From assembly GCA_003215475.1 (NCBI GenBank), contig QCKH01000008.1, positions 1 to 64,000 of the forward strand: a DNA stretch of 64,000 bases, in the 5' to 3' direction. The notes beneath the pieces are model-generated. The model saw only the letters and a program-made list of their open reading frames with translations. It ran no database searches and had not been told where the DNA came from. Of this stretch, positions 1 through 64,000 are shown piece after piece. This DNA is from Prochlorococcus sp. AG-409-L21. GTDB lineage: Bacteria; Cyanobacteriota; Cyanobacteriia; PCC-6307; Cyanobiaceae. A program made the position numbers and the translations under genes. Each line of letters starts with the position of its first letter. Within the stretch, counting starts at the first letter, position 1.

Positions 1-288
1 CTTTTAGAGGTTCAACAAGCCATAAACTTTGGCTTTCAGATAATCAAGGTTTTTCCTGCATCTAAGTTAGGTGTCACATTTTTAGATCAGCTAAAAAGCG
101 ACCAAAATCCTTTGCCATTTTTCATTGCTGCAGGAGGAATGAAAGCAAGTGATTTAAACAATTGGCTTTCAAAAGGATTTAAAGCCATTGTCCTTGGTAG
201 TGAACTAATAAAAGATAATCAAATAGACCCTATTCTACAGAAATGGTTAATTGCAAGAAACAATCAGCAAGAACACGCGTATAACTGA
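1..288 (+). CDS. eda: KDPG/KHG aldolase family protein (3' end only)
   Basis: Only the last 95 codons are inside the window; the gene enters from the left edge and stops with TGA at 286-288. The translation contains FGFQIIKVFPASKLG followed by PFFIAAGGM. In 2-keto-3-deoxy-6-phosphogluconate aldolases the KFFPA-type strand carries the Schiff-base lysine (here the K of IKVFPA), and the following strand binds substrate phosphate. The family cleaves KDPG to pyruvate and glyceraldehyde 3-phosphate in the Entner-Doudoroff pathway, or acts on 4-hydroxy-2-oxoglutarate. The gene converges on aroC with a 48-base gap. The family is clear; the substrate cannot be settled from the fragment. Confidence 0.8.
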   Translation, partial: LLEVQQAINFGFQIIKVFPASKLGVTFLDQLKSDQNPLPFFIAAGGMKASDLNNWLSKGFKAIVLGSELIKDNQIDPILQKWLIARNNQQEHAYN

Positions 289-336
289 CAAGAGAAAGGA
301 TTGTCTACAAGAAAATTGTCTTGATAAGCTATATGT

Positions 337-1425
337 CTACCAAAGATTACACTGACCATTCTGACGCAATAAGTGATCAGCCAACACAATCGATACCATG
401 GCTTCAACCATAGGAACTGCTCTAGGCAATACACAAGGGTCATGTCTACCTTTTGCAGCCAAAACAGTTTGATTACCATCAGAGTCAATTGTCTGTTGCT
501 CCTTTCGAATAGTTGCTGTTGGTTTAAAGCCAACCCTAAGAATAATTGGTTCGCCATTGCTAATACCTCCCTGAATTCCACCAGAATTATTGGTTGATGT
601 CCTTAAACAATTGCCATCAGAGGATATAAATGCATCATTATGTTCACTGCCTTTGAGGAATGTCCCCTTAAAACCTGACCCTACTTCAAATCCTTTAGTG
701 GCAGGAAGCGACATTAATGCTTTAGCAAGATCAGCCTCTAATTTGTCAAAGACAGGCATACCAAGTCCCCCAGGAATATTTCGAACGACACATTCAATCA
801 AACCACCACAAGAATCACCCTCTTGACTTATCTGTTCAATTCTTTCAATCATTAAATCAGCAATTTCTTGATTTGGACAACGTACAATATTTGACTCTAT
901 ATCTTCAATTTTAATTTGATTAATATTTAGATCAGCCTCGATATTATGGATTCTTTTTACCCACGCAAGTATTTCAATATTATGAGCCTTTAGAAGAAGT
1001 TGTTTAGCAATTGCTCCAGCAGCAACTCTTCCAATAGTTTCTCGAGCTGATGCACGCCCCCCTCCACTAGGAGACTGAATACCATATTTCAATTGATAAG
1101 TACCATCGGCATGTGAAGGACGGAAAATATTTCTCATTTGCCCATAATCACTAGGACGGTGATCTTGATTCTTAACAATCAAAGCTATTGGTGTTCCTAA
1201 AGTTTTTTCTTCAACTATCCCGCTCAAAATTTCTACCTTATCCAATTCCTTTCTTGGAGTAGTAATTTTACTTTGACCAGGCCTGCGTCTATCAAGTTCT
1301 TTTTGTATTTGATCAATATCTATTTCAAGCCTTGGAGGACATCCTTCTACGATGACACCAACAGCCCCACCATGAGATTCACCAAAAGTGGATACTCGAA
1401 ATAATTGCCCAAAACTACTTCCCAT
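337..1425 (-). CDS. aroC: chorismate synthase
   Basis: Converts 5-enolpyruvylshikimate 3-phosphate to chorismate using reduced FMN, the last shared step of aromatic amino acid, folate and quinone synthesis. The 362-residue length is normal for bacterial AroC. The N-terminal signature GESHGGAVG spans residues 15-23 with the conserved His18. RPSHADGTY lies near residue 102 with His105, and the [10 protein letters not shown] signature is at 121-130. The ATG at 1423-1425 gives the expected [10 protein letters not shown] start. Chorismate feeds menF (near 50-51.4 kb), the amidotransferase near 46 kb and, through anthranilate, trpB at the right end. Identification is firm. Confidence 0.97.
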
Positions 1426-1514
1426 AAATCAAACAAGCTCCAGAGATAACTAGGAAGTTCTTTAAAAAAGCCTAATCAATCATTAGCGATTTAGCAGGCA
1501 TGGATAATTTTTCC

Positions 1515-1547
1515 AAAAAAAAACCCCTCTCATAAAACAAAGAGGGG
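1515..1547 (-). terminator. Rho-independent terminator of psbA
   Basis: Read on the minus strand, a 7-bp stem (GCCCCTCT side 1541-1548, AGAGGGG side 1524-1530) with a 10-base loop is followed by nine consecutive T at 1515-1523. It sits about 50 bases past the psbA stop and before aroC, which runs in the same direction. It should therefore separate the abundant psbA transcript from aroC. It is one of the few textbook terminators in the window. Confidence 0.9.
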
Positions 1548-1598
1548 CAAAAACTTAATCAAAGTTTTTTATGTTCAACTAAGAACGATCTTTTACTT

Positions 1599-2681
1599 TT
1601 AACCAATAGCTGGAGCAATTAATGCCACTGAAGTGGATTCAGCTGCAGCTAGGTCAAGCGGGAAGTTGTGAGCATTACGCTCATGCATAACTTCCATTCC
1701 TAGGTTCGCACGGTTAAGTACATCTCCCCAAGTAGGAACAACCTTGCCGTTTGCATCAACAACAGACTGGTTAAAGTTGAAACCATTTAGGTTGAAAGCC
1801 ATGGTGCAAATGCCCATAGAGGTCAACCAAACACATACAACTGGGAAAATTGCAAGGAAGAAGTGAAGACTACGGCTGTTATTGAAGCTTGCATATTGGA
1901 AGATTAAACGTCCGAAGTAGCCATGAGCTGCAACGATGTTGTAAGTCTCTTCCTCTTGTCCAAACTTATAACCATAGTTCTGAGACTCTGTCTCGGTGGT
2001 TTCACGAATAAGTGAAGAAGTCACCAAAGAACCATGCATAGCAGAGAATAAACTTCCGCCGAACATACCTGCAACTCCTGCCATATGGAATGGATGCATA
2101 AGGATGTTGTGCTCTGCCTGGAAAACAAACATGAAATTGAATGTTCCAGAAATTCCTAATGGCATTCCATCAGAGAAAGAACCCTGACCGAATGGATAAA
2201 CTAGGAATACTGCAAAAGCAGCAGATACAGGAGCTGAATAAGCAACACAGATCCATGGGCGCATACCTAAACGATATGAAAGCTCCCACTGACGACCCAT
2301 CCAACCGCAAATTCCAATAAGAAAGTGGAAAACAACAAGCTGGTAAGGGCCACCGTTATAAAGCCACTCATCAAGAGTTGCGGCTTCCCAAATAGGGTAA
2401 AAGTGAAGACCTATAGCATTACTTGAAGGAACTACAGCACCAGAAATGATGTTGTTTCCATAAATAAAAGATCCTGCTACAGGCTCACGAATGCCATCAA
2501 TATCAACTGGAGGAGCTGCAATAAAAGCAACTACAAAACAAATAGCTGCCGCTAGAAGGCAAGGAATCATCAAAACACCGAACCAACCAACATAAATGCG
2601 GTTATCAGTGGATGTGACCCACTCACAGAACTGCGGCCAACCTTTTAGCAACGAAGAACGCTGCTGCCTAATGGTGGTCAT
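1599..2681 (-). CDS. psbA: photosystem II reaction centre protein D1
   Basis: D1 binds the P680 chlorophylls, pheophytin, QB and part of the Mn4CaO5 cluster in the thylakoid membrane. The protein has 360 residues and is numbered one ahead of the usual D1 scheme. It keeps the redox tyrosine in FLVYPFG (162), the cluster ligand Asp in FSDGM (171), QAEHN (Glu190, His191) and the [13 protein letters not shown] carboxyl region with the CtpA processing site after the Ala of LDLA. Position 131 (standard 130) is Gln, in MGRQWEL. In cyanobacteria Gln130 is the D1:1 form, whereas Glu130 marks high-light D1:2. No strong Shine-Dalgarno lies directly before the ATG at 2679-2681. A strong terminator follows the gene. 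Confidence 0.99.
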
Positions 2682-3017
2682 GAGGACGTGAATTCAAGTC
2701 CCAAAAGGGACGTTTATGTAAGAACGGAGAAAAACTCCATCAGGAGGACTTTAAAGGAAAATCTGCAAAACTGCGTGCCATGTAAAAAGGGTCTTATTAA
2801 GAAAATATAAAATCTCAGCAATGGATGGATGAGGCTTCCAAAAGCCAAAGGCATTAAAGAAGGTGGAGAATCCAAGTTTAACTCAGAGGAAAGAGTGAAA
2901 GGGTTTCGATTGTTGAATACAAGCTGTTTGTTAACTTGATTTATCCTGATAATTTTAATATCACTTTAATTGGTCCTTTTAATAAAGAAAATTTCTAAGA
3001 AAATTAAATACATTCTC
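2682..3017. promoter_or_regulatory. psbA upstream region: 5' UTR hairpin and candidate promoter
   Basis: This 336-base gap lies between psbA and the next minus-strand gene and holds no convincing ORF. On the minus strand a small perfect hairpin (GTCCC stem 2698-2702 with 2707-2711, four-base loop) lies 17 bases before the psbA ATG. Further out, TTGCTG (2816-2821) and TAATAA (2794-2799) are separated by 16 bases and resemble -35 and -10 boxes; they would give a leader of roughly 100 bases. The hairpin is directly seen. The promoter assignment is a weak inference, since AT-rich DNA gives many such matches. Confidence 0.35.
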
Positions 3018-3941
3018 CTACTGAGAAAATAAATTGAATAAATCATTTTTCCAATCTTCCTGAAACGACAAAACCTGCTTAGCAGTTATTGCCATAGCAA
3101 TATTCTTTTCAACATAAGCCGCCTCATTTATAAATACTGGGTAAACTTCAGACTCCATAGAATCATTTGAGAATGTAATATTTTCCCCATTTAATTTTCT
3201 AAATAAAGGGTAATCATTTTTTATTGGATACCAATCTTTTCCTTGCAGACTTGGATGAATCAATGCAATTGGTTTACCTTGAAGATCTCTAGGAAAATCA
3301 ATATTCTTCAAATGTCTATGAACAATAATTTGAGAAGGAAAAGCAGCAGAGCCATTCTTACACTTGGAGATTTCTTTGAGACAAGAACCTAAAACCAACA
3401 AAATCTGATCAATGATTTGAGTATGCAAAACCCCTTGTGGAACAGGTCCTATTTCGACAACAAACCCACAAGGCCAAGATTCAACTAAAAAGCCCTTTTG
3501 AGAAGGTTCACATTCATGAAGGTAAATAGGAAGTCCTAATCTATTTTGAACTAAAGAAGCTAAAGCCAAATCCACTGGACGCCGACCATAAACTACCAAG
3601 CTTGAGCCCATCGAAGCTGTGGTGCTATGGAAATCAATAACGATTTTAGAAGGATTAAAACCTTGAGGACCATACTCTTTAATTAGGTTACGTGCTCGAA
3701 AGATTTCATGATCATTGCGGTCTAAAGAACTAAGCAATTCATGAGAAAAGCTTCTATTTAAATCTCTATCTACATATCTTTCACGTTTTTGATATGCCAA
3801 AGGATTCCCAATCACCCTACAAATTTTCAAGTTGTAAGTATCAATCATGCCTGGATTTTGGTCCCACTGATCAAAGAGCCAAGGAGCATTAATCTCGTTC
3901 CCATGGGTCCCAGCAACCAACAAAACCTGAAGGCTTGACAT
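3018..3941 (-). CDS. aspartoacylase / succinylglutamate desuccinylase family zinc hydrolase
   Basis: The 307-residue protein belongs to the M14-like AspA/AstE family, which removes acyl groups from N-acyl amino acids such as N-acetylaspartate. The zinc ligands are visible: GTHGNE at residues 11-16 (His13, Glu16) and DFHSTT with His105. The substrate-binding DRDLNR motif is near 58-63, and the catalytic glutamate of VVEIGP is Glu163. The frame could open at a TTG at 3942-3944, but the next codon is ATG at 3939-3941 and gives MSSLQVLLVAGTHGNE, the usual family start. Related genes are annotated as probable aspartoacylase in picocyanobacteria; the physiological substrate is not known from sequence. 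It is divergent from the GST-like gene. Confidence 0.85.
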   Translation of the reverse strand: MSSLQVLLVAGTHGNEINAPWLFDQWDQNPGMIDTYNLKICRVIGNPLAYQKRERYVDRDLNRSFSHELLSSLDRNDHEIFRARNLIKEYGPQGFNPSKIVIDFHSTTASMGSSLVVYGRRPVDLALASLVQNRLGLPIYLHECEPSQKGFLVESWPCGFVVEIGPVPQGVLHTQIIDQILLVLGSCLKEISKCKNGSAAFPSQIIVHRHLKNIDFPRDLQGKPIALIHPSLQGKDWYPIKNDYPLFRKLNGENITFSNDSMESEVYPVFINEAAYVEKNIAMAITAKQVLSFQEDWKNDLFNLFSQ

Positions 3942-3995
3942 CAAGGATTATCAAAATTGTTGTCTATATCTGAAAATATCTGCAAAATAATTTCC

Positions 3996-4973
3996 ATGTC
4001 AATACCTCCAGCAATAGTTTCATCAGCCCGAAAGGGATGGAAATGGCAATGGAACCAATTAATGAATGGTCTGGGGCCCTCAGATGAAAATGGTACTTAT
4101 TGTCGACCACCTAGCCAGGTCCAAAAGTCCACCAGCCCAACTAAAAAAGATCTTATCAATCGATCTTTTCAAGAATTGCCAGTTCTAATTATTGGGAGAA
4201 GTTGTCCTTGGGCTCATAGAACGTGGTTGGTATATGTAATAAGAAACTTAGACAGAAATCTAAACTTGCTAATTGCACAGCCTGATTACGAATCTGGTTT
4301 ATGGACAATTAAGCCCTCCTGGAAAGGGTGCCGATCTCTTCTTGAAATATATAGACTTTGCAATTTACCTCCTTCTAATAGGGCAACTGTTCCGGCACTT
4401 GTTGATCCTATAAACAACAACAACGAAACCCCAAAATTATTAGGTAATGAGAGTGCTCAACTGGTAGAAACACTAAATACTTGGCCTGCCGAAGAGGACT
4501 CTTTAGACCTCAATCCAATAGGTTTTCATGATGAAATCAATTGCTGGCAGAAACTCCTTCAAGAATCAGTAAACAATGGTGTATACAAATGCGGTTTTGC
4601 AAGAAATCAATTTGCTTATGAAAAAGCAAGCGAAGAGCTATTCAGCGCCCTTGCAAAATTAGAAAAGAGTCTTTATTTAAAGGGACCTTGGTTATGTGGA
4701 GAAAAACTTACTATTGCTGATATCAGATTATTTCCAACCTTAGTTCGATGGGAATCAGTATATTCTCCGTTATTTGGCTGCAGCCAAAAGCATCTTTCAT
4801 CATTTCCTAAACTCTTTGAATGGCGCAAACGTTTCTTCAATCTCCCTAATGTATCAAAAACTTGTAATTCAATGAACTGGCGTAATGACTATTTTGGAGC
4901 ACTTTTTCCACTGAATCCAAGTAATATTATTCCAAAGGGCCCTACTATAAAAGAAATAATTAACTCTATTTAA
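3996..4973 (+). CDS. glutathionyl-hydroquinone reductase-like (Xi-class) glutathione S-transferase
   Basis: The frame is open from 3957, but the ATG at 3996 (MSIPPAIVSSARKGWKWQWN) is the better start. The thioredoxin-like domain carries CPWAHRTWLVY, the catalytic-cysteine motif of the ECM4/Xi class. The helical C-terminal domain includes LCGEKLTIADIRLFPTLVRW, the typical N-capping region with R.FPTL. Family members reduce glutathionyl-hydroquinones to hydroquinone with release of GSSG, recycling quinones that have reacted with glutathione. That would suit a quinone-rich photosynthetic cell that also has gshB and grxC in this window. The length of 325 residues fits. The exact substrate is unproven. 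Confidence 0.85.
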   Translation: MSIPPAIVSSARKGWKWQWNQLMNGLGPSDENGTYCRPPSQVQKSTSPTKKDLINRSFQELPVLIIGRSCPWAHRTWLVYVIRNLDRNLNLLIAQPDYESGLWTIKPSWKGCRSLLEIYRLCNLPPSNRATVPALVDPINNNNETPKLLGNESAQLVETLNTWPAEEDSLDLNPIGFHDEINCWQKLLQESVNNGVYKCGFARNQFAYEKASEELFSALAKLEKSLYLKGPWLCGEKLTIADIRLFPTLVRWESVYSPLFGCSQKHLSSFPKLFEWRKRFFNLPNVSKTCNSMNWRNDYFGALFPLNPSNIIPKGPTIKEIINSI

Positions 4974-5009
4974 ACCGATTTCGATCCAATTCTGATTCTT
5001 ATAAAACCA

Positions 5010-5651
5010 ATGAATACAAACCAAGAAATCGAATTCCAAGGACTTTATGGCAATTATAGAATCACAAACAGTGATCAAATCGAAGTAAAAAAATATCGAT
5101 TATCACTACTTTTTTGTGGAATCTCATTTGTAGCAGGGCTAAATCATTGGTTATTTTTCGGGCCAAACTTTGCTTGGATTTGGCTTTTATTAATGTCCCT
5201 ATCTCTAGGCTTTGCTTTAAAATGGATCCATATATATATTCAACTCCTCCATAAAGTTTTGCAAACCTTATGCCTGATTGGAAGCCTTGGGATCATATTA
5301 GTACTTATGAGAAGTGGTCCTGAAAATATGTTATCCAATATTGCTTCAAATCCATTATTAACATTATTTGTAGGTCCCTACTTTGCTGCTCTAACTGGCC
5401 TAGGCTTTAAAGAATTCTTCTGCTTTAGGAGACCGGAAGCTATTGGCGTAACTTTGTTCATACCTATCAGTCTTATAGGTCATATTTTCGGCATCATCAA
5501 TGCAGGTTCTGTAATGATATTACTTTGTATATCAGCAATCCTCTTCTTAATTCTTGCAATTAGAAAGTTTGGAATGGATGCAGCTTCTGATATCGGAGAT
5601 AAAAGTATTTTTGAATATCTCAAAAATAATAAGAGTGCTGCGATTACATAA
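5010..5651 (+). CDS. DUF2301 family integral membrane protein
   Basis: The 213-residue protein has a soluble N-terminus (residues 1-28, with YGNYRITNSDQIEVKKYRLS) and then about six or seven hydrophobic segments. A conserved GPYFAALTGLGFKEFFCFRR region and FIPISLIGHIFG follow. This pattern matches the DUF2301 family of cyanobacteria and plastid-bearing eukaryotes, whose function is unknown. It lies 36 bases after the GST-like gene on the same strand and could be cotranscribed with it. A weak hairpin (GTATC/GATAC near 5718-5731, followed by GTTTT) lies downstream. The membrane location is well supported; no role can be assigned. Confidence 0.8.
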   Translation: MNTNQEIEFQGLYGNYRITNSDQIEVKKYRLSLLFCGISFVAGLNHWLFFGPNFAWIWLLLMSLSLGFALKWIHIYIQLLHKVLQTLCLIGSLGIILVLMRSGPENMLSNIASNPLLTLFVGPYFAALTGLGFKEFFCFRRPEAIGVTLFIPISLIGHIFGIINAGSVMILLCISAILFLILAIRKFGMDAASDIGDKSIFEYLKNNKSAAIT

Positions 5652-5843
5652 TTAAAAAGATTGATCAAACCTTAATCAGCTTGATTGTGAAACCAAATCA
5701 TGAATTGCTTTTTATGTATCTTCAGATACGTTTTACCAAGAAAGGTGTTGTAAACAAAACCAACTATTGATTCCATCCGTCCAATACCTTATTAATTTAC
5801 ATAATATAAGCACTTTGACCAAGAAGGACTTAGCAAAGAACCA

Positions 5844-6062
5844 ATGAACTCAATCGACGAACACATTAAAAAGGATCAATCTGAGATTCTTTCAGCAAAA
5901 GCCGAAGGCAATGTTCCTAAGGCTAGGCACCTTGAAGAGGAACTTCACTCACTAGAGGAATATAAAGAGCATCACCCCGAAGATAAACATGATCCAAATG
6001 CTCTAGAACTTTTCTGTGATGCAAATCCAGACGAACCAGAATGTCTAGTTTATGATGACTAA
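5844..6062 (+). CDS. cp12: CP12, GAPDH/phosphoribulokinase scaffold protein
   Basis: CP12 is a small, mostly disordered protein that joins GAPDH and phosphoribulokinase into an inactive complex in the dark, switching off the Calvin cycle. The 72-residue product ends in LELFCDANPDEPECLVYDD, the conserved C-terminal cysteine loop (Cys58 and Cys67) that inserts into the GAPDH active site. The central region, residues 11-46, is rich in Glu and Lys and predicted helical. No cysteine occurs before residue 58, so the N-terminal Cys pair found in plant and many cyanobacterial CP12s is absent. The gene stands alone between a DUF2301 gene and a convergent small gene. Confidence 0.95.
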   Translation: MNSIDEHIKKDQSEILSAKAEGNVPKARHLEEELHSLEEYKEHHPEDKHDPNALELFCDANPDEPECLVYDD

Positions 6063-6077
6063 TTGCCAAAAAAATAG

Positions 6078-6260
6078 TTAGTAATCCATATTGAAGTCTG
6101 AGGGGCTTCCAGTAAGGGAACAAACTACAGATTCCTCATTCTTCATTTCTTTAACTTCTTTTATAGGTCTACCCATTCTTCTCAAAACCTCAATATCTTG
6201 AGATGTTTGACAGCGAGCGATTACATCACCTTGATCATCAAAACAAGTGTAAAAAGTCAT
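6078..6260 (-). CDS. small conserved cyanobacterial protein of unknown function
   Basis: A 60-residue soluble protein with a compact, charged sequence; it has CFDDQGDVIARCQT near the N-terminus and EVLRRMGRPIKEVKEM in the middle. It starts at a clear ATG (6258-6260), converges on cp12 with a 15-base gap and lies 82 bases downstream of obgE on the same strand. The sequence looks like a real folded small protein, not a shadow, and nothing lies opposite it. I recognise it only as a hypothetical of the kind found in marine picocyanobacteria. Two cysteines in the N-terminal 17 residues and one at 47 are visible, but no known metal motif. Confidence 0.65.
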   Translation of the reverse strand: MTFYTCFDDQGDVIARCQTSQDIEVLRRMGRPIKEVKEMKNEESVVCSLTGSPSDFNMDY

Positions 6261-6342
6261 AGTAAAAACAACCCTTCTTTATTTATGACCAATTCTTTGC
6301 ATAGCGACAAGTATAGGTTTGCTCTTAAACATAGAGAAAATA

Positions 6343-7332
6343 TTAAATCTCTAATTTTTTCCAAGCCTTATTAAGAAGAAGTTCTAATCCTTCTCCTAGG
6401 ACTGCTGAGATAAAAAGTAATTCTCCAGAAATTGCCAAACTCAATTTTTTATTTAATTTTCTCAAAGTCTCTTCATTTAGAAGCTCTTTTTTATTCAAAG
6501 CCAAGATTCGAGGGCGGTCAATCAGTCCATGTCCATAGGCGAAAAGCTCTTTTTCTACTGTTTTAATGTCTTCCAGGGGATCTATAGAAGAAGCATCAAC
6601 AAGATGAATCAACAATCTGGTACGTTCTATGTGCCTTAAAAAATCATGACCCAACCCTGTCCCTTGAGCAGCGCCAGCAATTAAACCTGGAATATCAGCA
6701 AAAACAGTGCCGTCTCCACTTGGCTTACGAACTACCCCAAGATTGGGAACCAAAGTAGTAAAAGGATAATCAGCTATTTTAGGCCTGGCTGAAGAAAGGA
6801 CAGAGATCAATGTACTTTTCCCTGCGTTGGGTAAACCAATAATTCCTACTTCTGCCAACAGCTTCAATTCAAGATGCAGCAACCATTCTTCCCCATCTTT
6901 CCCTTCTGTATATTTTTCAGGAGCACGGTTTCTATTGCTCAAATAATGAGCATTGCCTAAACCACCAATACCTCCAAAAGCAGCTACAAAGGTATCTCCA
7001 TCAGCAATCAAATCTCCAAAAATCACTCCTGTATCAGCGTGTCTTACTTCTGTTCCACATGGGACTTTCAAAACAAGGTCGTTCCCTGAGGCGCCTGTGC
7101 ATTTATTTGGTCCTCCTCTGCGACCATCCTGGGCAAGAATTATTTGCTTAAACTTAAAATCTAATAAGGTTTGAAGATTAGAATCTGCTTGCAAAATGAC
7201 TTTCCCACCATTCCCTCCATCACCACCTGAAGGCCCTCCTGCCGGAACATACTTCTCTCTTCGAAAAGCGACAATCCCATCACCACCTCTTCCAGCTTTA
7301 ACTGTTATTTTTGCTTGATCTATGAACTGCAT
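6343..7332 (-). CDS. obgE: Obg-family ribosome-assembly GTPase
   Basis: Binds the 50S subunit late in assembly and couples growth state to ribosome maturation. The glycine-rich Obg fold covers residues 1-157 ([26 protein letters not shown]). The G domain follows, with G1 GLPNAGKST at 166-174, the switch region around [12 protein letters not shown]3 DIPGLI and G4 NKKE. The protein is 329 residues and lacks the long variable C-terminal tail of some Obg proteins, as is usual in cyanobacteria. The start [11 protein letters not shown] at 7330-7332 is the standard family start. relA/spoT and rbgA, both linked to ribosome control, are elsewhere in the window. Confidence 0.97.
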
Positions 7333-7383
7333 TAAGCCTAGGGATAGAGGTCAAGTTGAAGACTAAGACTGAAATCATGGAAA

Positions 7384-7611
7384 ATGATCCAGGAATTGAA
7401 CAAGGTAATTGAGCTCATTCGTTTAACCCATCTCAAGGTCCCAAAATACTTAATCATTTTAATGACTAGAGGGAAGGAAACTATGTATGCTGAGTATGAA
7501 GAGAAAGTACAGATATTGGACAACAACAAGTCAAGCATCAAACAATACAAATGGGTACCACAAAGATACCTAGATACAAAAACGAAATTAATTTTCAGCT
7601 GCATAATTTAA
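7384..7611 (+). CDS. possible small hypothetical protein
   Basis: A 75-codon ORF in the gap between obgE and mutS2, divergent from obgE. It reads as a basic, soluble-looking peptide (MIQELNKVIELIRL at the start, YAEYEEKVQIL in the middle) without membrane segments, cysteine motifs or a family I recognise. The opposite strand also has an 88-codon ORF (7338-7604), but that product is hydrophobic and irregular and looks like a mirror. No good ribosome binding site precedes the ATG. A hairpin at 7712-7733 followed by CCTTTT might terminate it. It is kept as tentative because the gap is otherwise unusually long for this genome. Confidence 0.3.
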   Translation: MIQELNKVIELIRLTHLKVPKYLIILMTRGKETMYAEYEEKVQILDNNKSSIKQYKWVPQRYLDTKTKLIFSCII

Positions 7612-7711
7612 AATTCAATCCTTTTAAATATTTATTTCACATATATCTCACTTACAAGACTAATCTTAGTAGTTAATTAGCCAAATAATCTCATAATTAT
7701 AGCTATTCCTA

Positions 7712-7739
7712 GCCTGGCAAAGGTAAGCCTGGCCCTTTT
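7712..7739 (+). repeat. GCCTGGC repeat pair forming a hairpin in the obgE-mutS2 gap
   Basis: Two copies of GCCTGGC (7712-7718 and 7727-7733) are separated by eight bases. Each copy is nearly its own reverse complement, so the two can pair with one central T.T mismatch and are followed by CCTTTT. An alternative pairing joins AAAGG (7719-7723) with CCTTT (7734-7738). It may be a weak plus-strand terminator or an RNA structure. The rest of 7612-7805 is very AT-rich with no recognisable gene. Confidence 0.35.
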
Positions 7740-7805
7740 ACTCTGATTAAAATTATTCAATATTAATTGAAAAATTTGAAAGTTTAAACTTTATCTATGC
7801 ACTGC

Positions 7806-10223
7806 TTATTTTAACCAAACAACACTACACCCTTGACCTCCTTCACACTGATCAGCACTTGTTATTTTCTCAACATAATCAAGATCTTCCAACCACTCAA
7901 GTAAGCCTCTTTTCAAACGTCCAGTGCCAACCCCATGAACTATCCACAAAGGGCCAGCTATATTTCGTAATTTTTCTTCTACAAGCGCCTCTGCTTCATG
8001 CACTCTTAAACCTCTAACATCAATTGTATTTCGCTTAGTGCGAACAGTAGTTGAGCTCCCTAAAGGAATTGTAGTTTTTATTTTAACAACTGATTTTGGA
8101 GAACTAGGTTTTTGTCCATCCAAACTTTCAATATCATTCAGTTCAACTACGCTTCGAAAAACTCCACACATAACAGTAACATGGAGTCCATCTTCTGAAA
8201 CTTCAATAACTTCTCCTGCCTTGCCTATTGCACTTAATCGAACTCGATCACCTTCTTTAGGGATCCAGTCATTATGAGTCTTTCTAATTTTATCTTGATT
8301 ATAAATTGATTCCATATGTTTAAGCTTTTTCCCGGTACTTCTCGCTAACTCCCCATCTGCTGAGTCATCACGTAATCGGCGAATTAACTTTCTAACTTCG
8401 TTTTGTCCTTCACGAATTGACAATTCTAATTCACGTCGACCTTTATTCTGAAATTTCTCAGAATCTCGACATTGTTCCTGCCATCGACCCATTATTTCTT
8501 CATGAAGCAATTCTGTACGAACTAAAAGATCTGCAGCGTTTTCTGCCGCCTCTTGCTGTTTTTTTCGCTGTTCTTCTAGGCCCTGAATAACATTATTTAC
8601 ATTGTCTACACCATTATTTCTAATAAACTCTTGAGCCAGATCTGTAATAACATTATCAATTCCTAATCTTCTTGCAATTGCAAGAGCATTGCTTCTTCCA
8701 GGAATACCCCATTGTAAAAAATATGTAGGCCTTATTGTTTCACTGTCAAATCCAACAGAAGCATTTTCAAACCGTGAGTCATTATATTTCAACGCCTTTA
8801 ATTCACCAAAGTGTGTGGTCGCTATTGTAAGCCTGACTCTATCAGCAAGTGTCTTTAACAAAGCAATAGCCAAAGCAGTTCCTTCTGTAGGATCAGTTCC
8901 TGAACCCAGTTCATCAAGTAACACGATTGATGATCCAGGTCTAGTGGCTATGGAATTAAGAATGCGGGTAATACGAATAACATGTCCACTAAAAGTTGAT
9001 AAGTTTTGTTGTAGCGATTGTTCATCACCAATATCAGCTAAGACTTGATTAATCCAAGGTAACAATGGGCGGCCAACGCATGGCAATAACAATCCAAACT
9101 TGGCCATAAGAATTGCCAATCCAAAACTTTTCAATGCAACTGTTTTTCCACCAGTATTCGGACCTGTAATAGCAACAACTCTGAGACTAGGTGAAACATC
9201 AAAACTTATAGGGACAACAACGGCACCATTCTCATAGACTTCTTGCCATACAAGCAAAGGGTGTCGAAATTCATCCATAACAAATTTAGTATCTGGTTCT
9301 TCTTGAATAAGAGGGGCTACGCCCCCTAGCCAACTCCCATAACGTGCTCGTGCTAAAGCAAAATCTAATTTGACTAAGACCATAGAAAGATGTTGAAGAG
9401 TCTCAAAATTTTCACCCACCTCACTACTCCAAAATCTTAAAAGCTTTTGTTCTTCTAAGAGAATTTTGGCTTCCAGTGCATCAATTTGATTACCTAATGG
9501 GATCACAACTTTAGGCTCAATAAAAACTGTATTGCCAGAAGCAGAGCTGTCATGAATAGTCCCTAAGAACTGATCTACAGCACCTGATTTCAAAGCTAAA
9601 ACTGGTCGGTTTGAGCGTTCAGAGATGACTGTATCTTGAAGTACTGATGCATACCTCCTGAGATGAGCCTTTAGGATATCTTTTCGTTCAACTCGTAGAT
9701 GAAGGACCTGCCGACGTAATCTAGCTAACAGCTCACTCGCTCGATCTGCGACTCTTCCACTGTCTTCTACACCAAATTCAATAAGTCTCTGTAATTCTGG
9801 TAAGGTCCCAATCTTAGAAAATAGTTTTGACATTGTTGGTCTACTTACTGGGTCATTAATCTGACGACGCAAGCGACGAGCAGCTCTCAATGTTTCTGCA
9901 ACTTTTAATAATTCAATGCCTGAAACACTTCCACCCTTTAAACATCGCAACAAAATCTTTTCTAAGTCATGTACACCATTCAAGCTAATTCCTCCTTCAG
10001 TTTCATCATCTAGAGCAGTTACTTCTAGCGTTTCAGCAAGATATCTACGGCTAGTTTCTATATCTTCAGGAATTGATGAAGCCTTACACTCTTTCCTTCC
10101 TTGCGAAGTAGTTGCAAAAGATGAGATTTGATCACAGAGTAGTGGCCAGTCCAACAAATCAAGTGTTTCTTTTAGAGCAATATCATCAACCGGCAATTCA
10201 AAATCTTTTTTTTGAAAGCTCAT
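7806..10223 (-). CDS. mutS2: MutS2 family ATPase/endonuclease
   Basis: Despite its name MutS2 does not do mismatch repair. Family members suppress recombination or rescue stalled, collided ribosomes through the Smr domain. The 805-residue protein has the MutS core and clamp helices in the N-terminal half. The ATPase follows, with Walker A GPNTGGKT, Walker B LLDELGSGTDPTEG and the ATTHFGELK switch. A coiled-coil, Glu/Arg-rich linker comes next, and a C-terminal Smr domain (IDVRGLRVHEAEALV, then WIVHGVGTGRL) ends the protein. It is followed upstream by the VOC gene with a seven-base gap, suggesting cotranscription. All domains appear complete. Confidence 0.96.
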   Translation of the reverse strand: MSFQKKDFELPVDDIALKETLDLLDWPLLCDQISSFATTSQGRKECKASSIPEDIETSRRYLAETLEVTALDDETEGGISLNGVHDLEKILLRCLKGGSVSGIELLKVAETLRAARRLRRQINDPVSRPTMSKLFSKIGTLPELQRLIEFGVEDSGRVADRASELLARLRRQVLHLRVERKDILKAHLRRYASVLQDTVISERSNRPVLALKSGAVDQFLGTIHDSSASGNTVFIEPKVVIPLGNQIDALEAKILLEEQKLLRFWSSEVGENFETLQHLSMVLVKLDFALARARYGSWLGGVAPLIQEEPDTKFVMDEFRHPLLVWQEVYENGAVVVPISFDVSPSLRVVAITGPNTGGKTVALKSFGLAILMAKFGLLLPCVGRPLLPWINQVLADIGDEQSLQQNLSTFSGHVIRITRILNSIATRPGSSIVLLDELGSGTDPTEGTALAIALLKTLADRVRLTIATTHFGELKALKYNDSRFENASVGFDSETIRPTYFLQWGIPGRSNALAIARRLGIDNVITDLAQEFIRNNGVDNVNNVIQGLEEQRKKQQEAAENAADLLVRTELLHEEIMGRWQEQCRDSEKFQNKGRRELELSIREGQNEVRKLIRRLRDDSADGELARSTGKKLKHMESIYNQDKIRKTHNDWIPKEGDRVRLSAIGKAGEVIEVSEDGLHVTVMCGVFRSVVELNDIESLDGQKPSSPKSVVKIKTTIPLGSSTTVRTKRNTIDVRGLRVHEAEALVEEKLRNIAGPLWIVHGVGTGRLKRGLLEWLEDLDYVEKITSADQCEGGQGCSVVWLK

Positions 10224-10230
10224 TCAACAA

Positions 10231-10644
10231 TCACTCACATTTTGATTGATTGGATGGAATACCTTCTGGAGGGTGATAAAGCATTTCCAACCAATTACCT
10301 TCAGAATCCTTTAGATAAAAAGATGCCGTCCCATCACGATGAGAATGTAAGGTGCTGACCTCAACTCCTGATTCCATTAAGCGACGATGAGCCTGTTCGA
10401 CTTCAGATTGCTCAACAAAGTGAAAAGCAAAATGAGGTCCTGCTGCTTTATATCCTGGTCCTAATAAAGCTAAACCATCATTGCCAGAACCTGCTTCCAA
10501 ATAACACCAATCAGGATCATCCCAAACAAGTCTCATACCTAAACTCATATAAAAAGATTTTGCTCTATCGACATCTTGTACACGTATAGCTACATGACCT
10601 AACCTCTTTACATTTACACTATTTCCTAGAGTGTTTTTCATCAT
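10231..10644 (-). CDS. VOC (glyoxalase/bleomycin-resistance) family protein
   Basis: A single vicinal-oxygen-chelate module pair of 137 residues. The first beta-alpha-beta-beta-beta unit starts LGHVAIRVQDVDRAKSFYMSLGM with a candidate metal His. The second unit contains GPHFAFHFVE and ends in YLKDSEGNWLEMLYHPP, carrying the usual C-terminal metal-ligand glutamate. Its sequence is unlike the gloA product at 20.2 kb, so it is probably a dioxygenase-like or glyoxalase-like paralogue of unknown substrate. The gene sits tightly between hemB (40 bases upstream) and mutS2 (seven bases downstream). The family is secure; the reaction is not. Confidence 0.85.
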   Translation of the reverse strand: MMKNTLGNSVNVKRLGHVAIRVQDVDRAKSFYMSLGMRLVWDDPDWCYLEAGSGNDGLALLGPGYKAAGPHFAFHFVEQSEVEQAHRRLMESGVEVSTLHSHRDGTASFYLKDSEGNWLEMLYHPPEGIPSNQSKCE

Positions 10645-10684
10645 TCAAAAACCTTTTAAAATTTAGAGCAAGAGAAAATAAATA

Positions 10685-11692
10685 CTATTTTACTAAATCT
10701 TTTAGCCATTGAGCTGCATCACATGCATGATACGTCAATATCAAATCAGAACCGGCTCTTTTAAAGCTCAACAAAGTTTCTAGAACAACAGCTCGCTCAT
10801 CAATCCATCCCTTAGCTGCAGCAGCTTTAATCATTGAGTATTCACCACTCACATTATAAGCAGCAATAGGAAGCGCAGATTCTTGCCTTAAGCGATAAAT
10901 AATATCTAGGTAAGCCAGTCCAGGTTTAACCATCAAGATATCGGCGCCCTCTTGTTCATCCAGTTGGGCTTCAGTAATAGCTTCTCGAGCATTTGCTGGG
11001 TTCATCTGATAAGTACTCTTATCCTTTGGAATAGGTTTGGAATTAAGAGCCTTAGGTGCTGAATCTAATGCTTCCCTAAAAGGTCCATAATAAGCAGATG
11101 AATATTTGGCGGTATAACTAATAATTCCTACATCTTCAAAACCTTCATCATCTAGTGCTTCCCGAATGGCTCCAACACGACCATCCATCATGTCACTAGG
11201 TCCAATCAAGTCAGCTCCAGCTTCTGCCTGAACAGTTGCCTGCCTACAAAGATGATCAACAGTCTCATCATTCAATACAATTCCCTCTGCGCTAACAATT
11301 CCATCATGGCCATCTATCGAATATGGATCTAAAGCAACATCCGTCATAATTGTCATTTCAGGTAACTCTTTTTTGAGAAGTCGAATTGCTCTCGGGATTA
11401 ATCCCTTCTCGTTAAAGCATTCTTCCCCACCTTCTGTCTTTAGTGCGTCATCAACTTTTGGAAATAAAACAATGCACCTAACACCTAAATCCCAAGCTCT
11501 TATAACTTCACCAATCAAAGCATTCAGTGTCCAACGATTTGCTCCAGGCATTGCAGAAATTGGTTCAACGTCAGCACCCTCATGCACAAATAAAGGGTAA
11601 ATAAAATCTGATGCATTAATCGTATGTTCTTTAACCATGCTTCTCAAAGCATCTGTTCTACGAAGACGACGAGGTCGATAAGTCAGTTCCAT
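10685..11692 (-). CDS. hemB: porphobilinogen synthase (delta-aminolevulinic acid dehydratase)
   Basis: Condenses two 5-aminolevulinate molecules to porphobilinogen, an early step to haem, chlorophyll and bilins. The 335-residue enzyme has DLIGPSDMMDGRVGAI, the active-site lysine region of ADILMVKPG and the upstream YTAKYSSAYYGPFR segment with the second conserved lysine. The metal-site region LDPYSIDGHDGI has Asp/Ser in place of the cysteines of the zinc enzymes, consistent with the magnesium-dependent class of photosynthetic organisms. The start MELTYRPRRLRRT at the ATG 11690-11692 is standard. It is divergent from the bicarbonate transporter genes. chlM, later in the chlorophyll branch, is at 59.3 kb. 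Confidence 0.97.
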   Translation of the reverse strand: MELTYRPRRLRRTDALRSMVKEHTINASDFIYPLFVHEGADVEPISAMPGANRWTLNALIGEVIRAWDLGVRCIVLFPKVDDALKTEGGEECFNEKGLIPRAIRLLKKELPEMTIMTDVALDPYSIDGHDGIVSAEGIVLNDETVDHLCRQATVQAEAGADLIGPSDMMDGRVGAIREALDDEGFEDVGIISYTAKYSSAYYGPFREALDSAPKALNSKPIPKDKSTYQMNPANAREAITEAQLDEQEGADILMVKPGLAYLDIIYRLRQESALPIAAYNVSGEYSMIKAAAAKGWIDERAVVLETLLSFKRAGSDLILTYHACDAAQWLKDLVK

Positions 11693-11936
11693 ATGTTCAA
11701 AAACAAATTCACTTAATTAGTATCGTAAAACACTCTTGATTTTGAAACTGGCAACATTCTTATTGAGATAAACCAAAGCAACATTAAATAATCAAAGCCT
11801 TTTCATAAGAAGATTTTTTGACCTATCAGGCATCTAATGAAGAAGCGCAAAATTTCTTTCCAATAATTACAAAAATGTATAAACGCCCTCAGCAAGATAG
11901 GCTAGTTAATCAAAAGTTAATGGGAGTCGATTCTAC

Positions 11937-13592
11937 GTGGCCCTAATCAATGGTTTTCACCTGAAAAATGTTAGAGGTGATGTATTAGGAGGACTTACAG
12001 CAGCAGTTGTTGCATTACCACTGGCCCTTGCATTTGGTAATGCTGCTCTTGGACCAGGTGGAGCAATATATGGGCTTTATGGTGCTGTAGTTGTTGGATT
12101 CCTAGCCGCCTTGTTTGGCGGAACCCCTGCCCAAGTTAGTGGGCCTACAGGGCCGATGAGCGTAACAGTAGCAGGTGTTGTAGCAAGTCTTGCGGCGGTA
12201 GGGGTTCCAAGAGACCTTTCCGCTCAACAAATTTTGCCACTTGTCATGGCAGCAGTGGTTATTGGAGGCTTATTTCAAGTTGTATTTGGACTCTTAAAAC
12301 TAGGCAAATACATCACCCTTGTTCCTTACTCAGTTGTTTCAGGCTTTATGTCTGGCATAGGGGTAATTATTATTGCTCTTCAGATTGGTCCTCTCCTTGG
12401 AATTAGTACAAGAGGAGGGGTAATAGAATCACTGTCTACAGTTGGATCCAATTTTCAACCTTATGGGCCAGCAATTGGAGTAGCCATAATGACTCTTGGG
12501 ATAGTTTTTCTAACACCAAGACGAATAACACAATGGGTACCATCTCCACTTTTAGCCTTAATAATAGTTACCCCTCTTTCAATCCTTTTCTTTGGAGATA
12601 CTTCTCTTGATCGTATTGGAGAAATTCCAAGAGGATTGCCATCACTTAGTCTGCCAAGCTTTAATTTATATTTGCCAATCATCCTTAAAGCAGGCTTAGT
12701 CCTAGCAGTCTTAGGTGCAATTGACTCACTCCTTACATCTCTTGTTGCTGATAATATTTCTCAAACTAGGCACAATTCTGACAGAGAATTAATTGGACAA
12801 GGTATTGGTAATGCAATAGCGGGACTATTTTCAGGACTGCCTGGTGCTGGGGCAACAATGAGAACAGTTATAAATGTTAAGTCAGGAGGCTCAACTCCCT
12901 TGTCTGGAATGGTCCATTCAATAGTACTTTTTATAGTTTTAGTAGGGGCGGGACCACTTGCAGAACAAATTCCAACAGCTCTTCTTGCAGGAATTCTTAT
13001 AAAAGTTGGACTAGATATTATTGATTGGGGGTTCTTACTACGAGCTCATCGGCTTTCACTTAAGACTGCCAGTGTGATGTATGGGGTCCTTGGAATGACA
13101 GTTTTTTGGGATTTGATTTGGGCAGTTTTAGTAGGTGTTTTCATTGCAAATATGCTTACGATAGATTCAATTACTCAAACCCAATTAGAGGGAATGGATG
13201 CAGATAATCCATTCGAAGATCCCAATCAAGATTCACCATTACCTATAGATGAGCAAAAGTTACTGGACAATTGCGCTGGTGAAGTCATGTTGTTTAGACT
13301 TAAAGGACCCCTAAGTTTTGGTGCAGCAAAAGGAATTACAGAAAGAATGATGTTAATTAGAAAATATAAAGTATTAATTTTAGATATAACTGATGTACCT
13401 AGGTTAGGTGTAACAGCAACACTCGCAATTGAGGATATGATTCAAGAGGCAATGATTAACTCCAGAAAAGCATATGTTGCAGGTGCAACAGGCAGAGTAA
13501 AAGAAAGGCTATCTAAATTTGGAGTTCAAGGTTTAATTGGAACTAGAAAAGATGCTCTAGAAGCTGCCAATAAAGATCTTCAAGAACAATAA
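11937..13592 (+). CDS. bicA: SulP family transporter, probable BicA-type bicarbonate permease
   Basis: A 551-residue SulP protein. The membrane core (about residues 1-400, ten or more hydrophobic spans) has the signature start GDVLGGLTAAVVALPLALAFG and the anion-site strand GGTPAQVSGPTGPMSV. A cytoplasmic STAS domain follows from roughly residue 430 (EVMLFRLKGPLSFGAAKG, then LILDITDVPRLGVTATLAIE). BicA members take up bicarbonate with sodium at low affinity and high flux; other SulP proteins move sulfate. Its position 14 bases before sbtA favours bicarbonate, which is an inference from context. The GTG start at 11937 is preceded by GGGAG. The intergenic stretch upstream (11693-11936) separates it from divergent hemB. 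Confidence 0.85.
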   Translation: MALINGFHLKNVRGDVLGGLTAAVVALPLALAFGNAALGPGGAIYGLYGAVVVGFLAALFGGTPAQVSGPTGPMSVTVAGVVASLAAVGVPRDLSAQQILPLVMAAVVIGGLFQVVFGLLKLGKYITLVPYSVVSGFMSGIGVIIIALQIGPLLGISTRGGVIESLSTVGSNFQPYGPAIGVAIMTLGIVFLTPRRITQWVPSPLLALIIVTPLSILFFGDTSLDRIGEIPRGLPSLSLPSFNLYLPIILKAGLVLAVLGAIDSLLTSLVADNISQTRHNSDRELIGQGIGNAIAGLFSGLPGAGATMRTVINVKSGGSTPLSGMVHSIVLFIVLVGAGPLAEQIPTALLAGILIKVGLDIIDWGFLLRAHRLSLKTASVMYGVLGMTVFWDLIWAVLVGVFIANMLTIDSITQTQLEGMDADNPFEDPNQDSPLPIDEQKLLDNCAGEVMLFRLKGPLSFGAAKGITERMMLIRKYKVLILDITDVPRLGVTATLAIEDMIQEAMINSRKAYVAGATGRVKERLSKFGVQGLIGTRKDALEAANKDLQEQ

Positions 13593-13606
13593 ACAAGTAA
13601 CTAATA

Positions 13607-14602
13607 ATGGAGCTAAATCTTGTACTACAGAATGTATTAACACCACCAGTACTTTTCTTCTTTTTGGGGATTATAGCTGTTGTTTTACGTTCGGATCTTG
13701 AAATTCCTGCTCCTCTTCCCAAGCTGTTTTCTTTATATCTTCTTCTTGCAATAGGCTTTAGGGGTGGGATAGAGCTTGAAAAAAGTGGTTTTAGTGATCC
13801 AGTCCTACCAACCGTAGGTTCAGCAATACTGATGTCACTTTTAATTCCACTTATTTGTTTTGTAATTCTTAGATTAAGACTTGATGTGTTTAACTCTGCC
13901 GCAATTGCTGCAGCCTACGGTTCAATCAGTGCAGTAACATTTATTACCGCGGAAAGCTTTTTAGAGAGTCAAAATATTCAATTTGATGGTTTTATGGTTG
14001 CAGCTTTAGCACTCATGGAATCTCCAGCCATTATTGTAGGTTTATTACTTGTAAGAGTTGCAGCAACAAAAGAAAGACCTGATTCCAGACAAATGAAATG
14101 GGGCACAATCCTCCATGAATCTATGCTTAATGGATCTGTATATCTTTTACTGGGTAGTCTATTAATTGGATTCTTAACAGCTGCTCATAATCCTGGAGGG
14201 GTTGTCAAAATGCAACCCTTTACTGGGAAACTATTTTATGGTGCAGAATGCTTTTTCCTTTTAGATATGGGAATAGTCGCCGCCCAACGTTTACCTGGTC
14301 TGAAAAAAGCAGGATCATTTCTTATTTTCTTTGCTGTACTGATTCCACTTTTCAATGCTGTTTTAGGAGTGTTTATTGCAAAAGCTTTAACCTTGGGTCC
14401 AGGAAACGCACTATTATTCGCTGTTCTATGTGCTAGCGCTTCATACCTAGCAGTGCCAACTGCTATGAGAATGTCAGTTCCTGAAGCTAAAGCAAGTTAT
14501 TATATTTCAACAACTCTTGGTCTTACTTTCCCATTTAATATTATTATTGGAATACCTATATATATGAGTCTAGTTAATACTATTATTCCCTCTACAAGTT
14601 AA
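13607..14602 (+). CDS. sbtA: SbtA high-affinity sodium-dependent bicarbonate transporter
   Basis: SbtA brings bicarbonate into the cytoplasm to feed carboxysomes, driven by the sodium gradient. The 331-residue protein has two inverted repeats of five hydrophobic spans. GFRGGIELEKSG sits in the first half, and AAAYGSISAVTFITAE forms the substrate-site region, with ALMESPAI close after. The linker between the halves (around RVAATKERPDSRQMKWG) is short. The protein is shorter than the roughly 370-residue freshwater SbtA, mainly in this cytoplasmic region, which is where the regulator SbtB docks. It is followed two bases later by sbtB, so translation is probably coupled. Confidence 0.95.
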   Translation: MELNLVLQNVLTPPVLFFFLGIIAVVLRSDLEIPAPLPKLFSLYLLLAIGFRGGIELEKSGFSDPVLPTVGSAILMSLLIPLICFVILRLRLDVFNSAAIAAAYGSISAVTFITAESFLESQNIQFDGFMVAALALMESPAIIVGLLLVRVAATKERPDSRQMKWGTILHESMLNGSVYLLLGSLLIGFLTAAHNPGGVVKMQPFTGKLFYGAECFFLLDMGIVAAQRLPGLKKAGSFLIFFAVLIPLFNAVLGVFIAKALTLGPGNALLFAVLCASASYLAVPTAMRMSVPEAKASYYISTTLGLTFPFNIIIGIPIYMSLVNTIIPSTS

Positions 14603-14604
14603 AA

Positions 14605-14886
14605 ATGAAAAGGTTAGATCTTATTTTTAGTGAAAGAGAATTGGATGCGATTCTCAAGGCTCTTGAGAAAGCAGGTGTGCCTGGATACACAGTAATGAAG
14701 CATGCAACTGGCAGAGGGCCAGACACTATAGTTTCAGAAGATATGGAATTTTCCGGGCTTGGAGCTAATGCTCATGTAATAGTATTTTGCGATGAGGAAA
14801 TCATCAAAAAGATAAAAGAAAATGTTACTTCAATTCTTAACTACTATGGGGGAGTTGCATATGTTTCAGAAGCAATTCAACTTTAA
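14605..14886 (+). CDS. sbtB: SbtB, PII-like carbon-sensing regulator of SbtA
   Basis: SbtB is a trimeric PII-like protein that binds adenine nucleotides, including cAMP, and blocks SbtA from the cytoplasmic side. The 93-residue product keeps the ferredoxin-like fold, beginning KRLDLIFSERELDAILKAL. It also has the T-loop region HATGRGPDTIVSEDMEFSG and the GLGANAHVIVF strand. The protein ends at YVSEAIQL, right after the last beta strand. The C-terminal extension with a redox-active cysteine pair (R-loop) described in freshwater SbtB is missing, and only one Cys (in VIVFCDEE) remains. It lies two bases after sbtA. Confidence 0.93.
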   Translation: MKRLDLIFSERELDAILKALEKAGVPGYTVMKHATGRGPDTIVSEDMEFSGLGANAHVIVFCDEEIIKKIKENVTSILNYYGGVAYVSEAIQL

Positions 14887-14929
14887 ATGTTGTGAAGATA
14901 AATATTTATTTAAGAAATCTAAGTGACAA

Positions 14930-15886
14930 CTAAGAATGAACCCAATCAACTCTAATTGACTTTCGACTATTCAAAAATCTATCAATCGCCATAGCTGCAA
15001 TACATCCATCTGAAGCAGCAACAACTGCTTGTTTAAAAGGAGTATTTCTAATATCTCCTATTGCCCAAACACCTTCTGAAGTTGTTGACATAAAATCATC
15101 AACAAGAACTCCACCATCTTCTTTTAATGCAATTTGATCTCCTAAGAAATCAGTAATAGGCTTTGAGCCACTCATATAAACAAACACCCCTTCTACCGAT
15201 AATGATTGAGATTCTTCTTGAGAGCGATTCTTTAAAGTAATGCCTTCAACACCCGCTTCATTGCCTTGAATTTGCATCAATCTGGTCCTACTCCAGTGCT
15301 TGACATTGGATTGACTTATTAAAGCTTTTGCATGTTGATCATCATCTTTAGGGTCACTTGATGTAATCCAATGTACTGTTGATGCAAATTTTGTGAGAAC
15401 CTGTGCTTCTTCTATAGCTTCTTTATTAATACCAACAACCGCCACCTCTCTATTTTTATAAAAGGCTCCATCACAAGTAGCACAATAACTAACGCCTCTT
15501 CCTAGAAATTCGGCCTCTCCTTTAAATGAAGCAGGCCTTCCCATTGCTCCACTAGCAACAACAAGAGCACGGGCCTTAAAAGTACCTTCAGGCGTGAAAA
15601 CTGTTTTCCATTCTCCAGTAACATCTATGCCAAATACTTGGGCTCGGCGATAGTCAGTTCCATACTGAATCGCTTGGTCTCTCATTAGTTTGAGTAATTC
15701 ATCCCCACTAATATCTGTGGGCACACCAGGATAGTTAGCTATTTGGTGAGTAATTGCAAGTGCCCCTACTGCAGGGTTTTTATCAAGGATGACTGTTTTG
15801 AGATCAGCTCGAGAAGTATAAAGAGCGCAACTGCACCCAGCAGGCCCCCCACCAACTATCACTACATCTGTTTCAATCGTTTCCAA
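14930..15886 (-). CDS. thioredoxin-reductase-like flavoprotein without a normal NADPH site (DDOR-like)
   Basis: The 318-residue protein has the FAD Rossmann motif GGGPAG at 12-17, a redox CATC at 135-138 and the second FAD motif VWAIGDIR near 273, all as in low-molecular-weight thioredoxin reductase. The NADPH domain is altered. The usual GGGxSAxEEA is replaced by VGINKEAIEEA (151-161), and the HRRxxxR motif that binds the 2'-phosphate is replaced by ITSSDPK (174-180). Loss of both motifs argues against NADPH as electron donor. It resembles the diflavin-linked disulfide oxidoreductases (DDOR) reported from Gloeobacter and relatives, where a second FAD occupies this site. The start is TTG at 15884-15886 because an in-frame stop lies just upstream. 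It converges on sbtB. Confidence 0.82.
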   Translation of the reverse strand: METIETDVVIVGGGPAGCSCALYTSRADLKTVILDKNPAVGALAITHQIANYPGVPTDISGDELLKLMRDQAIQYGTDYRRAQVFGIDVTGEWKTVFTPEGTFKARALVVASGAMGRPASFKGEAEFLGRGVSYCATCDGAFYKNREVAVVGINKEAIEEAQVLTKFASTVHWITSSDPKDDDQHAKALISQSNVKHWSRTRLMQIQGNEAGVEGITLKNRSQEESQSLSVEGVFVYMSGSKPITDFLGDQIALKEDGGVLVDDFMSTTSEGVWAIGDIRNTPFKQAVVAASDGCIAAMAIDRFLNSRKSIRVDWVHS

Positions 15887-16166
15887 AATTTAATGCTCTC
15901 CTGAATTAGTGTATTTTTTGCTGAAACCAGCAGATAAGACTCAAAAGGAAGATAAAGCAAGCCCTAAGACAATCTTACAAAATTAATCTCAGGTAATATA
16001 GAGTCCATATGTACTTAAAGTATTCATTCATCTAATTATGAATCGTATATGAGAAAGAAGCAGATATCTAAATAGAATTAGATGGAATTCAACAGATCGA
16101 TAATGATTGCCTCTTCCAAAATCAAGAGGAGTATCAATAGATAAAATCAATTCTAATTCACTGAAA

Positions 16167-16703
16167 ATGAAGTTAAGCAAAGGGGATTTTAATAAATTTG
16201 TATACTTTTGGTTTTTCCCTTTTCTAGCAGGTGGATGCGTTTCAACAGGATATTTAACAACTCATAGAGTCATCATGAAAATTAACAACATGAATCATGA
16301 AAAAAACGGCTCTTCTCTAAAAGGCACAACTGCAGGCATGGAGAAGATCGTTATTGCAGAAAAAGAAGTTTTTAACCTGAAAGCACCTTATGGAAATAGC
16401 AAAGATGAATTCAGTCTTATTGAGAAGCCAAATAGACAAAAAATTGAAAAGTCATCAACTCCAAAAGCAAAGGAAGCCAACAGAGAATTAAGCACGGTCA
16501 CATTCAAAGCTAAACCAAATCAATCAACCCAAACTAAGGCCAAAGAAGTTTCAAAACTTACTCAAGACAACTCGGAGTCCAAAATTCTTTCTATTCCAAA
16601 ACCCAATGCCAGTAAATTAGGTATGGGTCGAAAATCAGAATCAGAGATAGCAAGAGAAAAAATCTTCAAAAAGCTGTTTCAATCACTTCCTCAACCAAAA
16701 TGA
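16167..16703 (+). CDS. hypothetical membrane-anchored, lysine-rich protein
   Basis: From the ATG at 16167 the product has 178 residues. It opens with a basic segment (MKLSKGDFNKFV) and one hydrophobic stretch (YFWFFPFLAGGCVSTGYL). A long, polar, Lys/Ser-rich tail rich in KAKEAN, KAKEVSK and similar runs follows, probably disordered. LAGGC resembles a lipobox but lacks the usual spacing, so a single-pass anchor is as likely as a lipoprotein. The frame could open at TTG 16107, but that would put 20 polar residues before the hydrophobic segment. I recognise no family. The gene lies 39 bases before the 104-residue ORF and may belong to the same unit as the UbiB-like kinase. Confidence 0.6.
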   Translation: MKLSKGDFNKFVYFWFFPFLAGGCVSTGYLTTHRVIMKINNMNHEKNGSSLKGTTAGMEKIVIAEKEVFNLKAPYGNSKDEFSLIEKPNRQKIEKSSTPKAKEANRELSTVTFKAKPNQSTQTKAKEVSKLTQDNSESKILSIPKPNASKLGMGRKSESEIAREKIFKKLFQSLPQPK

Positions 16704-16742
16704 AAGCAAAGTCTTATAAAGTTAATCTAAATGGACTAATCA

Positions 16743-17057
16743 ATGTCATCAGCAGAAACCATACTTCGAGCTTCATTTAACCGACTCAAAGCTCGTTTAG
16801 AAAACTCCATTACTGATTCGATTTCCAAGACAGCTATTTTCATTAAGGACGCCCCTCATCTCTTGAAAAAAGAATGGAGACTTTTACAAGAAGAGATACT
16901 TGGAGAAGCCTCTAGAATTGACAACAAAGAAAATGAGGATATTCCTCTAGAAACAAAGCCTTTTCAAAATAAATCATCTCAAAATTCTCAAGAGACAATA
17001 GATCACTTAAGGGCAAAGGTTGCAAGAATGATAAAGAAGATAGAGGGTCCAAATTGA
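16743..17057 (+). CDS. hypothetical helical protein upstream of UbiB-like kinase
   Basis: A 104-residue soluble protein, mostly helical by composition, with FNRLKARLENSITDSISK near the start and IDHLRAKVARMIKKI at the end. The middle (60-85) is polar and low in complexity. There are no cysteines, no signal peptide and no membrane span. Its stop codon overlaps the TTG start of the next gene as TTGA (17054-17057), which suggests translational coupling with the UbiB-family gene and possibly a related function. I do not recognise a family. The start is an ATG at 16743. The overlap is the main reason to believe it is a real gene. Confidence 0.65.
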   Translation: MSSAETILRASFNRLKARLENSITDSISKTAIFIKDAPHLLKKEWRLLQEEILGEASRIDNKENEDIPLETKPFQNKSSQNSQETIDHLRAKVARMIKKIEGPN

Positions 17058-18733
17058 TATTTTTCAACTCTTGTCTGAATACGATTCGTAGATCTTTCCG
17101 TGCAATAAGCATTTGGAAATCTGTTTTTACATTATTAATCTATCTTTGGTTGGATTCACAAAAATGGTCATATTTGGGAGGTTTTAATAGTAAAAAATAT
17201 GAATTAAGACAACTTGCCAGAGCAAGATGGTTAACAAAGGAATTGCTATTTCTTGGTTCTGCTTTTATAAAGCTTGGTCAGCTAATTTCTGCAAGGCCTG
17301 ATGTATTGCCAAAAAATTGGATTCTAGAACTATCAGGCTTACAGGACAAAGTGCCACCCTTTAAGTTCCAAAAAGTGCAAGAGATCATTGAGAAAGAACT
17401 TGGGGAAAGATGTAAAGAAATTACAGATTTAGATGAAGTACCTATCGCAGCAGCATCAATAGCACAAGTCCATAGAGCTTCACTAAGTAGTGGACGTGAA
17501 GTCGTATTTAAAATCCAACGTCCTGGATTGGAAAACTTTTTCAAACTTGATTTAGAAGTTATGCAAAAAGTCGCTGCTTTACTTCAAAAAAACAAATCAT
17601 TTAGCAGAGGTCGAGATTGGGTTGGAATGGCTAAAGAGTGCAAAAGAGTTTTATTACTCGAACTTGATTTTAGAGTGGAGTCAGAATATGCGGCTAGATT
17701 TCGTCAACAATTTTTAGATGATCCACAAATAAAAATTCCTGGAGTTATTTGGGAATTAACTACAAAGAAAATTATTTGTTTGGATTATCTACCAGGCATA
17801 AAAATAAATGATAGAGAATCAATTGTAAGAAATGGGATTAACCCTTCTGCGATTGCTGAGCTTGGAGCATCATGTTATTTAAAACAACTAATTCAATTTG
17901 GATTTTTCCATGCAGATCCACATCCAGGCAATTTAGCTGTTTCATCTGATGGAGCCCTAATTTTTTATGACTTTGGAATGATGGGAATGTTATCTGATCG
18001 TTTCAGGGGAAAACTTAGTAAAATGGTCCGCTCAGCAGCTTTAAAAGATTCAACAAAACTAGTCAAAGAATTACAAGAAGCAGGCTTACTTGCACAAGGG
18101 ATAGATCTTGGCCCAGTTCGAAGATTGATAAGAATCATGCTCAAAGAAAAGCTAACTCCACCTTTTGACTCAGATACAATAGAAAAATTATCTATAGATC
18201 TTTATGAATTAGTTTATGGGCAACCTTTTAGGCTTCCTGTTGAGTTAATTTTTGTTATGAGAGCACTTTCCACTTTTGAAGGAGTAGGAAGAGCTCTGGA
18301 TCCAAGCTTTAATTTAATAGCAATTACAAAGCCATACCTAATCCCTCTGATGACTTCAAACGACTCCAATACAAATGATCTAATTAATGAAATAGGTCGT
18401 CAATTTGGCGAACTAGGCACTAAAGCTGTAAGCCTTCCCAAGCGATTAGACGAAAACCTAGAAAGGCTAGAACAAGGCGATCTTCAATTACAAATAAGGC
18501 TCGGTGAATCTGATCGAAAATTTCGTCGAATGATTAATGCCCAGCAGTCCATTGGGCAATCGATCCTTTTAGGATGTCTGGGTATCTCAGCGGCTCTTCT
18601 AGGTGGAAGTAATAAAGCTAATTTCTCATTAATTCCTATTATTATTTCTGTGCCAATAATCATGAAATGGTTAAGATTACAAATAAAGATGAGACGTGAT
18701 GAAAATATCGAGAATCTACAAAGCAATAAGTAA
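17054..18733 (+). CDS. UbiB/ABC1 family atypical kinase
   Basis: A 559-residue member of the ABC1K family, which in cyanobacteria and plastids acts in prenylquinone metabolism and lipid turnover at membranes. Motifs in order are FIKLGQLISARPDVLP (the KxGQ helix characteristic of the family), the alanine-rich loop VPIAAASIAQVHRA in place of a glycine-rich loop, the lysine of VVFKIQRPG, FFHADPHPGNLAV and FYDFGMMG (the DFG motif). Two hydrophobic segments lie near the C-terminus. The only plausible start is TTG at 17054, overlapping the previous stop; no ATG occurs until well inside the domain. It converges on eno. Family membership is firm; the substrate is unknown. Confidence 0.9.
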   Translation: MIFFNSCLNTIRRSFRAISIWKSVFTLLIYLWLDSQKWSYLGGFNSKKYELRQLARARWLTKELLFLGSAFIKLGQLISARPDVLPKNWILELSGLQDKVPPFKFQKVQEIIEKELGERCKEITDLDEVPIAAASIAQVHRASLSSGREVVFKIQRPGLENFFKLDLEVMQKVAALLQKNKSFSRGRDWVGMAKECKRVLLLELDFRVESEYAARFRQQFLDDPQIKIPGVIWELTTKKIICLDYLPGIKINDRESIVRNGINPSAIAELGASCYLKQLIQFGFFHADPHPGNLAVSSDGALIFYDFGMMGMLSDRFRGKLSKMVRSAALKDSTKLVKELQEAGLLAQGIDLGPVRRLIRIMLKEKLTPPFDSDTIEKLSIDLYELVYGQPFRLPVELIFVMRALSTFEGVGRALDPSFNLIAITKPYLIPLMTSNDSNTNDLINEIGRQFGELGTKAVSLPKRLDENLERLEQGDLQLQIRLGESDRKFRRMINAQQSIGQSILLGCLGISAALLGGSNKANFSLIPIIISVPIIMKWLRLQIKMRRDENIENLQSNK

Positions 18734-18784
18734 TTATTTTTTGAACATATTTGTCATTAGAAAATGAATTTATGATCTTGATTA

Positions 18785-20098
<1,314 letters not shown>

Positions 20099-20227
20099 TT
20101 ACAGATCTTATGAGTTTGAGGGACCATTTACTTAATTTCTATGAGGGTTCTTGCATTTGACAAGCTTTTTCAAAAACTAATAAACAACGCAAAATAGAGA
20201 TAACTTAATAGTAAAGAGGCTCTGCAC

Positions 20228-20623
20228 ATGCAAATACTTCATACAATGCTTCGAGTCGGAGATCTGAACAAATCAATTGGGTTTTATACAAAAATTTTAG
20301 GAATGAAGCTTTTAAGGCAAAAGGATTATCCTGCTGGGCGCTTCACATTAGCTTTTGTTGGCTATGGATCTGAAAAGGAGAATGCTGTCATTGAGCTAAC
20401 ACATAACTGGGACACAGAAAATTATCAATTAGGCAATGGTTTTGGGCATATAGCCCTTGGAGTCGAAAATATCTATGAAAAGTGTTCCTCAATTAAGAAA
20501 CATGGTGGAGAAGTTACGCGAGAGCCTGGACCAATGAAACATAGTAAAACCATTATTGCCTTTGTAGAAGACCCAGATGGGTACAAAATTGAATTGATTG
20601 ATATTTCATCTAGAGATTGCTAA
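20228..20623 (+). CDS. gloA: lactoylglutathione lyase (glyoxalase I)
   Basis: Isomerises the hemithioacetal of methylglyoxal and glutathione to S-lactoylglutathione. The 131-residue protein matches the small bacterial GloA. It has His5 in [20 protein letters not shown] with the first metal Glu, [13 protein letters not shown] with the second His, and the C-terminal [14 protein letters not shown] with the last Glu ligand. Glutathione needed for the reaction would come from gshB at 49.1 kb. The gene lies 12 bases before clpB on the same strand, so the pair is probably cotranscribed, linking two stress-protection functions. Confidence 0.95.
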
Positions 20624-20635
20624 ATATTGATTTAA

Positions 20636-23392
20636 ATGCTTTATCAAACAACCCAAAACCAATCGATGAGTGCAAGTCTCACTTCAATTCCTGATTGCTT
20701 TAGTGATGAAGCATGGAATCTAATACTTGAAAGTGAAGAAGAAGCTAGAAAATGGAGGCATAAATATCTTGATGTAGAACATCTTCTTGAAGTACTTTTT
20801 ACCGATATTAAATATAAAGAAATTATCCATACACTTGCGATAAATAATTCAAGACTGCTTGATGAGTTAGAAGAATTCCTTGCAAATATTGATCAATCAC
20901 GTATAGATCAATTATTTATAGGGGAAGACCTTGAATTACTCTTAGATACTGCCAATGCTTTTCGAAAGCAATGGGGATCAAAGTTTATAGAAATATCACA
21001 CTTACTTGTTTCAATTCCTAGGGATAAAAGAATTGGAGCTGAGCTATTTAAAAAGTTTGGATTGACAAGTGAGGTTTTAGAAGGGCAATTAAAGAGACTT
21101 CCTAAATCCAAGCAGGAATTTACTCCTTCAGTTTATACTAAAAATAGCAAAAGAGGCTATCAAGTAAAAAAAGGATTTGACATAGTCCCTGAAAAAAGTC
21201 TTGATAATCTTCAAGAGATAGATTCTAACAATATAAAGATAGAAAAGGAGTCTTCAATTCTTGAAATCTATGGCAAAGATCTTACATTAGAAGCAGAAAA
21301 AGGAAATCTAGATCCTGTAATTGGAAGGAATGAAGAAATAAACCTTACAATCAAAGTTTTATCTCGTAGAGGTAAAAATAATCCTATTTTAATTGGTTCA
21401 CCTGGTGTTGGAAAAACAGCAATAGCAGAACTATTAGCACAAAGAATTGTAAAAGAAGAAGTACCAGATTCAATAAAAGGTTTAAAACTAATATCACTTG
21501 ACATAGGAGCATTAATAGCAGGTACAAAGTTAAGAGGTCAATTTGAGGAAAGGCTAAGATCAGTACTTAAAGAAGCAAGTAATTACAATACAGGTGTTGT
21601 ACTATTCATTGATGAATTGCACACAATTTTCGGAACTGAACGTACTAGTACTGATGCCGCTAGCTTATTAAAACCTGCGCTAGCAAGTGGAGATATTAGA
21701 TGCATTGGAACAACAACACCTGAAAGTTACCGAAGAACAATTGAAAAGGATCAAGCATTAAATAGACGATTTCAACAGATTCATATTAAAGAACCATCTA
21801 TCGAATTAAGTGTAGAAATCCTTCGAGGAATTAAAGAGCGTTATGAAAATCATCATGAAGTCAAAATTACCGATGAAGCTTTAATAACAGCTAATCGTTT
21901 AGCAGACAGATATATTAGTGATCGATGTTTACCAGATAAAGCAATTGATCTAATAGATGAAGCAGCAGCTCAAATAAGAATGGAATCAACATCTAAGCCA
22001 AAAGTTATAGAAGAACTAGAATCGGATCTCCAAAAAATTGAACTCGAATTATTAAATAGTGATAAAATTCAATCAAAATTTGATATAGAAGTAATAAATA
22101 ATCAAAAGGGTATAAAGCTTAATAGGCTTGAAGAATTAAGAGACCAATGGGATGAAGAAAAAAGGATATTTGAAGAGCTCAAAGAGCTTTCTAAACAAGA
22201 AAATATTATCAAAGAGTCTATTGCAAGATTCCAGCAGGAAGGAAAACTAGAAGAGGCCTCAGAGCTGCAATTTAATGATCTTTATTACTTACAGAAAAAT
22301 ATTCTTGAGATCTCTAATAATTTCAAGGAATTAAAAAAAGATTCGACCCAAATCATTAGGGACCAAGTCGAACCTGAAGACATAGCAGATGTGGTTGCTC
22401 GTTGGACTGGCATACCTGTAAATAAAGTTCTGGCTGGAGAAAGACAAAAACTTCTGGATTTAGAAAAAGACTTATCAAAAAAAATTATTGGGCAATCTGA
22501 AGCAGTTAAAGCAGTCTCTGCAGCTATTAAAAGAGCTCGGGCTGGCATGAAAGATAGTCGCAGGCCAATTGGATCCTTTCTTTTCTTAGGGCCAACAGGA
22601 GTAGGCAAAACAGAACTTGCTAAAACGCTTGCGGCTTCACTTTTTGATGAACAAGAAGCATTAGTCAGATTAGATATGAGTGAATTTATGGAGCGGAATG
22701 CAGTGGCACGACTGATTGGGGCCCCTCCCGGATATGTGGGATATGAACAAGGAGGGCAACTGACAGAAGCAATTAGAAGACGCCCATACTCAGTACTCTT
22801 ATTAGATGAAGTAGAGAAAGCTCACCCAGATGTATTCAACATACTTCTACAAGTTCTGGATGATGGACGTTTAACTGACTCACAAGGAAGAACAATTGAT
22901 TTCCGTCATACTGTTGTTGTTATGACAAGCAATTTAGCTAGTAGAAAAATTTTAGAAACTGCAAAATTATCAAAAGAAGAAACATTGGAAATAAAAAAAC
23001 TTGAAGCCAGCCTTACTAATAGTATTGATGAAGCATTAAGTAAAAATTTTCGCCCGGAATTCTTAAATCGTATAGATGAAGTGATTCGATTTAGTCCTCT
23101 TTCTAAAGATGATCTAAGCCAAATAATTCAATTGCAATTAGCTGAATTAACTGAATTACTTGCAGAACAAAAGTTAGAACTTCGTGTAGATCAGAATACT
23201 ATTGAAACTCTTGCTCTAGAGGCATATGAACCTGAATATGGAGCCAGGCCATTAAGGAGAATTATAAGAAGACGTATTGAAAACCCTCTAGCTACAAAAC
23301 TGTTAGAAGATACTTTTATTGGAGCTAAAGCGATACGAGTCAAAGCTTCTCTGGAGAATTCAAGGACATTAGACTTTTTTGCAGAAAACTAA
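20636..23392 (+). CDS. clpB: ClpB-type disaggregase ATPase (ClpB2-like)
   Basis: A Hsp100 hexameric ATPase of 918 residues. The Clp N-domain (about 20-155) is divergent. NBD1 has Walker A GSPGVGKTA near residue 253 and FIDELHT. A long helical M-domain runs roughly from 455 to 580, identifying ClpB and not ClpC. NBD2 has GPTGVGKTE near 652, followed by the pore-loop region PPGYVGYEQGG and LLDEVEKAHPDVF. No ClpP-binding (L/I)G(F/L) loop is evident. The weakly conserved N-domain and non-heat-shock context resemble the cyanobacterial ClpB2 paralogue. The first ATG, at 20636, is used; a second at 20666 is possible. Confidence 0.93.
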   Translation: MLYQTTQNQSMSASLTSIPDCFSDEAWNLILESEEEARKWRHKYLDVEHLLEVLFTDIKYKEIIHTLAINNSRLLDELEEFLANIDQSRIDQLFIGEDLELLLDTANAFRKQWGSKFIEISHLLVSIPRDKRIGAELFKKFGLTSEVLEGQLKRLPKSKQEFTPSVYTKNSKRGYQVKKGFDIVPEKSLDNLQEIDSNNIKIEKESSILEIYGKDLTLEAEKGNLDPVIGRNEEINLTIKVLSRRGKNNPILIGSPGVGKTAIAELLAQRIVKEEVPDSIKGLKLISLDIGALIAGTKLRGQFEERLRSVLKEASNYNTGVVLFIDELHTIFGTERTSTDAASLLKPALASGDIRCIGTTTPESYRRTIEKDQALNRRFQQIHIKEPSIELSVEILRGIKERYENHHEVKITDEALITANRLADRYISDRCLPDKAIDLIDEAAAQIRMESTSKPKVIEELESDLQKIELELLNSDKIQSKFDIEVINNQKGIKLNRLEELRDQWDEEKRIFEELKELSKQENIIKESIARFQQEGKLEEASELQFNDLYYLQKNILEISNNFKELKKDSTQIIRDQVEPEDIADVVARWTGIPVNKVLAGERQKLLDLEKDLSKKIIGQSEAVKAVSAAIKRARAGMKDSRRPIGSFLFLGPTGVGKTELAKTLAASLFDEQEALVRLDMSEFMERNAVARLIGAPPGYVGYEQGGQLTEAIRRRPYSVLLLDEVEKAHPDVFNILLQVLDDGRLTDSQGRTIDFRHTVVVMTSNLASRKILETAKLSKEETLEIKKLEASLTNSIDEALSKNFRPEFLNRIDEVIRFSPLSKDDLSQIIQLQLAELTELLAEQKLELRVDQNTIETLALEAYEPEYGARPLRRIIRRRIENPLATKLLEDTFIGAKAIRVKASLENSRTLDFFAEN

Positions 23393-23470
23393 AAGTTAAT
23401 CTATCAACTAATCTAATAGTTAAACAGCCATGCATTTGCATGGGCATTTATAGCCTTAGGCTTATATAAA

Positions 23471-23713
23471 GTGACAAGTTCACCCCCTCAACAAACTCCC
23501 AATTCCATTGAGACTCCAAACGAAGAGAAGCCAATACCACCTAAAGGCTTCCTCGGTTCTACTATCGATGAGCTAAAATTAGTTGTTTGGCCCAGTCGCC
23601 AGCAGCTTTTTAGCGAATCTATTGCAGTAATATTAATGGTCACCCTATCTGCTGCTGCTATTGCGGCAGTGAGCCGCTTTTATGGTTGGGGAGCATCTCA
23701 CATCTTCCGTTGA
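23471..23713 (+). CDS. secE: preprotein translocase subunit SecE
   Basis: The essential small subunit of the SecYEG channel. The 80-residue protein has a polar, Pro-rich N-terminus, then the conserved amphipathic segment GSTIDELKLVVWPSRQQLF, and a single transmembrane helix (ESIAVILMVTLSAAAIAAVSR). This is the one-span form typical of cyanobacteria. The start is GTG at 23471, with TATAAA just before it. Two short inverted repeats, CCATGC/GCATGG (23428-23443) and AGCC/GGCT, lie in the 78-base gap after clpB. The gene begins the usual secE-nusG-rplK-rplA-rplJ-rplL order. Confidence 0.95.
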   Translation: MTSSPPQQTPNSIETPNEEKPIPPKGFLGSTIDELKLVVWPSRQQLFSESIAVILMVTLSAAAIAAVSRFYGWGASHIFR

Positions 23714-23768
23714 ATTCATTTAAAGTTCAACACCTGCCCTAACTAATTCACCTATCTTTCTTTAAAAC

Positions 23769-24428
23769 GTGTCAGAGATTGATCCCACACCCCAAGAACC
23801 TATCCAGGTGATGGATCCTAGTAGTTCCTATATAGCAGAGGAGAATATTTCTGCTGCTAAAACATCTATCGCCCGATGGTATGCAATTCAAGTTGCATCT
23901 AGTTGTGAGAAAAAAGTAAAAGCAACTCTTGAACAAAGAGCCGTAACACTAGGAGTTAGCAATAGAATCCTTGAAATAGAGATTCCTCAAACTCCTGCTG
24001 TAAAGCTTAAGAAGGATGGCAGCAGACAATCTACCGAGGAAAAAGTTTTTCCTGGTTATGTTCTTGTCAGAATGATTCTTGATGAAGATACAATGATGGC
24101 AGTTAGAAGTACTCCCAATGTAATTAACTTTGTTGGTGCTGAAGATCGCAGAGCGACTGGCAGAGGAAGAGGTCATATAAAACCACGGCCACTAAGTCGT
24201 CAGGAGGTCAATAGAATTTTCAAACGTACTGCCGAGAAAAAAGCTGTTGTTAAGATGGACTTAACTGAAGGCGACCAAATACTAGTGACATCAGGACCTT
24301 TTAAAGACTTTCAAGGAGAAGTAATAGAAGTTTCTGGTGAAAGAAGCAAATTAAAAGCACTTCTCTCAATATTTGGTAGAGAAACTCCAGTAGAACTTGA
24401 ATTTTCTCAAATCAATAAACAGAACTAA
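23769..24428 (+). CDS. nusG: transcription termination/antitermination factor NusG
   Basis: NusG binds RNA polymerase and couples transcription to translation or Rho. The 219-residue protein has a non-conserved leader of about 35 residues. The NGN domain follows (ARWYAIQVASSCEKKVKATL, then VFPGYVLVRM), and a C-terminal KOW domain comes next (EGDQILVTSGPFKDFQGEV). RSTPNVINFVG is a typical NGN segment. The start is GTG at 23769. It lies 55 bases after secE and ahead of the ribosomal protein genes, as in most bacteria. Confidence 0.97.
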   Translation: MSEIDPTPQEPIQVMDPSSSYIAEENISAAKTSIARWYAIQVASSCEKKVKATLEQRAVTLGVSNRILEIEIPQTPAVKLKKDGSRQSTEEKVFPGYVLVRMILDEDTMMAVRSTPNVINFVGAEDRRATGRGRGHIKPRPLSRQEVNRIFKRTAEKKAVVKMDLTEGDQILVTSGPFKDFQGEVIEVSGERSKLKALLSIFGRETPVELEFSQINKQN

Positions 24429-24546
24429 CTAAATTCTTTTCTCCTTGACAATTAGTGGGCATACAAAATGAAGTATGTTTGCCAAAACCCTTCCTCAACT
24501 TTCCTTTATAACAAGGCAAATTGTAATTAATCCTCTCCTAAATAAG

Positions 24547-24972
24547 ATGGCAAAGAAAATTGTAGCTGTGATCAAGTTAGCCCTACAGGCTGGCAAAGCA
24601 AATCCAGCACCTCCTGTTGGTCCTGCATTAGGACAACATGGAGTAAACATTATGGCGTTCTGCAAGGAATACAATGCCAGAACCCAAGACAAAGCAGGCT
24701 TTGTAATACCTGTTGAAATTTCTGTTTTTGAAGATAGAAGTTTTACTTTTATAACTAAGACTCCTCCAGCATCAGTTCTTATAACAAAAGCCGCCGGTAT
24801 TGATAAAGGGTCGGGAGAATCAGCGAAAGGTCAAGCAGGTAGTATTAATCGATCTCAGCTTGAAGAAATTGCAAAAACAAAGTTGCCTGATTTAAATTGT
24901 AATAGCATTGAATCAGCAATGAAAGTGATTGAAGGAACAGCCCGTAATATGGGAGTTTCTGTTAAAGATTGA
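24547..24972 (+). CDS. rplK: 50S ribosomal protein L11
   Basis: L11 forms the GTPase-associated centre with 23S rRNA helices 43/44. The frame opens earlier at 24475, but the ATG at 24547 gives the correct 141-residue protein starting [20 protein letters not shown]. The proline-rich [21 protein letters not shown] and the C-terminal RNA-binding [14 protein letters not shown] are as expected. The extra upstream codons have no counterpart in the family. The gene is between nusG and rplA in the standard order. Confidence 0.97.
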
Positions 24973-25060
24973 TTCTCAATCAATTTCATTCATTTCAAAC
25001 AAGCTTTCCTCTCACCAACTATCGGGGGAGACATTTCAGTCGACAGCACCCCAAAATTTC

Positions 25061-25765
25061 ATGACAAAAATTTCAAAAAGAATGGCCAGCCTTGCCTCAA
25101 AAGTAGAGAAAAAGGCTTATGCCCCATTAGAAGCAATCAAATTAGTCAAGGACAATGCAAACGCAAAATTCGATGAAACAATCGAAGCGCACATTCGTTT
25201 AGGGATTGACCCAAAATATACTGATCAACAACTAAGGACTACAGTTGCACTCCCTAAGGGTACTGGTCAGGAAATAAAAATAGCTGTTATAGCTAAAGGA
25301 GAAAAAGTGTCTGAAGCAAATTCAGCAGGAGCTGATATGGCTGGAGAAGAAGATCTAATTGACTCTATTAACAAAGGAGAAATGAACTTCGATCTTCTTA
25401 TTGCTACTCCTGACATGATGCCTAAGGTAGCCAAACTTGGAAGAGTTCTAGGGCCTAGAGGATTAATGCCCAATCCAAAGGCTGGCACTGTAACCACTGA
25501 TCTTAGTGGAGCAATAAAAGAGTTCAAAGCTGGGAAACTTGAATTTAGAGCTGATCGTGCTGGAATTGTGCACGTGCGTTTTGGGAAAGCAAGTTTTTCT
25601 CCAGAAGATCTTTTAGAAAATTTAAAAGTTTTACATGAAACAATTGACCGAAATAAACCCAGTGGAGCGAAAGGACGTTATTGGAAAAGTTTTTATATAA
25701 CATCTACTATGGGGCCATCAGTAGAAGTAGATTTTGCTTCTTTGCAAGACAATAAAGAAGAATAG
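25061..25765 (+). CDS. rplA: 50S ribosomal protein L1
   Basis: L1 forms the mobile stalk at the E site of the ribosome. The open frame extends upstream to 24929, inside rplK, but the ATG at 25061 ([20 protein letters not shown]) gives the normal 234-residue protein. The central [18 protein letters not shown] signature is intact, and the KTGIIHV-like strand reads [10 protein letters not shown]. It lies 88 bases after rplK. In many bacteria L1 represses its own operon by binding the mRNA; no obvious L1 site was identified here. Confidence 0.97.
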
Positions 25766-25805
25766 TAACCTCCTTGATGTATTTTATAGTTATTGGTTAA
25801 TTCCA

Positions 25806-25968
25806 TACGGGCATGCGCCCGGCCATAGACAGCAGGTATTAATTGTCATCAATTATTAATTGATGCAATTTTAGAAACCCTGCCGAGGTAGACGCAAAGA
25901 TTTCCCATCACTGGATTGATCGACAGCGGCCTCGTCTCTTCTAAGAGATAATTTCGGCCGTATGTCCG
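25806..25968 (+). ncRNA. ribosomal protein L10 leader (cis-regulatory RNA of rplJL)
   Basis: The 233-base gap between rplA and rplJ is densely structured. CGGGC/GCCCG (25808-25821) forms a hairpin. CCATAGACAGCAGGT is then paired through GCAGG (25832-25836) with CCTGC in CCTGCCGAGGTAGACGC (25879-25883). Between them is a 5 + 8 bp hairpin (25841-25870: AATTG, bulged T, CATCAATT / AATTGATG, CAATT). CGGCC/GGCCG (25927-25960) closes a further stem. The AGACnGCAGGT ... CCTGCCGAGGT arrangement matches the known L10 leader, where L10 or the L10-(L12)4 complex binds to repress translation. Boundaries are approximate. Confidence 0.85.
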
Positions 25969-25998
25969 GCTTCTTCCCCCGATTCGATCCAAATTCCT

Positions 25999-26526
25999 AT
26001 GGGCCGCACGCTGGAGAGCAAAAAACAAATTGTCGAAGAGATTAAAGGCCTCCTCGATGAAGCTGAAATGGCTTTAGTTCTGAATTACCAGGGCTTATCT
26101 ATTAAAGAAATGTCTGATCTGCGTTCTCGCTTAGAGACAAGTAAAGGCATTTGCAAAGTGACTAAAAACACTTTGATGCGTCAAGCAATTAATGGAGATT
26201 CCTCCTGGTCTGGCCTTGAACCATTGCTAACCGGTACTAATGCATTCGTTCTTGTTAAAGGAGATGTAGGTAGTGCACTTAAAGCAGTTCAAACCTTTCA
26301 AAAGGAAACAAACAAATCTGAGACAAAAGGAGGCCTCTTTGAAGGCAAGCTTCTTACTCAGAATGAAATAAAAGCAATTGCAGCATTACCTTCAAAAGAA
26401 GTTCTTATGGCGCAAATTGCTGGATCATTAAATTCCATCACAACAAAAATTGCTGTTGGTATTAATGAAGTTCCTTCTGGTCTTGCTCGATCTCTTAAAC
26501 AACATTCTGAGAACAGCGAAAGCTGA
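25999..26526 (+). CDS. rplJ: 50S ribosomal protein L10
   Basis: L10 is the base of the L7/L12 stalk that recruits translation factors. The 175-residue protein has an N-terminal rRNA-binding domain with [19 protein letters not shown] and [17 protein letters not shown]. The C-terminal helix (around 140-160, [20 protein letters not shown]) binds L7/L12 dimers. The ATG at 25999 follows the L10 leader by about 30 bases. The last residues ([11 protein letters not shown]) are polar. It is cotranscribed with rplL, 55 bases downstream. Confidence 0.97.
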
Positions 26527-26581
26527 CCAATGAAATCTTCGACAAAATCTTTTTTCCCTCAAAACCTGCTGTAAACAAATC

Positions 26582-26974
26582 ATGTCTTCAAAAACAGACG
26601 AGATTCTCGACTCTTTGAAATCTCTTTCATTGCTAGAAGCATCTGAGCTTGTCAAACAAATAGAAGAGGCCTTTGGTGTTTCTGCTGCTGCATCTGCTGG
26701 AGTAGTAATGGCTGCACCTGGCGCTGCCGCCGGTGGAGGTGAAGCTCCTGCAGAAGAAAAAACTGAGTTTGATGTTGTACTAGAAAGCTTTGACGCTTCT
26801 GCCAAAATCAAAGTCCTTAAAGAAGTGCGCAATGCTACTGGACTAGGATTAGGGGATGCAAAAGCAATGGTTGAAGCTGCTCCTAAAACAATTAAAGAGG
26901 GTGCTTCCAAAGATGAAGCTGAAGCCCTAAAAAAAGCTATAGAAGAAGTGGGAGGGAAAGTAACCCTCAAGTAA
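26582..26974 (+). CDS. rplL: 50S ribosomal protein L7/L12
   Basis: The multicopy stalk protein that contacts elongation factors. The 130-residue product has the N-terminal dimerisation helices ([19 protein letters not shown]), an Ala/Gly/Glu-rich hinge ([17 protein letters not shown]) and the conserved C-terminal domain, with [20 protein letters not shown] followed by [13 protein letters not shown]. All parts are intact. A strong terminator follows 45 bases after the stop, so rplL ends the translation operon. Confidence 0.98.
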
Positions 26975-27018
26975 TTAGTGACTATTATTTATAAATAAGA
27001 ATCACAGCTTCTTCCTAT

Positions 27019-27047
27019 GCCGGTCTTAATGACCGGCTCTTTTTTTA
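27019..27047 (+). terminator. Rho-independent terminator after rplL
   Basis: GCCGGTC (27019-27025), a five-base loop and GACCGGC (27031-27037) form a 7-bp GC-rich stem. It is followed by TCTTTTTTTT before the rnhA start. It closes the secE-to-rplL transcription unit. The stem is much richer in GC than its surroundings, as expected for a true terminator. Confidence 0.92.
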
Positions 27048-27050
27048 AAA

Positions 27051-27548
27051 ATGATCAATCATAATAGTCGTGTAATCGCAGCAGCCACAGATGGGGCATG
27101 TAGTGGCAACCCTGGTCCAGGAGGCTGGGGAGCACTTATTCGTTTTGAAGATGGGTGCATCATGGAATTTGGGGGATTTGAAGCAAACACAACTAATAAC
27201 CGCATGGAGCTACAAGCTGCTTTAGAAACATTAAAAAAACTCAAGAATCTCAATAGGCATACCAACCTCAAAATCCGTACAGATAGTAAATATCTCATAG
27301 ATGGATTTGGGAAATGGATTAATGGATGGAAAAGAAAGGGTTGGAAAACTGCTGCAGGAAAACCAGTACTTAATCAAGACCTTTGGGAGGCATTAGATGA
27401 ATCTCGTCTCTCAAATGTCAACTTTGAATATGTCAAAGGACATAGTGGAGACCCTGACAATGAAAGAGTTGATGAAATTGCTGTGAGCTTTTCAAAAAAA
27501 ATTGCGATACAACTTCAATGTGATCAACAATCTCAACATGAACAATAG
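27051..27548 (+). CDS. rnhA: ribonuclease HI
   Basis: Cleaves RNA in RNA-DNA hybrids, removing primers and R-loops. The 165-residue enzyme has [19 protein letters not shown] with the first catalytic Asp, [13 protein letters not shown] with the Glu, [11 protein letters not shown] with the second Asp, and the [17 protein letters not shown] region with the His and final Asp. The basic helix [15 protein letters not shown] is the usual hybrid-binding protrusion. It begins directly after the rplL terminator. Its last ten bases overlap the preferred start of pyrD. Confidence 0.97.
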
Positions 27549-28716
27549 ATCACGAGCAAAATTAATTTCCAGTGAATTTCTCTACAAGCAATTCATTAGT
27601 CCAATACTTGCTAGAGATGAAGGAATTGATGCTGAACAATTAACACAAATTACTCTTAAAAGTTTAAGTCAAGCATCTCTTTATAGATCTTTTCCCGGCA
27701 TATCTCATGCTTTAGCTCATTTAGCTAATGAGCTAAAGCATGAGAATAAAAAATTAGAGCAAAGATTACTGGGGTGTCACTTTAAAAATCCCATAGGCCT
27801 AGCAGCAGGTTTTGATAAAAATGGAATCGCAGCTTCCATCTGGGATAAGTTCGGGTTTGGTTTTGCAGAACTTGGAACAGTTACTTGGCATCCCCAAAGC
27901 GGCAATCCAAAACCTCGATTATTTCGACTTGCAGAAGAGAAGGCTGCCTTAAATCGATTGGGCTTTAACAACGATGGTGCAATGACAATGAAAAAAACAT
28001 TAGAAAGGCAAAAAATACTGCCTTGTGGAAATAGACCATGTGTAATTGGTATTAATTTTGGAAAATCAAAAAAAACTAGTCTTTCTCAAGCTGCTGATGA
28101 TTATGCCTCTTCTCTTGAACTACTGTCCTCTTTTGCTGATTATGCTGTAATCAATGTCAGTTCTCCAAATACACCAGGACTTAGGCAGTTACAAGATGCA
28201 CAGCAGTTACGTCGATTAATTAAGCGGTTACGACGTCTACCTGCATGCCCCCCATTACTAGTCAAAATTGCTCCTGATCTGAGTAACGATCAAGTTGATG
28301 GATTAGCACAAGTAGCCTTTCAGGAAGGATTAGCTGGAATAATTGCTGTTAATACAAGTCTAAATAGATTAGGCCTAGAGGACCGAGTCATTCCTCAAAC
28401 AGGACGAATTCTTCGTGATGAAGAGGGTGGTCTTAGTGGAAGGCCATTATGTGGTCGTGCTCTTGAAATTATAAGGAGGTTGAGAAAGAGTGCAGGACAA
28501 AGCTTACCACTCATAGGTGTGGGAGGTATTGATTCTCCACAAAATGCTTGGGAGCGTATTACAGCAGGCGCATCTCTTATTCAAGTTTATACAGGATGGA
28601 TTTTCCAAGGCCCAAGCTTAGTTCCAAATATTCTTGAAGGATTAGAGTATCAACTTAATCGTCATGGGTTTCATAATATCTCAGAAGCTATAGGTAGTGA
28701 AGCACCATGGATTTAA
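27538..28716 (+). CDS. pyrD: dihydroorotate dehydrogenase (quinone), class 2
   Basis: Oxidises dihydroorotate to orotate in pyrimidine synthesis, passing electrons from FMN to a membrane quinone. The frame is open from 27502, but the ATG at 27538 is preferred and gives 392 residues. The N-terminal helical hairpin (about 10-65) is the class 2 membrane-binding domain. The core follows: [57 protein letters not shown] with the catalytic Ser, and [20 protein letters not shown] for FMN phosphate. The stop overlaps cobD by ten bases. Confidence 0.96.
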
Positions 28717-29831
28717 TAAACAATGCAAAAACTAAACCTTCTAATTCTTACCTACATCACCATGGAGGAAATCTTGAACAAGAAGCAAAAAGACTAGGTA
28801 CTAACATAAATTCTCTAATTGATGCAAGCGCTTCTTTAGTCCCTTTCTCACTATCACCAAGATTGCATAATTGCCTAGTTGAAGCCCTCAATGGGAACGA
28901 GCTGAGAATTTATCCTGATCGAAATCACCTAACTCTTAGAGAAGCAATAGGTAGCTATCATAAAGTTAGCCCTGCAATGGTTTTACCTGGAAATGGAGCA
29001 TCAGAACTAATTACTTGGGCAGCTAAAGATGCTGTCATTCGTGGAGTCAGCATACTACCCTCTCCAGGTTTTTCTGAATACCAAAGGGGTATCAAATGTT
29101 GGAATGGCAAATATATTGCCTCTCCCCTTCCACTAAAATGGAATGCTACTTTTCCTCAACCTTTCCCATTAGAATTTAATAATAAAGTGATTTGGATAAC
29201 AAATCCACATAATCCCACAGGTCAATGCTGGAGCAGACAATCTATTGAAAAACTACTCAAAACAAATAATTTAGTCATCTGCGATGAAGCCTTTCTTCCA
29301 TTAGTTCCTGATGGTGAAAAAGAATCACTTATACCTTTAGTAGATTACTACTCAAATTTAATTGTTATTAGAAGTTTGACAAAGCTTTTCTCTATAGCAG
29401 GTATAAGGCTTGGGTATGTTATTAGCTCACAAAAGAGATTAGAGCAATGGCAAGGCTGGAGAGATCCGTGGCCTCTAAATGGGTTAGCCATAACCTTAGG
29501 CATAACAATCATGAAAGAAAAAGATATTATTACGGATCAAATAAAGAAAGTTCAAACTTGGGTAAGAAAAGAAGGGGATTGGCTCCAATCAAACCTACAA
29601 AAACTTCCAGAGATTATTTCCCACCCCTCATCAACCAACTTCCAACTAATAGAAAGTAAAAAGTCTCTTATCAATCTTAGGGAAATACTATCTCGCAAGA
29701 GAATTTTATTGAGAGATTGCAGATCATTTCAAGGCCTAGGAGATAAGTGGCTACGTATCAGTCTGCAAAAGAAATCCGATAATCGTCTTATTCTCAAAAC
29801 AATGCAAGAAGTCATTGACTATATATTTTAA
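28707..29831 (+). CDS. cobD: CobD-like L-threonine-O-3-phosphate decarboxylase / class I-II aminotransferase
   Basis: A PLP-dependent protein of 374 residues in the HisC-like family. The N-terminal [15 protein letters not shown] resembles the HGG motif of CobD/CobC, which makes (R)-1-amino-2-propanol phosphate for the cobalamin nucleotide loop. PLP-binding parts are [33 protein letters not shown] and the lysine in [18 protein letters not shown] true hisC is present separately at 43.9 kb, which supports a non-histidine role here. It overlaps pyrD by ten bases and the convergent murG by 20 bases. Cobalamin synthesis is typical of picocyanobacteria. Confidence 0.85.
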
Positions 29832-30882
29832 GAATGTCGACTAATCGTAGATGAGCATCTTGAACAGCAATCTTTTTCATACCTTGACGCATGTTATTCA
29901 ACAATCCATCTGAGGGCAGAGTAGAAGAATCTTTTTGTATTAAAGGTTTAATTACTCTTCTTAAAGTTTTTTCTCCAGAGAGATCCTCATGCACTATTAA
30001 TGCTGCACCGAATCGTGCCGCATATGACGCATTACAATCTTGATGATTGTCAGCAGCATATGGAAAAGGAATAAAAATGGTTGGTGTATTACATACAGCT
30101 AATTCGCTTAAAGCGCTAGCACCTGCTCTACTAATAACTAAATCAGCGTGCTGTAACAAGCCAGGAATATCCACTGTAAAAGGTTGGTCTACGTAATTCT
30201 CTACCTTAGGAAATGAAGTCTTGTCATGTCTTCCAGTGATGTGAACCAACCTACACCCTTCATTTAATAACCAGGGCACTATTTCTATAACCATACGATT
30301 CAAACCAATAGCCCCCTGGCTTCCTCCCATAACAACAACCAATGGGCCCCTACCATTAGGGACCCACGAGGGTAAATCATTGTTGACTAAAAATGAATTC
30401 CTAACTGGTGTTCCAGTAAAAACGGTTCGGCAACCATGTAAATTTTCAACCGCATTTGGCAAACCAAGTGCCACTTGATCACATAACCGGCCAAAAAAAC
30501 GTGTTACTTTGCCTGGGAAAGCATTGGATTCATGTAAAACTACAGGAATACCACATAGTTTCGATCCAATGATTGAAGGAGCAGCAATATAGCCCCCTGT
30601 AGTAAAAACTATTTCAATTTTTTTTCTTCTGATTAAGCGAATTACATCTACAGTTGAGAAAAGTAATTTGATTATCTGGAAGATTTTTCTAATTCCTCTT
30701 GCTTGCAAAGCACTCACTCGAATTGAGGTTATTGGATATTTCTTTGGTACAACCTTACTCTCTAGTCGATCTGGTACGCCCAACCAAAAAATATTCCAAG
30801 AATTGGGTAAAGCTTCTGCCACTGCAAGTGCAGGAAAAATATGGCCACCTGTCCCACTGGCAGCAATAAGAAGCCTAGGCAT
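29812..30882 (-). CDS. murG: UDP-GlcNAc:lipid I N-acetylglucosaminyltransferase MurG
   Basis: Adds GlcNAc to lipid I to make lipid II, at the inner face of the plasma membrane. The 356-residue GT-B enzyme has the N-terminal glycine loop ASGTGGHIFPALAVAEAL and FTTGGYIAAPSIIG, followed by VLHESNAFPG. The second domain has VVVMGGSQGAIGLN and the UDP-GlcNAc site ISRAGASALSELA, then FIPFPYAADNHQ. The start is ATG at 30880-30882. Its 3' end overlaps the convergent cobD end by 20 bases. Confidence 0.97.
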   Translation of the reverse strand: MPRLLIAASGTGGHIFPALAVAEALPNSWNIFWLGVPDRLESKVVPKKYPITSIRVSALQARGIRKIFQIIKLLFSTVDVIRLIRRKKIEIVFTTGGYIAAPSIIGSKLCGIPVVLHESNAFPGKVTRFFGRLCDQVALGLPNAVENLHGCRTVFTGTPVRNSFLVNNDLPSWVPNGRGPLVVVMGGSQGAIGLNRMVIEIVPWLLNEGCRLVHITGRHDKTSFPKVENYVDQPFTVDIPGLLQHADLVISRAGASALSELAVCNTPTIFIPFPYAADNHQDCNASYAARFGAALIVHEDLSGEKTLRRVIKPLIQKDSSTLPSDGLLNNMRQGMKKIAVQDAHLRLVDILKIYSQ

Positions 30883-30933
30883 AAAAAAAGCCCTAATTAT
30901 GTCTACGATTAAGTTATAGGTAACTCAGAAAAT

Positions 30934-31683
30934 TTGTACGTGCAAAAACTACTGAAAACTACTTTTTCTTCAGGATTTTTTCTTTTACTAGCGATAGCCT
31001 CTTGCTATTCCTCTCAAGCCAAAGAGATTCGGCTCCTTACACAGAAACTAGAACAGACATTAAACGGGGAAAATAAATCTAGACTTTATGAAATCGTTTC
31101 AGAAGAAATAGCAAAAGATATACAGCAAAAATATAATGATTTTATAAATAGTTTCCCAAATGCAAAATGGACTATCAAGCCCTTAAAAAAGCTTAAAGAT
31201 AACCGGCAATCGATAGAGCTTATCGTAACAGGTAAAAAAAAGGAAGGTAATCATAAATACTCTCTTTTCTCAAAACAAAAATTAGCCATAGATATAGAAA
31301 ATGGAATAATAATTGCAAAAGAAATACTTGATGAGTATTCAATACTTAATAGCAATAAAGATAAGCTCAATATAACTCTCTCAATACCAGATACTGTCCT
31401 TACTGGTAGCAATTATGATATAGATCTGATCCTAGAAAACCCTCTACAAGGGAGAATTATTGCAGGTGGATTAATAGCATTGCCAAAAGATTCAAAAAGT
31501 AACAATTATTCTCAGCAAATACAATTAACCCCAATTGGTTCTGGGGGATTATTTAAATCTGTAAGAGCTCCATTTCAACCAGGAAAGCAAAGGTGGGCTG
31601 CCCTGATAGCTCATCCAGATGGAGTTCTTTCTATTACAAAAAGTGTAAGAGTAGTAAGTAGTTCAAGGGATTTAATTCCTTGA
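30934..31683 (+). CDS. secreted or periplasmic protein of unknown function
   Basis: About 250 residues with a typical signal peptide: a basic start (VQKLLKT), a hydrophobic core (FFLLLAIASCYS) and a likely cleavage after SSQA before KEIRLL. The mature protein begins with a helical segment and has a strand-rich second half, with PLQGRIIAGGLIALP and PFQPGKQRWAALIAHPDG. It contains no catalytic motif I recognise. The first possible start is TTG at 30934, with a GTG two codons later (30940) equally likely. The gene is divergent from murG by about 50 bases and converges on pgk. It is probably a conserved cyanobacterial hypothetical. Confidence 0.65.
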   Translation: MYVQKLLKTTFSSGFFLLLAIASCYSSQAKEIRLLTQKLEQTLNGENKSRLYEIVSEEIAKDIQQKYNDFINSFPNAKWTIKPLKKLKDNRQSIELIVTGKKKEGNHKYSLFSKQKLAIDIENGIIIAKEILDEYSILNSNKDKLNITLSIPDTVLTGSNYDIDLILENPLQGRIIAGGLIALPKDSKSNNYSQQIQLTPIGSGGLFKSVRAPFQPGKQRWAALIAHPDGVLSITKSVRVVSSSRDLIP

Positions 31684-31726
31684 TTTAATGCTTACCTAAA
31701 AATCCTATATTTTTTTGTCAATTCAA

Positions 31727-32935
31727 TTAGGTTTGATCATCCAAAGCTGAGACACCTGGAAGCACTTTGCCTTCAAGAAGCTCAAGACTTGCTCCTCCGC
31801 CTGTTGAAATGTGAGACATTTGTGAGGCTAAACCAGCTTTCTCAACTGCAGCAACAGAGTCTCCACCTCCAATAATTGTGCAACAACCTTTTGAACTTAA
31901 ATCAGCCAAAGTTGTCGAAATAGAATTTGTTCCATTGGCAAAATTATCGAATTCAAATACTCCCATAGGGCCATTCCAAATAACAGTCTTACAGTCCTCC
32001 AAAGCATCTTGAAATAATTTCACTGATTGCGGTCCAATATCTAATCCCATCCAGCCTTCTGGAATAGCATTTATCTGAGATACTTGACTATCTGCATCAG
32101 CAGAGAAGTTATCTGCAAGAACTACATCCGTCGGTAAAAGCAATTCAACACCTTTGGACTTCGCCTTTGCCTCTAATGACTTAGCTAGGTCTAATTTGTC
32201 ATCTTCGACCAAACTTTTACCCACAGATAAACCCCGAGCTTTATAGAAAGTGAAAATCATTCCACCACCAATCAATACCTTGTCACACTTATCAATTAAT
32301 GATTCTAAAACGCCTATTTTGCTGCTTACTTTAGAACCTCCTACAATCGCAGCTAAAGGACGCTGAGGTGATTCTATAGCTCCTTGCAAATATTGAAGTT
32401 CCTTTTCCATTAAGTATCCAGCAACGCTAGTGGTTAAAAACTTTGTGACTCCTTCAGTGGAAGCATGTGCTCTATGTGCTGCACCGAAAGCATCATTTAC
32501 ATAGACCTCAGCTAAAGAAGCTAATTGTTTTGCAAAATCTGAATCATTTTTCTCTTCTCCAGAAATAAAGCGAACATTCTCAAGAAGAACTACTTCACCA
32601 TTTTTCATTGCATTGCATTTCTTCTCAGCATCAGAACCAATGCAACTTTCTGTTTTGATGACAGTTTTTCCAAGTAATTCCCCCAATCTTTGCGCCACAG
32701 GGGTAAGACGCATTCCCTCATTTACCTGCCCTTTTGGCCTGCCAAAATGAGCTGCAAGAATAACTCTTGCATCTTTTGATATTAAATGTTGAATTGTTGG
32801 AAGAGCAGCTCGAATCCTTGTGTCATCTGTTATAAGACCTTTTTCATCCAATGGGACATTGAAATCAACCCTAACCAAAACCCTTTTTCCGCATAGGTCC
32901 TCTACGCCTAGACTTGAGAGAGAACGCTTTGCCAT
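31727..32935 (-). CDS. pgk: phosphoglycerate kinase
   Basis: Transfers phosphate between 3-phosphoglycerate and ATP, serving both the Calvin cycle and glycolysis. The 402-residue, two-domain protein has [22 protein letters not shown], the hinge and nucleotide-site regions [14 protein letters not shown] and [23 protein letters not shown], and the C-terminal [14 protein letters not shown] with [13 protein letters not shown]. The start is ATG at 32933-32935. The gap downstream to the unknown secreted protein is 43 bases and contains a run of Ts on the plus strand. Confidence 0.98.
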
Positions 32936-33279
32936 GAGTGACCTGGAGATACTAAAACGTGGAGAGGCTAACCCTAGACAAGGACAAATAGCTTACGAAT
33001 CAGCCAGAGAAATCATCTGACCATAGCCCTAACTTTCCAAAAGCATTGCTATCACAAGAAAACTTTTTTTTAGTATTTTTAAAATGGAAACAAAAGCTAT
33101 TTACAAAGTCAAAAAAGTCATTCTTATCAACAATCTGAATCATCTCATTGAAACAAAAAATGACTGCTTTTATAAGCTGTGTTATTAAAGAAAAGTTGAT
33201 TTAATTATCATGAATGTCAATTTTCAAAAAAAGTCCAGAAGTTCTTCAACTAGTTAACTGATCCAATGTTCATAGTGGC
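32936..33279. other. intergenic region between divergent pgk and rbgA
   Basis: This is a 344-base AT-rich gap with no gene I would call. Short ORFs exist: 28 codons starting over the pgk start, and 34 codons at 33084-33188 beginning METKAIYKVKKVIL. It must hold promoters for both flanking genes, but I cannot single out boxes above background. Poly-A and poly-T runs near 33061-33085 are the only notable features. Confidence 0.4.
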
Positions 33280-34146
33280 GTGAGCACACAAATTATTCAG
33301 TGGTATCCAGGCCACATAGCAAAAGCTAAAACACAGCTAAAAAGCAATCTAGACAGAGTTGATCTTGTTATTGAAGTAAGAGACGCTCGTATTCCGCGTT
33401 CTACTTCTCATCCTTCTCTGAAAAAATGGACTAATAACAAAAAGCATTTGCTTGTTATTAATCGCAAAGATATGATTTGTCCACAAGCTTTAAAAGCCTG
33501 GGATCAATGGTTTAAAAGTCAAGGACAAAGACCATGGTGGTGTAATGCTAAAACTGGTGAGGGTATTCAACAAATAAAAAATACAGCAATCCAATTAGGA
33601 AACGAACTTAATAATCGACGTTTGCTAAGAGGTATGCGTCATAGAGCTGTAAGAGCGCTAACACTTGGCTTTCCAAATGTTGGGAAGTCAGCTCTTATTA
33701 ATCGGTTGGTTAACAAGAAAGTTGTTCAAAGTTCTAGGCGGGCTGGAGTAACCAGGTCGCTAAGGTGGGTTCGACTTGATCAAAAAATCGACCTATTGGA
33801 TGCACCAGGAGTATTACCACCACAATTAGAAGATCAAGAAGCAGCTTTAAAACTTGCAATTTGTGATGATATTGGTCAAGCAGCCTATGATGTCGAGCTA
33901 GTTGCAAAAAGATTTTTAAGAATATTCATGCATGAAATAGAACAATCAAGAATTACTGGGATTACCCCTGAAATTCTTCAAATGCGATATGGAATTAATC
34001 TAGAAGACACTAAGCAAAGCGAAGGTATATGGTTAAAAAATGCAGCTGAAAAGCACACATCAGGCGATACCCTGAGAATGGCCCAAAGACTTTTAGATGA
34101 TTTCCGTAAGAATTTAATCGGTCCTATCTCACTGGAACTTCCATAA
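33280..34146 (+). CDS. rbgA: ribosome biogenesis GTPase RbgA (YlqF)
   Basis: A circularly permuted GTPase needed for late 50S assembly. The 288-residue protein shows the permuted order. The G4-like NRKDM comes first, near residue 61, then G1 GFPNVGKSALI near 130, and then the G3-like DAPGVLPP. The N-terminal QWYPGHIAKAKTQL is the family signature. The start is GTG at 33280. The stop overlaps the next start by one base (TAATG), so rbgA and the pseudouridine synthase gene form a translationally coupled pair of ribosome-maturation functions. Confidence 0.95.
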   Translation: MSTQIIQWYPGHIAKAKTQLKSNLDRVDLVIEVRDARIPRSTSHPSLKKWTNNKKHLLVINRKDMICPQALKAWDQWFKSQGQRPWWCNAKTGEGIQQIKNTAIQLGNELNNRRLLRGMRHRAVRALTLGFPNVGKSALINRLVNKKVVQSSRRAGVTRSLRWVRLDQKIDLLDAPGVLPPQLEDQEAALKLAICDDIGQAAYDVELVAKRFLRIFMHEIEQSRITGITPEILQMRYGINLEDTKQSEGIWLKNAAEKHTSGDTLRMAQRLLDDFRKNLIGPISLELP

Positions 34147-35102
34147 TGTCTGAAGAGTTAAAATATTCATTTGGAAAAGGAGAAGGAAAATTAGTAATAC
34201 TTCACTACTCAAAACCATTACCAATGAGATTAGACAGGTGGCTAGTTAGTCAAAGACCTGAACAAAGTAGATCCAGAATTCAATCATTTATTGAAAATGG
34301 TTTAGTGCTCGTAAATAAAAAAGAAGGAAAATCTAAAACCCCCTTGAGAGAAGGAGATGAAATTCAACTATGGGTACCACCACCTGAACCATTGCCATAT
34401 CTGAAACCCCAAAAAATGGACTTAAATATACTTTTTGAAGATCAACATTTAATTGTTATAAATAAGCCCAAAGGACTCACTGTACATCCTGCACCAGGGA
34501 ATAAAGACGGCACATTAGTAAATGGATTATTACATCACTGCCCTGATCTTCCAGGCATTAATGGCAAGCTTCGACCTGGGATAGTCCATCGTCTCGACAA
34601 AGATACAACGGGTTGTATCGTTATCGCAAAAAGTCAAGAAGCTCTTGTAAAGCTACAAATTCAAATTCAAAAACGAATAGCATCTCGTGAATATATAGCT
34701 TTAGTTCATGGAGTTCCTAAAGGAGAGCAAGGAACAATCAAAGGTGATATTGGACGTCACCCCATGGATAGAAAAAAATATACCGTGGTAAATGATAACT
34801 CTGGTCGATATGCATGTACACATTGGCAACTTAAAGAAAAACTAGGAAAATACTCACTCTTAAGCTTTAAGTTAGATACTGGGCGTACTCATCAAATTCG
34901 AGTTCATTCAGCTCATCTTGGACATCCAATTCTTGGAGATCCTACTTATAGTCGTTGTAAAAAATTACCCATAAATCTTACCAGCCAGGCTTTACATGCC
35001 ATTACTCTGGGTTTAAAACACCCAATATCAAATGAAGAGATGATTTTCAAAGCACCAATACCAGATAAATTTCAAACCATTCTTTCTATACTTCGCAAAT
35101 AA
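34146..35102 (+). CDS. RluA-family 23S rRNA pseudouridine synthase (RluD-like)
   Basis: Isomerises specific uridines in large-subunit rRNA. The 318-residue protein has an N-terminal S4-like domain (LDRWLVSQRPEQSRSRIQ). The catalytic domain follows, with HPAPGNKDGTLVNGLLHHC and the active-site RLDKDTTGCIVIAK containing the catalytic Asp, then HQIRVHSAHLGHPILGDPTY. The presence of the S4 domain and overall length favour an RluD type, acting on positions near 1911-1917, over RluA or RluC; this assignment is an inference. The gene is coupled to rbgA by a one-base overlap and converges on the ABC ATPase gene. Confidence 0.9.
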   Translation: MSEELKYSFGKGEGKLVILHYSKPLPMRLDRWLVSQRPEQSRSRIQSFIENGLVLVNKKEGKSKTPLREGDEIQLWVPPPEPLPYLKPQKMDLNILFEDQHLIVINKPKGLTVHPAPGNKDGTLVNGLLHHCPDLPGINGKLRPGIVHRLDKDTTGCIVIAKSQEALVKLQIQIQKRIASREYIALVHGVPKGEQGTIKGDIGRHPMDRKKYTVVNDNSGRYACTHWQLKEKLGKYSLLSFKLDTGRTHQIRVHSAHLGHPILGDPTYSRCKKLPINLTSQALHAITLGLKHPISNEEMIFKAPIPDKFQTILSILRK

Positions 35103-35111
35103 GTAAAAAAA

Positions 35112-36722
35112 TTAAATTATCGGTGTAATTCTTGGAGAAGCCCTCACTAATTTTCTAGACAAAGGAGACTTTGGTTGAGAGATTATTTCATCAGAAGAAG
35201 CTTCCTCAGCTATTCTCCCCTGGTCCAAAACAATAACTCGATTACAAAAGGAACTCGCCACAGAAAGATCATGGGTAATAAAAATAATTGCCAATCCAAG
35301 ATTCTTTTGCAATGAGCCAAGCAATTCCAAGATTTCTGATTGGATTTCAGCATCCAACATACTTACACTTTCATCACAAATTAGAATTTTAGGATTTAAG
35401 ACAAGTGCACGTGCAATAGCAACCCTTTGTTGCTGTCCTCCTGAAATCTGATAAGGTAAGCGGTGCTCAAAGTCTTGACAAGGCGATAAACCGACCTGTT
35501 CCAACAGATACCTTGCTTTTTCTTTTGCCCTAGCTTTACTCATCAAACCATGGATCAAAATCGGGTCTACAATTGAATCTATAACAGTCATTTTTGGATT
35601 CAATGAAGAAAAAGGATCTTGAAAAACCATTTGCATTGATTGCCTAGCGATCTTTAAAGCCTTTTTATTTAACCTAGAAAGATTTTTACCAAACAACCGA
35701 ACTTCACCTCCTCTAATCGGCATTAAGCCTAAAAGTGCTCTACACAAAGTGCTTTTTCCGCATCCTGAAACCCCAACTAATCCCAGGGTTTCTCCTATTC
35801 TTAAAGAAAAACTGACTTCATCAATAGCCTTAATCCAGCCAATATCCCATGGCAAGCCATTCAAAGGATGCCAACAACGTAACCTATCAACTTCTAATAC
35901 CTTTTCTCCTTCTTGATTAGAAATAGGTAAACATTGCTCACGGGTTCTAGCAGCACGTACCAATTTCTTTGCTAAGAAAGATTGAGGAGCAACTATAAGG
36001 TCATGACTGGAACGTTCTTCAACAATCTTTCCTTGATCAAGAATTGCCATCCTTTGGCACCATCTAGAAGCAAGAGCAAGGTCATGACTTATCAATAAAA
36101 GAGAGCTACCAAGATCATCACAAAGAATACTTAATTCTTCCATGATCTGATGAGAGATAGCTACATCAAGACTAGAAGTTGGTTCATCTGCAATTATTAA
36201 TGGAGGGTTCAAAGCAATAGCTAGTGCAATTGCAACTCGTTGTCGCATACCTCCACTAAATTCATGAGGATATGCATTAAAACGTTTTGGATTAATACCA
36301 ACTTTTTCTAATAATTCTTCTGCTCTCAACTTCATCCTAGAACGAGAATTTTCTGATCGATGCGCCTCCAAAGTATCAATAAGATGTTGTCCAATAGTCA
36401 TTAATGGATTTAAACGTGACCCTGGATCTTGAAAAATTAAACCAATCAACTCTCCTCGCACCTGTTCCAAATGTTTAGGAGTCATATTCATCAAATTTTT
36501 ACCATGCAATAAAAGTTCTCCTCTACAAAAAGAACCTGGAGGGATTATTTGTAATAAAGCTTTTGCAACAGTACTTTTTCCCGATCCTGAACTACCAATC
36601 AAAGCAAGGCGTTCTCCTCTTCGAAGTCTCAAGTTCAATCCATCTAATACCAATCCTTTTTCACCTGGATAGCACATACTGAAATCTTTAATATTTAAGA
36701 CATCCTTTTGAGAACAATTCAT
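35112..36722 (-). CDS. ABC transporter ATPase with two fused nucleotide-binding domains (oligopeptide type)
   Basis: About 536 residues carrying two complete ABC domains of the peptide/nickel family (like DppD-DppF or YejF). NBD1 has Walker A GSSGSGKST, signature SGGMRQRVAIALA and Walker B LIIADEPTSSLD. NBD2 has GVSGCGKST, signature SGGQQQRVAIARA and LICDESVSMLD. The first possible start is TTG at 36734, but the ATG at 36722 (MNCSQKDVLNIKDF) is more likely. No permease or substrate-binding gene lies beside it, so its partners must be elsewhere. NBD2 has Ser-Val instead of Pro-Thr after the Walker B Glu. It is divergent from relA by about 37 bases. Confidence 0.9.
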   Translation of the reverse strand: MNCSQKDVLNIKDFSMCYPGEKGLVLDGLNLRLRRGERLALIGSSGSGKSTVAKALLQIIPPGSFCRGELLLHGKNLMNMTPKHLEQVRGELIGLIFQDPGSRLNPLMTIGQHLIDTLEAHRSENSRSRMKLRAEELLEKVGINPKRFNAYPHEFSGGMRQRVAIALAIALNPPLIIADEPTSSLDVAISHQIMEELSILCDDLGSSLLLISHDLALASRWCQRMAILDQGKIVEERSSHDLIVAPQSFLAKKLVRAARTREQCLPISNQEGEKVLEVDRLRCWHPLNGLPWDIGWIKAIDEVSFSLRIGETLGLVGVSGCGKSTLCRALLGLMPIRGGEVRLFGKNLSRLNKKALKIARQSMQMVFQDPFSSLNPKMTVIDSIVDPILIHGLMSKARAKEKARYLLEQVGLSPCQDFEHRLPYQISGGQQQRVAIARALVLNPKILICDESVSMLDAEIQSEILELLGSLQKNLGLAIIFITHDLSVASSFCNRVIVLDQGRIAEEASSDEIISQPKSPLSRKLVRASPRITPII

Positions 36723-36759
36723 AAGTTGTAGCAAGGCTGCTTAAGGCTGAATAAGATGA

Positions 36760-39108
36760 ATGAACGTACTTGGTCCAATGCCAAACGTCAGTTCTGCATC
36801 TACAAATGCACAGACCAGATTGGGCTTGAATTTGAACATGTCTGATGAACCTCAACTCAGAGATGATCTGATAAAAAGTTCAGATGACTATGGCATTCAT
36901 TTACCAGCTTGGTTGAAAAATTGTATTGAGCAAGTACCTGCTCCGATAGGAGAGTGTTGTCCAAACGATTCAGAAGCATTACTGGCTCATGCTTTTGACT
37001 TAGCGTTTCGGTTACATAAAGGGCAATTCAGAGTAAGTGGAGATCCATATATAGTCCATCCTGTTGCAGTCGCAAATCTTTTAAAAGAGATTGGAGCCAG
37101 TCCTAAAGTCATAGCAGCTGGTTTTCTTCATGATGTTGTTGAAGATACGAATATTACTCTTGATCAATTAGAAGGTTTTTTCGGAAGTGAAGTAAAAGGA
37201 CTTGTTGAAGGAGTTACAAAATTAGGGGGTATTCATTTCCCCAATAGAACAGAAGCTCAAGCTGAGAACTTACGAAAAATGTTCCTAGCGATGGCTAGGG
37301 ATATTCGTGTTGTTCTTGTCAAATTGGCAGATAGGTTACATAACATGAGAACAATCGAGGTGCTCTCAATTGAAAAGCAGCAAAGAATTGCATTGGAAAC
37401 CAGAGAAATCTATGCTCCTTTAGCAAATAGACTTGGGATAGGTCGCTTTAAATGGGAGTTAGAAGACCTTGCTTTTAAACTTCTTGAGCCAAAGGACTAT
37501 AGAGAAATACAACAGGAAGTGGCTACTAAAAGAAGTGAGAGAGAGCAGAGGTTAAATGTAACGATTGAAGTGCTTCAGGAACGTTTACTTCAATCAGGTC
37601 TGCATGATTTTGAGATCAATGGTAGACCAAAGCATCTTTTTGGAATATGGAGCAAAATGCAGCGCCAAGGTAAAGAATTTCATGAAATCTATGATGTTGC
37701 TGCACTACGACTTATAGTTCCAAATCTTGAAACTTGTTATAGAGCACTAGCAGTTGTTCATGATACTTTTCGCCCTATACCAGGTCGTTTTAAAGACTAT
37801 ATAGGTCTTCCTAAGCCAAATGGTTATCAATCTCTCCATACATCTGTCATTGGTAGGCATAGGCCCATAGAAGTCCAAATCCGTACTTCAGAGATGCATC
37901 AAGTAGCTGAATTTGGGATAGCGGCGCATTGGAAATACAAGGAAGGTGGGTCTCCTGCAGCAGGCAATACGGAACGCTTTAACTGGCTTCGTCAGCTCGT
38001 TGACTGGCAACAAGAAGAAAGTAGCTCTGATCATAATGACTATCTTTCATCAATTAAAGAAGATTTATTTGATGAAGAAGTTTTTGTACTAACCCCCAAA
38101 GGGGATGTAGTAGGGTTACGGAAAGAGTCAACAGCTATTGACTTCGCATATCGTATTCATTCAGAAGTAGGCAATCATTGTAATGGTGTTCGCATCAATG
38201 AAAAATTATGTCCTTTAACTACTCCACTACAAAATGGTGATTTTGTAGAAATTATCACAAGTAGTACAGCTCATCCTAGTCTTGATTGGCTAAATTTTGT
38301 AGCCACTCCTACGGCACGAAATCGCATTAGACAATGGTACAAAGTAAGTCATCGAGATGAAACTATTCAACGAGGAAAAGATCTGTTAGAAAAAGATCTT
38401 GGTCGCAAGGGTTTTGATACCTTGCTTAATAGTGATGCGATGAGGAAAGTAGCTGAGCGTTGCAATTTAAAATGTACGGATGATCTACTGGCTGCTCTTG
38501 GATTTGGAGCAATTACTCTTCACCAGATTCTTAATCGTCTGAGGGAAGAGATTCGATTGCAAAATATGAACACGGTAACCCCAGAAAAGGATAAGGAAAT
38601 AAACGAACAATTCACACAAGATAAACAAGCTATTTCCCTAAACACATCTTCATTAAAAGAATCACCAATAATAGGTTTAGAAGGTCTTGATTATCGGCTT
38701 GGAGGATGTTGCAGCCCACTGCCTGGAGAGGAAATTGTAGGAACAGTTGCCTTAGGTAATCATGGAATCACGGTTCATAGACAAAATTGTATAAATTTAA
38801 GTTCTATCCCTTCTGCAAGGCAATTACCAATCAGTTGGAATGAAAACTCTTCTTGCAAGAATACAAAATTTACCACTCAACTAAGGATAGAAGTTATTGA
38901 CAGAGTAGGTGTTCTAAAAGATATTTTAATGCGCCTTTCAGATAATGGAATAAATGTAAGTGATGCTCGAGTTCAAACTGCTTACGAAAAACCCGCTTGC
39001 ATTGATCTCAAAATTGAAATTAAGGATTCTAATCAACTAATGCTAACTATGGATAAGATTCGTTCAATGGCAGATGTAATTGATATCGCTCGTACAGGGC
39101 TAAGTTAA
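36760..39108 (+). CDS. spoT: bifunctional (p)ppGpp synthetase/hydrolase (RelA/SpoT family)
   Basis: Makes and degrades the alarmone (p)ppGpp. The 782-residue protein has all four parts. The HD hydrolase comes first (HPVAVANLLKE, then FLHDVVEDTN near residue 122), with intact His-Asp, and the synthetase follows (YDVAALRLIVPN, then FKDYIGLPKPNGYQSLHT). A TGS domain (VFVLTPKGDVVGLRKESTA) and a C-terminal ACT domain (RIEVIDRVGVLKDILMRL) complete it. GCCSPLPGEEIVG, the zinc-finger-like motif, is also present. A complete HD and synthetase pair argues for both activities, as expected for a cyanobacterium with a single long RSH enzyme. Confidence 0.96.
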   Translation: MNVLGPMPNVSSASTNAQTRLGLNLNMSDEPQLRDDLIKSSDDYGIHLPAWLKNCIEQVPAPIGECCPNDSEALLAHAFDLAFRLHKGQFRVSGDPYIVHPVAVANLLKEIGASPKVIAAGFLHDVVEDTNITLDQLEGFFGSEVKGLVEGVTKLGGIHFPNRTEAQAENLRKMFLAMARDIRVVLVKLADRLHNMRTIEVLSIEKQQRIALETREIYAPLANRLGIGRFKWELEDLAFKLLEPKDYREIQQEVATKRSEREQRLNVTIEVLQERLLQSGLHDFEINGRPKHLFGIWSKMQRQGKEFHEIYDVAALRLIVPNLETCYRALAVVHDTFRPIPGRFKDYIGLPKPNGYQSLHTSVIGRHRPIEVQIRTSEMHQVAEFGIAAHWKYKEGGSPAAGNTERFNWLRQLVDWQQEESSSDHNDYLSSIKEDLFDEEVFVLTPKGDVVGLRKESTAIDFAYRIHSEVGNHCNGVRINEKLCPLTTPLQNGDFVEIITSSTAHPSLDWLNFVATPTARNRIRQWYKVSHRDETIQRGKDLLEKDLGRKGFDTLLNSDAMRKVAERCNLKCTDDLLAALGFGAITLHQILNRLREEIRLQNMNTVTPEKDKEINEQFTQDKQAISLNTSSLKESPIIGLEGLDYRLGGCCSPLPGEEIVGTVALGNHGITVHRQNCINLSSIPSARQLPISWNENSSCKNTKFTTQLRIEVIDRVGVLKDILMRLSDNGINVSDARVQTAYEKPACIDLKIEIKDSNQLMLTMDKIRSMADVIDIARTGLS

Positions 39109-39235
39109 TTACTATAATTTTGAGCTAATTTTAAAATAGTATTAATCCTGAAGCATAAATTACTATCTCTGGGTTTCCAGCCTTCAATGAAGAATGAAAC
39201 TGACTACAAAACATAATTTATCTACAAATCATTGT

Positions 39236-39697
39236 TCAAAAAATCTTTCGTTTGTCTAATAGTTTAAAAAGAATATAAGAAGAATATCCAACAATGAGGC
39301 CTGAAAGTAAGCCAACTATAGATGATCCAACAATGATTCTAGTGCTGACCATCCATCCTTGATACCAAATTTGATGATGAGTAAGTTCTCTGATATTTAA
39401 AAGTTGATTATCTCGCCCTAAAAATATCACTCCAACTTTATAATTAAACCAATAAAGAGGGAGATAAGTAAAAGGATTGCTAACCCAAGTACTAGCAACA
39501 GCAAGTAAATGGTTCCCTTTAAACACACTTGCCAAACAAATCCCAATCAATGACTGAAATCCAAAGAAGGGGAAACACCCACTAAAAATGCCTACTGCTA
39601 CCCCACGAGCTCTTTGAGCAGGAGTGCCTTTCTGATGCCAGATCCAAAAGAATGCACTTTTAACTTTTTTATTCAATTGAAGGAGGATTTTGATCAT
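39236..39697 (-). CDS. DUF2062 family membrane protein
   Basis: A 153-residue inner-membrane protein. A basic N-terminal helix precedes the conserved core GTPAQRARGVAVGIFSGCFPFFGFQS. The second core motif is ASTWVSNPFTYLPLYWFNYKVG, and a final hydrophobic span (RIIVGSSIVGLLSGLIVGYSS) follows. This arrangement is the DUF2062 family, of unknown function. The ATG at 39695-39697 is preceded by AGGAGG-type sequence on the coding strand's complement only, so no clear ribosome site is claimed. It is divergent from mnmE. The 127-base gap after relA shows no convincing terminator. Confidence 0.85.
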   Translation of the reverse strand: MIKILLQLNKKVKSAFFWIWHQKGTPAQRARGVAVGIFSGCFPFFGFQSLIGICLASVFKGNHLLAVASTWVSNPFTYLPLYWFNYKVGVIFLGRDNQLLNIRELTHHQIWYQGWMVSTRIIVGSSIVGLLSGLIVGYSSYILFKLLDKRKIF

Positions 39698-39768
39698 TTC
39701 ATAGCCTCCTGGACTCTAAAGCAAGAGAATAAATTATATAGAAAGAATTGAAGGCCAAGGATTAATTT

Positions 39769-41136
39769 ATGACGTTATCTTTCCCCACAGACGAAACAAT
39801 TGCTGCAATTGCATCTGCAATAGCTCCAGGTCAAGGAGCAATTGCAATTATAAAGATATCAGGACCCTCTGCAAAGAAGGTAGTTAAAAGTATTGTCAAA
39901 GTCCCAGGGAAGCAGAGTTGGAGTAGTCACACAATTCTTTATGGTCATGTAATAGACAAAAAAACTCAAAAAAATATTGATGAAGTTTTGATATTAATAA
40001 TGGATGCACCAAGAAGTTTTACAGGAGAGGATGTCATAGAAATTCATTGCCATGGAGGATTAATAGCTGTTCATCAAGTTCTTGATCAAGTTTTAGATCA
40101 ACCAAATACCAGAAGAGCCTTCCCTGGGGAATTTAGTCAGCGAGCAGTACTCAATGGAAGGCTTGACATTATTCAAGCTGAAGCAATTCAAGACTTAATA
40201 AGTGCAAAAAGTCAAAAAGCAGCTCAATTAGCCATGGCAGGAATAGACGGGGACATTACTCACCAGATAAATGGATTAAGAAGCTCATTAATTGACCAAC
40301 TCAGCGAAATTGAAGCTCGTATTGATTTTGAAGAAGATTTACCCAGGCTTGATGAAAAAGAGTTATTGCACAATATTCTGTCAATCCGTAAAAAACTCAA
40401 TGAATTGATTACGAATGCAAAAAAGGGTTCTTTTATTCGTCATGGCATCAAGGTTGCTCTTGTTGGACGCCCGAATGTCGGTAAAAGCTCGCTACTAAAT
40501 CTTCTTTCTAAGAATCAACGTGCGATCGTCACTAACTTACCTGGAACAACTAGAGATCTCTTGCAAAGTGAAATAGTTTTAGAAGGAGTACCAATCATAC
40601 TTTTGGATACTGCTGGTATTAGAGAAACCAAAGATGAAATAGAGCAAATCGGCATTTCTCTTAGCCAAAAAGCTTTGCTTACATCAGATGTGGTTGTAAT
40701 CATCTTTGATATCAGTAAAGGTTGGACAAGTGATGATCAAAAACTACTCGAAGACATTCCAGGAGATACGCCAAAACTAATTGTCGGAAATAAAGCTGAT
40801 CTTGAAAGTCAACCTATAAGAATTCAACCGGATGCAATTATTAGTGCCTTAAATGGTGAAGGAGAGGGAAAAATGATTCAGAAGTTACTCAAGCTTTGTG
40901 GAGTAAACGAAATCGGAGGTTTAGAAATTGCACTGAATCAAAGACAACTGGATCTTGTCAAAATGTCAGTTAATGCTTTAGATAAAATTGAACAAGTAGC
41001 TGAAGACAAACTACCCTGGGATTTCTGGACTATTGACTTAAGAGAAGCTATATACAAATTAGGCGAATTAACAGGTGAAGAAATTAGTGAAGCTCTACTT
41101 GATCGAATTTTCTCAAGATTTTGTATTGGAAAATAA
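39769..41136 (+). CDS. mnmE: tRNA uridine-34 modification GTPase MnmE
   Basis: With MnmG, MnmE modifies U34 of certain tRNAs to 5-(carboxymethyl)aminomethyluridine derivatives. The 455-residue protein has the N-terminal folate-binding domain (DTIAAIASAIAPGQGAIAI-like start, then FTGEDVIEIHCHGG). The helical domain is interrupted by the G domain, with G1 VGRPNVGKSSLLN near residue 232, G2 TTRDL, G3 DTAGI and G4 NKAD. The C-terminus is FCIGK, the conserved CxGK that takes part in catalysis. The start is ATG at 39769. It precedes nadC on the same strand. Confidence 0.97.
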   Translation: MTLSFPTDETIAAIASAIAPGQGAIAIIKISGPSAKKVVKSIVKVPGKQSWSSHTILYGHVIDKKTQKNIDEVLILIMDAPRSFTGEDVIEIHCHGGLIAVHQVLDQVLDQPNTRRAFPGEFSQRAVLNGRLDIIQAEAIQDLISAKSQKAAQLAMAGIDGDITHQINGLRSSLIDQLSEIEARIDFEEDLPRLDEKELLHNILSIRKKLNELITNAKKGSFIRHGIKVALVGRPNVGKSSLLNLLSKNQRAIVTNLPGTTRDLLQSEIVLEGVPIILLDTAGIRETKDEIEQIGISLSQKALLTSDVVVIIFDISKGWTSDDQKLLEDIPGDTPKLIVGNKADLESQPIRIQPDAIISALNGEGEGKMIQKLLKLCGVNEIGGLEIALNQRQLDLVKMSVNALDKIEQVAEDKLPWDFWTIDLREAIYKLGELTGEEISEALLDRIFSRFCIGK

Positions 41137-41243
41137 AAGAACTAATATGGAGAAATGCTATTGCAATTTTCTTTCACAGTTCAATACCAATAATCTACAG
41201 GAGAATACTTACACTCCTGAATCTTTTTCTACTCTTTGAACTC

Positions 41244-42110
41244 TTGAATATCATCACTCCTACCATTAAAAAGCTTTTAGAAACCTGGCTGAATGAGGAC
41301 ATAGGGCGAGGTGATCTTACTCAATTAGCTCTTAATGATGACATTGTCAATGCATATTGGACTAGTAAACAAGCCGGCATTTTTTGCGGTGGCGATTTAG
41401 TTAAATATCTCTATCAGAGCCTAGATACATCAGTGATAATCACATTATTAAAATCTGATGGCGATACGATGAGAGCTGGGGAACGCATTATTGAATTATC
41501 TGGACCTATCCCTTCACTATTAGCAGGTGAACGTACAGCACTAAATATTGCTATGCATCTCTCTGGAATTGCAACAGCCACTAAGAAACTAGTTTCTCAA
41601 CTGGAAGGTACAGGCATACTTTTAGCAGATACTAGAAAAACCACCCCTGGACTTCGACCACTAGAAAAATATGCTGCGAGATGTGGTGGCGGTATTAATC
41701 ATCGATTAGGTTTAGATGATGCTGCAATGCTCAAAGAAAACCATATCGCTTGGAGTAACGGAATAGCTCAATCTATACAAGCCCTTAGAAAATCTATTCC
41801 TTGGACTACTAAGATTATTGTTGAAGCAGAAACGATTGAACAAGCTAAAGAAGCTGCCTCAGAAGGAGCTGATGGAGTTCTTCTTGATGAAATGGCTCCA
41901 TCGCAATTACAAACTCTTGTTCCTGATCTAAGAAAAATAGCCAAAAAAGCTGCCAAAGAAATTATCATTGAAGCTTCAGGGATCGACCCGAAACAAATAC
42001 AAAAATATGCCTATACAGGAGTAGACATAATATCTACTAGTGCTCCCATTACACAAAGTACTTGGATCGATCTAAGTATGCGTTTTAGTGAACATCTACC
42101 TAATAAATAA
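41244..42110 (+). CDS. nadC: nicotinate-nucleotide pyrophosphorylase (quinolinate phosphoribosyltransferase)
   Basis: Converts quinolinate and PRPP to nicotinate mononucleotide in de novo NAD synthesis. Conserved parts include [42 protein letters not shown] with the substrate-binding Arg/Lys, [20 protein letters not shown] and EASGIDP. The open frame extends back to 41121 with a hydrophobic, atypical leader. The in-frame TTG at 41244 gives 288 residues starting [16 protein letters not shown], the usual family length, and is preferred; no in-frame ATG exists nearby. The stop overlaps the argS start by one base. Confidence 0.92.
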
Positions 42111-43918
42111 TGCATAACATCTACTTAAAATTAAATAAGCATATTCAAACTGCTTTAGATAGTGCTTTCCCTGAAGAAGCAGCACATGCAAAGAAAGAAG
42201 GTAATTTGCTTAACCCTCAATTAGCTAAAGCAACAAAACCCGAATTTGGAGACTTCCAAATAAATGGTGTGTTTTCACTAGCAAAAACACTCAGAAAACC
42301 ACCACGTCAAATTGCAGAAATAATTGTGAAGCAACTTGTAAAAAGTGATGATTTCAATAGTTTTTGTCTCCCTCCAGAAATAGCCGGACCTGGATTTATT
42401 AACTTAACGATTCAAAATAATTACCTGACTAAAGAATTAATTTCTCTACTTACTGATGAACATCTTGGTGTACCATTCGCAACAGAAAATAGCGATGATA
42501 AGAGTGAGTCAGTAATTGTTGATTTTTCTAGTCCCAATATCGCAAAGGAAATGCATGTAGGACATCTACGTTCGACAATTATTGGTGATTCTCTTGCACG
42601 TATTTTAAGCTTCCGTGGACACAATGTTCTTCGTCTTAATCATGTTGGAGACTGGGGTACTCAATTTGGGATGTTAATTACTCATTTAAAAAGAGTTGCT
42701 CCTCAAGCACTTGAAAAAGCCAATGTAGTAGACCTTGGAGATTTAGTAGAATTTTATCGTCAAGCAAAAAAAAAGTTTGATGAGGATGAGTACTTTCAAA
42801 CTTGTTCGCGTGAAGAAGTAGTCAAACTACAAAAGGGCAATAATGAAAGTCTGCAAGCGTGGAAACTATTGTGTGCGCAATCTCGAAAAGAATTCCAAAA
42901 TATATATGACCGTCTTGATATTGACCTTTGTGAAAGAGGTGAGTCCTTTTACAATCCTTTTCTAAGCGATGTAGTCGAAGATCTTCAGAAATCAGGTCTC
43001 TTAGTCCAGGATGCTGGTGCACAGTGTGTTTTCCTCGATGGATTTAAAGGAAAAGATGGAAATCCTCTCCCAATCATTGTGAAGAAACGAGATGGAGGGT
43101 TTAACTATGCAACTACAGATCTAGCTGCAATTAGATACCGACTCAAATCTAAACCAAATGGTGATGGTGCAAGTCGAGTAATTTATGTAACTGATTCTGG
43201 TCAAGCGAGTCATTTTGCAGGTGTTTTCCAAATTGCTAATCTTGCAAAATGGGTTCCGCAAGGGTGTCTTCTTGAACATGTACCTTTTGGCCTTGTTCAA
43301 GGAGAAGATGGTAAGAAATTAAAAACACGTTCTGGAAAGACAATACGTTTAAAAGATTTACTAGATGAAGCAATTGAAAGAGCTAAAGCCGACCTAGAAA
43401 GGCGACTTTTAGAAGAGGGACGAGTAGAAAGCCAGGAATTTATCGCAAAAGTCTCAACAACTATAGGTATTGCAGCTGTAAAGTATGCAGATTTAAGTCA
43501 AAACAGAATTACCAATTATCAATTTAGTTTTAATAAAATGTTATCTCTACAAGGTAATACCGCACCTTATCTATTATATGCCCTAGTACGAATTGCTGGA
43601 ATCAACAGAAAAGGTGGAAATTTTGATCTGAAATTAACTTATCCTCAATTTACTGAACCTCAAGAGTGGGCACTAGTTCGAGAAATACTCAAATTTGATG
43701 ACGTCATTTTGGAAGTAGAAAAAGAATTATTACCTAATAGACTCTGTACGTATCTATTTGAACTTAGCCAAATATTTAATCGATTCTATGATCAACTACC
43801 TATTTTAAAATCTAATGAGCCGTCATTATCATGTCGATTAATGTTATGTCGACTAACCGGAGATATTCTTAGAAAAGGTTTACATCTTTTAGGTATTTCA
43901 ACTCTGGAGAGAATGTAG
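42110..43918 (+). CDS. argS: arginyl-tRNA synthetase
   Basis: A class I synthetase charging tRNA-Arg. The 602-residue protein has the N-terminal Add1 domain (ANLVNP-like [18 protein letters not shown]), the HIGH-type motif [12 protein letters not shown] and [13 protein letters not shown] just before it. The KMSK-equivalent loop is [13 protein letters not shown], and the C-terminal helical anticodon-binding domain has [20 protein letters not shown]. The start ATG at 42110 overlaps the nadC stop, and the last base of argS is shared with the GTG start of hisC, so nadC-argS-hisC is tightly linked. Confidence 0.97.
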
Positions 43919-45051
43919 TGGATTCTTTTAAAAGCTTCTTTTCTCAAAAAATTCCTCTAGCTCGACCTGAAGTCGAGAAGATGTTGCCCTACTCAGCACC
44001 CCTAGAAGAACGGAGAGAACTCTTACGTCTTGATTTTAATGAAAATACTGTTGGTCCTAGCCCAAAAGTTTTCAATGCAATTCAAGAAATCACCCGTGAG
44101 CAAATCTCTATTTATCCAGAATACAACGGTTTGCAAAAAGCAGTTATCAAAAATTTGACTTCAACAGGACTTAAAAATCCTCTTATGCCACTTCAAGTAG
44201 GCTTGTTCAATGGAGTAGATTCTGCTATTCATTCTATATTTCAGGCCTATGGTGATAGAGGTCAAAAATTACTAACAACAAATCCAACTTTTGGCTACTA
44301 CTATCCTTGTGCTTCGATGCAAGGAATGGAAATAATTCAAATTCCCTATAAAGGGAACAAATTTCTATTTCCTTTTAATGAAATTTCTAATTCGTTAACT
44401 ACTCTCAAACCCAAAATACTCATCATATGTAACCCAAATAATCCTACAGGCACCAATCTTTCTGCGGAAAAAATACTTGTACTAGCAAAGAAATCGCCTG
44501 AAACTTTAGTAGTAATTGATGAGCTTTATGAAGCATTCTTAGGTGACAGTGTTCTACCAATTGTTGATTTCAATGAGACTCCCAACCTTGTCGTACTCAG
44601 ATCACTTTCCAAAACTTCTGGATTAGCAGGTTTGCGCATAGGTTTTGCCCTGGGACATTCAGAAGTCATTAATCGGCTTAATCGTATAACAGGACCATAT
44701 GATGTTAATAGTTTTGCAGTTGTGGCAGCATTCGCAGCACTAGAAGATCAAAAATATATCGACAACTATGTTGCCGAAGTTTTGAAAGCCAGAGAGTGGT
44801 TGCAACAACAGCTATTGAGAACTCCAGTCAAGTACCATATTGAAGCTGGCAATTACTTCTTACTTTGGCCAAAAAATCATGATGCTAGCTCAATTGAATT
44901 ATCTCTTAAGTCAGTAGGAATTCTTGTAAGAAATATGCAAGGCAAAGCGCTAATCAATGGATCACTACGAGTAAGTATTGGAACCTTGAGTCAAATGAAA
45001 CGATTTTGGAAAGAATATATGATCATAGAGGAAATTACCTCATCAAATTAA
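43918..45051 (+). CDS. hisC: histidinol-phosphate aminotransferase
   Basis: PLP enzyme of histidine synthesis, converting imidazole acetol phosphate to histidinol phosphate. The 377-residue protein has LRLDFNENTVGPSPKV at the N-terminus, LFNGVDSAIHSIFQA, CNPNNPTGTNLS, VIDELYEAFLGD and the PLP lysine in RSLSKTSGLAGLRIGFALG. These features fit HisC better than CobD, which is encoded separately at 28.7 kb. The start is GTG at 43918, sharing a base with the argS stop. The last 17 bases overlap the convergent MBL-fold gene. Confidence 0.9.
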   Translation: MDSFKSFFSQKIPLARPEVEKMLPYSAPLEERRELLRLDFNENTVGPSPKVFNAIQEITREQISIYPEYNGLQKAVIKNLTSTGLKNPLMPLQVGLFNGVDSAIHSIFQAYGDRGQKLLTTNPTFGYYYPCASMQGMEIIQIPYKGNKFLFPFNEISNSLTTLKPKILIICNPNNPTGTNLSAEKILVLAKKSPETLVVIDELYEAFLGDSVLPIVDFNETPNLVVLRSLSKTSGLAGLRIGFALGHSEVINRLNRITGPYDVNSFAVVAAFAALEDQKYIDNYVAEVLKAREWLQQQLLRTPVKYHIEAGNYFLLWPKNHDASSIELSLKSVGILVRNMQGKALINGSLRVSIGTLSQMKRFWKEYMIIEEITSSN

Positions 45052-45772
45052 TAATAGTCTTTTCAGGTAGGCGACTAGGAACCTTAAACATCTTTCCAAC
45101 TTTTTTACTTTCAATCCCTTGGGTTGCATCTAAGAATGGTTGTATACCTGATAAGTCGCAACTCTTCGGAGCTTTGCCTCGCAGATATTGAACAGGGACA
45201 ACAATCTTCGGATTTAATTCTTTAATTACTTGGGCGGCTTCAATAGCATTATAAACTTTTGAACCCCCACCAACAGCAATAAACAAAATATCTGGTCGTC
45301 CTAAAAAAACTTTATGTTGATCATCCAAAGGTCCAGCTATTCCTCCTAAATGAGCAAAGTTAACTCCACTTTGAGTCCATTGCCAAAATGTTCCTTGTCC
45401 AAACCTTCTTCCCCCCATTCGATCATGCGAAGTAGAAAATCCTTCCAAGTTCAATCCACGAAAACGATAGGAGCCAGGTTTCACAAAAAAGACACCTTTT
45501 CTTTTCCAATAGCCTTCATCTGCTAATTCAGAACTTGCAAGAATGATATCTGCTCTAACCTTTGGTTCGCGAAGACCTTTAGCACAGCCAACTGCCTTAA
45601 ATGGATTCAATAAAACTGAATGACCACCGCCTTTTATCAAAAACGAACTATGACCAAAACTAGTAATCTCTAATACTTCTGCAATGCCTGGTGAAACAAA
45701 AGCACCAATCATTGCTATAGATAAAGGAATTTGCTTAAAAGTCAATCGCAATAGGGAAGCACCAAGAGTCAT
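45035..45772 (-). CDS. exported metallo-beta-lactamase-fold protein with degenerate metal site
   Basis: A 245-residue protein related to the UlaG/COG2220 branch of the MBL fold. The N-terminus has a signal-like segment (QIPLSIAMIGAFVSPGIAEV). The fold is recognised from ITSFGHSSFLIKGGGHSVLLNPF, AHLGGIAGPLD and GRPDILFIAVGGG. The zinc motif HxHxDH should follow ADIILA, but here SSELADEG stands in that place (residues 80-87). The late His strand (usually PMHY-like) reads VPVQYL. His41, His141 and Asp161 remain. The protein is therefore probably not a normal binuclear zinc hydrolase. It overlaps hisC by 17 bases at the 3' end and ends the prfB-to-MBL minus-strand run. Confidence 0.8.
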   Translation of the reverse strand: MTLGASLLRLTFKQIPLSIAMIGAFVSPGIAEVLEITSFGHSSFLIKGGGHSVLLNPFKAVGCAKGLREPKVRADIILASSELADEGYWKRKGVFFVKPGSYRFRGLNLEGFSTSHDRMGGRRFGQGTFWQWTQSGVNFAHLGGIAGPLDDQHKVFLGRPDILFIAVGGGSKVYNAIEAAQVIKELNPKIVVPVQYLRGKAPKSCDLSGIQPFLDATQGIESKKVGKMFKVPSRLPEKTIINLMR

Positions 45773-45793
45773 CAGATAGAAAAAAAAAGAGTT

Positions 45794-46387
45794 TTAGGAT
45801 CCAGCTAATCTTAAAAAATTGCTAAGTAAATGATGGCCAGATTCTGTAAGGACACTTTCAGGATGAAACTGCACTCCATATAAGCATGGCAACTCTCTAT
45901 GGCGAAGTCCCATAATTGTGCCATCTTCAAGCCAAGCAGTGACTTCCAAGCAATTAGGCAAAGAGGCTTTATCTGCAATCAAACTATGATATCTAGTTGC
46001 TACCAAAGGATCTGGAATTTTCTCAAATAATCCTTGACCATTATGAAAGACCTTTGATGTTTTTCCATGCATAAGTTCCTTGGCTCGAACTATTTCTCCA
46101 CCAAAAGATTGAGCAATTGCCTGATGTCCTAAACAAACCCCCAAAATTGGTTTAGAACTTGAAAGTTCTTTTAAAATTTCTAGGCATACACCTGATTGGT
46201 TAGGGTCCCCTGGACCCGGTGAAAGAACTATAGCTTGTGGATTTAAAACTTTAATCTCAGAAATCGAAATAACATCATTACGTTTTACCCTGATATCATT
46301 TGCAATAGCAAAGCTTGTCGCTAACTCACCAAAGTACTGAACCAAGTTAAATGTGAAGCTATCGTAATTGTCAATAATTAAAAGCAT
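45794..46387 (-). CDS. trpG: glutamine amidotransferase subunit of anthranilate/aminodeoxychorismate synthase
   Basis: Supplies ammonia from glutamine to the chorismate-aminating partner. The 197-residue class I amidotransferase has the N-terminal [31 protein letters not shown], the nucleophile elbow [17 protein letters not shown] (catalytic Cys) and the catalytic His/Glu in [12 protein letters not shown]. TrpG and PabA cannot be told apart here; cyanobacteria often use one protein for both. The partner synthase is not in the window. It is placed between dgkA and the MBL-fold gene, 13 and 21 bases away. Confidence 0.92.
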
Positions 46388-46400
46388 GATTTCAAATCGT

Positions 46401-46862
46401 TTAAACTCCGAACTTTTTTAAAAATTGCGGAATAAGCAAAAGAATAGCAATCAGAAAAGAACTAATCGAGCTAACCAAAACTGATGCTGCAGCGCAATCT
46501 TTTGCTATACGGGCCAAATGGTGATAACGCCTACCAATAGAAAGATCAACAACTGCTTCAATGGAGGTGTTAATTAACTCCAAAATCAAAACAATCGCAA
46601 TAGTAATGACCAGTATTGCAAGATTAGAAAAAGATAATTCTAACCAAATAGCTAAAAGACCAACAAATAAAGCTATAAAGATATGAATTCGAAAATTCCT
46701 TTGACTTGCAAAAGCATATTTCAACCCTTGAGCAGCATATTTAAAGCTTGATAATAGATTTTTGGATATAATAAATGCTTCTCTTCTATGGATCTGATTC
46801 ATATGCTTAAAGGGATTTGAAATCTGATTCATCTTTAATTGTTTCATATTAGACTTAATCAT
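46401..46862 (-). CDS. dgkA: diacylglycerol kinase (DgkA family)
   Basis: An integral-membrane kinase phosphorylating diacylglycerol or undecaprenol. The 153-residue protein has a 45-residue basic N-terminal extension, then the family core. This includes [21 protein letters not shown], the signature [13 protein letters not shown] with the catalytic Glu, and [12 protein letters not shown]. Three hydrophobic spans are visible. Longer than E. coli DgkA (about 120 residues), it resembles Gram-positive and cyanobacterial forms, of which several act on undecaprenol. It lies 17 bases downstream of ybeY, an order common in many bacteria. Confidence 0.9.
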
Positions 46863-46879
46863 TAATAACCAATAGTGAT

Positions 46880-47446
46880 TTATTGAAAGCTAAACAATTT
46901 AGTTGAAGTGATTAACTCATTTTGAACAGACAACATTTTTTCAAGACTCGATGAATTGTTATGTTGCCAACCAAGTAAATGCAAAAAGCCGTGACTTACA
47001 AGCCACTTTAATTCCCTTACTATGGAATGAGCATTTAATTTAGCTTGTTTACATGCAGTCTCTACAGATATAATGATATCTCCTAATTCAATAGATTGAG
47101 AGGTCATAAGAGAAAAGTTTGGATCTATAGCAGGAAATGAAAGAACATCTGTTGGTATATTTTGCTTCCTCCACTTATTATTAATTTTTGTAATAGATAA
47201 ATCATCAGTAAAAATTAATCCAAGGCTAAAATTATTATTGGTTTTTATTATTTCTGGACAAGTTAATTCAGGTTTATTCCTAATAAAATCAATCCACCTT
47301 TTTAAATCACTACTCCATTCAGTTAAATCAGTTAAAGTATTCTTAGTTTCTTGATCAAGTTGATATTCTAAGATATCCGGCACAAAGCCAGTAAAGGCAA
47401 GATCAATCTCTATCTCTTCTAAAGTTAAAACTTTTTCTAAATTCAT
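46880..47446 (-). CDS. ybeY: endoribonuclease YbeY (rRNA maturation factor)
   Basis: A zinc-dependent RNase needed for 16S rRNA 3'-end maturation and 70S quality control. The 188-residue protein has NNKWRKQNIPTDVLSFP in the middle and the zinc motif HGFLHLLGWQHN, three histidines spaced as H-x3-H-x5-H. The first 60 residues are less conserved, as is usual in cyanobacteria. The start is ATG at 47444-47446, two bases after the DUF3285 stop. The ybeY-dgkA adjacency is conserved widely and supports both calls. Confidence 0.95.
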   Translation of the reverse strand: MNLEKVLTLEEIEIDLAFTGFVPDILEYQLDQETKNTLTDLTEWSSDLKRWIDFIRNKPELTCPEIIKTNNNFSLGLIFTDDLSITKINNKWRKQNIPTDVLSFPAIDPNFSLMTSQSIELGDIIISVETACKQAKLNAHSIVRELKWLVSHGFLHLLGWQHNNSSSLEKMLSVQNELITSTKLFSFQ

Positions 47447-47448
47447 AA

Positions 47449-47640
47449 TTATGAAGGGATCACTGGTCTTCCTAAGACTGCTATCAAAAGAATAAATCCG
47501 ATAAGTCCAAGAGCAGTAAAAGCAAAGTGAAACAAGCTCTGATTGCTTTTTCTTACCATATTCTTCATAGCTAACTTGACAAAACTTGGAGGAGGGGTTC
47601 TCTTTTGAGAATCAATTTTTACAGGAGGATTTTTCTTCAT
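47449..47640 (-). CDS. DUF3285 family small membrane protein
   Basis: A 63-residue protein with a basic, proline-containing N-terminus (KKNPPVKIDSQKRTPPPSF). A conserved VKLAMKNMVRKSNQSL segment follows, with one transmembrane helix (FAFTALGLIGFILLIAVLG) near the C-terminus. This arrangement matches the cyanobacterial DUF3285 family, whose role is unknown. It sits seven bases downstream of prfB and two bases before ybeY, in a run of translation-related genes, so it is probably expressed with them. Confidence 0.75.
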   Translation of the reverse strand: MKKNPPVKIDSQKRTPPPSFVKLAMKNMVRKSNQSLFHFAFTALGLIGFILLIAVLGRPVIPS

Positions 47641-47647
47641 ATTTAAG

Positions 47648-48776
47648 TCAAATATCTAAGGAAGTATTTTTGTCTTGTACTCCCTGCAAGAGAAGAGATT
47701 GAATAAATTGATCCAAGTCCCCATTCATTACTCCTTCAACATCAGTAGATTCTTCGTCAGTGCGAAGGTCTTTAACTATCTGATAAGGATGGAAAACATA
47801 ATTTCGAATTTGATTTCCCCAAGCTGCTTCAACTATATCTCCTCGAATATCAGCAATCTCTGCTGCCCTTTGTTCCTGAGCAATAACCATTAATTTTGCT
47901 TTTAACAATGCCATAGCTTTCTCTTTGTTTTGCAATTGAGAGCGTTCTTGAGTACAACGAACTGCTAACCCAGTTGGGATATGTAAAATTCGCACTGCAG
48001 TCTCAACCTTATTAACATTTTGTCCCCCTGCTCCACCAGATCGACTAGTAGTAACTTCTAAATCCTTTTCAGGGATTTCCAATTGAACTTCCTCATCTAA
48101 TTTAGGCATAATTTCAACACCTGCAAAACTTGTCTGACGTTTCCCATTGGCATTAAAAGGAGAAATTCTCACAAGTCGGTGAGTACCTTTCTCATTTTGC
48201 AAATAACCATATGCATAGCGGCCTTCAATTTCAATAGTTGCGCTTTTTATACCTGCTTCTTCTCCCTCAGATAACTCATTAAGGGAAACTTTCATTCCAT
48301 GGGCTTCAGCCCATCTTGAATACATCCTTAGTAGCATCTGAGCCCAATCCTGAGCATCCGTCCCCCCAGCTCCTGCATTGATTGCTAAGACCGCCCCTTC
48401 TTGGTCATAAGGACCGCTTAACAAGCGTTCCAGCTCCCAAAGATCTAAATCATTACCTAACTTAGTTAATCCCAATTGTCCTTCTTGAAGTATTTCATCA
48501 TCAGGTTCAAGTTCATATAGCTCTAATGTGGCTTTGGCATCTTTCAATGATGTTTGCCAGTCAACTAATTTATTCAATTGACCTTTAACATCATCAAGTT
48601 GACGCATTTTTACTTGAGCCTTCTTTTGATCATTCCAAAAATCTGGTTGGGCAGCAATTTGCTCAAGATCCTTTTGCCTTGCCTGTAAAGCAGGGACGTC
48701 AAAGACAGTCCTGAGCATTGCTCAGGCGATCAGTTAGCAAAGAGAGGATTCTTTTGAAATCTGTAAGATCTTGCAC
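47648..48776 (-). CDS. prfB: peptide chain release factor 2, expressed by programmed +1 frameshift
   Basis: RF2 reads UGA and UAA stop codons. The long frame (47648-48718) lacks the true N-terminus. Upstream, in the other frame, GTG at 48774-48776 opens a 25-codon ORF beginning [14 protein letters not shown] and ending AQDCL, then TGA (48699-48701). The junction is CTT TGA C, the classical RF2 frameshift site, preceded by AGGA four bases away. Slipping +1 joins L25 to DVPALQARQ and gives a 375-residue protein. In that numbering SPF (stop recognition) falls at 205-207 and GGQ at 250-252, identical to E. coli RF2. Low RF2 thus favours frameshifting and restores RF2. The coding path is 48776-48702 then 48700-47648. 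Confidence 0.95.
48698..48712 (-). promoter_or_regulatory. prfB programmed +1 frameshift site
   Basis: On the minus strand, AGGA (48709-48712), a four-base spacer and CTTTGAC (48698-48704) reproduce the autoregulatory RF2 slip signal. It comprises an internal Shine-Dalgarno-like sequence, a slippery CTT and the weak stop context TGAC. The stop is codon 26, the same position as in E. coli. Confidence 0.92.
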
Positions 48777-48853
48777 AATCTAAAACTAAAACAACTAGAA
48801 AACATTAAGCATACCAACCATCCTTAAGATAAGCAGCAACCAAACACACTCTC

Positions 48854-49117
48854 ATGGCAAAAGTTGAAATCTATACATGGCAGTATTGCCCATTTTGCAT
48901 CAGAGCCAAATCACTCTTGAATGGTAAAGGTATTAGGTTTACAGAATATCCAATAGATGGTGATGAAGAAGCCCGTCAAGAAATGATCACTAGAGCAGAT
49001 GGACGTCATACAGTTCCTCAAATCTTTATCAATAACCAAGGGATTGGAGGCTGTGATGACCTCTATGAACTTGAAGCAACCAATGGATTAGAGGATCTTC
49101 TAAAAAGAGACCATTAA
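48854..49117 (+). CDS. grxC: glutaredoxin 3 type
   Basis: Reduces disulfides and mixed disulfides with glutathione. The 87-residue protein has the dithiol active site CPFC at residues 12-15 (with YTWQY just before), the cis-proline TVPQIFIN segment and [10 protein letters not shown] for glutathione binding. It is a classical dithiol Grx, not the monothiol CGFS type. It lies five bases before gshB, so the redox enzyme and its cofactor synthesis are probably cotranscribed. It is divergent from prfB, and the GTG start of prfB lies 77 bases away. Confidence 0.96.
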
Positions 49118-49122
49118 ACACT

Positions 49123-50049
49123 ATGAAACAGTTATTTGTCCTTGATCCAATAGAGCTGATAAACCCACACAAAGATTCTTCAGCCGCATTAATGCAAGCA
49201 GCATTTCGTGCATCTATCGAAGTTTGGATTTGCACGCCTGCAGATCTTCAAGCAAAAGGGGCAAAAGCAGGTGTTTTTGCAAGAACTGTTATTCCAGAAC
49301 CCTGGATAAAAATTGATCCATCTCAAAAATTAGCTTTAAATGAATTTGATTGCATATGGATGCGAAAAGATCCTCCAGTAGACGAAGCTTTTTTATATGC
49401 AACTCATTTATTAGAAGTCGCAGAGCGTGATGGAGTCCTAGTCCTCAATAAACCAGCATCTCTTAGAGCATGGAATGAAAAACTTGGAGCATTAAGGTTT
49501 AGCAAATTGATGGCACCAACACTTGTTGCAAGTCGAATTAATGAGTTAAAAGAATTTGCTCAGGAGCATGGCGAAGTTGTTTTAAAACCTTTAGGTGGCA
49601 AAGGTGGTCAAGGTGTAATTCGAGTAGCCAAAGCTTCTAAAGGAATTGATGCCTTACTGGAATTAGTTACATCTCAAGAACAGATGCCAGTAATGATGCA
49701 ACAATTTCTTCCACAAGTCATCGAAGGCGACAAAAGAATCTTATTAGTTAACGGTGAACCCTTAGGGGCCATAAATCGTCGACCCAAGAAAGGTGATTTC
49801 CGCAGTAATCTTGCTTTAGGTGGACAAGCCGAAACTACAAAACTTTCAATTCGTGAAAAAGAAATATGTGAAGAACTAAGTTCTGACCTTAAAAATGAAG
49901 GTCTCTTTTTTGTAGGTATTGATGTAATTGGAGGTATGTTAAGTGAAATAAATGTAACCAGTCCAACAGGCATTAGGGAAGTAGAAAGTCTGATGAAAAT
50001 TCCTCTCGCAGATCAGATAATTAAGTGCTTACTAAACGATTTTTGTTAG
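49123..50049 (+). CDS. gshB: glutathione synthetase
   Basis: Joins gamma-glutamylcysteine and glycine with ATP, the second step of glutathione synthesis. The 308-residue ATP-grasp enzyme has [34 protein letters not shown], the phosphate loop [14 protein letters not shown] and the metal region [21 protein letters not shown]. Length and motifs match bacterial GshB. Products in this window that use glutathione are grxC, gloA and the Xi-class GST. Its 3' end overlaps the convergent menF by 29 bases. Confidence 0.97.
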
Positions 50050-51433
50050 ATTCCAAATTCAAATCCAATTGATCAATAAGGACAGCAAATTTTAATTCAA
50101 CTTCTTTTAATTCTGCTTCTACATTTGAGCCCTTGACTAATCCAGCTCCAGCAAATAAATGCAAATAATTACCACGAGTATAGCCACATCTTATAGCAAC
50201 TCTAAACTCTGCATTACCGGATGTATCTATCCAACCTAAAGGGGCCGCATAACATTCACGATCAAAAGGTTCAAGAGTTCGCAGCCATTTAATTGCTTTA
50301 CTTTGCGGTAAACCAGCCACTGCAGGTGTTGGATGCAATATGTCTACTAATTTGAGAGCGGGTAAGCCTTTAGAAGAAGCTTTTATTGGAGTATGCAGAT
50401 GAATGAGATGCCCATGTTTCGCTAATCGAGGATTTCTAATTCTCTTTGGCTCTAAACCATTAACAATAAATTGATCTTGTATTGAAGAAACAACTAACTC
50501 ATGTTCTCTAAGATTTTTCTCTGATTTTAGCAAGTTCAATCCATTATCATTTTCCCTTGCTGTTCCTGCAAGAGCATCAGTCTGAAGATCGCCATTAATC
50601 AAACTAAGTAATCGTTCTGGAGAGGCTCCAAAAAAAGATTCATCTTGAGATCGCTGCCATAAGAAGCGGCAACTTCCTCTTTGATGTTTTTGCAAACTAG
50701 AAAGCAAATGAACAGGGTTTAAAGGCTTTTTTAATAGAACTAATCGTCTAACTGCTAGAACTAATTTCTTCAATTCACCAGACTCAACCAAATCTATTCC
50801 CTTCTTCAGAGCTAATCGGTAATTTTCCTCCCATCCCTTAGGAACCTTACTTATAACATCTATTTCGTGTTGTGGGCAAAGCTCCATCGTTAATGATTTC
50901 AAAAGATTTTCACGCATTAACCAAAATTGCTCTACAAAACCTCTTACATCAGCTTCATGGGCAACGACAGAGTTAAATCTTAACCATCCATGACCCCCTT
51001 GACGAGTCAATTGCCAACGAGGGAGAACAGCCTGGACAGCAGGAGTGCGTCTCAATAAGTTTTCACCATCAGCAGTTTGTTCAAAAAAAGTAAAAGCAAA
51101 CAATATTCTTGGTTTTGCTTGACTTGGGGCATCTGGTGACACATCAACAAGTCTTTGAAGAGTCTCATCACTGAACCTTTGCGCTAATTCAAATCTTCTT
51201 TGCCCAATTAATTCAAAATTTTGACATTGTCCTGCAGCAGCGATGGAAAGACCTGGAGATTGATCCCACAAGAAGCTAAATTCTTGTTGATCTTCTATTA
51301 CAAACAGTTGATCAAGTGGGTCGATGCAATCTATTGGGAATGCAAGACTTAACACACATTCATCCGCTCGCCTTGAATCCCAGCCTCTTAAAGAAGCTTG
51401 GAGAATTTCACTGAAAGTTAAGCGAGCATTCAT
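50021..51433 (-). CDS. menF: isochorismate synthase
   Basis: Converts chorismate to isochorismate, the first committed step of phylloquinone synthesis. The 470-residue chorismate-binding enzyme is recognised from [51 protein letters not shown] with the general acid/base region, and [23 protein letters not shown] at the end, containing the Mg-site Glu nearby. The N-terminal third is variable, as in other MenF proteins. The [10 protein letters not shown] segment supplies the isochorismate-type lysine. It is divergent from menA (79 bases) and overlaps gshB at the 3' end. Confidence 0.94.
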
Positions 51434-51512
51434 ACCTAATTAGACAATGATCAGGGAGACTAATTCAATGAATAACCCGTAATTCAGACTAGGAGGAGGA
51501 GATCAAAATCCT

Positions 51513-52460
51513 ATGAAAGACAAACATGCTGTCGCATCACTTCATTCTTCAAGAAAACAAAGAAAGAAATTATGGAAAAAGGCTATTAAATGGCCTCTTT
51601 ATTCTGTGGCAATTATGCCAGTGATTCTCGCAGCTGGATGGCAATTAGGGGAAGGAGAATCGGTAAGATTTGATCAATTCTTTGGATTTATTATTGCTTC
51701 AATTTGCCTTTTGATTTGGGAAAACCTCACCAATGATCTTTTTGATTCCACTACAGGTGTTGATGAATTTAAACTGCACTCTGTAGTTGCACTAACCGGG
51801 AAAAGACGATTAATTCGTAATCTCGCCTATTTACTGCTGTTTTTAGGACTAATGCTCATATTTATACTTGCCCTTAGAAGTAGTTTTACTGTGTTTTTAT
51901 TAGTTTTAGGAAGCTGCTTCCTAGGTTACTTATATCAAGGTCCCCCTTTTAGACTTGGCTATCAAGGATTAGGAGAGCCATTGTGCTGGTTGGCATTTGG
52001 TCCTTTAGCTACAACAGCAGGACTATTAGTCCTTTCACCTACATTCCACAATCTAAATCAAATTCCTTGGGAAACAACAGTACCCCTTGGTGCTGGACCA
52101 GCTCTGGCAACCACATTAGTACTATTTTGCGCAAACTTTCATCAAGTTATCGAAGATTCTAGTCATGGAAAAAAAACACTAATTGTACGACTTGGGACTA
52201 AGCGAGCAGCTTCACTAATTCCCTGGTTTATCACTCTAACTCTAATGCTGGAATGGATTCCCATACTCCAAGGTCAATGGCCTATTACAGCTTTACTTGG
52301 AATTATTGGATTACCTCCCGGCATTGCATTAATAAGGTTGCTTAAAAAACATCACAATCGTCCTAATCTGATTAGTGAAAGTAAATTTTTAGCTTTACGT
52401 TTTCAAGCCCTCAATGGACTGGGTTTAAGCATTGGCTTTGCTCTTAATGTTTTCCTATAA
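51513..52460 (+). CDS. menA: 1,4-dihydroxy-2-naphthoate phytyltransferase
   Basis: UbiA-family membrane prenyltransferase that adds phytyl to DHNA for photosystem I phylloquinone. The 315-residue protein has about eight hydrophobic spans. Its first Asp-rich site is ENLTNDLFDSTTGVDEFK, with NDxxDxxxGxD; the second is NFHQVIEDSSHGKKTLIVRLG. The N-terminus is basic (SSRKQRKKLWKKAIKWP). AGGAGGAGG lies at 51491-51499, one of the few strong Shine-Dalgarno matches in the window, though somewhat far from the ATG. menC follows 25 bases later. Confidence 0.95.
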   Translation: MKDKHAVASLHSSRKQRKKLWKKAIKWPLYSVAIMPVILAAGWQLGEGESVRFDQFFGFIIASICLLIWENLTNDLFDSTTGVDEFKLHSVVALTGKRRLIRNLAYLLLFLGLMLIFILALRSSFTVFLLVLGSCFLGYLYQGPPFRLGYQGLGEPLCWLAFGPLATTAGLLVLSPTFHNLNQIPWETTVPLGAGPALATTLVLFCANFHQVIEDSSHGKKTLIVRLGTKRAASLIPWFITLTLMLEWIPILQGQWPITALLGIIGLPPGIALIRLLKKHHNRPNLISESKFLALRFQALNGLGLSIGFALNVFL

Positions 52461-52485
52461 ATCTAATGAGCAAAATTAAATATAT

Positions 52486-53457
52486 ATGAAGCTAAAACTC
52501 TTAACCAAACCATTTTCTTTCCAATTGCTTCAATCACTTAAAACTGCTCAAGGAAGTCTGCAAAAAAAGAAAGGGTGGCTAATTAAACTAGAAAGTGAAT
52601 CTGGGAAAGTAGGTTGGGGAGAAATTTCTTCATTTAAAGAATCAGAACTAAAAAGCTGCGAAAAAATCTTAAAAGATCTAGGTACACAACCATCACGTGA
52701 GAAATTAGATAAAGGAATCAATAAATGGCCAGGAGCACTTGGATTTGCAATCGGTTCTGCTTTCGCAGAAATCGATTCTTTAATTGGTCCAAACTCGACA
52801 CAAAATTGGCTCACAACTTCTTCATCCGCTATATTATTGCCTACAGAAAATTGTCTTTTACTAAAAAGTCTAGAATCAATTTTAGATCAGGAGAAACAAT
52901 CAGCCAGAGAGCTAACTTTCAAATGGAAAGTTGCCACCAACTCAAATACATCAGAATTACACTTACTCAAACAAATACTTGCAAGACTTCCTAAAAATAC
53001 AAATCTACGGATTGATGCAAATGGTGGATGGAATCGCATTCAAGCTAGAAAATGGGCTTTAGAATTACAGAATGACCCTCGACTTGAATGGATAGAGCAA
53101 CCACTACCTGCAAATGATATCGCAGGTTTAATCGAATTATCAGCAATGGTTCCAATTGCTCTAGATGAATCGTTAGTACATCATCCTTCTTTACGTAACA
53201 CCTGGCAAAGCTGGCAAATACGAAGACCCGCTTTAGAAGGTGATCCTCGTAGCTTTTTAAAAGAAATGAACGGTAATCATAGCTATAAAGTTATTAGTAC
53301 AACATTTGAAACAGGTATAGGTCGTCGATGGATTGAACATTTTGCTGCATTACAGTTAAAAAGTAATACTCCTGTTCAACCTGGTTTAGCCCCAGGCTGG
53401 TGTCCAAAAAGTTCCCTCTTCTCTCGCAATCCATATCTAGTTTGGGAGAGCGCATGA
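52486..53457 (+). CDS. menC: o-succinylbenzoate synthase
   Basis: Dehydrates SHCHC to o-succinylbenzoate; a member of the enolase superfamily. The 323-residue protein has the barrel motifs FKWKVATNS with the KxK-type lysine at its start, LRIDANGGWN with a metal-ligand Asp, WIEQPL with a Glu, and ALDESLVHH with the third acid. The C-terminal lysine is in YKVISTTFETGIGRRW. Sequence conservation is low, as usual for MenC. The last four bases overlap the menE start (ATGA). Confidence 0.92.
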   Translation: MKLKLLTKPFSFQLLQSLKTAQGSLQKKKGWLIKLESESGKVGWGEISSFKESELKSCEKILKDLGTQPSREKLDKGINKWPGALGFAIGSAFAEIDSLIGPNSTQNWLTTSSSAILLPTENCLLLKSLESILDQEKQSARELTFKWKVATNSNTSELHLLKQILARLPKNTNLRIDANGGWNRIQARKWALELQNDPRLEWIEQPLPANDIAGLIELSAMVPIALDESLVHHPSLRNTWQSWQIRRPALEGDPRSFLKEMNGNHSYKVISTTFETGIGRRWIEHFAALQLKSNTPVQPGLAPGWCPKSSLFSRNPYLVWESA

Positions 53458-54701
53458 AGAATCTAATATCAATTACATGCAATACTTCTTATCCAGAAGA
53501 ATGTTCTCAAAAGGTTTCCTCTGAATTAAAAAAAGGTTCATGGGTTCACTTATTTCCCAAAGGAGGACAAAGGGAACTATCAATTAATTGCCTACCAAAA
53601 GGACCAGGAGTCATAATCCGAGGCGGAGGTAGTAGTGGTAAATATCTTAAATGCATACATCCGATTAGGCATCTTGATCAGTCAGCATTTGCTACAGCAA
53701 AATGGTTAGAAACTCAAGGTTTAGAACCTCAAAGCTGCATAATTCTTAATTCATTACCATTACACCATATGAGTGGGCTTCTACCGTGGTGGAGAAGTCG
53801 GTGCTGGGGTGCTAAGCATATATGGATAACACCTCAGTTAATGCATGATGCAGATCTACTAGAAAAAGAATGCAACTCTCTATTAAATAAAAGTACAGGT
53901 CCATTAATCACCTCACTAGTGCCAATACAGTTACATCGACTACTTAAACACCCTGCTGGTATCCGTTGGTTAAAATTACACTCAATTATTTGGGTCGGTG
54001 GGTCTCCGATAACAAAAGACTTAGCTAGTACAGCAAGGAACTTGAAGATTCGCCTAGCCCCTTGTTATGGAACAACAGAAACAGCTGCAATGGTTGCTGT
54101 CCAAAGTCCAGAACAGTTCTTAGCGGGTGATAATTATTTTGGGGAGGCCTTAAATGATGTTGAATTTCGTCTTGGGAAAAACAGGTCTTTACAAATTAGG
54201 ACTCAAAGATTAGCTAAAAATTATTTAGAAAAAGATGGCACTCTAAATTCAATCTGTGATAATGAAGGGTGGTGGGAGTCTGGAGATGCAGCCGAGCTAA
54301 TTGTTAATAACAAGAGACAACAACTTAAAATTATTGGCCGAATCGATACAGCTATTAATTCAGGAGGAGAGATCATTTTCCCTGAAATACTTCAAGTAAA
54401 ATTAGTAGAAATTGCAAGAAAAAAAGGAATACCTATCGATATCATATTGTTAACACCGATTCATCACGAAGAATGGGGGGAAAGGCTCATTGCATTAGTT
54501 AAGTTCCAAACAAAAGAGTCTAAACTTCAGCAACAAGCATTTTTAGCAAGACTAAAGGATATGGTTCATAAATGGTCGGTTCATGAAAGGCCTCTTGACT
54601 GGTATTACTGTCCTGAACTTTCAACTAACAAGCTAGGAAAATGGGAAATTAAGCAATGGCAAACATGGGTGAAGCTAAAGAGGGCTAATTCCCCTATTTA
54701 A
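53454..54701 (+). CDS. menE: o-succinylbenzoate-CoA ligase
   Basis: Activates o-succinylbenzoate with CoA and ATP. The frame opens at 53400 inside menC, but the ATG at 53454 overlaps the menC stop as ATGA and gives 415 residues. The AMP-binding P-loop region is IIRGGGSSGKYL, followed by NSLPLHHMSGLLPWW, the motif CYGTTETAAMV, WWESGDAAEL and GRIDTAINSGGE. The terminal lysine is in NKLGKWEIKQW. The protein is shorter than MenE of other bacteria (about 450-490), missing much of the N-terminal lobe. It overlaps the convergent thioesterase gene by 27 bases. Confidence 0.93.
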   Translation: MKNLISITCNTSYPEECSQKVSSELKKGSWVHLFPKGGQRELSINCLPKGPGVIIRGGGSSGKYLKCIHPIRHLDQSAFATAKWLETQGLEPQSCIILNSLPLHHMSGLLPWWRSRCWGAKHIWITPQLMHDADLLEKECNSLLNKSTGPLITSLVPIQLHRLLKHPAGIRWLKLHSIIWVGGSPITKDLASTARNLKIRLAPCYGTTETAAMVAVQSPEQFLAGDNYFGEALNDVEFRLGKNRSLQIRTQRLAKNYLEKDGTLNSICDNEGWWESGDAAELIVNNKRQQLKIIGRIDTAINSGGEIIFPEILQVKLVEIARKKGIPIDIILLTPIHHEEWGERLIALVKFQTKESKLQQQAFLARLKDMVHKWSVHERPLDWYYCPELSTNKLGKWEIKQWQTWVKLKRANSPI

Positions 54702-55145
54702 AGTAGAAGCTTCTAGCCAACGATCAATACACGTTGAAAGACCACATAAATGGCGCGTTTTTGGATCGATTGCACGATGTCTTACTAATGCAATAGCAAC
54801 TTTTTTCTGTTTAAGTTTAAATATGTATTCTATCTGGAAGCTATTTAAATCGATTTTCCTAGGCAAAAGAGTAAGTTGCAACTTATCTCCAATCCTAATC
54901 GGGGAAAGAAAATCAGCCTCACAATGAACGATAGGTAAAGCAGTAGAGAATTGAGATTGCATGTCTACTGACGAAGGAAATATTTCTATGGCTTGAAGTC
55001 CATATTGATCTAAACTTTCTTCCCACGCCTCATGGCACCATCTGAACAAATGGTGAAAATGGATCACCCCTGCGGCATCAGTATCGCCAAAACGAACAAT
55101 ACGTTGCAAACATAACCAATCTTTCGAGTTTTGAGTTATTGACAA
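54675..55145 (-). CDS. hotdog-fold acyl-CoA thioesterase, probable 1,4-dihydroxy-2-naphthoyl-CoA hydrolase
   Basis: A 156-residue 4-hydroxybenzoyl-CoA thioesterase-like protein. The signature VRFGDTDAAGVIHFHHLFRW carries the catalytic Asp followed by the loop and helix of the hotdog fold. VHCEADFLSPIRIGDKL is the dimer strand. In cyanobacteria a protein of this family hydrolyses DHNA-CoA in phylloquinone synthesis, and its place between menE and ndhH strongly favours that function here. The start is TTG at 55143-55145. It overlaps menE by 27 bases at the 3' end and lies five bases after ndhH on the same strand. Confidence 0.88.
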   Translation of the reverse strand: MSITQNSKDWLCLQRIVRFGDTDAAGVIHFHHLFRWCHEAWEESLDQYGLQAIEIFPSSVDMQSQFSTALPIVHCEADFLSPIRIGDKLQLTLLPRKIDLNSFQIEYIFKLKQKKVAIALVRHRAIDPKTRHLCGLSTCIDRWLEASTLNRGISPL

Positions 55146-55150
55146 AATAA

Positions 55151-56335
55151 CTAACGGTCAACCGAACCCATAATGACGTCTATTGATCCAAGAATTGCCA
55201 TGATATCAGCTACTTTCGCACCCTTTAAAATATGAGGAAGAATCTGCAAGTTATTTAAATCTGCAGCACGTATTTTAAAACGCCAAGGAGTCACATCATT
55301 ATTACCTTGTATAAAGACTCCTATTTCTCCTTTTCCTGATTCTAAACGTGTATATAATTCTCCATTCGGGATCTTAAAGGTAGGCGCAACTTTTTTTGCA
55401 ACGTATTGATAATCAAATCCAGCAAAATTGCTTTTTTTTCCATCTAACATTTTAGAAGCCTCAAGATTTTCAGTCGGTCCCCCAGGAATCATGTCACAGG
55501 CTTGTTTGAGGATTTTCAGTGATTGGCGCATTTCTTCAATTCGCACTCGGTATCGGGCAAAGCAGTCACCTTCTTGTTCACAAGCTATATTCCATTCAAA
55601 ATCGTCATAACATTCATAATGGTCTACTTTTCTTAAATCCCAATGAACTCCAGAAGCTCTAAGCATTGGACCAGACAAACTCCAATTAATAGCATCTTCT
55701 TTTGAAATGGAGCCCAAACCTTCAATACGTCTACGAAAAATAGGATTATTAGTAATTAATTTTTCATATTCATCCACTTTAGGACCAAACCAATCACAAA
55801 AGTCCTTACATTTTTCCAACCATCCCCAAGGTAAATCACATGCAACTCCGCCTATACGAAAATAATTATTATTAATTAATCTTTGTCCAGTTGCTGCTTC
55901 CCAAAGATCATAAATCATCTCACGTTCTCTAAAGATATAAAAGAATGGGGTTTGAGCACCAACATCAGCCAAGAAAGGTCCTAACCAGAGCAAATGATTA
56001 GCAATTCTATTAAGTTCCAGCATTAATACACGAATATAACTTGCACGCCTGGGTACCGATATATTCGCTAAACGCTCAGGTGCATTTACAACAATTGCCT
56101 CGTAAAACATCCCAGCGGCATAATCCATACGACTTACATAAGGAACAAACATGACATTTGTTCTATTTTCTGCAATTTTCTCCATTCCACGATGCAAATA
56201 TCCAATGACTGGCTCACAATCAATTACATCTTCACCATCTAGAGTTACTACAAGACGCAGAACACCATGCATCGAAGGATGATGAGGGCCAAAGTTAACC
56301 ACCATTGGCTCCGTTCGCGTTTCCAATTGCGACAT
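55151..56335 (-). CDS. ndhH: NAD(P)H-quinone oxidoreductase (NDH-1) subunit H
   Basis: A core peripheral-arm subunit of the photosynthetic NDH-1 complex, lining the plastoquinone site. The 394-residue protein from ATG 56333-56335 ([20 protein letters not shown]) has the conserved [45 protein letters not shown] and the C-terminal DVIMGSVDR. The open frame extends six codons further (MYVSGT), which is less likely. Other ndh genes are not in the window. It drives cyclic electron flow and respiration through ferredoxin in thylakoids. Confidence 0.97.
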
Positions 56336-56380
56336 GGTGCCAGATACATACAAGGGATACTTAGATATTAGGAACTAGTC

Positions 56381-57286
56381 ATGCAAGAAGAACCGAACGT
56401 TGTCACATCGAAATTCAAACATACTCCTGTGCTCGCTGAAGAAGTAGTCAAATCAATAGCGCAACTACCTTCACAATTAATTAATCAAGGCAAAATAATT
56501 GATACAACTCTGGGGGGAGGTGGGCATTCAGCTTTGATACTTAAGACTTATCCCACTATGCAGTTAATAGGCTTAGATCAAGACCCTAATGCTATTGAAG
56601 CTGCATCAAAACATCTTCGTCACTTTGGAAGTAGAGCAAGAGTGATATCAGCAAACTTCTCAGAATATGTGCCTCATGAGAAAGTATCTTTTGTTTTGGC
56701 TGATCTTGGAATTAGCAGTCCACAAATTGATGAGCCTAGTAGAGGCTTTAGTTTTCGCCTTAATGGACCATTAGATATGAGAATGAACCCTCATAAAGGA
56801 ATGACACTTAAAGAACTAATAGAAAAAACAAGTGAGCAAGATCTAGCTAATCTAATTTACAAATATGGTGAAGAAAGATTTTCCAGACGAATTGCTAAAC
56901 GTATAAAGCATGATTTATCAGTAAAAGGTGCTTATGAAGGTACATCTGCTCTAGCATATGCAATAACAGGCTGCTATCCACCTAAATTACGTAATAGCCG
57001 AATTCATCCTGCAACTAAAACTTTTCAAGCATTAAGAATTGCAATTAACAATGAATTAGAAGTATTAAAGCAGCTTATGAACAAAGCTCCAGACTGGCTT
57101 TTACCTGGTGGAATACTTGGTATAATTAGTTTCCATTCTCTTGAAGATAGATTAGTTAAATATTCTTTCATAAATGATAATCGTCTGGAAAGACTAACCC
57201 GAAAACCAATTATAGCAAGTCGTAATGAAATAATGATAAATCCCCGAAGTAGAAGTGCAAAATTTCGATTTGCAAGAAGAAATTAA
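56381..57286 (+). CDS. rsmH: 16S rRNA (cytosine-1402-N4)-methyltransferase
   Basis: Methylates N4 of C1402 in the 30S decoding centre. The 301-residue protein has the SAM site [14 protein letters not shown] and [14 protein letters not shown]. It also has [20 protein letters not shown] and the family motif [12 protein letters not shown], followed by [18 protein letters not shown] and [18 protein letters not shown]. In many bacteria it lies in the cell-wall cluster, but here it is alone, divergent from ndhH by 45 bases and eight bases from the convergent cysteine desulfurase. Confidence 0.97.
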
Positions 57287-57294
57287 GTTATTTA

Positions 57295-58446
57295 TTAACT
57301 TTTCCTTAGATCAAAAACTACTTTAGAAATTCTCTCGATCGCTATTTCTACGTCTTTAAAAGTTGTTTCCCTACCTAAACTCAACCTTAAAGAAGATTTA
57401 GCTTCTTCTAATGTCCTTCCAATTGACATCAAAACATGAGACGGTGAGCCATTGTTACATGCAGAGCCACTACTACAGGAAATATAGGGTCTCAATTTTT
57501 TATGTAAAAGACTTCCAGAAACTCCTTCAATTGTAAAGTTAAGATTATTTGGAAGTCTCTGCTCCAAGGAGCCATTAAGTATTAATCCTGGAATTTGAAG
57601 ATTCAGTCCACTCCATAATTTATTACGAAGAGTTTTAAGTATTTGATAATTTTTATCTAATTGTTTAAGTGCAATTTCTATAGCTTTAGTTAAGCCAACA
57701 ACTAAAGGTACAGGCAATGTTCCTGCTCTCAATCCAGTCTCTTGATTGCCTCCCCATTGCAAAGGTTGAATTATACAATCTTCCGAAATAATTAATAAAC
57801 CAATTCCCTTAGGACCATATATTTTATGACCACTTAAGCTAAACAAATCAGCTCCTAGTTGATCAATTTCTATAGGTATATTACCAAAACCTTGTGCGGC
57901 ATCAGTATGAAAAGTAATGCCTCTAGATTTACATATGGAGGCTATTTCCTTAATCGGTTGTAATACACCTATTTCATTATTAGCAACCATCACACTGACT
58001 AAAAAAGTATCTTTTTCAAAAGATTCAACCAGATTTTCTAAAGAAACAATTCCATCTTTCTCAGGATTTAGTTCTGTAATGCGAAACCCTTCTCTTTTTA
58101 ATTGCCTAAGTGGTTCAATTACCGCATGATGTTCAGTTGAAAGTGTAATTAAGTGACCAGGAGAACCTGTTTCGAAGGCCTTTGCTCTAGCATGACCAAG
58201 TAAAGCTAAATTATTTGCTTCAGTTGCTCCACTGGTAAAAATTAATCTTTTTTGAGGGGTCTTCAACAAAGTTGACAATTTATCTCGTGCAAGGCTGATA
58301 GTTGCAGAAGCATGAAGATTTAAACAATTTTCTCTACTTGAAGGATTCCCCCAATGCTCTCCCCAGTATGGAGACATCGCTTCAACCACCATTTGTGAGC
58401 AAGGCGTGGTTGATTGGTAATCAAAAGCTAGTGGATTTGTCTTCAT
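57295..58446 (-). CDS. cysteine desulfurase (NifS/IscS type)
   Basis: PLP enzyme that moves sulfur from cysteine to Fe-S cluster and thiocofactor assembly. The frame opens at a TTG at 58470, but the ATG at 58446 (MKTNPLAFDYQSTTP) is preferred, giving 383 residues. TSGATEANNLALLG is the PLP phosphate region, followed by STEHHAVIEP, FHTDAAQGFG and the PLP lysine in SLSGHKIYGPKGIGLL. The catalytic cysteine loop is CSSGSACNNGSPSHVLM. It is of group I (IscS/NifS), distinct from SufS. No scaffold gene is adjacent. Confidence 0.92.
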   Translation of the reverse strand: MKTNPLAFDYQSTTPCSQMVVEAMSPYWGEHWGNPSSRENCLNLHASATISLARDKLSTLLKTPQKRLIFTSGATEANNLALLGHARAKAFETGSPGHLITLSTEHHAVIEPLRQLKREGFRITELNPEKDGIVSLENLVESFEKDTFLVSVMVANNEIGVLQPIKEIASICKSRGITFHTDAAQGFGNIPIEIDQLGADLFSLSGHKIYGPKGIGLLIISEDCIIQPLQWGGNQETGLRAGTLPVPLVVGLTKAIEIALKQLDKNYQILKTLRNKLWSGLNLQIPGLILNGSLEQRLPNNLNFTIEGVSGSLLHKKLRPYISCSSGSACNNGSPSHVLMSIGRTLEEAKSSLRLSLGRETTFKDVEIAIERISKVVFDLRKS

Positions 58447-58532
58447 TAAATCATTAGTGAAAGACAGCAAAACATCAATATCCTGAGAGATATTGCTTTC
58501 AAAGGCCTTAAAAGTCCCAATCCGAAAATTTC

Positions 58533-59261
58533 ATGAATGATCAACAACAATCAACTCTAGAAGATCAACAAAAAGCTCGCATCTTATTAGTTGATGACGA
58601 GCCTGGTATTAGAACTGCTGTGCAAGCTTACCTTCAGGATGAAGGGTTTGATGTAACAACTGCACTTGATGGTGAAGAAGGTTTGCAAAAAGCAAAACAA
58701 ATACTGCCAGACGTAATAATTACTGATGTCATGATGCCTCGCTGCGATGGATATGCACTCTTAAAAAAGCTCCGTGAGGACGAACGACTTGGAGGAACTC
58801 CTGTAATTTTTCTTACGGCGAAAGGGATGACAATAGATCGGACTCAAGGGTATCAAGCAGGAGTAGATGACTACATCTCTAAACCATTTGACCCTGATGA
58901 GTTAGTTGCAAGAGTTAAAAATGTAGTGAAGCGACAAGAAAGATTATTAGCGGAAGCAGCACGTTTTGCAGATACAGATGTTGGTCAAATGGCAAAGCAA
59001 ATTACAGAAATAAAATCTATGCTTACCCAAAGTGATACAAATGCATCTAGGAAAGATCTAGTTGTTCCAAATTTCACACCTCGAGAAGCAAGTGTGCTGC
59101 AATTAGTTGCTGAAGGTCTGATGAACAAAGAAATAGCAAGACAACTAGAAACCTCAATTCGTAATGTAGAAAAATATGTAAGTCGTTTATTTATCAAAAC
59201 TGGTACTTCCAGTAGAACAGAATTAGTCAGATATGCCCTTGAGAATCATTTAGTCACTTGA
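58533..59261 (+). CDS. LuxR/NarL-type response regulator (Ycf29-like)
   Basis: A 242-residue two-domain regulator. The receiver domain has the acidic pair in ILLVDDEPGIRTAV, the phospho-acceptor Asp in DVIITDVMMPRCDG and the conserved Lys in YISKPFDPDELVARV. A linker helix (around 145-175) leads to the C-terminal HTH (FTPREASVLQLVAEGLMNKEIA then RQLETSIRNVEKYVSRLF), a GerE/LuxR DNA-binding domain. The plastid-encoded Ycf29 has this architecture. No histidine kinase is nearby. A bidirectional-looking terminator follows the stop. It is divergent from the cysteine desulfurase gene. Confidence 0.9.
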   Translation: MNDQQQSTLEDQQKARILLVDDEPGIRTAVQAYLQDEGFDVTTALDGEEGLQKAKQILPDVIITDVMMPRCDGYALLKKLREDERLGGTPVIFLTAKGMTIDRTQGYQAGVDDYISKPFDPDELVARVKNVVKRQERLLAEAARFADTDVGQMAKQITEIKSMLTQSDTNASRKDLVVPNFTPREASVLQLVAEGLMNKEIARQLETSIRNVEKYVSRLFIKTGTSSRTELVRYALENHLVT

Positions 59262-59270
59262 AAATATAAG

Positions 59271-59297
59271 TAAGGTTTAAAACAACCTTATTATTTT
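59271..59297 (+). terminator. Rho-independent terminator after the response regulator gene
   Basis: TAAGGTT (59271-59277), a six-base loop and AACCTTA (59284-59290) form a 7-bp stem followed by TTATTTTT. It ends the plus-strand gene ten bases after its stop. The convergent chlM stop lies in the T-tract, and the A-rich left flank would give a weaker U-run for the minus strand as well. Confidence 0.65.
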
Positions 59298-60001
59298 TCA
59301 AATTCAATTAATTGTGAAAAATAAAAAGGAGCTTTATTAAGTTTTCTTCGCTTAACTTTAAAGCCACTTTTCATAGCAGCATTAACTATCCCAACCTCTT
59401 TGAGAATATAAGCACGAGTTGTCTTGCTAGGCCCGGGGAAGAACTGACCAATCGCCTTCAAAACTGCCAAGAAAGGAGTATAAGGAGCAAAACTTACAAT
59501 CAAACGGTTTTGGGTCAAGCTACAAAGGTGGCGAACCATTTCTTCAGCTGCCTTTTGTGGATAGTGAATAAATACATCCAAACAGATAACCGTATGAAAA
59601 GACCCCTCCAAACTTTCTAAGTCAGAGATTTTAAAAGTCATTTTTTGTATATCTAGACCACTTGTTTTTGCTCGACGTTCAGTCTCTGCAACCATTGCAC
59701 CTGAAATATCACTAGCAGCTACAGATCGAGCCCCCAAGGAAACAAGAGGCAAAGATAAACTACCCACTCCACACCCTGCATCACAGAAACTCATTTCATC
59801 AATATCTCCTGTTTCTTTAATCCAGGACAAAACATCATCAACAGTTTTTTGGTGACCTATACGAATATTCCGTTGAACCTTATTAACTTCATCACTATTA
59901 CTATAAATTCTATTCCACCTTTCAAAACCAATCCCATTAAAATAGGAAGTGACTTCTGCCTTCTCAGACTGATCACTTTGTTGAAAGTCTTTTATCTGCA
60001 T
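59291..60001 (-). CDS. chlM: magnesium-protoporphyrin IX methyltransferase
   Basis: SAM-dependent methylation of Mg-protoporphyrin IX, an early step of the chlorophyll branch. From the ATG at 59999-60001 (MQIKDFQQSDQSEK) the protein has 236 residues; a TTG three codons earlier is possible. FERWNRIYSNSDEVNKVQR is the family N-terminal signature. The SAM site is FCDAGCGVGSLSLPL, followed by DLESLEGSFHTVICLDVFIHYP and SFAPYTPFLAVLKAIGQFFPG. Products feed the divinyl-chlorophyll pathway expected of Prochlorococcus. It is 28 bases downstream of nagA. Confidence 0.95.
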   Translation of the reverse strand: MQIKDFQQSDQSEKAEVTSYFNGIGFERWNRIYSNSDEVNKVQRNIRIGHQKTVDDVLSWIKETGDIDEMSFCDAGCGVGSLSLPLVSLGARSVAASDISGAMVAETERRAKTSGLDIQKMTFKISDLESLEGSFHTVICLDVFIHYPQKAAEEMVRHLCSLTQNRLIVSFAPYTPFLAVLKAIGQFFPGPSKTTRAYILKEVGIVNAAMKSGFKVKRRKLNKAPFYFSQLIEFEK

Positions 60002-60029
60002 TGAACTCAAAAGTTTATAGAAGAAGATA

Positions 60030-61187
60030 CTACGCAGCAGGCTTCCAGTTAAGTAAATGAGACCCAGTATTAAGATCCCATCTCAAAAAACTATTCAAAG
60101 GTTGTCCTATAAAGAACTCTTTGATCATTGCCTCTTTTTTAAACAGAAGTCTAGGAGCAATGGTTGCAGACCAAATAGCCGAAGCAGGATTATCTGTCCA
60201 TCGAGCAAGTCTTTTGCATCCTTCTAGCAAAGACAGAGTTGTTCCAGCCAAAGTTCCATCCTCTAATCTACAAACTCCTTCATCAACAATTAACAGCTTG
60301 TTATCCCAAGTAAATTGCTTTTGATTCAAACCATAAGGTGGCAATGCATCACTAACCAATACCAACTGATCAGAAGCTAAGCGATGAAGCATTACTGCAA
60401 GTCTTGAATGAACATGAAAACCATCCGCTATTAAACCAAATGCAATCCCACCATGCGCAAGAGCCTCTGCTATAGGTCCAGGTGCTCTGTGGTGAAGACC
60501 TGGCATAGCATTAAAAGTATGAGTGAGCATCTTTATACCTACATCAAAAGCAGAACTGCAAACTTTCGAATCAGCAGCGGAATGTCCTAAAGAAACAAGA
60601 ATTCCAAGACTCTTTAATCTACTGATTAATTCAAAAGCACCTTTCAATTCTGGAGCAAGGGTAACCAAACTAATCTCATTTTCAAAACCTCTAATTCGTG
60701 CATCTAAAGCATTCAAACTTGGCAAGCAAATATTATGTTTATTGTGAACACCTTTGTAAGACTTGGACAAAAAAGGTCCTTCAAGATGCGCCCCAAGAAG
60801 TTTGCATCGTGAATCAGAAATCTGCTGACGTGCCACATGGAAAACTGCCAAAGAATTCCTTAATGATGTGATACTGCAACTTACTAATGTAGGAGCAATA
60901 GCTTCTATCCCTTCTGCCCAGAGAAAATCCAGCAACTCAATCAGTTTAGGTAAGTGCTCAAGATTAATCTCAGTAAAAGTTAATCCAAGGCCACCATTAA
61001 TTTGCAAATCGATAGCTCTAGGACTGAGCAAATCACCCTTCCAATCTTCTCCATCAATCGAAAATTCACTTGACAGTGGATTTAAAGAAACGATTTCTTC
61101 ATTTTCGTTAAGTCTTACACACCACAAATTATTGCCTGTTTTATCAGAGCTTGGGCTTGGGATTCTAATATTTTTTAAAGTGCGCAT
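60030..61187 (-). CDS. nagA: N-acetylglucosamine-6-phosphate deacetylase
   Basis: Deacetylates GlcNAc-6-P to glucosamine-6-P, used to recycle peptidoglycan or use chitin-derived sugars. The 385-residue amidohydrolase has LQINGGLGLTF, the metal-site GAHLEGPFLS, SLGHSAADSKVC, THTFNAMPGLHHRAPGP, DGFHVHSRL and the catalytic Asp in VSDALPPYGL. All metal ligands expected in this family appear present. No nagB, transporter or kinase is nearby, so the source of GlcNAc-6-P is unclear. It is divergent from purE by 79 bases and shares direction with chlM. Confidence 0.94.
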   Translation of the reverse strand: MRTLKNIRIPSPSSDKTGNNLWCVRLNENEEIVSLNPLSSEFSIDGEDWKGDLLSPRAIDLQINGGLGLTFTEINLEHLPKLIELLDFLWAEGIEAIAPTLVSCSITSLRNSLAVFHVARQQISDSRCKLLGAHLEGPFLSKSYKGVHNKHNICLPSLNALDARIRGFENEISLVTLAPELKGAFELISRLKSLGILVSLGHSAADSKVCSSAFDVGIKMLTHTFNAMPGLHHRAPGPIAEALAHGGIAFGLIADGFHVHSRLAVMLHRLASDQLVLVSDALPPYGLNQKQFTWDNKLLIVDEGVCRLEDGTLAGTTLSLLEGCKRLARWTDNPASAIWSATIAPRLLFKKEAMIKEFFIGQPLNSFLRWDLNTGSHLLNWKPAA

Positions 61188-61266
61188 AACAGTAGTTTGA
61201 TTTAATAACTAATGCATAATTCAAAAAATTTCGTCATTATTAATAATGACCCCTGCTTTATAAAAA

Positions 61267-61803
61267 GTGCCTTCAGCATATGCTGAAAAAAAAACCTTAG
61301 TAGCTGTAGTAATGGGTAGCGACTCCGATTTACCTTCACTGGAACCGGCTATTAAGATATTAGAAGATTTTGGCCTAAAAGTAGAAACAAGAGTTCTTTC
61401 AGCTCATAGGACTCCACTCAGAATGATTGATTTTGCACAAAAAGCTGAGGGAAAAGGTCTCAAAGTTATTATCGCTGGAGCTGGAGGAGCAGCACACTTA
61501 CCAGGAATGGTCGCTTCTGTTACAAATCTGCCAGTTATTGGAGTACCTATAACAACTAAAGCCCTTCAAGGTATTGACTCCTTATATTCCATAGTTCAAA
61601 TGCCTGGGGGAATACCGGTAGCAACTGTTGCCATAAATGGAGGATTAAATGCTGGTTTATTAGCAGCTCAAATCCTAAGTACATCAGACGAAATGCTTAA
61701 GTTGAAAATTTCTAAATATAGGGAAAGTCTCCACAACCAAGTGACTCAAAAAGATAAGAAACTTACTGAAATAGGTGCAGCAAAATATTTAAGAGAGATT
61801 TAA
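61267..61803 (+). CDS. purE: N5-carboxyaminoimidazole ribonucleotide mutase
   Basis: Purine synthesis: converts N5-CAIR to CAIR. The 178-residue class I PurE has VVMGSDSDLPSLEPAIKIL, VLSAHRTPLRMIDFAQKAE with the catalytic His, and the signature IIAGAGGAAHLPGMVAS, then GVPITTKALQGIDSLYSIVQM. The start is GTG at 61267. A polar C-terminal tail of about 20 residues is a little longer than in E. coli. It converges on cysC with a nine-base gap. Confidence 0.97.
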   Translation: MPSAYAEKKTLVAVVMGSDSDLPSLEPAIKILEDFGLKVETRVLSAHRTPLRMIDFAQKAEGKGLKVIIAGAGGAAHLPGMVASVTNLPVIGVPITTKALQGIDSLYSIVQMPGGIPVATVAINGGLNAGLLAAQILSTSDEMLKLKISKYRESLHNQVTQKDKKLTEIGAAKYLREI

Positions 61804-61812
61804 ACCATCTTT

Positions 61813-62415
61813 TTAAAAAATTTGTAATTGAGCTAATTTCGCGAGTACTTCTTCTACACATTCATTTAAATTCTTTCTTCCTGTTTCTATTCTAAGGTCT
61901 GGATTCTCGGGCTCCTCATAAGGACTCGATATACCAGTGAAGTCTTTAAGCTTTCCTTCTCTTGCTTTTGCATATAAACCTTTTGTATCGCGCTTCTCAC
62001 AGACCTCTAAATTCGCAGCACAATATATTTCTAAGAAATCCTTTTCTTTGACTAATTTTCTAGCTTTTTCACGATCACTACGAAAAGGCGATACAAATGC
62101 AGTTAGAACAATAATTCCTGATTCTAAGAAAAGTTTTGAAACCTCACTAATACGACGAATATTTTCTTCTCGATCAACATCGGAAAAGCCCAAATCTTTG
62201 CACAAACCATGGCGAATATTGTCTCCATCCAACACGTAACTCGATAAACCTTTTTTGAATAAAGCAATATTTACAGCATTGGCTAATGTGCTTTTACCTG
62301 AACCTGATAATCCGGTAAACCAGATAATTACACTCTTATGACCTCTTTGCTCCTGTATTGATTCACGATCAACTGAAGCTTGATGCCAAACAATATTTGA
62401 TGATTGTTCAATCAT
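61813..62415 (-). CDS. cysC: adenylylsulfate kinase (APS kinase)
   Basis: Phosphorylates adenosine 5'-phosphosulfate to PAPS in sulfate assimilation. The 200-residue protein has the P-loop WFTGLSGSGKSTLAN, the DGDNIRHGLCKDLGFSD substrate loop, NIRRISEVSKLF, and KGLYAKAREGKLKDFTGISSPYE. This is the free-standing kinase form, not fused to ATP sulfurylase. It ends the run with a nine-base gap to purE, and the SUI1 gene lies 68 bases upstream on the same strand. Confidence 0.96.
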   Translation of the reverse strand: MIEQSSNIVWHQASVDRESIQEQRGHKSVIIWFTGLSGSGKSTLANAVNIALFKKGLSSYVLDGDNIRHGLCKDLGFSDVDREENIRRISEVSKLFLESGIIVLTAFVSPFRSDREKARKLVKEKDFLEIYCAANLEVCEKRDTKGLYAKAREGKLKDFTGISSPYEEPENPDLRIETGRKNLNECVEEVLAKLAQLQIF

Positions 62416-62483
62416 TTCTATCTAATGTTCTTTTAAATGAATGCATAACAATTTTTGCATGCTATGGAATGAGAAATTTTGAC

Positions 62484-62807
62484 TTAACCACCAGATTGTT
62501 TTGGACGAAACCCCTCTAAATCCAGAATTTCTATCGATGGTTTCACTTTATCTCCCTGCAATTCTATATTGCCACCTTTAAAGGTTCCTCCGGTTCCGCA
62601 TTTTTTTTTAAGCCTTTTCAAAAGGCCCATTGCCTCAGAATCTCTTAAGTTTAAGCCTTTAATAAGGGTTACAGTCTTGCCCCCTTTCCCAGCCTTAACT
62701 AGTTGAACGCGTACTTGCATATTTGCTTTAGATTCAAGATTTTGACTGTTCTCCGAATTACCTTTTACTGCAAAATCATCAAATTCTCGCCAGCTACCCT
62801 TAGGCAT
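62484..62807 (-). CDS. SUI1/YciH translation initiation factor 1-like protein
   Basis: A 107-residue member of the eIF1/SUI1 family, which in bacteria is not essential but can increase start-codon fidelity. The N-terminal 30 residues are polar. The SUI1 domain has VRVQLVKAGKGGKTVTLIKGL, LKKKCGTGGTFKGGNIELQGD and the final LDLEGFRPKQSGG. It is divergent from trpB by 46 bases. Many cyanobacteria carry one such gene; its role is not established. Confidence 0.9.
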   Translation of the reverse strand: MPKGSWREFDDFAVKGNSENSQNLESKANMQVRVQLVKAGKGGKTVTLIKGLNLRDSEAMGLLKRLKKKCGTGGTFKGGNIELQGDKVKPSIEILDLEGFRPKQSGG

Positions 62808-62853
62808 TTTGAAATAAGTCTCTAATCTATTAAATAACTGCTTTCATTAAGCT

Positions 62854-64000
62854 TTGACAAGCACAGTTTCTTCCCACCTCAAAGAAGAAGATCTATCAAC
62901 CAATGCTCGACCTTCATCATTGGGAAGATTTGGTCGTTTTGGAGGACAATATGTACCTGAGACACTTATCCCAGCTTTAATTGAACTTGAAGAAGCAACA
63001 AAAGCTGCTTGGCAAGATGAATCATTTACTAAAGAGTTATCTCAACTATTAAAAAATTATGTTGGTAGAGCAACGCCTCTTTATGAAGCCAAAAGGCTTA
63101 CAGCTCATTATCAAAACAAATCTGGAGGGCCAAGGATCTGGTTAAAAAGAGAAGATTTAAATCACACAGGTGCTCACAAAATCAATAATGCCCTAGGTCA
63201 AGCACTTTTAGCAAAAAGAATGGGCAAAAAAAGAATAATTGCTGAAACGGGAGCAGGCCAACATGGAGTGGCTACAGCAACCGTATGCGCAAGGTTTGGA
63301 CTGGAATGCGTTATTTATATGGGTAAAGAAGATATGAAAAGACAAGCATTAAATGTTTTTCGAATGAAATTATTAGGAGCAAAAGTACAATCCGTGACAG
63401 CTGGCACAGCAACTCTTAAAGATGCAACTAGTGAAGCTATTCGAGACTGGGTAACAAATGTTGAATCAACACATTACATTTTAGGATCGGTAGCTGGCCC
63501 TCATCCCTATCCGATGCTTGTCAGAGATTTTCATGCTGTAATCGGTCAAGAAACTAAAGCTCAATGTCAAGAAGCATTTGGTCGTTCGCCTGATATTCTC
63601 CTCGCTTGTGTAGGAGGAGGATCAAATGCAATGGGACTATTCCATCCTTTTATCGAAGATCAATCTGTAAGGATGATTGGAGTTGAAGCCGCAGGGGAGG
63701 GGGTTGAAACAGGGAAGCATGCAGCAACTATTACTGAAGGTCGCATAGGAGTTCTTCATGGAGCAATGAGCCTTCTACTCCAAGATAAAAATGGACAAGT
63801 TCAAGAAGCTCATTCAATAAGCGCTGGTCTTGACTATCCAGGAGTTGGTCCTGAACATAGTTATTTAAAAGAGATAGGCCGAGCTGAGTACTTTGCCGTA
63901 ACTGACCAAGAAGCACTTACAGCGCTTAAACTACTAAGTGAAAAAGAAGGGATTATCCCTGCATTAGAGACCGCTCATGCATTTGCATTTTTAGAAAAAC
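62854..64000 (+). CDS. trpB: tryptophan synthase beta subunit (3' end outside the window)
   Basis: Joins indole and serine to tryptophan with PLP. The first 382 codons are present and the gene runs off the right edge. The only suitable start is TTG at 62854; an in-frame TAA lies directly upstream at 62848-62850. The sequence has [40 protein letters not shown] with the PLP lysine in [25 protein letters not shown] with the catalytic Glu nearby, and [15 protein letters not shown] binding PLP phosphate. It is a normal TrpB1, intact as far as seen. Confidence 0.96.

Follow-up and report, generated by a model that had tools for sequence, protein, structure and literature searches.

A conserved hairpin in the place of the internal Shine-Dalgarno sequence at the prfB frameshift site of cyanobacteria

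In the prfB gene of the 64-kb stretch of DNA analysed here (the window), a perfect 7-bp hairpin, CCUGAGC-AAU-GCUCAGG (48726-48710), stops 2 nt short of the E-site codon and 5 nt short of the CUU of the frameshift site. This conserved hairpin stands in the place of the Shine-Dalgarno (SD) sequence and was overlooked in an earlier note on the same DNA. The hairpin structure itself is well supported. In the class to which the window and its relatives belong, presumably Cyanobacteriia, the internal SD is probably reduced to AGGA, with the hairpin serving as the upstream stimulator of the +1 shift; such a function is suggested by its position, its conservation and experimental precedent. The prfB frameshift itself is textbook biology.

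The gene lies on the minus strand, where a GTG at 48776 opens a run of 25 codons up to the site CTT TGA C. The body of release factor 2 (RF2) follows in the +1 frame and ends at 47648 (Table 1). An in-frame TAG stands two codons before the GTG, so that no ATG, GTG or TTG is available between the upstream stop and this start. The earlier note had proposed the GTG start, the 25 upstream codons in another frame and a +1 slip yielding 375 residues, and joining the two frames bears this out. The joined protein, of 375 amino acids, carries SPF at position 205 and GGQ at position 250, as stated there, and its identity as RF2 is confirmed by a score of 474.5 bits against TIGR00020 (Release factor 2), above the curated cut-off of 370. 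SPF and GGQ are RF2 motifs, found at the same positions in E. coli RF2. The long frame on its own, from the ATG at 48718 to the stop at 47648, encodes 356 amino acids; full-length RF2 requires a +1 slip at CUU UGA C. The stop of the RF2 gene itself (47648-47650) is TGA, the codon that RF2 reads. The genome of the window, which is 70% complete, holds one further PF00472 gene, on contig C5; it is 35% identical to RF2 and is taken to be RF1.

Several traits of the RF2 +1 frameshift cassette are present here: an early in-frame UGA, a body in the +1 frame, a slippery CUUU and a C after the UGA. By homology, RF2 would also regulate its own synthesis in this organism, as the earlier note had claimed. 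That claim holds in part: the slip site, the UGA and the C agree with the known cassette, whereas its strong SD-like stimulator is missing. In the autoregulatory cassette of E. coli and most bacteria, a published account places an SD-like consensus near AGGGGG three nucleotides before CUU (PMC12421855). No such strong internal SD was found at the window's prfB, where the place reads CAGGAC.

Table 1. Features of the prfB start region and frameshift site, in window positions
Feature	Positions	Strand	Remarks
prfB ORF1	48702..48776	-	GTG start, 25 codons, last codon CTT just before TGA
prfB ORF2	47648..48700	-	+1 frame from GAC onward, RF2 body, stop TGA
Shift site CUU UGA C	48698..48704	-	CTT 48704-48702, TGA 48701-48699
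E-site codon UGU when CUU is in the P site	48705..48707	-	Read from the sequence
AGGA, taken as internal SD remnant	48709..48712	-	AGG inside hairpin 3' arm; own 16S anti-SD intact
Hairpin 5' arm CCUGAGC	48720..48726	-	Perfect inverted repeat with 48716-48710
Hairpin triloop AAU	48717..48719	-	Varies among relatives (alignment A1)
Hairpin 3' arm GCUCAGG	48710..48716	-	Pairs with 48726-48720
Internal ATG of the long frame	48716..48718	-	Judged a false start; spans hairpin loop and first base of 3' arm; not conserved

Perfect repeats of 7 bp with a 3-nt loop occur six times in the window, one of them exactly here, in front of the prfB slip site. The predicted fold of a 37-nt stretch containing this hairpin has an energy of -13.4 kcal/mol (z -3.3). 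A longer piece of 97 nt, from the GTG to 22 nt past the CTT of ORF1, shows no stability above that of shuffled sequences (z -0.8); the hairpin is present in both its minimum-energy and its centroid structure. A predicted stable hairpin thus adjoins the E site of CUUUGA, as an upstream-hairpin +1 stimulator requires. Rfam at its gathering thresholds gave no match within the 64-kb window.

For comparison, the starts of prfB genes were gathered from 80 named loci and from further genomes, 281 loci in all. A candidate slip site is present in 279, and 260 genes remain when identical ones are merged, as was done for the tree test and for the energy, codon, pairing and AGGA counts, since the same genome can occur under a name and under a code. 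These 260 comprise 123 from the family of the window (its named members being Prochlorococcus, Synechococcus, Cyanobium and allies), 92 from other families of the same class and 45 from other classes of the phylum; NCBI places a named relative in Cyanobacteriota, and the other genomes are assigned by kinship labels only. In the family, CTTTGAC occurs in the fitting frame in 140 of 141 loci, a set that includes the window's gene twice and some genomes twice and comes down to 123 distinct genes, and the sole locus without it is interrupted by a contig end. The alignment of relatives that the earlier note had called for thus finds the site conserved, and the sequencing error that it had named as a possible refutation is ruled out, because the frame relation recurs in all these loci. 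Across the class, the slippery CUUU is present in all 215 genes and the C after UGA in 214; among 14 further prfB loci, described below, this C is missing in L284, L285 and L291.

The start codon differs within the class, being mostly GTG or TTG in the window's family and mostly ATG in the remainder. A GTG or TTG lies exactly 25 codons before the TGA in 123 of 140 family loci (two are too short to judge), a pattern that the GTG of the window fits. Between 19 and 32 codons before the TGA, GTG and TTG are the only start candidates in 103 of 123 family genes, while ATG occurs in 15, no candidate in 3, and 2 are incomplete; in the rest of the class ATG occurs in 86 of 92. Start codons of this kind possibly provide a second means of holding RF2 low.

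At the internal SD, the class differs from its sister classes. The place of the SD in the 45 sister-class genes reads AAGGAG in 24, AGGAGG in 7 and AGGGGG in 7. Mean SD-antiSD energy is -8.5 in the sister classes, compared with -4.1 in the family and -4.3 in the class, and a value of -6 or lower is reached by 42 of 43 sister-class genes but only by 3 of 123 in the family and 12 of 92 elsewhere in the class. The folding energy just upstream follows the opposite course, averaging -12.0 in the family, -11.1 in the class and -1.9 in the sister classes, where 7 of 43 genes have some fold of -6 kcal/mol or lower in the same stretch. The sister-class energy set (n = 43) leaves out L106 and L108 and keeps L104, and the pairing set (n = 45) includes all three. 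In four sister-class loci (L104, L105, L106 and L108) the prfB frameshift has apparently been lost, L105 having no site and the other three spurious ones.

These figures bear on the best placed of the rival explanations, by which the classical mechanism persists with a short SD: pairing of AGGA with the anti-SD would drive the slip, and the hairpin would shield or time the SD, for example by hiding AGGA from other ribosomes until the translating ribosome opens the stem. AGGA does occupy the sister-class SD position in 212 of 215 class genes (122 of 123 in the family, 90 of 92 outside it), the window genome has an intact 16S anti-SD (CACCTCCT), and as AGG lies inside the 3' arm, SD pairing and the hairpin would compete. 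The retention of AGGA is in part a consequence of the stem. A mean duplex energy of about -4 is weak beside that of the sister classes, and the conserved 5' arm would be superfluous for an SD. Moreover, L203, L216 and L288 have lost AGG yet hold the inner stem, an indication that the stem counts for more than what is left of the SD. On balance, a short SD as the driving element is an unlikely account, if one still to be reckoned with.

The hairpin is distributed as a stimulator common to the class would be. Counting GU pairs, 122 of 123 family genes and 90 of 92 from elsewhere in the class form at least 6 of the 7 pairs, whereas all 45 sister-class genes form at most 5. In the family the stem has 7 pairs in 120 genes, 6 in 2 and 5 in 1; in the other class genes it has 7 in 65, 6 in 25 and 5 in 2. 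Its most variable element is the inner closing pair, which is standard in all 123 family genes and lacks a standard pair in 24 of the 92 others. At E 0.001, a covariance model (R1) matches 191 of 195 class genomes, a count that includes the window's own genome and many of the genomes from which R1 was made. Two of the four misses have no prfB match at E 1e-80, and the other two have only a match below the family cut-off, taken to be RF1. Re-examination of 20 genomes, mostly those with weak R1 matches or none, gave 15 full prfB genes, of which 14 were new; with GU counted, all 14 form at least 5 of the 7 pairs and 13 at least 6.

An inverted repeat might instead act on DNA or transcription, as an operator or pause site, or on mRNA stability, and not on frameshifting. 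A palindrome could bind a protein, and a second role is conceivable. Such an explanation is nonetheless very improbable, given that the distance from hairpin to CUU is constant, with no insertions or deletions, in each of the 116 distinct sites aligned in A1, that the hairpin occupies the SD place of the sister classes, and that in the 70% complete genome of the window the prfB site is the sole significant match to R1 (E 4e-12, the next being 1.9 and 5.4).

Two genes count against the proposal. In L123, a one-contig genome of the window's genus, the stem is much weakened (1470-1503; -3.7 kcal/mol for a 24-nt piece) and AGGA is absent, with CTTTGAC kept; this gene may be in decay or may use another fold. 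The stem of L077 is also weakened (-4.8). The A1 row for L198 is a second RF2-like gene entered in error, whereas the genuine prfB there does carry the hairpin; the wrong row remains in the family site and start counts, A1, the shuffle covariation and R1, and was put right for the tree test, the energies, the genus and codon statistics and the pairing, ATG and AGGA counts. L198, L209 and L211, all of one family of the class, each have such a second RF2-like gene immediately upstream of prfB and in the same orientation. These second copies are 41-47% identical to the RF2 of the window, compared with 70-72% for the main copy, and have TGTCTTTGAC without the CCTGGG/CCCAGG hairpin. Another oddity is L058, a contig titled as a Bifidobacterium breve MAG, whose prfB is of cyanobacterial type and 81% identical to that of the window; the contig is probably mis-binned or mis-named.

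The changes in the two arms suggest selection on the pairing. Over the 116 distinct A1 sites, pairing is seen in 96.1% of cells and falls to 57% or 44% when the partner is shifted by one base. Cells changed on both sides number 51 against a mean of 24.6 in shuffles, a value reached in none of 500, although the shuffle control ignores relatedness. The excess is slight for stem pairs with change on both sides (3 against 2.0, reached by 14 of 500) and for further pair types (8 against 7.2, reached by 94 of 500), and two of the seven pairs supply the greater part of the covariation. For one pair, counting each genus once per state gives G-C 63, G-U 17, A-U 11, A-G 1 and A-C 0 (Fisher p 4.5e-7), where genera are not independent and some are doubled, named and coded genera being unmatchable. 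By gene, the association persists in each of three GC classes, low, middle and high (p 6e-4, 0.012 and 3e-5). A tree-based test of independent changes leans the same way, on too few pairs for significance: in 5 supported pairs an average of 2.6 agree and none opposes, and a second column pair offers 3 pairs.

Codon choice shows the same constraint. In the 215 class genes, the Leu codon is CTG in every one (59 expected from usage further along these genes), the Gln codon is CAG in 214 (102 expected) and the Arg codon is CGC in 198 (81 expected). In the open frames of the window the codons that the stem needs are rare, CTG making up 5%, CGC 7% and AGC 9% of their sets. Alternatively, the arms might pair only because they encode a conserved peptide, RLGxAQDYL, required either within RF2 or as a signal in the nascent chain; this peptide is indeed fairly conserved. 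The choice among synonymous codons, however, is much narrower here than downstream in these genes, and given the peptide and the codon usage of the window, the chance of 7 Watson-Crick pairs is 3.6e-4. Replacements of Gly/Ser, Ala/Thr and Gln/Arg also keep standard pairs; L293, L294 and L296, with Arg for Gln, keep a U-G pair. The codon usage and these pair-keeping replacements reject peptide constraint as the whole cause, and the by-product explanation is highly unlikely.

Hardly credible, finally, is internal initiation of RF2 at the ATG at 48718 without any slip, for although the long frame has an ATG here, as it does in 82 of 121 distinct family genes, this ATG is missing upstream of the slip in the other 39 (26 of which have no ATG, GTG or TTG there at all) and in 88 of 92 genes from the rest of the class, and the ORF1 peptide and CTTTGAC are conserved. 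The ATG was rejected as the RF2 start on these grounds. As the earlier note had suspected, it is very probably a false start, and a poor candidate because it lies inside the hairpin loop and the first base of the 3' stem and is often absent in relatives.

If the hairpin is the stimulator, the following course of events may be envisaged. A ribosome reading ORF1 would melt the hairpin, which, once CUU and UGA occupy the P and A sites, would refold immediately behind the E site, where the mRNA leaves the ribosome. There it would take roughly the place of the classical SD-antiSD helix, straining the mRNA and the E-site tRNA. With RF2 scarce, the pause would be long, the peptidyl-tRNA-Leu would re-pair with UUU and RF2 would be made; with RF2 plentiful, translation would end after 25 codons. 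We infer the refolding in the exit channel and the RF2 feedback, as well as the SD being the older state. That the cyanobacterial line replaced an mRNA-rRNA SD helix with an mRNA-internal helix after its split from the sister classes is a proposition with about as much for it as against it.

The prfB cassette has been described as hyper-conserved across bacteria, SD included. A class-wide weak SD with a hairpin in its place would mean, if the proposal is true, that the stimulator is exchangeable, and would offer a natural system in which to study the action of an mRNA-exit duplex on +1 slipping. As such a stem needs to refold, temperature or ions may also influence how much RF2 is made. Annotation would be concerned as well, since cyanobacterial prfB can be missed or truncated by open-reading-frame callers and by motif searches that rely on the SD.

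A literature search found no report of a cyanobacterial prfB hairpin, though an older one (e.g. in Baranov et al. 2002) or one in a subscription journal is possible, and a word search of the main text of a 12,753-genome survey returned no instance of cyanobacter-, Prochlorococcus, Synechococcus or hairpin. Among known systems, barley yellow dwarf virus makes use of a -1 shift. Its frameshift site shares with prfB a natural stem-loop 5' of the shift site but belongs to a virus and a eukaryotic ribosome (PMC5009743). The bacterial prfB +1 cassette has in common with the present gene the CUU, an in-frame UGA near codon 26, the C after UGA, a short ORF1 and a long +1 frame; the difference is that here the AGGGGG-like stimulator is reduced to AGGA, with a conserved hairpin in its place (PMC12421855; PMC5009743). 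A further likeness is to artificial hairpins that refold upstream of CUUUGA, also by the E site, in imitation of the internal SD. Placed beside CUUUGA, such a hairpin stimulated +1 slipping to about 60% of the effect of an SD (Huang, Cho and Chang, 2018; PMC6321510), in a 70S extract and only without RF2. Because an artificial hairpin beside CUUUGA stimulates +1 slipping, the cyanobacterial hairpin may be regarded as its natural counterpart. As described there, the artificial hairpins have 12 bp and a UGCG loop (PMC6321510), whereas that of prfB is natural, with 7 bp and a 3-nt loop, lies 2 nt from the E-site codon and holds the remnant SD inside it.
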